Virus record (IMG/VR): IMGVR_UViG_3300048927_000038
Span: 1 to 39,922 of that record
DNA: 39,922 bases
Strand: one strand, 5' to 3'
Source: a virus
In this document: positions 1-39,922 of the stretch, piece after piece
Numbering within the stretch: the first letter of the stretch is position 1
Layout: the number at the start of each line of letters is the position of its first letter
Notes under the pieces: generated by a model
Databases searched by the model: none
Seen by the model: only the letters and a program-made list of their open reading frames with translations
What the model was told of the DNA's origin: nothing
Made by a program: the position numbers and the translations under genes

Positions 1-16
1 ATCATTCCCACTCAAT
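1..16. repeat. Distal prophage attachment core (16-bp copy of guaA 3' end)
   Basis: ATCATTCCCACTCAAT at 1-16 is identical to 39796-39811, where it spans the last codons and stop of guaA. Identity stops at base 17 on the right; it could extend left of the window. It marks the end of the prophage away from the integrase. The identity is seen directly; that it is the recombination core is inferred from its position and the adjacent integrase at the other end. Confidence 0.9.
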
Positions 17-126
17 TATTTACGAAACACATAACCAATTGACTGGCAACAATTTTCTGATGATTAATTTCCACCGTACCGTTTTATATACCGTCACCGG
101 AAATCAGTGCCATGAAAAATACCATG

Positions 127-609
127 TCAACGGGTCAACGAATCGTACTGCTTTTCACAGACTCGTCCGGCTTCGGCGGCCCGGTCAGCGTACTCTGCCA
201 GTTGTCGGTTTCGCTCGAGAGATTTGCTGAGCACGTCGGCAAGCAAAACTCCGGTGTCTGCGGCTGACGCCCCAGCGCCGACAGTGGCGTTATACTGCCT
301 GAGCTGCTCACGGATGGCAACGAGCTGTTGCTGCAACCGGCCAGCACGATCGGCAGCATCAAGAGCATCATTGCGCGCCTGGTCGATCCTCTGCTGCGCT
401 TCACGTTCATTGGTCACTTTCTCCTGTTCGTCATGCTGACGAGCTTTCTCATCTTCGGCTTTGCGGTCTGCCTTTGCCTGCGCGTATCCGGCGGCGTACT
501 GCCGGTCACCGTGGACATTCCAGGCAACCACCCCGCCGACTACGAGAGCAGCAAGCATCACCACGATAAGCAACTGTTTCCTGTACGCTTTGACGAATGC
601 CCAGATCAT
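127..609 (-). CDS. Rz: i-spanin Rz-like protein (DUF2514 type)
   Basis: A 160-residue inner-membrane spanin subunit. It has a short basic N-terminus, one membrane segment at about residues 12-30 (LLIVVMLAALVVGGVVAW), then a long charged Ala/Gln/Glu-rich stretch (about 40-110) predicted to form a periplasmic coiled coil. Spanins fuse inner and outer membranes in the last step of lysis. It is the last gene of the late operon, overlaps the endolysin stop by 4 bp, and contains the whole of Rz1 in another frame. This nested arrangement supports the call. The exact family (DUF2514) is from recognition of the sequence style. Confidence 0.85.
   Translation of the reverse strand: MIWAFVKAYRKQLLIVVMLAALVVGGVVAWNVHGDRQYAAGYAQAKADRKAEDEKARQHDEQEKVTNEREAQQRIDQARNDALDAADRAGRLQQQLVAIREQLRQYNATVGAGASAADTGVLLADVLSKSLERNRQLAEYADRAAEAGRVCEKQYDSLTR
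135..410 (-). CDS. Rz1: o-spanin Rz1-like lipoprotein nested in Rz
   Basis: A 91-residue ORF entirely inside Rz in a different frame. The N-terminus is basic (KRSRGSTRR), followed by a hydrophobic stretch and the lipobox LAGC with Cys26, as expected for an outer-membrane lipoprotein. The mature part is Ser/Pro-rich, typical of o-spanins. It would pair with Rz to disrupt the outer membrane. The first Met is uncertain: an in-frame Met14/Met15 also precedes the signal sequence. Confidence comes from the lipobox plus the embedded Rz/Rz1 architecture. Confidence 0.8.
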   Translation of the reverse strand: MNVKRSRGSTRRAMMLLMLPIVLAGCSNSSLPSVSSSGSITPLSALGRQPQTPEFCLPTCSANLSSETDNWQSTLTGPPKPDESVKSSTIR

Positions 610-1085
610 GATTCATTTACCGACGCGGTACCGTTCATTAACGGTAAATCTCTACTATCCTTCGCTACATTAACCGGCCATCGATAGCCTGTAACCCTGT
701 CCCTGGAGAATGCACGGATATTAATTGCATCGGACTGGTTTCCGCCCAACACCATCAGATCACCGTTTTGTTTCTGCCCGACAACAAATCCGACATGTCC
801 ACCGCCCTCACGACTGAATACCACCACACAACCATAAGCTGGCTCTCTAATCTGAACTCCCCAGTTGAGATATGATCTTGCTGACTCGAAGCGGGTTGAT
901 TTAATTCCGCTTCTCTCTAGCATTGCGCCAACAAATGCTGCGCACCATGGCGTTTCGTCGTCTTTAATTCCGCCACGCTTAATATCTTTCCAGAACTGGA
1001 GAATTAGCGGGTTATGTCTCGGACCTTTAATTTCCATTTGCCCGATATGTTTTCTGCCTTCAATAATCCATGGAAGTTCATTCAT
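606..1085 (-). CDS. Endolysin, TIGR02594/CHAP-like peptidoglycan hydrolase
   Basis: A 159-residue protein starting at MNELPWIIEG; the ORF continues upstream without a better start. The ATG overlaps the holin stop as ATGA, giving translational coupling. The motif PWCAAFVGAML (Cys48) followed by GGGHVGFV (His97) fits the Cys/His catalytic pair of NlpC/P60-CHAP-like hydrolases of the TIGR02594 group common in phage lysis cassettes. There is no signal peptide or SAR anchor, so release should need the upstream holin. Its place between holins and Rz supports the endolysin role; the bond cleaved cannot be told. Confidence 0.8.
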   Translation of the reverse strand: MNELPWIIEGRKHIGQMEIKGPRHNPLILQFWKDIKRGGIKDDETPWCAAFVGAMLERSGIKSTRFESARSYLNWGVQIREPAYGCVVVFSREGGGHVGFVVGQKQNGDLMVLGGNQSDAINIRAFSRDRVTGYRWPVNVAKDSRDLPLMNGTASVNES

Positions 1086-1366
1086 GTTGACCTCGTTATC
1101 TTGAATATTTGCACCACGTTCCCTTTTGTCTTGATGAGCGCAGCCAGGAACACGGCTTTGATGATGACTTCTGACCAGTCTGCGCTGACGTAGTAGCCGT
1201 AAAAGGTCCGGATAGGAACGCTGGCGGCCACGACAATCAGGAGGTATGCGAGCCAGCCACCCCACCAGCGGTGGCGTGATCCGTCACGACGGAACAGAAG
1301 CACTCGAATAGCAATGCCGCCGCAGATAGCGGCGTTCAGGATGAGAAGCAGTTCAGGACTGGTCAT
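1082..1366 (-). CDS. Putative three-TM phage holin (Phage_holin_3 type)
   Basis: A 94-residue protein with three hydrophobic segments at about residues 4-22, 35-53 and 63-79, and a basic middle loop (RRDGSRHRWW). This matches the small 3TM holin families found before endolysins. It overlaps the preceding membrane protein by 14 bp and the endolysin by 4 bp. Two adjacent membrane genes upstream of the endolysin resemble the two-holin arrangement reported for epsilon15. Which one is the pore former and which an antiholin or accessory cannot be decided from sequence. Confidence 0.75.
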   Translation of the reverse strand: MTSPELLLILNAAICGGIAIRVLLFRRDGSRHRWWGGWLAYLLIVVAASVPIRTFYGYYVSADWSEVIIKAVFLAALIKTKGNVVQIFKITRST

Positions 1367-1757
1367 CGTCTTTTCTCCCCGGGATCAGGTCGCGCGGATT
1401 TTCAGAACGGTGATACAGCCAGATGCCAATGCGAACAGCGACGATTGCTGAGACGAATGCCCCGGCGGAATACACAATGCCCTTCTCAAAAGAGTCCTGT
1501 GTAATCGTGGGTATCAGGCTGGCAAAGCCTATCAGAATAGAAGCTGTTGCTTTGTAGAAGAGGACACCGCAGAGGAAGCTGAGAAGCGCCAGGAGAAGCC
1601 GGCGCTTTATAGGATACTCAACTGCTGAGGTAACAAAAATTACCGCACCAGCAAGAGCCCCTAAAGCAACCTCCGGCGGTATGCCGACGAATACTGACGC
1701 CAGCGCAGTCAGGCTTAGCCCCTGATTTACCGACTCCGTCGTCAGCACGTGCGCCAT
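1353..1757 (-). CDS. Second holin or holin-like membrane protein
   Basis: 134 residues if started at ATG 1757, which has GGTGG 5 bp upstream; an in-frame GTG at 1766 is the alternative. There are about three to four hydrophobic stretches (residues 14-45, 54-83, 92-112), then a charged tail rich in Arg and Asp (RSENPRDLIPGRKDDD). It is first in the lysis cassette and overlaps the next holin gene. Assignment rests on membrane topology and context; no catalytic motif is present. Confidence 0.65.
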   Translation of the reverse strand: MAHVLTTESVNQGLSLTALASVFVGIPPEVALGALAGAVIFVTSAVEYPIKRRLLLALLSFLCGVLFYKATASILIGFASLIPTITQDSFEKGIVYSAGAFVSAIVAVRIGIWLYHRSENPRDLIPGRKDDDQS

Positions 1758-1781
1758 AGTGACCACCGTTTAATGTGCATA

Positions 1782-1853
1782 ATGAACCCCCTTAGTTGGT
1801 GGGTTCATCATACACAATAAACCATATATGGATAGATATTACCTGAGAGTATT
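1782..1853. promoter_or_regulatory. Inverted repeat and weak operator-like site upstream of lysis cassette
   Basis: The gap between tailspike and lysis genes holds ATGAACCC (1782-1789) pairing with GGGTTCAT (1801-1808) around an 11-nt loop, the palindrome CCATATATGG (1822-1831), and TTACCTGAGAGTATT (1839-1853). The last matches the left half of the phage's TTACC-N5-GGTAA palindrome but has a poor right half. The hairpin lacks a T-run on either side, so it is not a clear intrinsic terminator. A role in controlling lysis-gene expression is inference. Confidence 0.4.
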
Positions 1854-1895
1854 CCTATAGTGACCCTGTTGCAGGCCATTCACACCGGATAGCCA

Positions 1896-4532
1896 TTAAA
1901 GTCTTATGCCGTCCAGAGAAACCTTTGTTGTTGTCCCTGGAAGGTTGAAGAAATAACATTTCCCGTCAGTTCCGACGTACATATTACAAACGCCAGCAGG
2001 CAGGTTTGAGGCGTTTATAGCTGTGACAGTTTTCATTACCACGCTGCTAATCTTGAAAGAAGGCGGAAGTATAAATGCCACCGCGCCGTCATTATTGTTT
2101 GTCGCATGAAGACTAAGGATCCCTGAAAACTCCCTGCCTCTGATATTCGGAACGTTAAGAAGCCCATATCCGCTGGAAAGCCAAGATGATGGCACAGCCT
2201 CAAAGGCTTCTGAATTAGTCGTGTCAGGGCGGCAAAGCCAACCGAGCACGCTACGGGCCCAGCCGAGCGCCAGCATCATGCTGCCGTATGGTGTTGGGTG
2301 AATGTTGTCGGCAACAATGCTGTCACTCACAGCGTAAGGAGTGAGGCTTAACCATTTTGCTGTCATGGCTCCGTACCCTTTCATTGTCTCAAGGTTTAAA
2401 AGACCTCCTGAGTCGGCAACAGTTCTGGTGAGAACTGCCCGGTATGAATGGATTGATGCGTTGTTTTGTGTGTTCTGGCCGCCGCTTTGACCGTTAGCTA
2501 TCGCTTCTGCTTTAGAATAAAAAGAGGTAGGGAGAGCCACTATTGGCTGAGCACCTATTCCTTTTGCGTAGGTCACCATCCCCTGTATTGTCGATACAAA
2601 GCCAGAGAACGACGTTCCGCCCTGAATATCATTGACACCTACCTGAATCAGACAAAGATCATATCCAGATCCAATTGTCTGAAGTCTTGTGTACTGTTGA
2701 GCAGCGGTTTCACCTGCCACAGCAATATTATTGATTTCAGCAATATTTACACCGGCGCTTCCGAGTAACATCTGGAGATATTTAGCGTGTGAATACTGAA
2801 CACTGTTATCAGTAATACTGTCACCGCAGATGATTATTTTCAGAGGTTTAGAACCTGCAAATGATCTCCCGCTCACCTTAGCCATTTGAGATACTGTAAT
2901 ATTATTATTAATATTCTCAGCACCAAAGCATGCGCCGATAATCCCACTTCTTGTTGTATAGCTCCCCATACTTAGGCCATTTACAAGCACAGAGAAAGAT
3001 CTCGTTGATGTTATTTTTACTGTAATGAGTGCGTTATTGAAAAGGTCTCTCTGCTGATCCATCAGTGCATATGGCACACCCTGCAGCACTGGCGGCAATC
3101 CCGTCGTTCCATCAACGACTTTAACAGCCTGACTGCCTGAATCCTGAGCAAAATACGCGTAACCACCAGCCGTGATAACCCCGGCCAGGAATATTCCTCC
3201 CGATGGTGATGACACCAGAGACATAACCTCATCGCCAACCAAAACACTCGTTGAGGCGACTGTTGCCACACCTCCACCAGCCATAACAATAGAGTCAGAC
3301 GAAGACGAAACAGGAGCGACAGCGACATTCGTGTTGGACAGTTTTAATATTTTCATGTCCGTTGTGCCATTGATAGACACTGGGTTTGAAAATACACCAT
3401 CAGAGTTGCATAACGTCGGAAGGTTTTCTCCTAGTGTGGACTGAACATTTTTACCAATATACGATGTAAACCCAAAGTTTATGTACTGGATTTTAATTTG
3501 CCGATTCGCCTGCAACCCTGTGTTTACAAGTGGGCTGTTAGCCGCTCCTCCTGAGTAGATAATATGAATTGAAACCCCATCATCTGCAACAATGCGGACA
3601 GGGCTGCTAACAGGAGTCGAATCATCTCCATTAATGAAATACTTGCCTGTCCCGCCTGGAGTTTTAACAAGCCTTAATATTCCTCCACCGATTGAGTTTA
3701 AATAAATAAACGCCTTGCTGAATGGCGTAAGGTTATTTGTGCCTGTCGTTCCGTTGTAATCATCCTTACCGGCGAAGTCCTGTAACGTGATGAAATCTGA
3801 CAGCATGTCAGTAAGCAATCTCGGCGAAGCGCCGGTAGCTGATTTTGTTCCCCTCATCAAATTTGTACCTGTCGGCTTCAGCATTTCGATAAGTACATCA
3901 CTTGCTGAGCCACTAGGCGGAAGGACGACGATTGGGTCACCTGCATAATCGAATGCAGGAATTTTATTCGCCCTGTCAGCTGCCGCAGGGAGTTGATTGA
4001 CTGGCTCAGGAACGCGCAATGTTTTACTGAAATTTGCGCTCGCTAGTGAATCAACATAGTTTTTTGTGGCCGCATCCTGAGGGTCACGTGGGTCGCGTAG
4101 ATTTCTAATATAGTTGTTCAGGGCGTCATACCAGTTCGCAATGCTGGAAGGCTTACGAAGAGCAAGGCTGAACATCGTACCAACCTGCTGGATCAGCATC
4201 GTTAGCTTATCGAAAGCGTCCTCATGTACTTCAGCGAAAAATTTCCCCTGGTTTCGCAGGTCTGTTTCCTGGGTTGGATCCAGTTCGCGGGCGATTGAAA
4301 TTTTCCATCCCGTCGCCAGCGGAGTGGTAAGCACTACGTTTCCACCGCTGTACCCGCCTGCATTCGTCACTGTGTAGTCTGTATCCAGCACCAATACAGT
4401 CATGCTTTCGTTGAGGTCCATCACCGAAACAGTCAGATCAGCTTTCTGAAAAATTCTGAAAGTGTAAGGGAAAGACGTTGTGACGCCGTTCCCGGTGTAA
4501 TCATTATGGTTAACTACGGTTGATACCGTCAT
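1896..4532 (-). CDS. Tailspike with C-terminal SGNH/GDSL esterase domain
   Basis: 878 residues from MTVSTVVNHNDYTG, chosen because GGAG lies 8 bp upstream; the ORF opens 14 codons earlier. Residues 1-130 resemble the T7-type tail-fiber N-terminal adaptor that docks on the nozzle. The middle (about 240-340) has the 'DFAGKDDYNG...GGGILRL' look of a beta-helix tailspike entry. The C-terminal third carries SGNH blocks: GDSIT (Ser572), AVAGET, GVND (Asn634) and DNIHP (Asp742, His745). This predicts an esterase acting on acetylated surface polysaccharide during adsorption. Substrate specificity is unknown. Confidence 0.85.
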   Translation of the reverse strand: MTVSTVVNHNDYTGNGVTTSFPYTFRIFQKADLTVSVMDLNESMTVLVLDTDYTVTNAGGYSGGNVVLTTPLATGWKISIARELDPTQETDLRNQGKFFAEVHEDAFDKLTMLIQQVGTMFSLALRKPSSIANWYDALNNYIRNLRDPRDPQDAATKNYVDSLASANFSKTLRVPEPVNQLPAAADRANKIPAFDYAGDPIVVLPPSGSASDVLIEMLKPTGTNLMRGTKSATGASPRLLTDMLSDFITLQDFAGKDDYNGTTGTNNLTPFSKAFIYLNSIGGGILRLVKTPGGTGKYFINGDDSTPVSSPVRIVADDGVSIHIIYSGGAANSPLVNTGLQANRQIKIQYINFGFTSYIGKNVQSTLGENLPTLCNSDGVFSNPVSINGTTDMKILKLSNTNVAVAPVSSSSDSIVMAGGGVATVASTSVLVGDEVMSLVSSPSGGIFLAGVITAGGYAYFAQDSGSQAVKVVDGTTGLPPVLQGVPYALMDQQRDLFNNALITVKITSTRSFSVLVNGLSMGSYTTRSGIIGACFGAENINNNITVSQMAKVSGRSFAGSKPLKIIICGDSITDNSVQYSHAKYLQMLLGSAGVNIAEINNIAVAGETAAQQYTRLQTIGSGYDLCLIQVGVNDIQGGTSFSGFVSTIQGMVTYAKGIGAQPIVALPTSFYSKAEAIANGQSGGQNTQNNASIHSYRAVLTRTVADSGGLLNLETMKGYGAMTAKWLSLTPYAVSDSIVADNIHPTPYGSMMLALGWARSVLGWLCRPDTTNSEAFEAVPSSWLSSGYGLLNVPNIRGREFSGILSLHATNNNDGAVAFILPPSFKISSVVMKTVTAINASNLPAGVCNMYVGTDGKCYFFNLPGTTTKVSLDGIRL

Positions 4533-4599
4533 GGCCTGTCTCCAGTAAAGCAGCGCCCGGCGCGCGTGCATCATCTGGACAGTTTATTACCTGTTAAAC

Positions 4600-4628
4600 C
4601 TTATATGAATTGAATGAATAACAATCAG
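4600..4628 (-). promoter_or_regulatory. Candidate tailspike promoter
   Basis: Read on the minus strand, CTGATT (4623-4628) is followed after 17 bp by TATAAG (4600-4605), upstream of the tailspike. An operator lies just upstream (4637-4651) and a half-site TTACCTGTTAAACCT (4587-4601) overlaps the -10. This suggests the tailspike can be transcribed separately from the long late operon. Sequence match only. Confidence 0.45.
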
Positions 4629-4636
4629 GAAATTTA

Positions 4637-4651
4637 TTACCCTTTGGGTAA
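4637..4651. promoter_or_regulatory. Operator palindrome TTACC-N5-GGTAA
   Basis: TTACCCTTTGGGTAA is a perfect inverted repeat in the divergent gap between the tailspike (minus) and the SOS-box gene (plus), 38 bp before the LexA box. It belongs to a set of 12 good and several partial copies in this prophage. Binding by the phage repressor is inferred from the cluster beside the repressor gene. Confidence 0.75.
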
Positions 4652-4688
4652 TTTGCATATCGTGCTGGATAGTCCGCTAAAGTTTTGC

Positions 4689-4708
4689 TACTGTACATTC
4701 ATACAGTG
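4689..4708 (+). promoter_or_regulatory. LexA (SOS) box
   Basis: TACTGTACATTCATACAGTG matches the E. coli LexA consensus (CTG-N10-CAG core at 4691-4706, with flanking TA and T bases). It lies 20 bp upstream of the start of the 86-residue gene and would overlap its promoter region (TGGATA-N17-TACTGT is one possible -35/-10). Regulation by LexA is a strong inference from the near-consensus site. Confidence 0.88.
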
Positions 4709-4727
4709 ATTGCATGGAGAACATAAG

Positions 4728-4988
4728 ATGCAACGTCAGTATCATCACCCGCTGGAAAAAGGTTTTGCCGAACGAATACACACGCCGGGAGGCGTCCGCT
4801 CCCTTGTTGAAGAATCACACCTGATGACGTTGCTGCGACAACTGAATGAGGATGGGTTTAACGTTGATGGGCCCATGGCTGAGCTTACTGCCCTGGTGAA
4901 CTACGTCACCAGCTCGCAGATGTCAATGAAGGATCTGCAGATGCATCTTGATTACTGTGTGGAAAAACTCAAGCAGGAAACTACATAA
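4728..4988 (+). CDS. SOS-controlled 86-residue orphan protein, candidate antirepressor
   Basis: Start chosen at ATG 4728 with GGAG 8 bp upstream. The protein is small, soluble and without a recognised domain. Its N-terminus is basic with several His (MQRQYHHPLEKGFAERIHTP), and the C-terminal half is probably helical (LTALVNYVTS...DLQMHLDYCVEKLKQE). It is the only plus-strand gene among late genes of this region, with its own LexA box, a repressor-type operator upstream and a terminator downstream. Salmonella prophages with non-cleavable repressors use small LexA-controlled antirepressors for induction; this gene has that profile. The function is inference: no antirepressor homology was recognised. 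Confidence 0.8.
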   Translation: MQRQYHHPLEKGFAERIHTPGGVRSLVEESHLMTLLRQLNEDGFNVDGPMAELTALVNYVTSSQMSMKDLQMHLDYCVEKLKQETT

Positions 4989-5020
4989 AAAAGTAGGCCG
5001 CGCTGGCGGCCTTATATAAT
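4985..5020. terminator. Bidirectional intrinsic terminator
   Basis: AGGCCGC (4995-5001) pairs with GCGGCCT (5006-5012) around a 4-nt loop. An A-run (4987-4992) precedes it, giving a U-run for minus transcripts, and TATATAATTT follows on the plus side. It separates the convergent SOS gene (plus) and lipoprotein gene (minus) and probably serves both, more strongly the minus one. Confidence 0.75.
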
Positions 5021-5021
5021 T

Positions 5022-5357
5022 TCAGTCATTCCTGCACTTTGCTGTTCTCAGCGACTCTAGCTGATTAAGCCTTGATGTTGCTTTTTTTTGCGCTTCGGTT
5101 TTTGCCATTCCGTTACCGATGCCAAAATCACCAAGAACACCAAGTACAGTTCTTCCGTCAAACTCACCTGTAGTGTTTATTTCCGCCTGGACACTATGCA
5201 TCTTTGCTATTTCTTGCGTAACCGCTTTACAGTCCAGCGCTGACGCCTCTTCACTGGTTACCGAAGGGGCCTGTGGGTACTGCTTTGTAGCGCAACCAGA
5301 GACCAAAAGTAAAGACAGGCTCACGGTGGCAAAACATATTTTCATATTTTTGATCAT
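5022..5357 (-). CDS. Small phage lipoprotein (moron-like)
   Basis: 111 residues with a signal peptide and lipobox LVSGC (Cys22) followed by ATKQYPQAP, so a lipidated cell-envelope protein. The mature part has two further Cys (DCKAV, AKCRND) that may pair. An alternative start is Met5. On the minus strand TATAAT (5359-5364) abuts the ATG, so this gene may have its own promoter with an extremely short leader. It sits between ejection and tailspike genes and is followed by a terminator, the usual setting of a lysogenic-conversion moron. No specific function recognised; superinfection exclusion is one possibility. Confidence 0.7.
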   Translation of the reverse strand: MIKNMKICFATVSLSLLLVSGCATKQYPQAPSVTSEEASALDCKAVTQEIAKMHSVQAEINTTGEFDGRTVLGVLGDFGIGNGMAKTEAQKKATSRLNQLESLRTAKCRND

Positions 5358-5372
5358 GATTATACTTTAAAC

Positions 5373-5567
5373 CTATAAGAAAACTGGGAGTTTATAGACT
5401 ATTGCCGCAACAATGACGAAATTCATAAAATATACAACCTTCGCAGATGTTTCTCCTAATATTCCTTTTTTTATCATAAATATGATAGCCCACACATAAA
5501 ATGTTCCGCAGAACACTACGACAGAAAACCAAAAGATGATCATCATTAATTTGTTGATTATATCCAT
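5373..5567 (-). CDS. Small two-TM membrane protein
   Basis: 64 residues with two hydrophobic segments at about residues 8-32 and 43-62 and a short basic loop between (IKKGILGETSAK). The start codon overlaps the stop of the large ejection protein as TGATG, suggesting coupled translation. No family recognised. It may act together with the downstream lipoprotein or be an uncharacterised late accessory protein. Confidence 0.6.
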   Translation of the reverse strand: MDIINKLMMIIFWFSVVVFCGTFYVWAIIFMIKKGILGETSAKVVYFMNFVIVAAIVYKLPVFL

Positions 5568-8323
5568 CAGTTACCCACCGCCTTTCCTAAATCTGGCGCT
5601 CTGCGTGGTGATGCTTCACCAGGCTCCCACCAGCTCGTTGTATTGAATTCCCGCTGCGCTCTGTCCCTTACCCGGTCGTTGTACCCCGGGTTTGCCATCT
5701 CTTGCAACTGCTGCAGTATCAGATGGTTTGTGATGGCCTTGGCATACCAGAGATTTGCGAATGGGGTGATCATGCGGGCGGTCTTCAGTGCGTCGGCACC
5801 GAATGATGTTTCTTCACCCTGCAATGCTTTCTGCGGGTTAGTGATCAACAGTTTAGTTAACTGCTCTGCAAAGCTCAGGACCGGGCCTCCGATGGTGGCC
5901 GCGATGCTTGAGCCATATTGCGTGTGGTCCTGGAAAAGAAAATCGCCATAAATACCGAATGATCCGCCCTTCAACAGCGCCTGCACCCATGTCGTTGGCT
6001 TTGTCATATCAAGCGGGTCATTACCTGTCAGCAGGCTGTTCATCTGGTTAGCGAACATCCCGGCAAGTGTCGTGCCAGCGATGTAAGAAGCCAGAAACTT
6101 GAGAGCTGGTACCGTATCAAGATCATTAGCCCGGTTTACCAGCTGGCGGAATCCGGCAAACGGTGTTGTTTTGAAGAGCATGAAACTCTTAATCAGCTGC
6201 CCGGCATCATCGCGGGCATAGGTGTCCAGCCCGGTGGCTGTCGTGACAGCGCTGGTCATCTCACCGTGCGTAATCCCCAGTAATTTCTGAGCAGCCTCGG
6301 CGCGGGCGTTACGCACCATGCGAGTGATTGTCTGCTCTGCTTCTGCGTCGAATGCCTGTTTCATTTTCTTCAGTCGCTCTGGTGGCATGTCGCCAAGCGC
6401 TGCCAGTGCTGCATCACTCCCGGCGCGAACCTGCGCAATGCGGTCGGCCATGATACCGGCGATCACATCATCCGGCACGGAGTAAATCGCATCTGGCGTC
6501 ATCCCCATATGTCCGGCGGTGGTCATAGGCTGGAGGTCTGCCGCTGCCATGATGGCCCAGTCCTCATTGCTCCAACCTTTGTTGGCCAGGATGGTTTTAT
6601 CCGAGCCTTTAACGTCGTCCAGCGTCTTAAATTTGCGGGTAAGCTCGCCGATATTTTTGTACATCAGCAGGCCGAACGAAGCTTTATTGGCGCGGTCCAT
6701 GGCGATCAGCCCTGACCACTTCAGCGTCTTCTCAGCGAACCATCCGGTTATGCCGCGAGACAGGTCAAAGCCGCCCATCTTCGAAACTACAGCAGCATGC
6801 GAATCCACCAGCAGACCGAGCTCCGCATTAGCCTTTTTGGCGTCACCACTGAACAGGTTGCGAATGGTATTTGCAGACAGGCGCATGCCGTCGCGGGTAA
6901 AGCCAAGCGCCTGGGCGTTGGCGCGCATGATGGCCTGATCGCTGGTTGCGGTCAGGACGCTGGTGCCGAGCATGGCGCTGGTCATCAGGTTGCGCAGCCC
7001 ACCAACCGCCGACGTGAACACGCTTGATGTGGCCGCACCATTAAGCCCGGCCATTGAGTTAAACATGCGCTCAATCATCTTGCGCTCGTCGTTCATCTTG
7101 CCTACTTCTTTCCCGCCGGTGACGGCGCGCTGGTATACGCGGTCCAGCACCAGAGAAAAGTTGCGGGCAGCATCCGGGCCGAATGCTTTAACGACACCAA
7201 GATCACGGGATGATGACTGCAGGTGCGACATCATTATGCCCGCCACCGGCTGCTGCGTGTATCGCTCCATGTATGCGAAGTGTGATTGCGCATCCTTGAA
7301 CGCCATCACCCTGCTCTGGGAACCACGGTTCTTTATCCCGCCGGTACCCATGAATGCGCCCGGGTCGATTTTGTTCGCGCCGTCGGTAGCCTTTGTTTCA
7401 AAGATCGCCTCCAGCGCCTGGCGGTACTCGATGTCATTCATCGGGCTGCCGTCCGGATTAACGTAGTTACTGCGGTCCTGCGTGTTGTAGACGTCATCCA
7501 CCCATGCCTGGCGGGCAAATTCAATCGGCGGCTGGCGGCCGGAAAGGCGCGCTTTAGCCTGCTCTGCCACTGGCAAAGATGCCAGCCACTCATCGCGCCC
7601 GGCATTGCGGATAAAATCAGCGTCGTCAACATACGGCAGGTGCCAGTCGTCGCGCAGTCCGATATCAAACCCGTTGTCGTTCATCTCCTGGCGGGCCCGA
7701 CTGGTGACGTCGTTCCAGACCTGCGCGATTTTCTTCGCCTGCGGGTTGCCGGTATCCTCGCCATAAAGTTCTTTCAGGATCTGGAACTGTGCGGACTTTG
7801 CCGCCTGCTGGTCTAACAGGCTGCGGAATCTCTGCTCGCCAAGAGCCTTGCTCTGCTCGAAGAATTTGCGTACATCATCACCGGCTTTGAGCAATTCAGC
7901 GCTGAGCTGGCGGGACCAGTCCTGGTATGCTCCAGTTGCCAGTTCCTCAGCTGATGTCACGGCAATATCTTTACCGTCAGTGGTGCGCCTACCGGCGAAG
8001 ATAAACTGCTGCAAATTGGCTGGTGTTTGCTGCTCTGGCGGGATATTAGCATCGAGGGTATCTGTAACCATGCTGATTGCGATCGCATTCTGAGCGACGC
8101 GCTGGCGCTTCTTATAGACGTCATGCACAACGCGCTGACGAACAAGATCGGCGGCCTCCATATACGTCTGTGCATCCGGGATGCCAGTCTTGCCTTCCCT
8201 GGCGTTCTTTTTATGAACCTCGCGCACGGCTTCTTTGATACGGTCCTCAATACCTTTCAGCTCGTCAGCCTTTGGCTGGCGGCCAAGTGTCTGCGCAATG
8301 GCTTCAACACATGCCTGTTTCAT
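5567..8323 (-). CDS. Large DNA-ejection (internal virion) protein, 918 aa
   Basis: Start at ATG 8323 with GAGGAA 7 bp upstream; the stop of the preceding gene overlaps as TAATG. The protein is long and mostly helical with Ala/Arg/Glu-rich stretches, and has a hydrophobic segment near 'LASYIAGTTLAGMFANQM' in the C-terminal third. Size, composition and place as the last of three large genes after the nozzle match the ejection proteins of epsilon15-like phages, which leave the capsid to form the DNA conduit across the envelope. No enzymatic motif was seen. Confidence 0.75.
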   Translation of the reverse strand: MKQACVEAIAQTLGRQPKADELKGIEDRIKEAVREVHKKNAREGKTGIPDAQTYMEAADLVRQRVVHDVYKKRQRVAQNAIAISMVTDTLDANIPPEQQTPANLQQFIFAGRRTTDGKDIAVTSAEELATGAYQDWSRQLSAELLKAGDDVRKFFEQSKALGEQRFRSLLDQQAAKSAQFQILKELYGEDTGNPQAKKIAQVWNDVTSRARQEMNDNGFDIGLRDDWHLPYVDDADFIRNAGRDEWLASLPVAEQAKARLSGRQPPIEFARQAWVDDVYNTQDRSNYVNPDGSPMNDIEYRQALEAIFETKATDGANKIDPGAFMGTGGIKNRGSQSRVMAFKDAQSHFAYMERYTQQPVAGIMMSHLQSSSRDLGVVKAFGPDAARNFSLVLDRVYQRAVTGGKEVGKMNDERKMIERMFNSMAGLNGAATSSVFTSAVGGLRNLMTSAMLGTSVLTATSDQAIMRANAQALGFTRDGMRLSANTIRNLFSGDAKKANAELGLLVDSHAAVVSKMGGFDLSRGITGWFAEKTLKWSGLIAMDRANKASFGLLMYKNIGELTRKFKTLDDVKGSDKTILANKGWSNEDWAIMAAADLQPMTTAGHMGMTPDAIYSVPDDVIAGIMADRIAQVRAGSDAALAALGDMPPERLKKMKQAFDAEAEQTITRMVRNARAEAAQKLLGITHGEMTSAVTTATGLDTYARDDAGQLIKSFMLFKTTPFAGFRQLVNRANDLDTVPALKFLASYIAGTTLAGMFANQMNSLLTGNDPLDMTKPTTWVQALLKGGSFGIYGDFLFQDHTQYGSSIAATIGGPVLSFAEQLTKLLITNPQKALQGEETSFGADALKTARMITPFANLWYAKAITNHLILQQLQEMANPGYNDRVRDRAQREFNTTSWWEPGEASPRRAPDLGKAVGN

Positions 8324-10227
8324 TATGGGTTCCTCAGGAAGCACGCCGCGGCGACGGAATACACTTTCGATTCGTTCTGCACGGCCTGGATTTGCTCATC
8401 AAATTCAGCCAGAACATCGGAGAGCTTTGCAGACTTCCCGGTGTCGGGGTGCGTAATTGTCAGATCCGGATTGGTGGTCGCCATATCGCGCGCCGCCATC
8501 AGGTCGTAACTGTTGGATGAAATCGCCTGGCCGGTGTCAGGATCAACACTGACCTGTCCTCCAGTTTCGTCTGCTGCCGTAAATGCACTTTCTGCGCGTG
8601 GCGCCGGAGCTTCTCCAGCCAGTTCTGACGGCGTTTCATACCTGACACCATTCTCTTCGAAAACCTGCTGCATTGCATGGTACTGCTCATTTGCTGATTC
8701 CAGCATGCCGGGCCGAGCTGGACCATCCAGCCCGCGCGCCATCATCCCGACGTTAACCGGCTGTCCGTCATTTAGTTGCCGGTAAGCTTCATCCATGGCC
8801 GCCACATGACTGTTAATGCTCTCATTGCTGGCATGCAGCACTGGCGCCGATTCAAGATCGTAATAGAGCCCTTCATTCAGAGCGTGGGCTGCGTCGATGT
8901 CGCTTGGCTTAATGACCGACTCCCTGATGAGACCGCGCATGCTTTCAGGAATGATCCCCTGCTGCAGGCGTGAGAGATCGGCTCTGGCTTCGTAGTAACG
9001 TCCACCTGGCATATTCGGTGCCAGCGTGTCGGTGGCGCCCTGCAGGCGTCGCTGCACCTGGTCTATTTGCTGATCTACTGCTCTTAGCCGAGACTGCTTA
9101 TCCTGGCGGGAAGCGGATAGTGCCTTACCGCTACCTGACGGCTGCTCCGCGAGGATTGCGGCACGCTGCTCATTGAGGTTATCCAGGATGCGCTGGCTGT
9201 TCGCAACCTCAGACTGCCATACCTTCCTGTCACCGCGGGATAAAAGCTGTTCTGCACTCTGCTGCAATTCAGCCATTCTTGATTCGTAGGTTATCTGCGT
9301 GGCATCTGGCACAGCAGGACCATCACCAAGTGGAGCGGGTTGCGACGCAGCTTCGCCCTGAGGCTGTGGAGAATTTTCCGGAACGCTCTGCACCTCTGCC
9401 GCCGGGACAGGCGATTCGGTTTCTGACGATGGCGGAACGTCAGCATTTCGCGCGGCCAGGTGATGAGCACCACCAAAGGCGCCGCCAAGAACCGCATCAA
9501 CCAGCATGGCCTGACCGTCGAATACCCGGTACTGTTTCGCCATTTCGGTATAGCCTTTTTCCTCCAGCGTCTCGCCGACGGAATAACGGTTCAGGCCGCC
9601 GAAACCGGTGTTGATTGCTACACCTGACGCTATACGCGTTGCCAGTGTTGTGCCGACAGCAGCAGGTAATGCCATGCCGGCCGCGTTGAAAAGACTCTGC
9701 TGCGTTGCCAGGTTACGTGCCGTCGACTCGTCAACACCCTTTCCTTTGAAATCCTGATAGGACTGCTCATACGTAGAGCTGAATGCAGTCGCTGCGCCGA
9801 CGGTCGGGCCGCCGGCAATGGTCGCGCCGATGGCCGGAACAAACTGACCGAGACCGTAAAGCACCTCAGCAGCGGTACCCTGGCTACCTGCATCAGGCTT
9901 CACGTATCCGCGCGCGTCCTGCAATTGTTTTCCGATCGTGTCGTAGGTGTCGTTCAGCGTTTTATCTGCATCCGGGAACATCACCCGGAAGATATTGACC
10001 GTCGGCGCAATGTCGGCGGTGAATGCCGGATCGCTGATCAGGCGCTTACTGAATCCGACGGCAGATTGCGCGAGCCCGAGTGTGCCTTCAGCCACGCCGC
10101 GCACCGGCGCAGCGATTGAGCCCTGAAAGAATGTCGGCTCATAGTCTTCAGGCCGCGCCGGGTTTGCCGCTGTTTTATCGTCCGTCCATGCCTGGCCTTC
10201 CGGCGCCAGAGAAAATACATCAGACAT
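8323..10227 (-). CDS. DNA-ejection (internal virion) protein, 634 aa
   Basis: The middle member of the three large ejection genes, linked to both neighbours by TAATG overlaps. Residues 1-260 contain Gly/Ala-rich hydrophobic helices (VLYGLGQFVPAIGATIAGG, FNAAGMALPAAVGTTLATR) that could enter the inner membrane. A Pro/Glu/Ala-rich linker follows at about 265-310, then charged Gln-rich helical regions. Assignment is by position, size and composition. Confidence 0.7.
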   Translation of the reverse strand: MSDVFSLAPEGQAWTDDKTAANPARPEDYEPTFFQGSIAAPVRGVAEGTLGLAQSAVGFSKRLISDPAFTADIAPTVNIFRVMFPDADKTLNDTYDTIGKQLQDARGYVKPDAGSQGTAAEVLYGLGQFVPAIGATIAGGPTVGAATAFSSTYEQSYQDFKGKGVDESTARNLATQQSLFNAAGMALPAAVGTTLATRIASGVAINTGFGGLNRYSVGETLEEKGYTEMAKQYRVFDGQAMLVDAVLGGAFGGAHHLAARNADVPPSSETESPVPAAEVQSVPENSPQPQGEAASQPAPLGDGPAVPDATQITYESRMAELQQSAEQLLSRGDRKVWQSEVANSQRILDNLNEQRAAILAEQPSGSGKALSASRQDKQSRLRAVDQQIDQVQRRLQGATDTLAPNMPGGRYYEARADLSRLQQGIIPESMRGLIRESVIKPSDIDAAHALNEGLYYDLESAPVLHASNESINSHVAAMDEAYRQLNDGQPVNVGMMARGLDGPARPGMLESANEQYHAMQQVFEENGVRYETPSELAGEAPAPRAESAFTAADETGGQVSVDPDTGQAISSNSYDLMAARDMATTNPDLTITHPDTGKSAKLSDVLAEFDEQIQAVQNESKVYSVAAACFLRNP

Positions 10228-12755
10228 TATTCAACCCTCACGACGATAGCTTCATTGGTTTTCGGATCCGTCGCCCAGCGACCGCTGCCGCTCACCAGCC
10301 GATACTGGTTATTGCCGATATTGACCGGAGTGAAGTTTGAAGCGGCGTTGACGTTCAGCCCGGCGTCTTTCAGCGCCTGCTGCGCAGATGCGGTATAGCG
10401 GTCCTTGAAAGTTGATTTGTCCATGCCGAATGGCATCACCACGTCACCACCATTGAAGCCCTTATAGACCCCTCCTGTGGCGTACTGAGCTGCCTTTTCC
10501 ACTACGTCGGAGTTTGCGGCATCGGTGCGCGTCATGGAGGCGTCACCGGACTGATAAGCGATACCGGCGTAAGCGGCTTTGAAAAGGTTGTAGCTCAGCT
10601 GGCGCGCCTGTGGGTTATTGGCAAACGAGTTGCCTACCTGATCGTCGAATGCGCGCTTCAGCTTATCCTCGCTCGGCAACTGGACCGGAGTTATCCCGGC
10701 GTCTTTCATCGCTTTTGTCGGGTTCAGCAACTGGTCACCTGCCAGGATCACCTTAGATACGTCGTACTTGTTCATGGTTGGCTTGTATCCGATGAACTGG
10801 CTATAGGCGATAGACGGCTTGGTGTTGTCGTACTGGTTATCCGGTGTGCCAAGCAGCAGCGCGGAATAGGCCGTTGCTGCGTTGTTCGGCGCGATAGCTG
10901 AAGCCACCTGGCGCATCGCCGGAGCCGAAAGAGTTTCGCCCATGCTCTGCAACAGGCTGATGGTCTGATTTACGTCTTTGGTGCCGCGTACCTGCTCGGA
11001 AAGAGCGGCGGCCTCTTCACTGGATAGGATCGGCGCATTGATACCCAGCGCGCGAAGGCTTTCCTGAGATGAGAAACGGTTGGCAACCTCTGCCGTAATG
11101 TCATTCGGATTATTGCTGGACAGCGGCTTGTACGCGCCGATCTCCACGGCAGCATTGAACGGATTGTCCTGGCGCTGGCTGATGACCTTCATGGCCGCAG
11201 CCGAAACACGATCGAACAATTCAGCGCGAGAGGCGTAACCTTCGCCTGTTTCTCCAGTGCCCGGACGAAGCTGGTCAACGTATGCCGTAATGCTGCTGGT
11301 TGGCATGTTGCGGAATGAGCCAATGTACTGCCCGGCGATCTGCGTGTTCCTGAACTCGGTGTAACGGAGATTACCTTCCCGCACACCATAGGCCGACAGG
11401 AAGTCAGTCTGAGTTGGCGCATTGGGGAAAACCACGCCGCGCATATATGCCGCGCTGGCATCGCGCACCCGGCTGTCGATACTGGTGCGATACTCCGCCT
11501 GCTGCTGCTTGCGGATTTGATCTGCCTGGCGAAGGAAGGCTGCCTGCGCCTCAGGAGATGCAGCGTCGAATGCCGCATTACCGGTGTAGCGTTTGGTGCT
11601 GGTCGGAAGCTGAGAGAGACCGATTGCCGCGATGACGCCGGTGGAAAGCTGCTGGTCAGTATACGGCTGACTGCCGTTTTCATGACGGATGATAGCGGCG
11701 CACAGCGCTTTGAGAGTATCAGGGTTTGACGCATCAAGCTGCTGATCTGCCGTTACGCCGAGCTGAGCGCAGACGGCCTTTATATATGCGTCGGTATTAT
11801 TATTGTCAGACGGAGGCGACCAGCGGTTGATGATGTCGCTGACGGTATCAATCCCCTGACGCTGGTATGACAGCAGGTTGCGGCCCAGCGCGCGAATGCC
11901 ATGCTCTGGTGTCTCGAACTTGGCAAATCGTCCGTCGTCACCTGTCTGACCAATCCACGGATTGGTTTTGCTGTACTCGAGGTTGCCAGGGTTATTGTTA
12001 CGGATACCGCGAGCGCTATCGCCACTCCCGCCTTCTGACACTGCACGACGCGATCCTGTAGCCGTATCGCTCAGCTCACCATTGCTATGAATAAAGTCGA
12101 TCGCGTTATTGGCGGACCACTGAGACAGCGAAGCGTCGGCAACCTTCTCCTTGAACTCAATCTTTTTCGCCTGAATCTGTTCCGGGCTCCAGCCATGCGC
12201 GGTGCCATAATCGTCGATCTGCTGAAAGGTCTGCTGGTTGTACAGCACATAGTTAGCGTTATCGCCGTATGCAGCTGCTGCCAGTTTTCCGTTGTTCGCC
12301 AGCGTCGCCTGGAACTGCCCTTCTTCGTAGGCATTCAGCTGGGTGATTTCGTGGCGACCGGCCTGGGAGGTGAACTGGATGCGCTGCTGATGAGCCTGTT
12401 GCATAAATCCTGCGCGGGAACCTTCCGGCAGCGTCATGGCAATTTGCTCAACCTTCGAGTCGAATTCCTGGGTGTATTCCTGCCCCTTACCGAGTGCATT
12501 TTTACCCTGCATGTTGAGCAGGCCGGTATCAGGGTTAGTCAGAAGATCGCTGGAAATCTGGCTGAGTTGCAGGGATGCATCCTGTGCCTGCGCAACATCA
12601 GCGCGCTGTTTTGCCTGCGCGAATGCGCCTGCGTATTGCTCTGCGGCCTGACCAAGTACATCAGCAGTTTGCGGCGTGTTGAATGCCTGAAAACCTGGAG
12701 ACTGGAACCCCCTGCTTTCTACCTGACGACCGTTTACAGTTGGTACTGTTGGCAT
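10227..12755 (-). CDS. DNA-ejection protein with lytic 'structural protein P5'-like domain, 842 aa
   Basis: A Gln/Ala-rich helical virion protein. Residues about 250-365 hold a compact domain, RGIRNNNPGNLEYS followed by FAKFETPEHGIRALGRNLL, GIDTVSDIINRWSPP and AAIIRHENG. This domain is widespread in phage virion proteins and associated with murein-degrading or lysozyme-like function. It probably opens peptidoglycan locally during DNA entry. It is the first of the three large ejection genes, 9 bp downstream of the gp14-like protein. Enzymatic activity is inferred from the domain, not from a proven catalytic residue. Confidence 0.75.
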   Translation of the reverse strand: MPTVPTVNGRQVESRGFQSPGFQAFNTPQTADVLGQAAEQYAGAFAQAKQRADVAQAQDASLQLSQISSDLLTNPDTGLLNMQGKNALGKGQEYTQEFDSKVEQIAMTLPEGSRAGFMQQAHQQRIQFTSQAGRHEITQLNAYEEGQFQATLANNGKLAAAAYGDNANYVLYNQQTFQQIDDYGTAHGWSPEQIQAKKIEFKEKVADASLSQWSANNAIDFIHSNGELSDTATGSRRAVSEGGSGDSARGIRNNNPGNLEYSKTNPWIGQTGDDGRFAKFETPEHGIRALGRNLLSYQRQGIDTVSDIINRWSPPSDNNNTDAYIKAVCAQLGVTADQQLDASNPDTLKALCAAIIRHENGSQPYTDQQLSTGVIAAIGLSQLPTSTKRYTGNAAFDAASPEAQAAFLRQADQIRKQQQAEYRTSIDSRVRDASAAYMRGVVFPNAPTQTDFLSAYGVREGNLRYTEFRNTQIAGQYIGSFRNMPTSSITAYVDQLRPGTGETGEGYASRAELFDRVSAAAMKVISQRQDNPFNAAVEIGAYKPLSSNNPNDITAEVANRFSSQESLRALGINAPILSSEEAAALSEQVRGTKDVNQTISLLQSMGETLSAPAMRQVASAIAPNNAATAYSALLLGTPDNQYDNTKPSIAYSQFIGYKPTMNKYDVSKVILAGDQLLNPTKAMKDAGITPVQLPSEDKLKRAFDDQVGNSFANNPQARQLSYNLFKAAYAGIAYQSGDASMTRTDAANSDVVEKAAQYATGGVYKGFNGGDVVMPFGMDKSTFKDRYTASAQQALKDAGLNVNAASNFTPVNIGNNQYRLVSGSGRWATDPKTNEAIVVRVE

Positions 12756-12764
12756 GATGTCTCC

Positions 12765-13304
12765 TTAGCGCCCTGTTCTGGTTCCGACCGCCGCGCTGAT
12801 TGGCGCAGCCTTCTGGCTAAATGGAGACCATGTGCCTCCACCCATCTGATAAGCGCCGTATGCTTTTAATGGAGTTGTCAGCAGCGTCTGGGTCATTGCG
12901 GCACTATTTGCGCTGCGGGTTGCATCAGCCTGAGACTGGAAATTACTGCCCTGCACCTGATATCCATATGCCTCGCGCTGCGCGTTGTTAACGGTAGTCA
13001 GAGCATCCAGCGCGCCGAATTGAGCTGTATCGCCGAAGATATCCAGCGCGTTACCTGTGGATAGCTCTGCACCTGTCGCGCCCATCATTGCTGCCTGACT
13101 ACCTGCAGCCTGGCGGTTACGGCGACGAATCTCATCAGCCTGAGCGTTACCTCTGTTGATTGAGTCCTGCGCCTGAGCTTCAGCCACATCGGCATTTTGT
13201 TCGGCTACAGCAGAAGTATATTTCGCCTGCTGATTCTGGCTGTATGCGCTGGCGGCAGCTGAGGCTACCGTGACAGCAACCAGTGCTATCGCTGGGCTAC
13301 ACAT
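12765..13304 (-). CDS. Small internal virion protein (T7 gp14-like)
   Basis: 179 residues. The N-terminal hydrophobic helix (AIALVAVTVASAAASAYS) is followed by a long Ala/Gln helix and a Gly/Ser-rich C-terminus. This pattern, placed between a gp13-like gene and large ejection proteins, is that of T7 gp14-type internal proteins that enter the host membrane with the DNA. It overlaps the preceding gene by 1 bp. Confidence 0.7.
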   Translation of the reverse strand: MCSPAIALVAVTVASAAASAYSQNQQAKYTSAVAEQNADVAEAQAQDSINRGNAQADEIRRRNRQAAGSQAAMMGATGAELSTGNALDIFGDTAQFGALDALTTVNNAQREAYGYQVQGSNFQSQADATRSANSAAMTQTLLTTPLKAYGAYQMGGGTWSPFSQKAAPISAAVGTRTGR

Positions 13305-13768
13305 TATTTTCTCTCCATGTGGAAACGGTGGAACGGGAGACGCTGGATGCCATACGGCTTAGGCTCTTCAATAGTGAAACCAAGCCAGTGCAGCCATACG
13401 CGCGCGACGTGGTTTCGGGCATCGATATAATTTTCAAGATACGGGTAAACGGTCAGCATTGCATTGACCGCTTTCCCGCACCGGCGCAGGAAGGTGCGCT
13501 GGTATTTCTCCAGCGCGTCAGTGCCGACAAGCCATGGAATGCCGCTTCCGCCTATCATTGATGCCGGGGCCACGCCGAAAATTGTGACCACCTCCCCATT
13601 GACCAGCCCGGCGCAGCAGAATGTTGACGTGCGCAACCCGGTTTCAAGAACGCGTCGCGGGCTCCATCCGTTTGTCGCCAGGAACTCTTCAATGTCTGCC
13701 TGCCTGACATGTGGCAACATGGCTTCGATGTGCTCTGCAGTGGCTGGCACTATCTGCGCATTAAGCAT
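13304..13768 (-). CDS. T7 gp13-like / GNAT-fold virion assembly protein (DUF2833 type)
   Basis: 154 residues with an acetyltransferase-like fold signature: an N-terminal 'IVPATAEHIEAMLPHVRQAD', then 'VTIFGVAP' and 'ENYIDARNHVARVWLHWLGF'. T7 gp13 and relatives have this pattern and help assemble internal proteins rather than acetylate. Start and stop overlap both neighbours by 1 bp, indicating tight coupling with nozzle and gp14-like genes. Confidence 0.7.
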   Translation of the reverse strand: MLNAQIVPATAEHIEAMLPHVRQADIEEFLATNGWSPRRVLETGLRTSTFCCAGLVNGEVVTIFGVAPASMIGGSGIPWLVGTDALEKYQRTFLRRCGKAVNAMLTVYPYLENYIDARNHVARVWLHWLGFTIEEPKPYGIQRLPFHRFHMERK

Positions 13769-16239
13769 CAGAAGCCCCCTACCGCAAGACGCGGTATTAC
13801 AGCCAGAACGGAAAGTGGCAGAGGGTCGGTCTGCCTGACCTTAACGCGCCCGTTTTTATCCCAGTCGCTGTCGAGCTTCACTTCCACTTTCCCGGTGGCA
13901 TCATCAACCGGATCGTCGTAAAACTCGAACTCACGCTGTGGATATTCGTACCACGTTCCACCAGGCGTTGTTGCCCAGATACCGCGGCTGGCGTTGACCA
14001 CCAGAGTGACAGACGGGATAAGCTGTTTTTTATCCAGCAGCGTTTCCTGCCCGTTGATGTTTATGTCCAGCGTTTCGAATTCAGCTGTGATCGGTAGACC
14101 GATATGAACCACGGCGCCAGGTGATTCCAGCGTGACAGCGCCACCAGTTACGATTTTCTGTGGCTCTACGCTGGCGTCAGAGAGGATGTTTACGGCCTGA
14201 CCTTCCAGATGAGAAAGACCGCTGAAGGTCTGGCGTGCCATCTGCCAGTTAGTTGTCGCCGCGTTGCGCAATACTGGAGGCACATTACGATTGAAACGCA
14301 CGATCGCCGCTGTGGTACTTGTAATGGACAGGATGTCACCACGCAGCTCCTTGGATACCAATTCCCCCGTATCTGGATCCGCCTCTGTATAAGGGAACTG
14401 GATCTGTGCACCGACATCCGTACCAACAAAGTAAGCACCGCCGCTAATCGTCACTGGATACTCGACCTTATAGCTCCAGTCTCCGCTACCTCCGCTGATG
14501 GTCATGGTGCGGGAAGAGGTGTTTCGCCCGTCATAGCTGAGACCGCAGTCGACAAAGAAAGCATCTTCGTCATTGGTAAAAAGGCGGCTAGAAAGACGTT
14601 CGATATAACGTTTCGTCTGACCGTTGATGGTGCGATTAACCACGAAATAAACAGCGTCCTCGCTGCCTTCGCTGATTGAGCAGGTGCTTTCATACTTTCC
14701 GGTGCTGGACTGAGGAGCCCAGGCAAATACCTGCTGATCGCGCAGATAGGTCAGCACCAGCAACTTTCCGTCGTCGCGGATGCAGAACGCGCTGCTGTAC
14801 GGAACGATACAGAATGACCAGTCAACAATGCTGCGTTTCTGGAAAAGGTGGTTTGCCAGAATAGTCAGGTCAGTGCCCTGATACCCGTCGACGTCGAAAG
14901 AGTAGGCCAGATCGCGCACTACGCTCCCCTTCTCCTGGATGAACAGCGCGATGTTTGCCACTGCGATCGGCGGCACATTGCTGGACCCGTTATTGCCCTG
15001 AGAGCTGAATGCGAAAGATGATGGTGTCAGAACCTTATTCTGGTCTCCTGATATAGAATATTCACCTCCGGATGTCAGGGCTACAAGACTGCCTACATCG
15101 ATAAGATGGCGGATTTCATTCACCTGCCGCCCGGCATAGGTGTAGATGATGCGATCGTCATCCTGGATAGGGTTGTTCTTTCCGAAGTCCTTGTAGTCAC
15201 CGGTACGGCTTGCCCATATGGTTTGCGGATATGCGGTAGACGCGGCGAAATAGAGACGCTGCTGGTAGTAAACGACCGTGCTCGGGTATCCGTTAACGCT
15301 GTTCCAGACGAATCTAGCCCACTTGTAACTGCCATTTGCTGAGCCAACTACCTGAGAGGGGATATAACTGATCACCGTAGCGGTGGCGGTTGTTCCTGAT
15401 GCCGCAGTGATGCGCACAATACCGAATCCGCTGTGCAGGTATTCCCACTGCACACCGGTGTCAGTTGATCCTGTCCCACCCCATCCATCCCAGGACATGC
15501 CTTCAGTGTGTGATGGGCGGAGAGTGCCGGTTTTCCCGGCTGTATTGGCACGGTAGTAATTGCTGTCAGCACGGCGCACATCATTGATGACTGTTGTTTT
15601 CCCTGTCTCCCAGACAGGAACTGAATCAACTGCAGGCTGCTCGAGGTAGAAAAGCTTGCCAACCTGCTCAGGGCCGAAAATTGCTGTTGTTGCCGTCAGC
15701 GTGACGGTGCCGGTACTGGCGCTGGCGTAGACCTTGACAGACTGATCAACGTTGATATCTTCAAACGGCCCGTTTTTTGTGGTGACGTCAACGATCTGCC
15801 AGTTGTCGTGCGCGTAGCGGCGCAGCTCTTTCGGCGGGTATGCCGGGTGTACCAGCGTAAGCACGTCGGCGCTCTGCGTGAATTTGATGCGGAACAGATC
15901 GGCTTCTGAATATGGCATTGCCAGCTCGTAAATTACATTGCTGCTGTTCAGCACGTATCCACCGTCTTTGATAACGCGCATATAGCCATGGCCGAACTCC
16001 AGCGCATAGGTCTGGACGGTAGAAAACTGGAAAGGGATAAGACGACATTTGCGATCAGAATATTTTGCTTCGCCGACGAAGCGCGTTCCCGGGCGATTCT
16101 CCACCCCACCATACTGCCGCACAATGAAGTTATCGCACTTGCGCAGCGCCACCTGATACTTCGACATATCGATGCGCCCGTACAGCGACGGGCCAATTTC
16201 ACCGCCGGCAAAGCTCGGCTGGATCCAACTGATAGTCAT
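13768..16239 (-). CDS. Tail nozzle / tubular protein B-like, 823 aa
   Basis: A long beta-rich protein. The N-terminus 'WIQPSFAGGEIGPSLYGR' and 'CDNFIVRQYGGVENRPGTRF' are typical of nozzle or tubular-B-like proteins of podoviruses. It forms the lower short tail to which the tailspike adaptor binds. It is 1 bp overlapped with the tubular A-like gene upstream and the gp13-like gene downstream, matching the usual podoviral gene order. Confidence 0.8.
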   Translation of the reverse strand: MTISWIQPSFAGGEIGPSLYGRIDMSKYQVALRKCDNFIVRQYGGVENRPGTRFVGEAKYSDRKCRLIPFQFSTVQTYALEFGHGYMRVIKDGGYVLNSSNVIYELAMPYSEADLFRIKFTQSADVLTLVHPAYPPKELRRYAHDNWQIVDVTTKNGPFEDINVDQSVKVYASASTGTVTLTATTAIFGPEQVGKLFYLEQPAVDSVPVWETGKTTVINDVRRADSNYYRANTAGKTGTLRPSHTEGMSWDGWGGTGSTDTGVQWEYLHSGFGIVRITAASGTTATATVISYIPSQVVGSANGSYKWARFVWNSVNGYPSTVVYYQQRLYFAASTAYPQTIWASRTGDYKDFGKNNPIQDDDRIIYTYAGRQVNEIRHLIDVGSLVALTSGGEYSISGDQNKVLTPSSFAFSSQGNNGSSNVPPIAVANIALFIQEKGSVVRDLAYSFDVDGYQGTDLTILANHLFQKRSIVDWSFCIVPYSSAFCIRDDGKLLVLTYLRDQQVFAWAPQSSTGKYESTCSISEGSEDAVYFVVNRTINGQTKRYIERLSSRLFTNDEDAFFVDCGLSYDGRNTSSRTMTISGGSGDWSYKVEYPVTISGGAYFVGTDVGAQIQFPYTEADPDTGELVSKELRGDILSITSTTAAIVRFNRNVPPVLRNAATTNWQMARQTFSGLSHLEGQAVNILSDASVEPQKIVTGGAVTLESPGAVVHIGLPITAEFETLDININGQETLLDKKQLIPSVTLVVNASRGIWATTPGGTWYEYPQREFEFYDDPVDDATGKVEVKLDSDWDKNGRVKVRQTDPLPLSVLAVIPRLAVGGF

Positions 16240-16844
16240 TATGACAACCTCGCTGCGGTGAACTCGTCCATTGGCGGCTGCGGCTCCTGGGATTCGTTCT
16301 GGCTGTGCGAACCGGCACTAAGGATCACATTCTTGTACATGTTCAGTGCGTTGTTTCCGAGATCTGCGCTTCCGGTTAGCGGCATGTTGATGGCGGCAGC
16401 CAGTCGCCAGGACAGCGCCTCCATGAAAATTGGGTCGAACATGTTCACGTCGGTAACGCGCGTAATGTACTTCAGCCATGCCTGCGGCTGGTCTGTATAG
16501 ATCAGCTTTCCTGTACCTTCACCGTTGGAACCGACCTCATAGTTGATGCGCATGGCAGCCGTCGGGTTACGAATTCCGGGCACCATAATTTCGGTAATGC
16601 GCAGGCAGTCAGTCGGGTATTGATAGGAATATTGCCAGTCCGGCGGCGGGTTATTGGTATCGGCCAGCGCCAGGCGTTTGGTGGCAAAGTTCCAGTCGAA
16701 GTCAGCCAGCGCGGCATCGCGACATGCATCGAAGTGCAGGGAGCACTGCCCTGCTTCTTTGCTGGCCTCTTTCAGGCTGTTAATACTGCGGCTGTTGCCG
16801 ATATTGCTCAGCGCGCGGTTGCAGATATCGATGACGGAGGCCAT
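16239..16844 (-). CDS. Tail tubular protein A-like adaptor
   Basis: 201 residues. 'MASVIDICNRALSNIGNSRSINSL' and 'CRDAALADFDWNFATKR' are the conserved N-terminal helix pattern of T7 gp11-like tubular A/adaptor proteins that attach to the portal. It lies directly before the nozzle gene (1-bp overlap) and after the capsid staple gene (1-bp overlap). Confidence 0.8.
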   Translation of the reverse strand: MASVIDICNRALSNIGNSRSINSLKEASKEAGQCSLHFDACRDAALADFDWNFATKRLALADTNNPPPDWQYSYQYPTDCLRITEIMVPGIRNPTAAMRINYEVGSNGEGTGKLIYTDQPQAWLKYITRVTDVNMFDPIFMEALSWRLAAAINMPLTGSADLGNNALNMYKNVILSAGSHSQNESQEPQPPMDEFTAARLS

Positions 16845-17167
16845 TAATCATCCTCCACACCATAGAGAGTTTGTGCGGCAGTTTTAGTCTGTTCACCGGA
16901 TGCAGGCGAGATTGCCATGTCGGTGATTTGCAGGCTGGCATCGTGCCGGACACCTTCACCATCTTCGCGTGTCGACATGCTTTTGATGATAGCTTTGGCA
17001 GAGATCATCACTTCAGTACCGACAGGCTGCGGCGTTGCACCGAGTTTCTTCAGTGTTTCATTGTCAAGATTGATGCACAGGCCCCATGGGTAATCGTCAC
17101 GGGTTTTTGTTTCACCAGATTCATCTTGGTAGCTGTCGGTGCCGGTTTTGAGGTTTACCAGTTCCAT
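16844..17167 (-). CDS. Capsid staple / decoration protein (epsilon15 gp10-like)
   Basis: 107 residues from MELVNLKTGTDSYQ; AGGAG sits 7 bp upstream of ATG 17167. The length and beta-rich character fit the epsilon15-type staple that clamps neighbouring capsid subunits from outside. The gene follows the capsid, cement and small head genes. A stable UUCG hairpin (17185-17202) lies just upstream in the leader. Confidence 0.7.
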   Translation of the reverse strand: MELVNLKTGTDSYQDESGETKTRDDYPWGLCINLDNETLKKLGATPQPVGTEVMISAKAIIKSMSTREDGEGVRHDASLQITDMAISPASGEQTKTAAQTLYGVEDD

Positions 17168-17184
17168 AATGGACTCCTGCAATA

Positions 17185-17202
17185 AGGGGGCCGAAGCCCC
17201 CT
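17185..17202 (-). promoter_or_regulatory. Very stable intercistronic hairpin with UUCG loop
   Basis: On the minus strand AGGGGGC-TTCG-GCCCCCT forms a 7-bp, almost all-GC stem closed by a C(UUCG)G tetraloop, between the 118-residue head gene and the staple gene. No T-run follows (TATTGCAGG, then the RBS). mRNA stabilisation or partial attenuation that sets the staple-to-upstream ratio is more likely than termination. Confidence 0.65.
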
Positions 17203-17218
17203 GTTTGATTAGCGAGGC

Positions 17219-17575
17219 TTACACGCCCAGTTCTGCACGCTTCTCTGCGATCTTCTCGCGGAGTGTTTTGACGCCAGTATTTGGATGCGGCTTATCGTTG
17301 AAGAGCAATTCATACTCTTCGCGGAGCTTATCCAGATCGTTGTCACCGCCGGTATTGTCATTGCTATTGCCATCATCATTTTTCACTTCTGACTCTGGCT
17401 TAACAAATTCAAGACCACGCTTTTTAAGCGCAGAGGCTTTGGCTTTTTCCGCAGCTTCGTTAATCGGCTCCAGCGCCGAGCCTGGCTCACCGTCATATTC
17501 AATCTCTGAGCCTTCAGGCCAGAGGTTGTTATGAATATGAGATAAGCGCAGGACACGGTATTTTGCTTTTTCCAT
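17219..17575 (-). CDS. Head-region protein with C-terminal HeH/LEM-like motif
   Basis: 118 residues from ATG 17575 (AAGGTGA upstream; a GTG 9 bp earlier is in frame). The N-terminal half (YRVLRLSHIHNNLWPEGSEIEYDG) looks like a small beta domain, joined by an Asn/Asp-rich linker (about 75-87) to 'LREKIAEKRAELG', a helix-extension-helix-type motif found in small phage head proteins. Function unknown; position suggests a head assembly or head-completion role. Confidence 0.6.
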   Translation of the reverse strand: MEKAKYRVLRLSHIHNNLWPEGSEIEYDGEPGSALEPINEAAEKAKASALKKRGLEFVKPESEVKNDDGNSNDNTGGDNDLDKLREEYELLFNDKPHPNTGVKTLREKIAEKRAELGV

Positions 17576-17585
17576 CGCAGTCACC

Positions 17586-18026
17586 TTAGCCAGTCACTTT
17601 GGAACGGATTGGGTAGTATGGAGTGTTGTTGTCAACATCCAGATTGATACCCGCGGTGAATGCGCCAGCTGTCAGCGGTCCGGTTGCAACTACATAGTTA
17701 ACGCGCAGATAGCGCTGAACACCTGCAGGCACCTTCGTTGAGAACAGGCGCTTGCCAGCAGCCAGTGCTGCCAGTGCCAGCGTGCCGCTGTCGTATAGCG
17801 TGGTCCAGGTGGAGTTATCCGGGCTGGTTTGCAGCTGAACGTTCAGGGTAGCGGCACCAGCTGCGGTTGCAGTGGTGTTCACAGTTGCCCAGAACTCCAG
17901 AGGCTCGCCTACCCCGATATCACGGCGGGTACCATCAATCGGCCCGAGATCGATAACGTCAGTGGAAGCAGCAGAAGCCGTAACCGCCTGCGCTTCGGAG
18001 AACATCAACAGTTTGTCGAGGATCAT
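17586..18026 (-). CDS. Capsid cement protein (BPP-1 Bbp16-like)
   Basis: 146 residues, beta-rich and Thr/Ala-rich, with 'GPIDGTRRDIGVGEPLEFWATVN' and 'VQLQTSPDNSTWTTLYDSG', recognisable as the Bbp16-type capsid cement family. It is immediately downstream of the major capsid gene, separated by an intercistronic hairpin (18042-18061). It probably stabilises the expanded shell. Confidence 0.7.
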   Translation of the reverse strand: MILDKLLMFSEAQAVTASAASTDVIDLGPIDGTRRDIGVGEPLEFWATVNTTATAAGAATLNVQLQTSPDNSTWTTLYDSGTLALAALAAGKRLFSTKVPAGVQRYLRVNYVVATGPLTAGAFTAGINLDVDNNTPYYPIRSKVTG

Positions 18027-18041
18027 TTTCTTTCTCCATTT

Positions 18042-18061
18042 ATGGGCCGGTTAAGGCCCAT
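18042..18061 (-). promoter_or_regulatory. Intercistronic hairpin after major capsid gene
   Basis: ATGGGCC-TTAACC-GGCCCAT on the minus strand forms a 7-bp stem between the capsid and cement genes, without a T-run. It probably stabilises the upstream capsid mRNA 3' end or lowers expression downstream. Confidence 0.5.
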
Positions 18062-18077
18062 CAGTTAATGACAGGCG

Positions 18078-19064
18078 TTAAACAACGCGCGCTTCTGTTT
18101 CCAGAATCGCATCGGTTTCACGGATTGGAACTCCACGGAGTGCCGTCCACCATTCCCCTTCCGTCTCTTTCACACTGATTGCAAGGGATGATTTCTCAAG
18201 AGATTGAAGATCAAGGGCTTCGTTAACGCTGCGGTTCATATAGAAGACCGGCTTGCCCATACCACGGTTTGGGATGCGATGCAGAGCGCGAATCATCAAT
18301 TTTGCGATGTTCGCTGCCACCGCAGGATCTGACAGATTGCTCACATCGATATTTGCGACGCGAACGACGTAACGCCAGTCACGCAAAGTCAGGCCGTTAT
18401 CCCACTTATAGTGGGTACGGTAGCCCTGGTATTTTCCGCCATCAGGATCAATCAGGGTTTGCTCACCGAGGTCCTGATGCTGAAGCCCTGCTTTTTGGCC
18501 TTTAGGGAACGTACCGTGCACAGTATTTTCACCCCAGACCACCAGCCAGATAGAGGTGTTGTCTGTTCCAGTGCCTCCACCATCAATGATGTTCTGTGCG
18601 TTCCCAGCAGATAGGCTTGAGTAACGGGATGACAGGCCCATGAACTGCTGAGGGTTAACACTGGTATCGCCATAGAAAAGTGTCTGAGCCATCTGCTGGT
18701 TCATCGCTTCGATGAATGCACGGTCTTCAGACAGGCGGAATTCAGCAGTGTTACCGTTCAAGTTAGCTAGGGATTTATCGACTTCAGAGTAGGTTTCAAG
18801 CATCCCACAGGAGTCTGTTACCTGCACAGTAGTCGACTTGCTCTGCTTCACACCGTAGTTAAGCAGACGCCACGTTGCGGTAGGCAAGCCTGTACGTACA
18901 GTAGTACGGTGCCCAGTTGGCAGGTTGCCTTCGACAAAAGGCATGTCCTGAAGGATCGGGTTAGTTTGACCGAGAAGTTCGATAATCTTATCGATTTTCC
19001 CGTTTGGGTCGATGCGCTTACCCCAGTCTGCCAGCGTCAGCGCAGTTAAGCCTTTAACAGCCAT
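18078..19064 (-). CDS. Major capsid protein (epsilon15 gp7-like, HK97 fold)
   Basis: 328 residues starting MAVKGLTALTLADWGKR. 'ILQDMPFVEGNLPTGHRTTVRTGLP' and 'RALHRIPNRGMGKPVFYMNR' are characteristic of the epsilon15/BPP-1 major capsid family. The length agrees with an HK97-fold coat without a long delta domain; a separate scaffold gene is directly upstream (3-bp gap). High confidence from family look and gene order. Confidence 0.88.
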   Translation of the reverse strand: MAVKGLTALTLADWGKRIDPNGKIDKIIELLGQTNPILQDMPFVEGNLPTGHRTTVRTGLPTATWRLLNYGVKQSKSTTVQVTDSCGMLETYSEVDKSLANLNGNTAEFRLSEDRAFIEAMNQQMAQTLFYGDTSVNPQQFMGLSSRYSSLSAGNAQNIIDGGGTGTDNTSIWLVVWGENTVHGTFPKGQKAGLQHQDLGEQTLIDPDGGKYQGYRTHYKWDNGLTLRDWRYVVRVANIDVSNLSDPAVAANIAKLMIRALHRIPNRGMGKPVFYMNRSVNEALDLQSLEKSSLAISVKETEGEWWTALRGVPIRETDAILETEARVV

Positions 19065-19066
19065 GG

Positions 19067-19783
19067 TTATATCCTCTCTTGTTTGCCATAGAGCACTTCG
19101 GCCGCACTACGCTGGCCTTGATTACTGCCATCGACCATGCCGTCTTCTGACATGGCTTTACCGATTTTCACGAACGTCTTAACCAGATCAGGGTGATTAC
19201 CCAGGCCAGTTACTTCGAGATATTCTTTGAGCTCAGGCGTACCGAACAGGTCCAGTGCACGTTGCGCCGCACTGAGGTTAGTGGTCAGCTTATCGCCGCC
19301 GATCTCTTTGTCAGCCTTAACGTCAGCCGCCCACTGTTCAGTGGTCTTCTGCCAGGCTTCAGCCTGTTGCTGCTGCACCATCGGGAGGATCTTGGTGCCG
19401 TACAGGTCGACCATCTTCTGCGCCTGCTCGTTGCTGAGGTTCAGCTCACGCGCGATAGGCTCGAACTGCTCCAGCGCCGCGCTGTCAAGCTCCTGACCTT
19501 CAGCTGCCTGAAACTCGTATTTCTCCGGCGCGCCTTCCTGCTTCTGCTCTTTGTCGTCCTGCTTTTCAGCGGGCTTATCACCATCAGCGGGCTTATCTTC
19601 CTGAGGATTGTCACCGTCAGCGCCTGACTGTGGCTTATCGCCTTCTGGCTTCGCTGGCTCGCCTGCAGGTGCAGGAGCATCGGCAGCAGGTGCAGATGAC
19701 TCAGAAGGTGCCGGTGCAGCGCCACCATCAGCAGGTTGCTCATTGCAAAGACGGCGATGCAGCAAACGTTCAAATAAATTCAT
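19067..19783 (-). CDS. Capsid scaffold protein
   Basis: 238 residues. Residues 15-95 are a low-complexity Ala/Pro/Asp/Glu/Lys-rich acidic segment (GEPAKPEGDKPQSG and similar). Then come helical stretches (ALEQFEPIARELNLSNEQAQKMVDLYG) and a C-terminus ending 'AAEVLYGKQERI'. Disordered acidic N-terminus plus helical C-terminus directly before the major capsid gene is the usual form of a podoviral scaffold. Confidence 0.78.
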   Translation of the reverse strand: MNLFERLLHRRLCNEQPADGGAAPAPSESSAPAADAPAPAGEPAKPEGDKPQSGADGDNPQEDKPADGDKPAEKQDDKEQKQEGAPEKYEFQAAEGQELDSAALEQFEPIARELNLSNEQAQKMVDLYGTKILPMVQQQQAEAWQKTTEQWAADVKADKEIGGDKLTTNLSAAQRALDLFGTPELKEYLEVTGLGNHPDLVKTFVKIGKAMSEDGMVDGSNQGQRSAAEVLYGKQERI

Positions 19784-19785
19784 GG

Positions 19786-20082
19786 TTACTCCTGTTCACT
19801 GGCCTCTGCGGCCATCTTCAGATACTGATCCGGGCAGTGCGTCATGACGCGCTGAAACAGAACCAGCGCCAGGTTGCGCTGCCCTTCGTTGAATGCGGTA
19901 ATGTGCGGCTCTACGTTGAAGCAGGTGCCGAACACCTGACCTTTCTCCAGAATCGACCAGATGACCCGGCGGCCCTGCTCGCTGCCCATGACAAACTGGA
20001 TGTCGTCGATATCGCGCTGGGCCAGAAGCTCCTGTTTGGCTTCCAGCTCCGCTTTGCGATCTTCATCGTCGATAGACGTCAT
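19786..20082 (-). CDS. Conserved small head-region protein (Bbp19-like)
   Basis: 98 residues with 'FVMGSEQGRRVIWSILEKGQVF' and 'AFNEGQRNLALVLFQRVM', a small helical domain known from BPP-1-type head gene clusters. It overlaps the portal stop by 4 bp and sits before the scaffold. Exact role not known; position suggests prohead assembly. Confidence 0.65.
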   Translation of the reverse strand: MTSIDDEDRKAELEAKQELLAQRDIDDIQFVMGSEQGRRVIWSILEKGQVFGTCFNVEPHITAFNEGQRNLALVLFQRVMTHCPDQYLKMAAEASEQE

Positions 20083-21749
20083 TGCTGCGCCGCTCCTGCT
20101 GCGTTAGTGAGAGCAGTAAGCGCGCTTGGGTCAGTTGTCTGCGTCTCGCTGAGTGTCTTGGCACCCTGAGCAGCTGTCTGGCCCATAGCCATTGCCTGTG
20201 CGGCCTGCTGCTGTTTGGCGCGCTCTTCGCGAATGCCCTGCACCTGCTCCTGCGGGACGATGACTGTCGGCGATACGCCGGACATTTCGGAGAACGCGTC
20301 GATAGCCTGATCCACGTCGAGCTTGTCGAGCGCTTCAGGTTTGAACTGTGCGAGTTGGCCGATAAAGCCAACGGTCTGAGACAGGCTGGTGAGCCCGATA
20401 GATTTCTGCGCCTGCGCCATCACGGAGATGTACTCGATGCGAAGCGGCATGCCCTGCATAACTTCAGGCGGCGGCGGCAGCATGTTCTTGCGTGCCATGA
20501 TGGAGAACACGCGGTCGATAAGCGGGTTGAGAGCCTCATCGTTCAGGCGCTCCAGCACAGGGCCGAGCATCAGCAGCTTCTCTTCCTTCATCTCGATAAC
20601 TGCTTCCACCGGCATTGAGCGGGTGTTGATGTTCTGCAGCATCATGAAGAGGTCGACGAAATAGGCGCTGTTGATGGTCTGGCGAGTATCCTGAATGTCA
20701 GCCAGCAGGTCTGCGGTATTCGGGTTGACCAGATAAGCAGGTTTGAAACCGTCCTGACCACTCAGCACATCGAGATAGGTCACGTCACCGGGCAGCAGCG
20801 AGACGCGCTGATTCTTCAGCGACGTCGGCGCTACCATCGGCGGATTTGTGGCTTTGTCGATCAGCTGAGCTTTACGCTTCTGCTCAACCTGCAGGGCTTT
20901 AACCTGACCGAGTGCCAGCATGCCAGGGCAGGAGGATGCGTAAACGTCCTCTCCGTTAACTTCCCAGCGCGGCGCCAGGATCGGGAATTCATCGAAACCG
21001 GATTCACGCAACAGCTTGTCGGAGTCGCCGCCGGTCTCGAAATAGACAGAGCGGAATGGCTTGTTCTTGCTGTCCATCTTTCCGCTGTCGCGGTTGATGT
21101 TTGGTGTGATGCAGTGGTTAACCTCGATCCAGTTTTCATACGTGCCGCTTTCCCACTGGCTCTTCACGGACGAGCTCACGTTGTCCAGACCAAACTCCTG
21201 CACCAGCTGGCGCACGGTCATGGAGAACTGCCGGAAGGAGGTGTCGACGCTACCGCGCGGGCTGTTCGCCAGGTAGTAGCTGCCAATCGGGAAAGGCATC
21301 GTGCGGATCACGTCCTGTTCATCTTCGAGCACGGCCATGGCGGCTGTGCCGAATGTGCCCAGGCTGGCATACATAACAGGCAGAGACTGGTACAGATTCG
21401 ACTTGTTGAACACTTCGTTCATGCGGCGCTGCACGACTTCAAGCCAGATCTTAACCGGGCCGTAATCCATCATGTCAGGGTCAGGCGTTGCCAACTTGAA
21501 CCACGGGCGGGCCGGGCTGGTGATTCCTGACATCATGCCGCTGGACAGAATGCGCTGAGCCATTGAGCCGGTAGGGTCAACAATCTTGGTGCTACGGCGG
21601 TCGCCGCGGTTAACGTCAGACGTCAGGAAGCGGGAACCGCGCGGATTGATAAAGTCGCTCAGGTCGCGCCAGTGCGGCTCGAACGTTGTGCGCTCGCTCT
21701 TCAGCTGTGCGAGCTGCTTCAGCAGTCGCTCTTTTTCGGTTTCCGCCAT
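20079..21749 (-). CDS. Portal / head-tail connector protein
   Basis: 556 residues of the podoviral head-tail connector family. The N-terminal 'LAQLKSERTTFEPHWRDLSDFINPR' and 'GSMAQRILSSGMMSGITSPARPWF' are hallmark stretches, and the C-terminus is a Gln/Ala-rich helix fitting the barrel. It forms the dodecameric DNA entry ring that binds TerL during packaging and tubular A afterwards. It is preceded by a 68-residue gene and followed by the Bbp19-like gene. Confidence 0.88.
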   Translation of the reverse strand: MAETEKERLLKQLAQLKSERTTFEPHWRDLSDFINPRGSRFLTSDVNRGDRRSTKIVDPTGSMAQRILSSGMMSGITSPARPWFKLATPDPDMMDYGPVKIWLEVVQRRMNEVFNKSNLYQSLPVMYASLGTFGTAAMAVLEDEQDVIRTMPFPIGSYYLANSPRGSVDTSFRQFSMTVRQLVQEFGLDNVSSSVKSQWESGTYENWIEVNHCITPNINRDSGKMDSKNKPFRSVYFETGGDSDKLLRESGFDEFPILAPRWEVNGEDVYASSCPGMLALGQVKALQVEQKRKAQLIDKATNPPMVAPTSLKNQRVSLLPGDVTYLDVLSGQDGFKPAYLVNPNTADLLADIQDTRQTINSAYFVDLFMMLQNINTRSMPVEAVIEMKEEKLLMLGPVLERLNDEALNPLIDRVFSIMARKNMLPPPPEVMQGMPLRIEYISVMAQAQKSIGLTSLSQTVGFIGQLAQFKPEALDKLDVDQAIDAFSEMSGVSPTVIVPQEQVQGIREERAKQQQAAQAMAMGQTAAQGAKTLSETQTTDPSALTALTNAAGAAQQ

Positions 21750-21763
21750 CTCTCAGGTCTCCG

Positions 21764-21970
21764 TTACTGACCGAGCAGCGTTTTACCGCTGGTGTTGGCT
21801 GCGGAAGTGTCGCCCTGGGCACCGGTCAGCATTGTCGATTTGGTGCCTGCTGCTGCGCGGCGGCGGCGCTCTTCCTCTGAACGTGCATCAACCACAGCAG
21901 CGTCCTGGGTCTGAGGTGCGGCCTGAACTTCTGGTGCCGCTGGCACTGATGGCTTGCTGCCGATACACAT
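21764..21970 (-). CDS. Small conserved protein upstream of portal
   Basis: 68 residues from MCIGSKPSVPAAPEVQ (ATG 21970; the GTG six codons upstream overlaps the G-rich stretch that probably serves as RBS). It is Ala/Pro-rich with a basic middle (EEERRRRAAAG). Small proteins of this type starting 'MCxG' occur just before portal genes in related phages. Function unknown. It is the first late gene downstream of the antisense RNA cassette. Confidence 0.6.
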   Translation of the reverse strand: MCIGSKPSVPAAPEVQAAPQTQDAAVVDARSEEERRRRAAAGTKSTMLTGAQGDTSAANTSGKTLLGQ

Positions 21971-22038
21971 AGCGATAACCCCCCACACGATTAAATTATT
22001 ACCAATTTAACCATATACGGATTATTTTACGTAGTGTA

Positions 22039-22075
22039 TTGACATAATGCTGTGCAATTATTACCCTTCAGGTAA
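22039..22075 (+). promoter_or_regulatory. Repressible promoter of the noncoding-RNA cassette
   Basis: TTGACA (22039-22044) overlaps an extended -10-like TGACATAAT (22040-22048). The perfect operator TTACCCTTCAGGTAA (22061-22075) lies immediately downstream. If the extended -10 is used, transcription starts near 22055 and runs rightward into the operator; if TTGACA is a -35, the -10 (about 22062) lies inside it. Either way repressor binding would block the promoter in the lysogen. Promoter choice is inference. Confidence 0.55.
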
Positions 22076-22341
22076 CACACCATGAAAGCGCACTTCGATA
22101 TCAGTTCTGTGAGGTCTTGTCGCTAAATCAAAACTGGTGAGTGCGCTTCCAGGTGTGAGCAGTACGGCATATGGCACATGTGTCGCATCGGTCTGGCGGG
22201 GTCCTTGATGCTACTTCCCCTGAGCAGGTAGCCGGAATGTGCAAGTCAGTGTTTCTGTATGCACGGACATGACGACTCACCATCGTGGCGATACGGTGTG
22301 ACACCTCGGAAGAGACGAGGCCATAACAGGTAAGAGCACTG

Positions 22342-22387
22342 CGCGCCTGACGAGTCCATTAGGGACGAAACGCATTAGCGTCGCGCG
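22342..22387 (+). ncRNA. Hammerhead ribozyme, type I topology
   Basis: All core elements are present and ordered. Stem I is CGCGC (22342-22346) with GCGCG (22383-22387). The core CTGACGA is at 22347-22353. Stem II is GTCC/GGAC (22354-57/22363-66) with loop ATTAG. GAAA is at 22367-22370. Stem III is A-CGC/GCG-T (22370-73/22378-81) with loop ATTA. Cleavage is predicted after C 22382 (GUC). Stem I is the open one, making it type I; after a G/G mismatch it may extend by ACT/AGT (22338-40/22389-91). Self-cleavage would split the RNA into about 330-nt and 480-nt parts. Confidence 0.92.
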
Positions 22388-22724
22388 GAGTATCCCCAGC
22401 CGGGGAATAACTGGATACCAGGGGAGTCAACCCTAAGCGCATTTACGAGTGTGCTTAGGGCGTGGGTCGGCAAAGACTCCCTGTGCAGCCGACATCTGGC
22501 CCGGCAACTAACAGTGCTCTTTCCGTTGTGGTGAATGCGTAGGCTGATACGCGACCGATGTATAAACAGCGCCCATGGCAATCCGTAATCAATCGGAGCC
22601 TCAAGACAGTGTCACTGGTGGTGCGGGCGCTCCAACCAGTAAGCCGGATTCTCAGCCCGGCCACCACAACCCAATCACGCCTTAGGACCGTGATACGGCA
22701 GTACCAGGCAATGCGTGTAGTTTT

Positions 22725-22764
22725 GGCGGTGGCAGTGCTCCCACTTCTGACCACCGCCCTTTTT
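22725..22764 (+). terminator. Intrinsic terminator or terminal hairpin within the RNA
   Basis: GGCGGTGG (22725-22732) pairs perfectly with CCACCGCC (22751-22758), with an inner AGTG/CACT stem, followed by CTTTTTAC. It is oriented for plus-strand transcription; its reverse complement lacks a T-run of similar quality. It may end part of the transcripts, or be an internal domain since further structure follows. Confidence 0.6.
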
Positions 22765-22842
22765 ACAGCAGAACGCCATTCCGATGACGTTGCGCTGTAA
22801 ACCCTGCATCACCCGCCAAGGAAGGCACTCCGTTGATTATTC

Positions 22843-22867
22843 GCCCGGTTCGTCCGGGCATTTTTTT
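22843..22867 (+). terminator. Intrinsic terminator of the ncRNA, directly before the small gene
   Basis: GCCCGG (22843-22848), loop TTCGT, CCGGGC (22854-22859), A, then seven T (22861-22867). It is strongly plus-oriented; the minus direction has no T-run, so late mRNA can pass. The ribosome binding site AAGGTG of the next gene begins right at the end of the T-run, so that gene is expressed only by read-through. Confidence 0.85.
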
Positions 22868-22879
22868 AAGGTGATAACC

Positions 22880-23284
22880 ATGAAGACCGTAGAGATATTG
22901 GCAAAGCAACTTAACTCGTGGCCAGCTGATACAACTGGCATTTTTATGTCTCCTGATACCGGTGCATTCTTCGGGTGGAGAGTTGGATTTGAGAATCCTC
23001 AAAGCATTTGTGCAGTATCCTTATCCGGATTCCAGCCTGCTGATGATGCTGGCACTGATGTCACCGAATGTGATTTTCGCGAAGAGAAAACCAGACTTTC
23101 CAGCATCCCGCTCGCCTCGGGCATCAATCAGCCATCAGACGAACAATTACGGAAAGAGAATCTCTACCACACCAAATTGCAGTGCCTGGCTGAGGTGCTT
23201 GGTAAACAGTCATTCATTGACAAAAATTCAGCCAACAATGCAGCAGAAGCGATCAACGCAGCATTCGATAAAATTACTTTCTAA
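22880..23284 (+). CDS. Uncharacterised 134-aa phage protein in the antisense cassette
   Basis: Start at ATG 22880 with AAGGTG 7 bp upstream; the longer open frame from 22784 would run through the terminator and RNA and is rejected. The N-terminus 'MKTVEILAKQLNSWPADTTG' resembles the opening of many small accessory phage proteins, including the one at 37822 in this prophage. The C-terminal part (KLQCLAEVLGK...NNAAEAINAAFDKITF) is helical. It is transcribed opposite to terL and portal, between two intrinsic terminators, in the position of a moron. Function unknown. Confidence 0.7.
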   Translation: MKTVEILAKQLNSWPADTTGIFMSPDTGAFFGWRVGFENPQSICAVSLSGFQPADDAGTDVTECDFREEKTRLSSIPLASGINQPSDEQLRKENLYHTKLQCLAEVLGKQSFIDKNSANNAAEAINAAFDKITF

Positions 23285-23304
23285 CGTCGTGACATGTCAC
23301 AATC

Positions 23305-23331
23305 AGCCCGCCGATGCGCGGGCTTTGTTTT
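23305..23331 (+). terminator. Intrinsic terminator closing the antisense cassette
   Basis: AGCCCGC (23305-23311), a 6-nt loop, GCGGGCT (23318-23324), then TTGTTTT. It is plus-oriented only and protects terL, which ends at 23375 on the other strand, from long antisense transcription. Confidence 0.8.
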
Positions 23332-23374
23332 ATCCTCACCAGCGGATATAACAGCCATTATCCCCTCTAGCGGA

Positions 23375-24850
23375 TTACTTCCACGGATCGTAATCGGTTA
23401 CCGCCTTGCCCTGCTGGCTTTCCTGCCCAGGGATGCGCAGGCGCTTCGTAACCGGGAAAGCAAACGTCAGCAGCAGCGCGTCACCCTTACCAGGTGAGCG
23501 GCCCAAGCGCTCTTTGATATCTTCCTTCGGCTCAATGACGATCTTGCCGTCTACTCTCACTTTGTACTCTGCCGATGAAAGGTCATCAGCCGTCTCCTGG
23601 TCATCCAGCGCGCCGCCGAGTTTCAGCCACGTTTTGCAACTGTTGAACATCTCGCCGCGCTTGTTGAGCATCTGCGGGTCGGTAGAGCCGCCGCCGAACG
23701 GTATTAACTGCCACGTCCGGCCCCAGCCGTCACCGATGGACTTCAGCCCGGTACCGTAGCCAAAGTCGATGAATACCGCGTCAGCCTGGTACTGGTCTTC
23801 GAAGTCGGCGATGCGCTTCGCCATAATCAGATCGTCGGTGGTCTTGTTTCCGGTCCAGAGCACTTTGCTGTGTAGCCCCTGGCGCAGGTATATCACCGCG
23901 TCATCCACGCCTGAATATGCCGGGTCGACGCCTATAATCACCGGGGCGTGCGCCACCTGCGCAGCGGTCACTACGCGCTTCATTGCCTCATCGGTGAGGC
24001 CGGTCGGGATAAACTGCAACTCAGACGCGTCAGGGAAGATACCGCGCACACGGACCTTCACGAAGTCGCTGTCTTCGCCGTAGTCATCCACCCATTTCTG
24101 CAGCTGCTGTTTGTTCGTGCCTTCGACAGTACGGCTGTCAATCTGTGCGCACTTCCAGCGGTGCTTGTATTTGCGGAAGCACTCGCGGAAGCGCCCGGTG
24201 TTACGCGTCGGGTTCCCGAACGCCACCCAGATGATTTCGGTGTCCTCATCGGTCAGCGCACCTTCGGCAACCTCCCACACCAGATCGGCAATGTTGGAGG
24301 CTTCGTCGAATACCACGATGATGCGTTTGCGCTCATTGTGCAGGCCGGCGAATGCCTCTGTGTTGTGTTCAGACCACGGGATTGCGTCAGCGCGCCAGCG
24401 TTTATCGTGACCCGGATCGTTGCTGTACATCGCCGTTGCGGTGCAGGTGAACCACTCTTTCGTTATGGACAGGTTCGACCATTTGATGATTTCCGGCCAG
24501 GTCTTGGTGCGCAGCTGGTTGTCGGTGTTGGCGGTCACCACCACCTTGCAGTCCTCGCAGGTGTCCATTCCCCACTTAATCAGCATTGAGATGAATGCAG
24601 ATTTACCGATACCGTGGCCTGATGCGCGGGCAATCATGATTGGCTGATAACGAGTTGCAGGGTTTTGCAGGTGATCGCGTATCTCACGGAATCCGTCAGC
24701 CTGCCAGTTACGCGGCCCGGTGGCATGCGCCAGCTCCGTACCCTCCTCGCCCCACGGGAACGCATAAAGCGCATAGCCCAGCGGGTCATACGTGAAGGAT
24801 GCGATATCCTCGACGAGCTGTTCTTCCGGCGACATGGCTGCTGCTGTCAT
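23375..24850 (-). CDS. Terminase large subunit
   Basis: 491 residues. ATPase: Walker A GHGIGKS (78-84) and Walker B IIVVFDEAS (Asp182, Glu183). RNase H-like nuclease: GVDPAYSG (Asp309), IDFGYGTG (Asp362) and GKGDALL (Asp457). All expected acidic residues are present, so it should be an active packaging motor and headful or cos-cleaving nuclease. The GC-rich start region overlaps the small-subunit gene by 4 bp. The long spacing to the next late gene (21970) is caused by the inserted antisense RNA cassette. Confidence 0.92.
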   Translation of the reverse strand: MTAAAMSPEEQLVEDIASFTYDPLGYALYAFPWGEEGTELAHATGPRNWQADGFREIRDHLQNPATRYQPIMIARASGHGIGKSAFISMLIKWGMDTCEDCKVVVTANTDNQLRTKTWPEIIKWSNLSITKEWFTCTATAMYSNDPGHDKRWRADAIPWSEHNTEAFAGLHNERKRIIVVFDEASNIADLVWEVAEGALTDEDTEIIWVAFGNPTRNTGRFRECFRKYKHRWKCAQIDSRTVEGTNKQQLQKWVDDYGEDSDFVKVRVRGIFPDASELQFIPTGLTDEAMKRVVTAAQVAHAPVIIGVDPAYSGVDDAVIYLRQGLHSKVLWTGNKTTDDLIMAKRIADFEDQYQADAVFIDFGYGTGLKSIGDGWGRTWQLIPFGGGSTDPQMLNKRGEMFNSCKTWLKLGGALDDQETADDLSSAEYKVRVDGKIVIEPKEDIKERLGRSPGKGDALLLTFAFPVTKRLRIPGQESQQGKAVTDYDPWK

Positions 24851-25443
24851 TCTTCACCACCAGCCTGCTCTTTGACGCGGCGGCGCGCGGCGGCCATGCG
24901 GTCTGCGATAGTGACGGTGCCGGAAACCTCCAGGCGCTCTTTGAACGCGTTCACGTCGACGTGCTTACCAATGAGCTCGAGATTCTTCACCTTGTCCGGC
25001 CATTTGATTTTTTTGAGGATGGTCTCTATCGAATCCTCGTTCATGTTCATGATGGTTGAGGACAGGTCGAACCCGCTGAGCGTGGTACGCCAGATTTTAG
25101 GCCACTCGCGGATCGGTTTCAGGCTGCCGTCGTCGTTCAGGATATCCAGCACGTCCATCTGGTCGATCTCCACCAGGCGCATGAGGACGTAATCAGCGCT
25201 GACTCGCATGCGCTTGTTGCGCTCCTCCATCAATTCGGCAATTCGTTTCTGGATTCTTTCGTCTCTCATCATCACGCTGGCTTTGACGGCTGCCGTATTA
25301 GGCGAAAATCCTGCGTCAATCGCCGCCTGAGACTGATTTTCAGGTGTCTTAATGTAGGACTGGCAGTAAGCCTCCTGCATCGCTGTAAGAGGCTTATATT
25401 GCGTTGATTTGCGTTTGTGGGTTTTTGGTGTCGCGGGCATCAT
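24847..25443 (-). CDS. Terminase small subunit
   Basis: 198 residues from ATG 25443 (a second ATG follows at 25440; AGGTGG just upstream). 'TAMQEAYCQSYIKT...NQSQAAIDAGFSPNTAAVKASVMM' is the N-terminal helix-turn-helix of Terminase_2-type small subunits; the rest is helical and basic at the end (RRRVKEQ). It recognises phage DNA for packaging and overlaps terL by 4 bp. Its RBS and start are covered by operator sites, pointing to control by the phage repressor. Confidence 0.85.
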   Translation of the reverse strand: MMPATPKTHKRKSTQYKPLTAMQEAYCQSYIKTPENQSQAAIDAGFSPNTAAVKASVMMRDERIQKRIAELMEERNKRMRVSADYVLMRLVEIDQMDVLDILNDDGSLKPIREWPKIWRTTLSGFDLSSTIMNMNEDSIETILKKIKWPDKVKNLELIGKHVDVNAFKERLEVSGTVTIADRMAAARRRVKEQAGGEE

Positions 25444-25477
25444 TACCACCTGAGTAATTTTATTACCATGCAGGTAA
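25443..25477. promoter_or_regulatory. Two tandem operators at the head of the late operon
   Basis: TTACCACCTGAGTAA (25443-25457) and TTACCATGCAGGTAA (25463-25477) lie 20 bp apart start-to-start, about two helical turns, so on the same DNA face. The first covers the terS RBS and start codon, the second the stretch just upstream. Cooperative binding as a promoter block or transcription roadblock is inferred. Confidence 0.72.
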
Positions 25478-25499
25478 TACTATCACGCCCGCGCAGATG

Positions 25500-25829
25500 T
25501 TACATGACTGGTATCGGGTCTGGCCGCTGATTGTCCACACGGTTCAGGAAGTGGGTAACCACGCCGTGCACTGTCGTATCGTCCAGCGCTTCGCCTTCGA
25601 GCGCTTCACCTTCCGGAGTGATCAGCGCCTTTCCCTGAACAATGGCGAACTCCATGCGGCCACAATACGATATGAGCACGGTCTCACCCGGATGTGGTTT
25701 ATTCGCAACGTTGATGATTGCGTATCCAGCCGACGTCTCTATCGTGCGGCAGTTGCCATTGTAGCCGCACAGGCTGGTGATGGTGAGAGCTGCTTCTGCG
25801 TAGTCTTTTGCCGGAGATGGAAAGCCCAT
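25500..25829 (-). CDS. UmuD/HumD-like protein lacking a visible Ser-Lys dyad
   Basis: 109 residues. The start 'MGFPSPAKDYAEAALTITSL' matches the UmuD/HumD N-terminal SPA-x-DY region, and 'GETVLISYCGRMEFAIVQG' with 'VHGVVTHFLNRV' match the beta strands of the S24/UmuD fold. The GDSM serine motif and the following lysine are not recognisable, so it appears unable to self-cleave. It would mimic processed UmuD' in translesion synthesis or interfere with host SOS polymerases. A LexA box controls it. The family call is by sequence pattern and could be confirmed by structure prediction. Confidence 0.6.
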   Translation of the reverse strand: MGFPSPAKDYAEAALTITSLCGYNGNCRTIETSAGYAIINVANKPHPGETVLISYCGRMEFAIVQGKALITPEGEALEGEALDDTTVHGVVTHFLNRVDNQRPDPIPVM

Positions 25830-25849
25830 AATGGAACCTCACATAAAAA

Positions 25850-25892
25850 TACTGTACATTTAAACAGTATAATCATGTGAGGATTTAGTCAA
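25850..25892 (-). promoter_or_regulatory. LexA box overlapping the promoter of the UmuD/HumD-like gene
   Basis: TACTGTACATTTAAACAGTA (25850-25869) is a nearly perfect LexA site. On the minus strand TTGACT (25887-25892) is followed after 15 bp by TATACT (25866-25871), or after 17 bp by TACTGT, so LexA would cover the -10. The gene starts 20 bp downstream of the box. Confidence 0.88.
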
Positions 25893-25906
25893 TACGCTGT
25901 GACCCG

Positions 25907-26245
25907 TCACACCGAAAGTTTCGTTTCGTGCCAGCCCTGCGTTACCCAGCACGCCGAATCACCGGCGCACGGGCAGGACTTCACCGGCAGGCTGTCGCCG
26001 CACTTGCCGCACTGGTTAGCGCTGATGGCTTTGATGCGACCGCGCACCCGGGCATAATCCTGGCGGATCAGCAGAGCAATGTACTCGCTCAGTTCGTATG
26101 GCTCACGACCCGGGCGACGCTCCGCGCAGTTGCGCGCCAGCATTTCCATTTCCTGCTCGTCGAGCACCAGCTCCAGCTTTCGCTCACCGGCTTCCGCCTG
26201 GCGGGCACGCTGCGCTGCTTTGCGTTCTGCTGCGGTCTTAGCCAT
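25907..26245 (-). CDS. Small protein with C-terminal cysteine cluster
   Basis: 112 residues. The N-terminus is highly basic (AERKAAQRARQAEAGERK), as in small phage DNA-binding proteins. A central helical part (ELSEYIALLIRQDYARVR) could be a ribbon-helix-helix-type dimer. The C-terminus has Cys79, Cys82, Cys91, Cys93 and Cys99, a likely zinc site. It overlaps the upstream gene by 8 bp. Function unknown; nucleic-acid binding is plausible. Confidence 0.6.
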   Translation of the reverse strand: MAKTAAERKAAQRARQAEAGERKLELVLDEQEMEMLARNCAERRPGREPYELSEYIALLIRQDYARVRGRIKAISANQCGKCGDSLPVKSCPCAGDSACWVTQGWHETKLSV

Positions 26246-26570
26246 GATCCACCGCCAGTATGTATTTTCTGAGAATGCGGAATTTCTCTACATCATCGCG
26301 ACTGCGCTTACCGATTATGTAGGCCATTGGGAAGCCATCAACCTCAAACGCGATATCATCCATGTTCGGGTGAGTGCAGGTAGTTTTGATCGCATTCAGT
26401 GCCTCATGAAACACAGGGCGAGAAACCTCAACAAACTCGTTCGGGTCGAGGGTTACGAATGGCAACAGCATTCGGTACGCCTCCAGAGCAAAATCCTCTT
26501 TCAGCGAGCGCGGCCCTGCCTCCAGTTCCGCGATACGGGCGGCCAGTGATTCCTGGGTTACCGTGACCAT
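26238..26570 (-). CDS. Uncharacterised accessory phage protein, 110 aa
   Basis: A soluble, mostly helical protein beginning MVTVTQESLAARIAELE with an acidic middle (TLDPNEFVEVSRPVFHEALNAIK). It overlaps the upstream gene by 13 bp and the downstream gene by 8 bp, showing that it belongs to a tightly packed accessory operon. No domain recognised. Confidence 0.55.
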   Translation of the reverse strand: MVTVTQESLAARIAELEAGPRSLKEDFALEAYRMLLPFVTLDPNEFVEVSRPVFHEALNAIKTTCTHPNMDDIAFEVDGFPMAYIIGKRSRDDVEKFRILRKYILAVDHG

Positions 26571-26824
26571 TTCAGCACCTCCCCGTTTTCTATTTCGATT
26601 ACTGCCGTTTGGTCTGGGCAGCCAGCAAGATCAACACCGACGAAAGCGGCTACCTGTACTGGAACCACCACCGGCATGGGAACGCGGATAACCAGATTCT
26701 TGAGCCTGTCGATTTCCCCGGCCAGTTCGAGAATGCGGCGGTTTCCGTATTCTGCTTCTTCGCGCCACCAGGCCACATCAGCTTTAAGGCGGCGCATGCG
26801 CCGCTGTTTGAGTTTGCTCACCAT
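26558..26824 (-). CDS. Uncharacterised accessory phage protein, 88 aa
   Basis: Start chosen at ATG 26824 (a GTG at 26833 is in frame), because its start overlaps the stop of the 26-residue gene (ATGGTGA). The N-terminus is strongly basic (KLKQRRMRRLKAD), then a helix (RRILELAGEIDRLKNLV) and a hydrophobic beta stretch (VPMPVVVPVQVAAFVGVD). No domain recognised. Confidence 0.5.
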   Translation of the reverse strand: MVSKLKQRRMRRLKADVAWWREEAEYGNRRILELAGEIDRLKNLVIRVPMPVVVPVQVAAFVGVDLAGCPDQTAVIEIENGEVLKWSR

Positions 26825-26898
26825 GGAAGCCACCCCATGCCCTGAAGTGCGCTGATGGCCAGCAGCACGAACATTACTGCGTCGAATGGGTTAGGCAT
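26818..26898 (-). CDS. 26-residue single-TM peptide
   Basis: Start ATG 26898 overlaps the stop of the upstream membrane gene and its TGA overlaps the ATG of the next gene. The peptide begins MPNPFDAVMFVLLAISALQG and ends GMGWLPW, with one hydrophobic segment. The head-to-tail overlap on both sides is the main evidence that it is translated; it is too short for most gene callers. Confidence 0.55.
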   Translation of the reverse strand: MPNPFDAVMFVLLAISALQGMGWLPW

Positions 26899-27175
26899 TG
26901 GGTTTACCTTTTGGCCGCAGGATGTGGATCGTCATACCACTTTCGGTAGTAATAACCACCCTCTGCCCAGGTTCGATTTCTGCCAGCCTGAACGCCTCAT
27001 AAAACGAGTCCATAGCAAGGGTTTGCTCGTCCTTGCGATTCCACAACCTCCAACCTCGGCGAATCAGGACTCCTATGACCCAGCTATACGTTTTAACTGC
27101 CAGATGAAGCCAGGCGAGGATCATCGTTGCGAAAAATAACCAGTCCGTCGCACTGAAGTTTTTGAATTCGTCCAT
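26891..27175 (-). CDS. Membrane-anchored small phage protein, 94 aa
   Basis: Start at ATG 27175 with AGGAGGTGAAGTG upstream; the open frame continues further but without an RBS. One or two hydrophobic segments (about residues 10-40) are followed by a basic stretch (LIRRGWRLWNRKDE) and a small soluble C-terminus (QRVVITTESGMTIHILRPKG). It overlaps the upstream gene by 1 bp and the 26-residue gene by 8 bp. Function unknown. Confidence 0.55.
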   Translation of the reverse strand: MDEFKNFSATDWLFFATMILAWLHLAVKTYSWVIGVLIRRGWRLWNRKDEQTLAMDSFYEAFRLAEIEPGQRVVITTESGMTIHILRPKGKPNA

Positions 27176-27693
27176 CACTTCACCTCCTGCTGCGGTGCTG
27201 CTGGCAGTGGCATCCAGTGGGTGATGATTTCTGGCTTGAGGCACTGGAATGAGCCCATCAGGAATAACTCTTTGCCGATATACTGACCATTCCATGTCAG
27301 AAACACCGTGCCATCCTGTTTTGTCGGCATCCGCTCACTGCAAGCCACCCAACCATCAGGAATCACCGGAGAGTTGCCAGTCAAAACGTCAGCGCGAACA
27401 TAGAGAGTGTCGTCCTTGTGCTGATTGTCGCTGCACCACGTTAATTCGCTGAACTCTCCGTTCTCCGGCCATACTCCGGCAGTTTGAAGCCAGATATGCT
27501 CTGGCGCCTCCTTGCATGGCGTGTTGGCTGGAATATTTTCCGGAATATTTTGTTGTGGGTTTTGTGGTTGAACGGCACACTGAAGCATGCGCCGTAAAGC
27601 AGAAAACTCCTCCTTGTCCATGCTTAAGCTGCCGTCATCGTAGTCAGTGCAGCGCGCAAACAACTCATCGATAGTCCAGTTTTCAAAGCTCAT
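27175..27693 (-). CDS. DUF551-type phage accessory protein
   Basis: 172 residues. The C-terminal 60 residues, with 'GWVACSERMPTKQDGTVFLTWNG' split by a variable middle and 'ITHWMPLPAAP' at the end, match the DUF551 domain common in lambdoid accessory regions. The N-terminal part (WTIDELFARCTDYDDGSLSMDKEEF) is a variable module. Start overlaps the preceding stop by 4 bp. Molecular function of the family is not known. Confidence 0.65.
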   Translation of the reverse strand: MSFENWTIDELFARCTDYDDGSLSMDKEEFSALRRMLQCAVQPQNPQQNIPENIPANTPCKEAPEHIWLQTAGVWPENGEFSELTWCSDNQHKDDTLYVRADVLTGNSPVIPDGWVACSERMPTKQDGTVFLTWNGQYIGKELFLMGSFQCLKPEIITHWMPLPAAPQQEVK

Positions 27694-28148
27694 GATTTAC
27701 CTCCCTGAAGCATGGCGGCGCGGCAGGCGTTCCAAGCTTCGAACTGACCATCAATACCATCATCACAATAACCGTCAGTTGTCCGTAATGAATCCCAGCT
27801 ATCGAGAGGAGAGCCATGCTCAGATTCCCACCATTTTTCAAACATAGAGCGGTCAGGCACAGACACCGTCGCTGGCGGGGCGGCGTATAACGGTTGATAC
27901 AGCCCCAACAAGCTCGCATCTTCGGAAAATGACCATCCCGGTTTAGGATTTCCGCTAATGTCAGTGGTGCGATATCGCCACGCCACAGGCTCCGCTTCGA
28001 GCGATGCCAGCGCGATACGCGCCAGCTCCAGCTCAATTGACCATGTGCGTTCTTTGAGAGGCTCTAACTCTCCAGCCAGCATCATCTCTGCAAACTCAAT
28101 GCGCGCGTGCGCAGAAGCGATCAACTGTTCTTTAGTGAAGGCAATCAT
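27690..28148 (-). CDS. Accessory phage protein, 152 aa (Ea22-region type)
   Basis: A modular protein. The N-terminal helical part begins MIAFTKEQLIASAHARIEFAE, followed by 'EPVAWRYRT' and 'PLYAAPP', phrases seen repeatedly in variable accessory proteins of lambdoid phages. A C-terminal 'FEAWNACRAAML' segment recurs in many such proteins. It is joined to both neighbours by ATGA overlaps. Function unknown. Confidence 0.6.
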   Translation of the reverse strand: MIAFTKEQLIASAHARIEFAEMMLAGELEPLKERTWSIELELARIALASLEAEPVAWRYRTTDISGNPKPGWSFSEDASLLGLYQPLYAAPPATVSVPDRSMFEKWWESEHGSPLDSWDSLRTTDGYCDDGIDGQFEAWNACRAAMLQGGKS

Positions 28149-28513
28149 GATTTTTCTCCCTCCTGATACTGTTCGAACCAGAACACAACCGGGTCAGGCT
28201 TCATATCAACCAGTCCCATGCGCACCAGAGCCTTTCCCTTTCCTGAGCGCAGAAACTCCCTACGACCATCGTCAATAATGCGGCGGTAATCATCCAGGCT
28301 GCTACAGTGCTTATGCAGGTTGCATGGGTGGCAAGCCGGGACTAAATTGGTAATGTCATCGCGCTCCTTGTGGAGCATCTGACCATCAAAACGAATGACC
28401 GGCTTAACGTGGTCAGCGTGCCATTTGTCGCCAAGCTCGCACCCACAATACGCACAGCGGCCGCCGAACTTCATGCGCAGCTCTGCGCGCTGCTCTTTGG
28501 TAATAGTGCTCAT
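28145..28513 (-). CDS. HNH endonuclease
   Basis: 122 residues. 'GGRCAYCGCELGDKWHADHVKPVIR' carries Cys20, Cys23 and the catalytic Asp34-His35; 'ITNLVPACHPCNLHK' carries Asn56, Cys61, Cys64, Asn65 and Lys68. This is a complete beta-beta-alpha-metal HNH core with a zinc-binding CxxC pair. It is a free-standing ORF within the accessory operon, not near terminase, so a homing, anti-competitor or recombination role is more likely than packaging. Confidence 0.8.
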   Translation of the reverse strand: MSTITKEQRAELRMKFGGRCAYCGCELGDKWHADHVKPVIRFDGQMLHKERDDITNLVPACHPCNLHKHCSSLDDYRRIIDDGRREFLRSGKGKALVRMGLVDMKPDPVVFWFEQYQEGEKS

Positions 28514-28917
28514 GATGCCTCTCTTTTACCGGCTGCAGCGGCGCGCAGAACATTAGATATTTGCGCATCCCACTTATTGAAATAAACACCTCCAGGCCTG
28601 CCCTTTTGGATATCTGCCAGCAGTTTAGAAAGCTCAGCTACCATCCGGTCTTTTGCTTCCAGCTCATCCAGCAGCGCCAGCACGGTGGCGGGGTTTGCTT
28701 CGGCGATGAATGTGGCATCGTTATCATTTCGCCAACGAGAGAGATTTCCTGTGTCCTCATGGCGAACAGCTTCGCGGGTATTATCGGTAGCAAACACGTC
28801 CAGTACGTCGTTACCAACAAATGCGACCATAGCGTGTCCATGACTGTCAATCCACCACTTACCTTTCGTAGCCTTATCCGCCGCTTCACGTAATGCGCGT
28901 TTGTCGATGTTGCTCAT
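28510..28917 (-). CDS. Ead/Ea22-like accessory protein, 135 aa
   Basis: Start at ATG 28917, overlapping the upstream stop as ATGA. 'KRALREAADKATKGKWW' and 'NDNDATFIAEANPATVLALLDELEAKDR' are the conserved pattern of the Ead/Ea22 family found in lambda and P22 accessory regions. Non-essential in known relatives; biochemical role not known. Confidence 0.7.
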   Translation of the reverse strand: MSNIDKRALREAADKATKGKWWIDSHGHAMVAFVGNDVLDVFATDNTREAVRHEDTGNLSRWRNDNDATFIAEANPATVLALLDELEAKDRMVAELSKLLADIQKGRPGGVYFNKWDAQISNVLRAAAAGKREAS

Positions 28918-29438
28918 TGGGCGGCTCCTTTCGTGAATGCCTTGACGAATGCATGGCAATCTTCATCACTGAGAAATGATTGCTTCTCTTCTGTTGCACC
29001 GCCTTTGCGAAGCTGGTAGGCATGTACGCGCATTATGTCGATTGCCTTCGATGTGACAGGATGCTGATGGTTCATCATTGCAATGACTGTGTTAATCGCT
29101 GAATCCACACCCTGCGCCCGCACTTCAGCCAGAAAAGCGTCTGTCGCCTGGGTTTTCAATTCAGACAGCATTACAAGCACTGCGTCATGCAGGCAGTCGT
29201 CAGTGTCAAAGCCTGCCGCTTTGGTTGACTCGAATCGCTTGGCTCCTGATTTGAATACGTCAGCAACTGCCCACGCCTGTATGCTCTTCAGCCCCGCATT
29301 CTCCACAGCCAGCGCCAACTTAGCTTCGCGCTCTGCATTGAGCTGCATCTGCAGATTCTCGATAGTCGCATCAGCAGCGCGGAACTCGCGCTGTGACTCT
29401 GCAAGCTTCTGCTCTAACTCTTCATAACTCGGTTTCAT
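28914..29438 (-). CDS. Coiled-coil Ea22-like accessory protein, 174 aa
   Basis: Start MKPSYEELEQKLAES with GGGGGTAAAG upstream. Residues 5-50 form a predicted coiled coil; the C-terminal part contains 'VDSAINTVIAMMNHQHP', seen in Ea22-like accessory proteins of enterobacterial phages. First gene of the overlapping set that runs down to 25907. Function unknown. Confidence 0.6.
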   Translation of the reverse strand: MKPSYEELEQKLAESQREFRAADATIENLQMQLNAEREAKLALAVENAGLKSIQAWAVADVFKSGAKRFESTKAAGFDTDDCLHDAVLVMLSELKTQATDAFLAEVRAQGVDSAINTVIAMMNHQHPVTSKAIDIMRVHAYQLRKGGATEEKQSFLSDEDCHAFVKAFTKGAAQ

Positions 29439-29499
29439 CTTTACCCCCGCTTACCCGTATAAGTTATTGATTACGTTGATATCAAAAAGGATCGTCGAT

Positions 29500-29844
29500 T
29501 CAGAACACTTCGACATTCCATCCGCCACCGGCTTTCTTCGGCTTCACAGTCACGCCGATGATGCGGAACGGATACTGATCTGCTGCGACTTTGGTTTTCA
29601 CCCTGGCGTCGTCAGTCCAGAACCCTTTCACTTCGTGCAACTCCATCTCACCGGTGGTGAGCATTACTGCGAAGTCCGGCGTGTAGAACGTGTTATCAGC
29701 CAGGCGCAGCTTGATACCTTCGAAGCGGTACCAGGCCACTTCCCCGGCAAGCTTGCGCAGCTCCAGGTGCTGGCAGTACGCAGATTCGGTCTTGTTCATC
29801 TGGCCTGTCTTGAGTCGACCAAGAGCCTGTAACTGCCTTCTCAT
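29500..29844 (-). CDS. DUF1064-like predicted PD-(D/E)XK nuclease
   Basis: 114 residues. Glu20 (NKTESAYCQ), 'YTPDFAVML' (Asp57) and 'ELHEVKGFW' (Glu71-x-Lys73) form a PD-(D/E)XK nuclease core, the pattern of DUF1064 proteins often encoded beside phage replication genes where RusA resolvases stand in other phages. A Holliday-junction or restriction-like role is inferred. It has its own promoter region with two operators upstream. Confidence 0.7.
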   Translation of the reverse strand: MRRQLQALGRLKTGQMNKTESAYCQHLELRKLAGEVAWYRFEGIKLRLADNTFYTPDFAVMLTTGEMELHEVKGFWTDDARVKTKVAADQYPFRIIGVTVKPKKAGGGWNVEVF

Positions 29845-29847
29845 GAT

Positions 29848-29924
29848 TTACCTCTCAGGTAATTTAAATCCACATTAGAGTTAAAATCAATAGCTATGCG
29901 CATATTTTGTTACCTGCAAGGTAA
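29848..29924 (-). promoter_or_regulatory. Two operators in the promoter region of the accessory operon
   Basis: TTACCTCTCAGGTAA (29848-29862) and TTACCTGCAAGGTAA (29910-29924) are 62 bp apart. On the minus strand TTGATT-N17-TTAAAT lies between them, so one operator flanks each side. A loop or double block by the repressor is possible. The first begins 4 bp upstream of the nuclease start codon. Confidence 0.7.
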
Positions 29925-29969
29925 CTATACTGGCGTAAAAAAATGCGCTGCCGCGCCGGTGCTTCTGCC

Positions 29970-30236
29970 TTACTGCTTCCCTTTCCCGTATTGCCTTGAA
30001 AACCTTTCCATATCGAAATCAATCGTTGCCCTGTAATCCCTGAACAGGCCGCATTTCCCATGACGTATTACCTCTCCGCTCCTCTCTGCGTCTCTGAAAT
30101 ATTTCTCTACAGTGTTGAGGTGGAGGCCTAGAATCTCTACTGCCTGCCTGGTGGTTATCCTGCCGCGCTCTTTTGCAGCGGTAATGATCCTTCTGACAGC
30201 TGACTTACGTTCTGAGTACGTGTTTGGTCTTGCCAT
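29970..30236 (-). CDS. Small HTH DNA-binding protein, 88 aa
   Basis: Start at ATG 30236 with GAGGATTAC upstream, inside the end of the replication gene. 'GRITTRQAVEILGLHLNTVEKYFRDAERSGEVIRHGKCGLFRD' segments into a clear helix-turn-helix (about residues 25-50) plus wing. The gene follows the DnaT-type protein, so it may be a replication accessory or a regulator. Last gene of the leftward early operon. Confidence 0.7.
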   Translation of the reverse strand: MARPNTYSERKSAVRRIITAAKERGRITTRQAVEILGLHLNTVEKYFRDAERSGEVIRHGKCGLFRDYRATIDFDMERFSRQYGKGKQ

Positions 30237-30246
30237 GTAATCCTCA

Positions 30247-31077
30247 CTATGTGGCCTGGTAGCCCCTGAATCCATGCGGAATGGTCTTGTCCGGCTCAGG
30301 CACGTCGTTGATGTCCCTTCGCTGCTGCTGGGCCACCGGCCTTGCCCTGGACTGCTGCACGCTTCTCGCCAGCTTCTGCTGCCACTGGTCGTGGTGGAAT
30401 GCCTTGCCCTCCGCTTTCCAGTACGTGATGAAGTCTGCCAGCTCGAACGGTGTGATATCCGTCTTCAGGGTTATGCCCCATAGTGCAGCCCGCTGGATGA
30501 ACTGCTGATCCGGCTTCCAGTTGTCGCGCATCTGGAATTTTCCAAACTCCCCCATCCCACCAGGAGCAACGTAGCCATTCAGCATCGCGTTGTTCGCACC
30601 CGGATCTGGTTCGCTGTCACCAGCAGAGTTATCCACAGTTGAATTTTGCTCGCCCCCTATGTGGGGTTTATCTTTTATATCTTCTCTTCTCTTCTCTTCT
30701 CTGGTCCGCTTTTTGTCCGCTTCTGATGCGGACGCTTTGCGGACGTTTCTCTTCCTGTCAGCGTCCTGTGCGCGACGCTTGGCAGACTGCCCGTTATGGG
30801 CTTCAAAGCGCGGCATTACTAGGCTTTCGCCATTTTCTTCGAGCCATCCGACGGCCATCATAGCCCGTGAAAATCCAGGGAAGCCGATCAGGTCGTCGAG
30901 AGTGTCTGCACTGTATCCGTCAAGGAAACCGTCAACGGAGTGGACATCGAAAAGACACCATGCGGAATGTAGTCCGCCAACTATCCGCAATCTGTCCGCT
31001 TTCAATGCGGACGCCATGCGGACAACTTTAGGGTGCGTGTGCAGGTCGGCACGCATCTTGATCCAGTCACCGGCCAT
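30247..31077 (-). CDS. Replication initiation protein with DnaT-like C-terminal domain
   Basis: 276 residues from ATG 31077 (TGATG overlap with the upstream stop). The N-terminal part '[19 protein letters not shown]' is the winged-helix domain of many phage O-type proteins. A charged linker (about 105-145) leads to '[22 protein letters not shown]', the DnaT DNA-binding domain that loads host DnaB/DnaC. No phage helicase gene follows, so host DnaBC is probably used. A T/C-rich tract around 30675-30705 lies inside the linker. Confidence 0.8.
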
Positions 31078-31640
31078 CACTCACCCCCAGGTGAAGCCAC
31101 CTTAAATTCGATAACCCAGACCCATGGGTTGGACTGCCAGCCGTCTTCGCCATAGATGGACTTCCACAGATTTTCCCACACCTGAAAGCCATAAGTGGCA
31201 GGGCGGAAGTCGTAAAGACCACAGCCGATTTCTTTACAGATATCCCCAAGGGTAATGGCCTGCAATCGCTCAACTCGCACACCGGTAATTTCCAGCATTA
31301 GGCGACTGGCCCAGCGCGGCATATGAATTGATGGACGCCATCTTCCTTCTTCCGGCCAGTCTGCAGGTGGCGTAGCTCGGTAAGCCATATCGTGGCTATC
31401 TTGGTCAATGTTGTAGCGTGCCCAAGTCTCCCGCACCCAGATACGATCACCTGGTTTACCGTGTGGACTGTTTCTGTAATTTCCCGCCGATAACTCACCA
31501 GCCAATTCATTGCCGGACAGTTCGCACATTGCATCTCTATCAATGTGCGGGAACTTAACTGGCCGCCGCGTCTGCGTCTTGCCGCCGTCGAGGATGGCGC
31601 GCACCATCTCGCCGTTAAAAATCATTCCGCGCTCTTTCAT
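31077..31640 (-). CDS. ASCH-like phage protein
   Basis: 187 residues from ATG 31640 with GGGGGAAGC upstream, ATGA overlap with the zinc protein. '[24 protein letters not shown]', '[16 protein letters not shown]' and '[22 protein letters not shown]' are the conserved blocks of a prophage family with an ASCH (PUA-like) RNA-binding fold, often mislabelled morphogenetic. Its true role is not known; position in the early operon argues for a nucleic-acid function. Confidence 0.7.
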
Positions 31641-31831
31641 GCTTCCCCCTGGGCAGTCTTTAATGCCATTGCGAACTCGCTGCGGTGACGGTTTGCGCTC
31701 TGAAGTGCGCACTCAACACAGGTGCCATTCAGTACGTAGCGCTCCGCCTTATGACCATTCCGGCAGGCTTTGCCGGTGTAGAATCTGTTCAGGCCAGCCT
31801 TAGCGGCCTCCATTCTGGTGACGATTTTCAC
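31637..31831 (-). CDS. Small zinc-binding protein, 64 aa
   Basis: GTG start at 31831 with GAGGGG upstream (ATG 31813 is an alternative). 'KACRNGHKAERYVLNGTCVECA' supplies Cys23, His27, Cys38 and Cys41, a treble-clef-like zinc site common in tiny phage proteins. ATGA overlap with the next gene. Nucleic-acid binding is likely; no specific function known. Confidence 0.65.
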   Translation of the reverse strand: MKIVTRMEAAKAGLNRFYTGKACRNGHKAERYVLNGTCVECALQSANRHRSEFAMALKTAQGEA

Positions 31832-31912
31832 GAAAACGGCCCCTCGTTTGGTTATTGTTATCGGTAATTTTGTGCGATGGCCGAAAAAAGATCAACCATA
31901 TTCGGATCATTA

Positions 31913-31961
31913 TTACCTTAGAGGACTGAATAGATATGAAAAGACCGCCAGAAGGCGGTCT
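31913..31961 (-). terminator. Terminator downstream of cro, with partial operator
   Basis: AGACCGCC (31942-31949), loop AGAA, GGCGGTCT (31954-31961), followed on the minus strand by TTTTCATAT. Placed just after the cro-like gene, it resembles lambda tR1, limiting leftward transcription. TTACCTTAGAGGACT (31913-31927) is a half-operator, and TGAATAGATATGA (31927-31939) repeats a motif near the right attachment site. Confidence 0.65.
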
Positions 31962-31982
31962 GATGGGGGATTGAAAGAGGTT

Positions 31983-32213
31983 TTATTCGTAGAAGAAGAT
32001 AGCCAGTTCCGGCTTCGTTCTGACCCACCCGCGTTGCTTACATGCCTTAAATAGCCCATTCATCAATGTCTTACCGGGCATTTTCCGGCGACCTGTCAGA
32101 TGCGTCTGGATGTAGTGGCTGGTCGTTCCGGCCTCGTCAGCAAAGGCATTTCGCTCATCAGGAGTGAGTTGCAACCAGTGTTTTTTGAAGTCGAATTTTT
32201 CGTTCTCGCTCAT
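31983..32213 (-). CDS. Cro-like repressor, 76 aa
   Basis: 'LQLTPDERNAFADEAGTTSHYIQTHLTGRRKMPG' has the helix-turn-helix of Cro/YdaS-type proteins (about residues 18-45). It is divergent from the repressor gene across a 154-bp region with three operators. It would turn off repressor synthesis and lower early transcription during lytic growth. RBS is weak (AGG 10 bp upstream). Confidence 0.78.
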   Translation of the reverse strand: MSENEKFDFKKHWLQLTPDERNAFADEAGTTSHYIQTHLTGRRKMPGKTLMNGLFKACKQRGWVRTKPELAIFFYE

Positions 32214-32249
32214 AGCTATTGCCTGATATTAATTTCAGATAACAAATAT

Positions 32250-32312
32250 TCACCCAGAAGGTAATAAAAATCAAGGTTTGTTACCCGTGAGGTGCATTTA
32301 CCTGTGGGGTAA
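32250..32312. promoter_or_regulatory. Immunity control region with three operators
   Basis: TCACCCAGAAGGTAA (32250-32264), TTACCCGTGAGGTGC (32281-32295) and TTACCTGTGGGGTAA (32298-32312) lie between cro and the repressor gene. On the minus strand TTGATT (32270-32275) is a possible cro -35, placing the first site between -35 and -10. The other two sit at the repressor-side promoter. Three unequal operators mirror lambda OR. Two sites have one poor base pair, which could set binding order. Confidence 0.78.
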
Positions 32313-32367
32313 ATTCGCTTTTAATTGGCACACTAACTAATTCATATATGAGGCGATTCACCAGAGC

Positions 32368-32958
32368 ATGAAAAGTATTCAGGATATCCGCAGGCAGAAC
32401 ATTAACGATATCATCGACCGTGACTTTAACGGGGTGCAGACTCGTCTGGCGGAAAAACTGGGAACTCAGGCCAACCTGGTGAACCGCTGGGCCCGCGGGC
32501 AGAAGGTTGTCGGCGACACGGTAGCGCGAAAGATTGAGAAGGCGGCAAACAAGCCGTCGAACTGGCTTGACGTCGACCACTCACTATCTGCTATTGCCAT
32601 CCCCCAGGAGGAGATCACCCCTTCAGATATCGGCCAGCTGGCGGCGCATAATCTCGAGGCGTGGATGCAGAACAACCGCGACCTGTCGTCGCAGGGTAAA
32701 CTGTCGAAAGCGTCCGGCGTTGCCCAGGCGACAATCAACCGCATGCTGAACAATGAGGTTAGCGTTTCTATCTCCACCCTGGAGTCGATCGCCAGCGCGT
32801 TCGGGCGCCGCGGCTATGAACTGCTCATCCATCCCCGCGACCCGGCGACCATCCATTACGACAGGGCCCGCTACGCATTGTTACCTGAGAGCGAGAAAAG
32901 CAAGATCGAGAGTTACGTCGATTTCGTGATTGTGCAGAACGGTAAATCGCAAGAGTAA
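32368..32958 (+). CDS. Prophage repressor with two HTH regions and no S24 peptidase domain
   Basis: 196 residues. HTH1 at about 25-46 (TRLAEKLGTQANLVNRWARG), HTH2 at about 109-131 (GKLSKASGVAQATINRMLNN). The C-terminal 45 residues do not resemble the LexA/CI self-cleaving domain, and no Ala-Gly cleavage plus Ser/Lys pattern is visible. It maintains lysogeny, presumably through the TTACC-N5-GGTAA sites. Because RecA-driven self-cleavage looks impossible, induction should need another factor. Start follows a weak RBS; a terminator follows. Confidence 0.82.
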   Translation: MKSIQDIRRQNINDIIDRDFNGVQTRLAEKLGTQANLVNRWARGQKVVGDTVARKIEKAANKPSNWLDVDHSLSAIAIPQEEITPSDIGQLAAHNLEAWMQNNRDLSSQGKLSKASGVAQATINRMLNNEVSVSISTLESIASAFGRRGYELLIHPRDPATIHYDRARYALLPESEKSKIESYVDFVIVQNGKSQE

Positions 32959-32978
32959 AACCATACATTTCAGACACT

Positions 32979-33003
32979 AAGCCGCCATTGAGCGGCTTTT
33001 TTA
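32979..33003 (+). terminator. Intrinsic terminator of the repressor gene
   Basis: AAGCCGC (32979-32985) pairs with GCGGCTT (32992-32998) around CATTGA, followed by a T-run to 33002. It insulates the rightward early promoter that follows. Confidence 0.85.
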
Positions 33004-33015
33004 TTGCCCATAAGA

Positions 33016-33092
33016 TTACCTCACGGGTAATTTTTTATAATCATACCTATTGACATCAAACCACATAAGGATAATTATTACCTCAACGGTAA
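33016..33092 (+). promoter_or_regulatory. Rightward early promoter with two operators
   Basis: TTGACA (33050-33055) and a -10 in GATAATTAT (TAATTA at 33072-33077, 16-bp spacer). TTACCTCACGGGTAA (33016-33030) lies upstream and TTACCTCAACGGTAA (33078-33092) directly at the start site; an extra half-site GGTAA is at 33099-33103. This is the pL-like promoter for the recombination operon and should be tightly repressed in the lysogen. Confidence 0.8.
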
Positions 33093-33109
33093 CACTGAGG
33101 TAATGAATT

Positions 33110-33259
33110 ATGCAGTGGAAAATCATCAATGGTTGGTACTGCGTTACGGCGTGCGGGCTGATGAGCACCAAGTGCCGCACTCTGCAAGAGGCCATGAGCT
33201 GGGCTTTCGTGACCAAGCTGGCGGCAAAAACTGAAATGGATATGGGGGTGAGCAAGTGA
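33110..33259 (+). CDS. 49-aa early leader protein
   Basis: ATG 33110, stop 33257-33259, overlapping the GTG of the next gene. It begins MQWKIINGWYCVTACGLMST and ends with Lys/Met-rich residues. First gene after the early promoter, in the position where other phages have short host-takeover proteins. It was too short for routine ORF listing. No function recognised. Confidence 0.6.
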   Translation: MQWKIINGWYCVTACGLMSTKCRTLQEAMSWAFVTKLAAKTEMDMGVSK

Positions 33260-34323
33260 GTGAATTAGCAATCATCGAAATCGCGCCGGACCTGGCGCCA
33301 AGCATTTACGTTGAAAACGGGCTGGATAAGTTCCTTGAGCAAATCCGTGAAGGCGTCAACGAAGTTCCTGACCTGAGCACTGCTAAAGGCCGCGCCCGTA
33401 TCGCATCCCTGGCCGCCCAGGTATCACGCAGCAAGACGGCAGTTGAAAAGCCAGGCCGTGATTACCTGAAGCGCCTGAAGGAGCAACCGAAAGTGGTTGA
33501 AGCAGAACTGCGCCGCTTCGTAACCGAATGCGATCAGCTTCGCGATGAAGTACGCCGCCCACTTACTGAATGGGAAGACGCGGAAAAGGCGCGCACCGAA
33601 GCTCTGCAGAAACGCCTTGTGGATTTGCGCGCACTGGCTGAGGTGATCGACACCGCCGGTAACTACCTGCCATCTGCCGATATTCAGGCTCGCATTCAGG
33701 AGGCTAAATCCGTGGTGCTGGATGAAAGCTGGCAGGAACGCGCAGCAGAGGCGGGCGTGGCTAAAGATTCAACCATTCAGCAGCTGGAAGCGTCACTGGC
33801 AGTGGCACAAAAGCGCGAGCACGAAGCCGCTGAGCTGGAACGTCTTCGCAAAGAAGCTGAAGAAAAAGCACGCCTTGAGCGTGAAGAAACCATCCGTCGA
33901 GAAGCTGCTGAAAAGGCCAAGCGTGATGCAGAAGCAAAAGCAAAGGCTGAACTCGAAGCCGCAGCACTCCGTGAAGCTGAAGCCCGAGCTGCAACAGAAC
34001 GAGCAGAGCGCGAAAAAATTGAAGCCCAGCAGAAAGCAGAGCGTGAAGCAAAAGCTGCTGCGGAAAAAGCTGAGCAGCAAAAGAAAGATGCTATCGCAGC
34101 TGAGCGCCGCCGTCAGGAAGAATTGGAAGCTGCACGCCTAGCAGAACAAAAACGAATCGCAGACGAAGACGCGCGGCGCGCTGCTGACAAAGAGCACCGC
34201 CGCAACATCAATCGCCAGGTTATTGCTGACCTTGTAGCGCAAGGGATTCCAACTGAGTGGGCTGAAAAATGCCTGGTGTCTTTCGCTTCCGGAAAAGTTT
34301 CCGGCCAGACGATTAAATACTGA
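33256..34323 (+). CDS. Long coiled-coil early protein, 355 aa
   Basis: GTG start at 33256 with GGGGGTGA upstream. The N-terminal 120 residues are a folded domain (STAKGRARIASLAAQVSRSK). Residues about 180-315 are an uninterrupted Ala/Glu/Lys/Arg repeat typical of a TolA-like coiled coil. The C-terminus has a small domain (RRNINRQVIADLVAQGIPTE) seen in phage recombination operons. It precedes RecE/RecT-like genes and may bridge or regulate them; function not proven. Confidence 0.7.
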   Translation: MSELAIIEIAPDLAPSIYVENGLDKFLEQIREGVNEVPDLSTAKGRARIASLAAQVSRSKTAVEKPGRDYLKRLKEQPKVVEAELRRFVTECDQLRDEVRRPLTEWEDAEKARTEALQKRLVDLRALAEVIDTAGNYLPSADIQARIQEAKSVVLDESWQERAAEAGVAKDSTIQQLEASLAVAQKREHEAAELERLRKEAEEKARLEREETIRREAAEKAKRDAEAKAKAELEAAALREAEARAATERAEREKIEAQQKAEREAKAAAEKAEQQKKDAIAAERRRQEELEAARLAEQKRIADEDARRAADKEHRRNINRQVIADLVAQGIPTEWAEKCLVSFASGKVSGQTIKY

Positions 34324-34330
34324 GGTGGGT

Positions 34331-34630
34331 ATGAACATCCAGCAGATTAATAACCTGAAAAAAATCATGACCAGCATCGACAGCGACTACCAGCTGAGCC
34401 AGTTGCACTACGAGCGCCAGGTAGAGCTGATCGACGCTATCAAGTACCACCAGCTGCAGAAACCATTCTACGAGCTGGAGCGAAAAGGCGTTCGTACGGA
34501 GATTCTGGAAGAGCTGATGATGAGCCCGGAATTCGAAGAGGCACTCGCAGCGTACCAGGCCGCACTGACCAGCATCATCGCGAAGTGGGATCTGGCTGAC
34601 CAGCTGGACACGGCGAGGAATGCGGCATGA
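34331..34630 (+). CDS. Uncharacterised early protein, 99 aa
   Basis: ATG 34331 with GAGGTGGG upstream. An acidic, helical protein (MNIQQINNLKKIMTSIDSDY...EILEELMMSPEFEEALAAYQ). Its stop overlaps the RecE-like start as ATGA. No domain recognised; probably an accessory of the recombination pair. Confidence 0.55.
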   Translation: MNIQQINNLKKIMTSIDSDYQLSQLHYERQVELIDAIKYHQLQKPFYELERKGVRTEILEELMMSPEFEEALAAYQAALTSIIAKWDLADQLDTARNAA

Positions 34631-35448
34631 ACCCTGGGATTTACTTCGACATCAGCAACGAGGACTACCACGCCGGTGACGGCGTGAGTAAGTCGCAGCT
34701 GGATATGGTTGCGCTTAGCCCGGCCCTGCTGCAGTGGCAGAAATCAGCACCGGTCGACACCGAAAAGCTGAAGGCGCTGGACATGGGTACCGCCCTGCAC
34801 TGCCTTCTGCTGGAGCCGGAAGAATTCGATAAGCGTTTTATCGTGGCGCCGCAGTTCAACCGCCGCACGACAGCCGGAAAAGAGGATGAAGCTGCGTTCC
34901 TGAATGATGTTGCGGGAATGGGCATGACGGTTATGGATGCAGAGCTGGGGCGTAAGCTGCAACTGATGCGCGACAGCGCGATGGCTCACCCTGCGGCACG
35001 ATGGTTGTTGGAAGCGGAAGGATTCTGTGAAGCATCACACTACTGGACGGATCCGGAGACTGGCGAACTGTGTCGCATTCGACCGGATAAACGCCTGAAG
35101 TATCACCCTGTGCTGCTGGACGTGAAAAAAGTGGCAGACATGGAGCGGTTCTCCCGCCACATCGAGGAATTCCGTTACCACGTTCAGGACGCCATGTACC
35201 GCGAAGGTGCGCAGCAGACCACCGGTGAGCCGCACGGATTCTTTTTCCTGGCAGTTAGCGAAACCATCGACTGCGGCCGCTACCAAGTACGCGTATTCGA
35301 GTTGGATGCGCCGGACGTAGACGCCGGGCATGCACTGTTCCGCCGGGATCTGAATACCTACCACCAGTGCCGGGAGTCGGGCGACTGGGGTGGATTTGAA
35401 ATTATTAAACGCCCTGAGTGGGCACGCAAACAGGATATGTACGTATGA
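34627..35448 (+). CDS. RecE-like (exonuclease VIII) 5'-3' dsDNA exonuclease
   Basis: 273 residues, corresponding to the RecE C-terminal nuclease domain. 'MGTALHCLLLEPEEF' (His58), 'CRIRPDKRL' (Asp154), 'VLLDVKKV' (Asp165-x-Lys167) and 'YHVQDAMY' (Gln187) give the complete PD-(D/E)XK catalytic set. It should resect linear DNA for the RecT protein encoded next (4-bp overlap). Confidence 0.85.
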   Translation: MNPGIYFDISNEDYHAGDGVSKSQLDMVALSPALLQWQKSAPVDTEKLKALDMGTALHCLLLEPEEFDKRFIVAPQFNRRTTAGKEDEAAFLNDVAGMGMTVMDAELGRKLQLMRDSAMAHPAARWLLEAEGFCEASHYWTDPETGELCRIRPDKRLKYHPVLLDVKKVADMERFSRHIEEFRYHVQDAMYREGAQQTTGEPHGFFFLAVSETIDCGRYQVRVFELDAPDVDAGHALFRRDLNTYHQCRESGDWGGFEIIKRPEWARKQDMYV

Positions 35449-36326
35449 GCAACGACATCGCAATCACATCGCAGCCTGGCGCTACTGTTGGCACCGCTGC
35501 GGCAATCTTCAGCCCTGAAGGTATGGACCGCCTGGTGCGCTTCGCAACCCTGATGGCTGACAGTAAGGCCACTGTTCCTGCACACCTGGCAGGTAAGCCT
35601 GCTGACTGCCTGGCTGTGACAATGCAGGCAGCGCAGTGGGGAATGAACCCGTTCGCCGTGGCGCAGAAAACTCACGTTGTTAACGGCACGCTTGGCTATG
35701 AAGCACAGCTGGTTAACGCGGTTGTGTCTTCCTCCAATTTACTGGCAACCCGCCTGAATTATCGCTGGGATGGTGACTGGTCTCGCGTCAGCGGGAAAAC
35801 CGATAAGTCGCCAAACCTGACCGTAACCGTGTGGGCGACCATCAAAGGGGAATCAGAGCCGCGGGAGTTGACGATCAGCATGGCACAGGCCGGTGTGCGC
35901 AACTCCCCTCTCTGGGAGCAGGACCCACGTCAGCAGCTCGCTTACCTGTGCGTGAAGCGCTGGGCGAGACTGAATGCTCCAGACGTCCTGCTTGGCGTGT
36001 ACACCCCTGACGAATTACAGGAGACGGCACCTCGCGTTGAGCGTGATATCACGCCGACACCAGCCACCGCCTCAGGCATGAACAAGCTGATCAACTCCAA
36101 GCCTGAGCAGCACCAGGAAGAGAAGCCAAAGAGCAGCGATGACCGCGACCCGGAAGAGATTCTGTGCGCTTTCACTGACGCAGCGATGGGCTACAACACG
36201 CTGAAGGACCTGGACAACGCATACAAATACGTTGCCAAAAAACTCGCTAACGATGATGACCGTCTGGCTAAAGCCACAGACGTTTACACCATCCGCCGCG
36301 ATGAGTTGAACGAAGTCCCTATGTAA
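35445..36326 (+). CDS. RecT-like single-strand annealing protein
   Basis: 293 residues starting MSNDIAITSQPG (ATGA overlap with the exonuclease). 'FATLMADSKATVPAHLAGKPADCLAV' and 'AAQWGMNPFAVAQKTHVVNGTLGYEAQL' are RecT-family core stretches. The C-terminal tail is acidic and variable (EQHQEEKPKSSDDRDPEE), as in proteins that bind host SSB or RecE. An inverted repeat with GTGGCG/CGCCAC (36335-36352) follows the stop. Confidence 0.87.
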   Translation: MSNDIAITSQPGATVGTAAAIFSPEGMDRLVRFATLMADSKATVPAHLAGKPADCLAVTMQAAQWGMNPFAVAQKTHVVNGTLGYEAQLVNAVVSSSNLLATRLNYRWDGDWSRVSGKTDKSPNLTVTVWATIKGESEPRELTISMAQAGVRNSPLWEQDPRQQLAYLCVKRWARLNAPDVLLGVYTPDELQETAPRVERDITPTPATASGMNKLINSKPEQHQEEKPKSSDDRDPEEILCAFTDAAMGYNTLKDLDNAYKYVAKKLANDDDRLAKATDVYTIRRDELNEVPM

Positions 36327-36375
36327 TCACCACCGTGGCGCCACGGCGCCACACCTGCAACCAAGAGAGGTATTT

Positions 36376-36624
36376 ATGAAAGGTGCATTTGGTAAGAAGG
36401 AACTCCTGGCGGTGGTGCCACTGTCATGGAGCACGATTGACCGCCTGGAGCAGGCCGGAGAATTCCCGTCCCGTTTCTGGATCACCGATCGCCGCTGCGC
36501 GTGGGACCAGAGCGAAGTTGAAGCCTGGCTGGATAAACGTAAGGCGGCAAGCCCGGCGACGTTCACCGGAAAAAAGCCGCCAGTTGACCGCCGCGTGTAT
36601 CGCCCAGTGAGTGCAGCAGCATGA
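36376..36624 (+). CDS. AlpA/excisionase-like HTH protein
   Basis: 82 residues with RBS AAGAGAGG. 'MKGAFGKKELLAVVPLSWSTIDRLEQAGEFPSRFW' is a MerR/AlpA-like winged HTH, followed by 'WDQSEVEAWLDKRKA'. Such proteins act as recombination directionality factors for tyrosine integrases of P4-type. It may promote excision from guaA, although a regulatory role is also possible. Confidence 0.72.
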   Translation: MKGAFGKKELLAVVPLSWSTIDRLEQAGEFPSRFWITDRRCAWDQSEVEAWLDKRKAASPATFTGKKPPVDRRVYRPVSAAA

Positions 36625-36719
36625 AGGCGCTCGGAAGGCATATCGACAGATGGTCAGAGGTGTATCTGTGCCTGACCATAGTGGCCTACCTGATGTGGGT
36701 AACGTCAGTAATCAGTTAA
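36621..36719 (+). CDS. 32-residue single-TM peptide
   Basis: ATG 36621 overlaps the upstream stop as ATGA; stop at 36717-36719. A basic amphipathic N-terminus (MKALGRHIDRWSEVY) is followed by a hydrophobic segment (LCLTIVAYLMWVTSVIS). Translation is supported by the coupling; function unknown. Confidence 0.5.
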   Translation: MKALGRHIDRWSEVYLCLTIVAYLMWVTSVIS

Positions 36720-36733
36720 GAGGTCTGGATCAA

Positions 36734-37030
36734 ATGAAAAAGACGAAGCTTGATCGCTATCACGAAGACTACGTCTCGCAGCGCCGTATTGAAAGAGTGG
36801 TGGCAGTAACGCCTGAAGCGATGGAGATCGAAAGCCGGGCTATTGCGCGCGAGCGCCTGGGACATTACAGAATAGCGGCCCGTCTCTGGCTCCAGTGCCT
36901 TGATGCAGCTGTTGGCGAAGTAGAGCGTGCCCGCATCGCGGTGCGCCGCCAGCAGTGCATCACCAAAGGGAACCGCACCCCGCACCTGGACTACAGCGGG
37001 ATCGGATGTCGCGGGGTGGTTTATGACTAA
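36734..37030 (+). CDS. ANR/PerC-like regulator, 98 aa
   Basis: Start at ATG 36734 with AAGAGG about 10 bp upstream; the frame opens earlier across the 32-residue gene but without an RBS. 'IARERLGHYRIAARLWLQCLD' and 'ARIAVRRQQC' fit the ANR/PerC family of small phage-borne regulators that act on AraC-type activators or H-NS. The family fit is partial, so this is tentative. Confidence 0.55.
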   Translation: MKKTKLDRYHEDYVSQRRIERVVAVTPEAMEIESRAIARERLGHYRIAARLWLQCLDAAVGEVERARIAVRRQQCITKGNRTPHLDYSGIGCRGVVYD

Positions 37031-37181
37031 TCCACACGACAATATCCGAGTCGGCAGTATCACGCTGGTTTATTCATCTCTGCGCCGCGGGTGGTTGGCA
37101 CCCGGCGGCCAGGTTATCAGAAACCCATTGAAGGCTCAGCACTTGGCTGAGCTGATGAACAGCAAGAAGGTGGCGGCATGA
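37023..37181 (+). CDS. Small early protein, 52 aa
   Basis: ATG 37023 with GGGGTGG upstream, overlapping the previous stop by 8 bp and the methyltransferase start by 4 bp. 'VGSITLVYSSLRRGWLAPGGQVIRNPLKAQHLAE' looks like a compact beta fold of the kind found in tiny phage early proteins. No function known. Confidence 0.5.
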   Translation: MTNPHDNIRVGSITLVYSSLRRGWLAPGGQVIRNPLKAQHLAELMNSKKVAA

Positions 37182-37825
37182 CCGGAAAATACACTCTCAT
37201 TTACGCAGACCCGCCTTGGGTTTACCGTGACAAAGCAGCAGACGGGAACCGAGGCGCAGGCTTCAAGTATCCGGTCATGAACGTGCTGGATATCTGCCGC
37301 CTTCCTGTGTGGGACCTGGCTGCAGAAGATTGCCTGCTTGCGATGTGGTGGGTTCCGACTCAGCCGGTCGAGGCACTGAAGGTTGTGGAAGCGTGGGGAT
37401 TCAAACTGATGACCATGAAGGGATTCACTTGGCACAAGACGAACAAGCACAAAGGCAACAGCGCGATCGGCATGGGGCACATGACCAGGGCGAACAGCGA
37501 AGACTGCCTTTTTGCGGTACGCGGGAAACTGCCGCAGCGCATGGATGCTTCTATCTGCCAGCACGTTACGGCGCCACGCCTGGAGAACTCGCGCAAGCCT
37601 GACGCGATAAGGGAGAAGTTGGTGCAGTTGCTGGGCGATGTGCCGCGCATTGAGCTTTTCGCCCGCCAGTCGTCACATGGCTTTGACGTATGGGGAAATC
37701 AGTGCGAAGGCCAGGCAGTTCAGTTACACCCTGGCTACGCGCTGGATATCGCCGGTATGACGCGGGCATTCGGTAATGCACCGCTTTCACCAACAGACAA
37801 TCAGGGTCGGGAGCGTGCAGCATGA
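37178..37825 (+). CDS. MT-A70 family N6-adenine DNA methyltransferase
   Basis: 215 residues. 'YTLIYADPPWVY' holds the catalytic DPPW motif (Asp11-Trp14); 'FTWHKTNKHKGNSAIGMGHMTRANSEDCLFAVRG' and 'PDAIREKLVQLLGD' are conserved MT-A70 blocks. Likely an orphan methylase that protects phage DNA or alters regulation. No cognate restriction gene is present. 4-bp overlaps on both sides. Confidence 0.85.
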   Translation: MTGKYTLIYADPPWVYRDKAADGNRGAGFKYPVMNVLDICRLPVWDLAAEDCLLAMWWVPTQPVEALKVVEAWGFKLMTMKGFTWHKTNKHKGNSAIGMGHMTRANSEDCLFAVRGKLPQRMDASICQHVTAPRLENSRKPDAIREKLVQLLGDVPRIELFARQSSHGFDVWGNQCEGQAVQLHPGYALDIAGMTRAFGNAPLSPTDNQGRERAA

Positions 37826-38346
37826 AGCTTATTGATACATTGGTTGATGAATTACCGAAGCGCGGTGGCTGGCCAGGCGCTATCCCTGTGCTGGTTCAGA
37901 ATAGCAGTGGCTACGTTTATCAGGCAGGTGGTGGTGAGTACATCTACAGACTCGAACTGGCTGATGACTGGATGGATGCAGAAGTTACCTGCGAAAAGTA
38001 TTTTTCTGCACTAAGAGCATTGAAGCCTGTATGGGATGGCAATGGTTTTCCGCCGGTGGGCGTTGAATGCGAAATGTCTTACGCAGGTGATGAGTGGCAT
38101 AAGTGTGTGATTATCGCCAAAGGTGAAGAGCAGATTATTTACCAGACCCAGGGATGTCGTGAGTTTTCTGGTCATCGAAATAATTACAAATTCCGCCCTA
38201 TTCGTTCAGAAGCAGATAAGAAGCGTGATGCAGCGATAAGCGCCATCGATGCATCTTGCTTATTGGTAAGGGATGCCAGCAAGACAGCAGAAGCAATTTA
38301 TGACGCTATAGCTGCTGGTGACATCCCGGGCGTTAAGATTGAATAA
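37822..38346 (+). CDS. Uncharacterised phage protein, 174 aa
   Basis: 'LVDELPKRGGWPGAIPVLVQNSSGYVYQAG' opens a family of frequent accessory phage proteins with repeated small beta modules. 'WDGNGFPPVGVECEM' and 'CREFSGHRNNYKFRPIRSEADKKRDAAI' are recurrent pieces. Last gene of the rightward operon, convergent with the integrase 4 bp away; no terminator is visible between them, so transcripts may overlap. Function unknown. Confidence 0.6.
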   Translation: MKLIDTLVDELPKRGGWPGAIPVLVQNSSGYVYQAGGGEYIYRLELADDWMDAEVTCEKYFSALRALKPVWDGNGFPPVGVECEMSYAGDEWHKCVIIAKGEEQIIYQTQGCREFSGHRNNYKFRPIRSEADKKRDAAISAIDASCLLVRDASKTAEAIYDAIAAGDIPGVKIE

Positions 38347-38350
38347 CCGC

Positions 38351-39604
38351 TTAATCCTTTCCTTCCATCCACCTTTCAAACTTCGACGGGGAGAACGGCA
38401 CCAGATCGGTGCGCTCCCCGTTAATCCAGGCATCAACCATATCCGCCCACTGCTGCAACATATAGGCGCGCTGCCGGGCATACTCCGCTTTGTTGTACAC
38501 CGCGCGCACGCCCTTCTGCTCATGCGCCTGCGCCTTCTCTATCCAGTCAGACGGATAATCCGCTTCATGCAGCAGCGTGCTTGCTGTACGGCGCAGGTCG
38601 TGCACCGTGAAGCCCTGAATTTTCTCGCCGTCTTTGTTTATGGTCTCCACGGTTCTGTCGATAAGGGAGTTCAGCGCGGCGTTCGATAATGGCTTGCGGA
38701 AGTTGTAGCGCCCGGGCACCAGGTATTCACTGCCACCAGCACACATCTGCAATCCCACCAGCAGATCCTGCGCCTGCTTCGGCAGGTAAATCACATGTGC
38801 GCGCCTGGCCTTCATTCGGTCTGCGGGAATCGTCCATGTCCAGTTCCTGAAATCTATCTCCTGCCACGTCGCGTAAGTGAATTCGCTTTTGCGCACCAGC
38901 GTCAGCAGCACCAGCTTCAGCGCCATTTTCATGGTGCCCATCGCGCCGACTTCATCCAGAGCGCGGAAGAATACGCCGATCTCCTCAGGCGACAGCGTGC
39001 GCTCGCGCGATTTAAACATGGCGATCGAAGATGGCTTAATGTCGGCCGCCGGATTAAACAGGCCGTGCCCGCGGTCGTTAGCATATCGGTACACGCTGCT
39101 GATTATCTCCCTGACCTGAATTGCCGTCGCCCGGCCGCCACGCTCGACGATACGATCGCAAAGGTCGCGCACCACTCTGGTGGTTATCTCAGTCATCATC
39201 TTGTTGCCGAGCGCCGGGAGGATATCCCTGTCGATCACTGCCTGCTTCATGGCGCGGGTGCTGTCGGCCAGGGTGACGTGTTTCATGTAGGTGTCGGTAT
39301 ATACCGCGAATGTTTCGGCTCCGGCGATCTGCCTGATACCGTCACGTTTCACCGCAGCTGGCGACTGGCCTGCCTTCAGCAGCTTTTTGGCGGCAATGAG
39401 TTCCTCGCGCGCTTCCGCCAGGCTGATACCGTCACGACCGTACTGTCCGATCACCAGCGTTTCCCGGCGTCCATTAATGCGGTAGTCGTAGCGGAACGAG
39501 ACAGAGCCTGAAGTGAGCACGGCGACATACAGCCCGTCACGGTCGGTAACCTTATACAGTTTGTCCTGCGGCTTCAGATTTTTGAGTTTGGTATCGGTAA
39601 GCAC
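38351..39604 (-). CDS. int: Tyrosine integrase (P4-like)
   Basis: 417 residues with a GTG start (GGGTG upstream). The N-terminal arm-binding domain (LKNLKPQDKLYKVTDRDGLYVAV) is DUF4102-type, the core-binding domain spans about 95-190, and the catalytic residues are Arg238 (TLVRKSE), His335-x-x-Arg338 (HDLRR), His361 and Tyr370 (VYNKAEY). It catalyses integration into the guaA 3' end. The upstream region has an operator overlapping a TATACT -10, so its expression may be limited in the lysogen. Confidence 0.92.
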   Translation of the reverse strand: MLTDTKLKNLKPQDKLYKVTDRDGLYVAVLTSGSVSFRYDYRINGRRETLVIGQYGRDGISLAEAREELIAAKKLLKAGQSPAAVKRDGIRQIAGAETFAVYTDTYMKHVTLADSTRAMKQAVIDRDILPALGNKMMTEITTRVVRDLCDRIVERGGRATAIQVREIISSVYRYANDRGHGLFNPAADIKPSSIAMFKSRERTLSPEEIGVFFRALDEVGAMGTMKMALKLVLLTLVRKSEFTYATWQEIDFRNWTWTIPADRMKARRAHVIYLPKQAQDLLVGLQMCAGGSEYLVPGRYNFRKPLSNAALNSLIDRTVETINKDGEKIQGFTVHDLRRTASTLLHEADYPSDWIEKAQAHEQKGVRAVYNKAEYARQRAYMLQQWADMVDAWINGERTDLVPFSPSKFERWMEGKD

Positions 39605-39646
39605 AATTCACCCGTAATGCATCCATGTTTTTGTCGGTACGAGAGT

Positions 39647-39661
39647 ATACCTTTCGGGTAA
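39647..39661. promoter_or_regulatory. Operator at the integrase promoter
   Basis: ATACCTTTCGGGTAA matches the operator palindrome with one end mismatch. On the minus strand it overlaps TATACT (39644-39649), the likely int -10, with GGTGAC 16 bp upstream. Repressor control of integration/excision is inferred. Confidence 0.62.
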
Positions 39662-39698
39662 TACCGTCACCTGTACCGTCGAAAAATGTGGTGTAGAG

Positions 39699-39775
39699 TG
39701 AATAGATATGATTAGATATAAACAAAAACCCTCTGCAATTACAGAGGGTTAGATGTGAAATTGAATAGATATGAT
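39699..39775. repeat. Two direct copies of TGAATAGATATGAT, candidate integrase arm sites
   Basis: Identical 14-mers at 39699-39712 and 39762-39775, 63 bp apart, between the integrase gene and the att core. Position and spacing fit arm-type binding sites of a tyrosine integrase. A 13-bp copy is also at 31927-31939, far from att, so another function (for example regulator binding) is not excluded. Confidence 0.55.
39720..39750 (-). terminator. Phage-supplied terminator downstream of guaA
   Basis: AACCCTCTG (39727-39735) pairs with CAGAGGGTT (39742-39750); on the minus strand the hairpin is followed by TTTGTTT. It is on the phage side of the att core, 47 bp after the guaA stop, so it ends guaA transcription and shields int from host read-through after integration. 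Confidence 0.8.
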
Positions 39776-39795
39776 GTGCTATGAACTAGCTATAC

Positions 39796-39811
39796 ATCAT
39801 TCCCACTCAAT
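39796..39811. repeat. Proximal prophage attachment core in the guaA 3' end
   Basis: ATCATTCCCACTCAAT, identical to 1-16. It includes the guaA stop codon and the last coding bases (Glu-Trp-Glu-stop on the minus strand). The host frame remains intact on this side, so integration does not damage guaA. Confidence 0.9.
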
Positions 39812-39922
39812 CGTAGCCGGTGGCTTACCGCTGATGTCATACACCACGCGGGAAATACCGTTCACTTCGTTGATGATGCGGTTAGACACGCGGCCTAAGA
39901 AGTCATACGGCAGGTGCGCCCA
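39797..39922 (-). CDS. guaA: GMP synthase, C-terminal end (partial, host gene)
   Basis: The last 41 codons plus stop, running off the right edge: beginning [20 protein letters not shown] and ending KPPATIEWE. This is the invariant C-terminal tail of glutamine-hydrolysing GMP synthase, which makes GMP from XMP. The segment fixes the integration site and shows an enterobacterial host; it is too conserved to name the genus. Confidence 0.95.

Follow-up and report, generated by a model that had tools for sequence, protein, structure and literature searches.

A type I hammerhead ribozyme at a fixed joint of a circularly permuted double-pseudoknot RNA of phages

The RNA locus and its hammerhead

The window (the whole 39,922-nucleotide stretch of viral DNA analysed, IMG/VR record IMGVR_UViG_3300048927_000038) derives from an epsilon15-like phage. 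Between its portal and terminase genes lie the following features:

20079-21749, minus strand: portal gene
22038-22867, plus strand: putative RNA locus of about 800 nt, from a TTGACA-containing upstream block to a terminator-like hairpin
22332-22341, plus strand: 5' strand of a slot-closing stem (AAGAGCACTG), complementary to 22512-22521 over 10 bp and present in the fold
22342-22387, plus strand: complete type I hammerhead ribozyme
22383-22511, plus strand: double-pseudoknot RNA domain, circularly permuted
22512-22521, plus strand: 3' strand of the slot-closing stem (CAGTGCTCTT), pairing with 22332-22341
22843-22867, plus strand: terminator-like hairpin with a T run, a terminator-like site
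22880-23284, plus strand: Gp49-family gene, just 3' of the RNA terminator-like hairpin
23375-24850, minus strand: terminase gene

In related records, the flanking genes carry the labels portal or head-to-tail connector, terminase and Gp49-family gene. With its Gp49-family gene set between portal and terminase genes of the opposite strand, the region resembles an insert of RNA plus gene within the late operon. The hammerhead is intergenic, and the stretch containing it ends with its own terminator-like hairpin ahead of the rightward Gp49-family gene. A preliminary description of this DNA had placed the ribozyme antisense to the packaging/portal operon. It does lie on the strand opposite portal and terminase, but it is antisense to no gene, and the label holds only if the operon is transcribed through the hammerhead.

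Both ends of the 800-nt locus are conserved in most of 80 relatives collected among viral contigs by their portal genes, and its upstream part is matched by all 80. Upstream of the locus, the block 21984-22075 is very strongly conserved in the relatives and contains a repeated ATTATTACC together with TTGACA; it is probably a promoter or operator. Since a promoter scan of the window reported no site at the TTGACA block near 22038, a promoter there is no more than suggested, by visual match. As none of the 80 portal relatives carries a hammerhead, the ribozyme is not a feature of the epsilon15-like family. The same slot houses other RNAs in these relatives, including tRNA-Arg(TCT) in 18 of the 80 (ARAGORN), and phage BUCT554 has a tRNA-like fragment there; ARAGORN found no tRNA in the window. 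The stem 22332-22341/22512-22521 closes a slot in the middle of the locus whose content can be swapped; the stem also flanks the ribozyme-containing cassette in lambdoid, epsilon15-like and T7-like phages. The strands AAGAGCACTG and CAGTGCTCTT, as well as the next stem (GTTGTGGT...ACCACAAC), resemble acceptor stems of decayed tRNAs (window positions 22332-22680, loci L202 and L213), and the slot region holds a pseudo tRNA-Gly in L213 and a T-arm-like piece in L202. With these remnants, the locus as a whole may represent a tRNA array that has degenerated and had inserts swapped into it.

The hammerhead itself reads as follows, all on the plus strand:

22342-22346 with 22383-22387: stem I, 5 bp, open
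22347-22353: core CUGACGA
22354-22357 with 22363-22366: stem II, 4 bp, loop AUUAG
22367-22370: core GAAA
A22370-U22381 plus three further pairs: stem III, 4 bp, loop AUUA
C22382: position H17, not G (UH being 22381-22382)
22382/22383: cleavage site predicted by sequence reading

The defining segments of a type I hammerhead (CUGANGA, GAAA and UH) are thus all present in order, by sequence reading and by descriptor, and three stems of 5, 4 and 4 bp surround the core with stem I open, by descriptor and in the folds. Re-reading the sequence reproduced exactly the coordinates, core, stems, loops and predicted cut that had been given in the preliminary description, and its assignment to a type I hammerhead within a larger structured RNA of an epsilon15-like phage is shared here. 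The Rfam family Hammerhead_1 (RF00163, clan CL00010) matches the element end to end with 24.7 bits (E 0.0029 when 1.4 kb was compared with all 4227 families, E 1.9e-5 for the single family over the 39.9-kb record). The covariance-model search proposed earlier therefore returned a full-length match, although one below the gathering score of 34, which is why a scan at the curated Rfam thresholds reports nothing for this element. That score is a curated reporting cutoff and imposes no structural requirement on a hammerhead.

A strict descriptor requiring stems of at least 5, 4 and 4 bp found a single site in the window; it had no match in 1.48 Mb of sequence (both strands) from the loci of the 80 relatives or in 870 Mb of first-order Markov sequence. 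Relaxed to 4/3/3, it found 14 sites in the same 870 Mb. The earlier judgement that a chance origin is very unlikely is borne out, and a chance match is rejected on the absence of strict matches in 870 Mb of random sequence. The three stems appear in both minimum-energy and centroid folds of 66-nt, 190-nt and 731-nt contexts. The stability of the 66-nt element alone is not unusual (z -1.4), while that of the 190-nt cassette is (z -4.0).

The double-pseudoknot domain and its hammerheads

The hammerhead is the 5' part of a cassette of about 170 nt, the remainder of which (22383-22511) is a conserved double-pseudoknot RNA that starts at the predicted cleavage site and had been overlooked in the preliminary description. 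Its elements in the window, all on the plus strand, are:

22390-22418: hairpin 1, stem 22390-22395/22413-22418
22399-22404: strand B (GCCGGG) in the hairpin 1 loop, pairing with strand B' at 22500-22505
22405-22412: conserved GAAUAACU in the hairpin 1 loop
22421-22428: strand A of pseudoknot A, pairing with 22475-22482
22431-22460: P0, here a hairpin (22431-22438/22453-22460) and in unpermuted members the outer closing helix
22466-22493: hairpin 2, stem 22466-22471/22488-22493
22475-22482: strand A' in the hairpin 2 loop, pairing with strand A
22500-22505: strand B' (CCCGGC) of pseudoknot B, pairing with 22399-22404

Because B pairs with B' and A with A', each half of the domain is a hairpin with a tail, and its loop grips the tail of the other half. 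When the loop motif GGAGT...GGGGAATAACTG was used as an exact pattern against viral contigs, at least 120 matches were obtained; among the matches listed, 91 distinct members could be parsed, nearly all from phage contigs. The order GUGG, hairpin 2, AUCU, strand B', joint, CGYGGA, hairpin 1 and strand A is canonical and occurs in 72 of these members. The other 19 are permuted like the window, whose order is a circular permutation of the commoner hairpin 2, joint, hairpin 1 arrangement. In the permuted members, P0 is a hairpin linking strand A to GUGG. The permuted order is a genuine circular permutation of a single fold.

Four helices of the domain are supported by covariation in 68 non-redundant members. 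Pairing was measured in 68-69 non-redundant members against controls in which partners were shuffled among sequences or strands were slid. Hairpin 1 is 99.8% paired (75% shuffled, at most 45% slid), hairpin 2 97.8% (68% and at most 49%) and pseudoknot B 99.3% (84% and at most 53%). For pseudoknot A, the mean longest helix is 7.8 bp compared with 4.6 bp after shuffling, and 63 different loop-strand sequences occur in 68 members. P0 averages 8.97 bp in the 72 canonical members, compared with 5.55 bp when shuffled. Compensatory changes are numerous throughout the domain helices, with four pair types at several positions. Shuffling leaves shared ancestry in these comparisons, and the strong support indicated for the helices comes from the range of pair types and the collapse of pairing on sliding. 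The segments GUGG, AUCU, CGYGGAGU and GAAUAACU are conserved and unpaired.

The family was found in phages or genomes of Enterobacteria, Actinobacteria, Burkholderia, Pseudomonas and Bacillota. A pattern scan of bacterial genomes gave 119 hits, of which 10 proved on inspection to contain the module; the rest were chance hits in which the hairpin or flanking motifs were missing. At gathering score, Rfam reported tRNAs only and no family for the domain in 14 module loci, and at E up to 10 it returned tRNA, hammerhead and weak matches taken as chance, again with no domain family, for two modules. Every phage record found carrying the domain is without an annotation of it as RNA.

A hammerhead occupies the joint before CGYGGAGU in 76 of the 91 members (57/72 canonical, 19/19 permuted), as counted by a parser that admits a non-Watson-Crick 10.1-11.1 pair; where present in the family, it is always at this same joint. 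Its core CUGANGA is nearly universal, U16.1 is found in all, and H17 is C, A or U, never G. Across 75 parsed hammerheads, stem I is 94.7% paired, compared with 78.0% after shuffling, and covaries (for example GCGC/GCGC, ACGG/CCGU, GCGG/CCGC and ACGC/GCGU), although in L203, one of the relatives, stem I contains a mismatch. The sequences of stems II and III differ freely between members with their pairing kept, and the loops also vary. Mycobacterium phage Gaia has the variant core UUGAUAA, that is, a U3/A8 exchange, which Perreault and colleagues report to be active and to covary naturally (PMC3088659). Within the 19 distinct permuted relatives, CUGANGA, GAAA and UH are constant, position 7 and loops II and III vary, and stems II and III compensate, which is the opposite of a core drifting within conserved surroundings.

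The remaining 15 of the 72 canonical members have a short joint (4-26 nt) or one in which no ribozyme is recognizable, and they nevertheless keep the 3' strand of stem I. The domain is thus useful even when there is no cleavage, and the ribozyme builds upon a conserved segment.

Distribution and association with tRNA genes

With positions 22325-22535 as the query, 15 complete E. coli genomes out of 5426 proved to carry the cassette at full length, with 95-97% identity. Three lambdoid examples that were examined have it between the Q antiterminator and holin genes, and in one further example it is inside an epsilon15-like prophage. The T7-like Enterobacter phage SDFMU_EhYP carries it between capsid and tail tubular genes, Pectobacterium and Dickeya phages carry a version about 78% identical directly before tRNA-Met, and in Arthrobacter and Mycobacterium phages its pieces match in a different order. 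The hammerhead thus belongs to a mobile cassette.

The module lies within 300 nt of a tRNA in 27 of 82 viral loci, always on the same strand, compared with 9.4% for random positions in the same loci. The association thus holds for no more than roughly one locus in three, and many of the loci are fragments. Arrays of at least 10 tRNAs within 4 kb surround 7 of 15 members without a hammerhead and none of 55 with one (Fisher 5e-6, with kinship among members ignored). In these arrays, the module fills the gap between two tRNAs, for instance in L236, L265 and L332, so that tRNA processing could supply the module ends. In the annotated records looked at, the module has no constant protein neighbour, which, together with the co-occurrence with tRNAs, points to an RNA working on its own.

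Other type I hammerheads were seen directly 5' of phage tRNAs (L183 near 8443, L187 near 6921 and L134 near 1504), with stem I built using the 5' strand of the acceptor stem. Their predicted cuts fall exactly at +1 of tRNA-Tyr (L183, L187) and at -1 of tRNA-His (L134). Bacterial tRNA-His needs G-1, and the predicted cut in L134 would leave it in place. Phages therefore seem to let hammerheads take the place of RNase P at some RNA 5' ends. An exact hammerhead pattern with stem II GUCC/GGAC gave at least 120 matches in viral contigs (L082-L201). Several of these contigs contain 2-5 copies, which frequently lie shortly before likely start codons, and some copies are spaced through a block (L091, L115, L165, L171, L177).

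Interpretation and relation to known systems

We propose, with a probability of roughly 0.6, that the type I hammerhead is active and provides a small phage RNA with a built-in processing site. The proposal builds on what the sequences themselves document, namely the ribozyme, the domain and its helices, the fixed joint, the permutation and the tRNA association. As the plus-strand transcript emerges, the ribozyme would cut between 22382 and 22383 and so generate a compact RNA of about 130 nt (22383-22511) with a double pseudoknot and a 5'-OH end (GCGCGGAGU...). The processed RNA would consist of two hairpin-plus-tail halves with their loops paired to each other's tails. The cut would always fall at one joint, before CGYGGAGU. 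In the permuted form seen in the window, it would free the 5' end of the whole domain from its leader, whereas in the unpermuted form it would nick the domain, the halves being held by A/A', B/B' and P0. Simple release does not cover all cases, because the cut splits the domain in unpermuted members; the constancy of the joint in both topologies suggests that the nick itself, beyond release, matters. The existence of members without a hammerhead shows that cleavage is not obligatory throughout the family. The product would presumably be stable and work in trans as a small RNA produced along with phage tRNAs; as a guess, it might take part in translation or counter host defences directed at tRNAs. 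The wider proposal, of an undescribed and widespread class of phage small RNA with a pseudo-symmetric double pseudoknot, two natural circular permutations, a functionally needed hammerhead nick at a fixed joint, co-expression with tRNAs and action in trans on host translation or tRNA biology, is put forward tentatively, at somewhat less than even odds.

Several other explanations were weighed against this proposal. The placement of modules between tRNAs, the predicted cuts of other phage hammerheads exactly at tRNA 5' ends and the record of hammerhead-interspersed phage guide-RNA arrays (PMC13142463) would fit a ribozyme that separates tRNAs or neighbouring transcripts, with the pseudoknot as a stabilizing cap or spacer (for example an exonuclease block) that has no function in trans. 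Most loci, however, have no tRNA nearby, the loop sequences are conserved beyond what a cap would need, and the unpermuted cut falls inside the domain rather than between domain and tRNA, so we consider this explanation unlikely. A little less probable still is a natural allosteric ribozyme, in which the domain senses a ligand or protein through its conserved unpaired bases and toggles cleavage. The unpaired GUGG, AUCU, CGYGGAGU and GAAUAACU do resemble a binding site, and the unpermuted hammerhead sits inside a loop of pseudoknot B, where folding of the domain would bring the strands of stem I together. Yet the 15 unpermuted members in which the domain stands without a hammerhead indicate that it has its own use, the annotated records looked at show no constant downstream gene to regulate, and in the window a terminator-like hairpin precedes the next gene.

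It appears very improbable that the hammerhead of the window phage is a passenger of the cassette, a relic that does not cleave in vivo. Its RF00163 score under the Rfam cutoff would be in keeping with a relic, as would the lack in the permuted form of an evident peripheral loop I to make the tertiary contact by which natural type I hammerheads are known to be accelerated; against this stand the constant core and compensated stems of the 19 permuted relatives and the intact recurrence of the element in lambdoid, T7-like and epsilon15-like phages. The preferred reading thus remains that of a processing site built into a small phage RNA.

Hammerheads in intergenic regions of phages and prophages, proposed to process phage transcripts, were reported by Perreault et al. 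in 2011 (PMC3088659), so that the ribozyme as such is not new. In the available text of that report, the hammerheads flank genes and no pseudoknot domain is described; the window hammerhead is instead embedded at a fixed joint of a conserved RNA. Kinship with the PaP3 and Bcep176 hammerheads was considered and rejected, as the pseudoknot module is absent from both phage examples. The window element shares with RF00163 the CUGANGA...GAAA...UH core, three stems and type I order, and differs in scoring under the gathering cutoff and in sitting in a separate conserved RNA. In the accessible part of the work on HRIMA motifs and non-circular hammerhead permutations (PMC10085705), no similar RNA was recognized. 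The HDV-like theta ribozymes, which are self-cleaving and linked to phage tRNAs, belong to another ribozyme class, and the text describing them is without hammerheads (PMC10879173). VIPR guide-RNA arrays are phage-borne with interspersed hammerheads (PMC13142463). Their vrRNAs have alternating GGY/NN motifs, whereas no such repeat is seen in the window domain. The GOLLD and ROOL RNAs are often phage-borne and near tRNAs. These large ornate RNAs (PMC12286853) are, like the window domain, structured RNAs without an assigned function, but they comprise several hundred nt and form oligomers, whereas the window domain has about 130 nt and no Rfam match. Inspection of the sequences of the stable RNAs C and D of phage T4 (rnaC/rnaD) showed no motif in common with GGAGU...GGGGAAUAACUG. 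The prophage small RNA svsR, which limits phage infection, was rejected as a counterpart on account of its different location at the 3' end of cI.

Searches of the open-access literature by topic or by the loop sequence GGGGAAUAACUG returned no description of the domain. What is new here is a hammerhead built into an RNA domain that is apparently without earlier description in open-access papers. It points to an apparently undescribed class of RNA that tends to sit beside tRNA genes, and it offers a structured RNA that has been circularly permuted in nature with its joint retained. Phage hammerheads are numerous and mostly without an assigned purpose; here the hammerhead is tied to a definite partner RNA with a fixed cut site, and the fixed partner and joint give it a testable job, that of setting or nicking the end of a small RNA.
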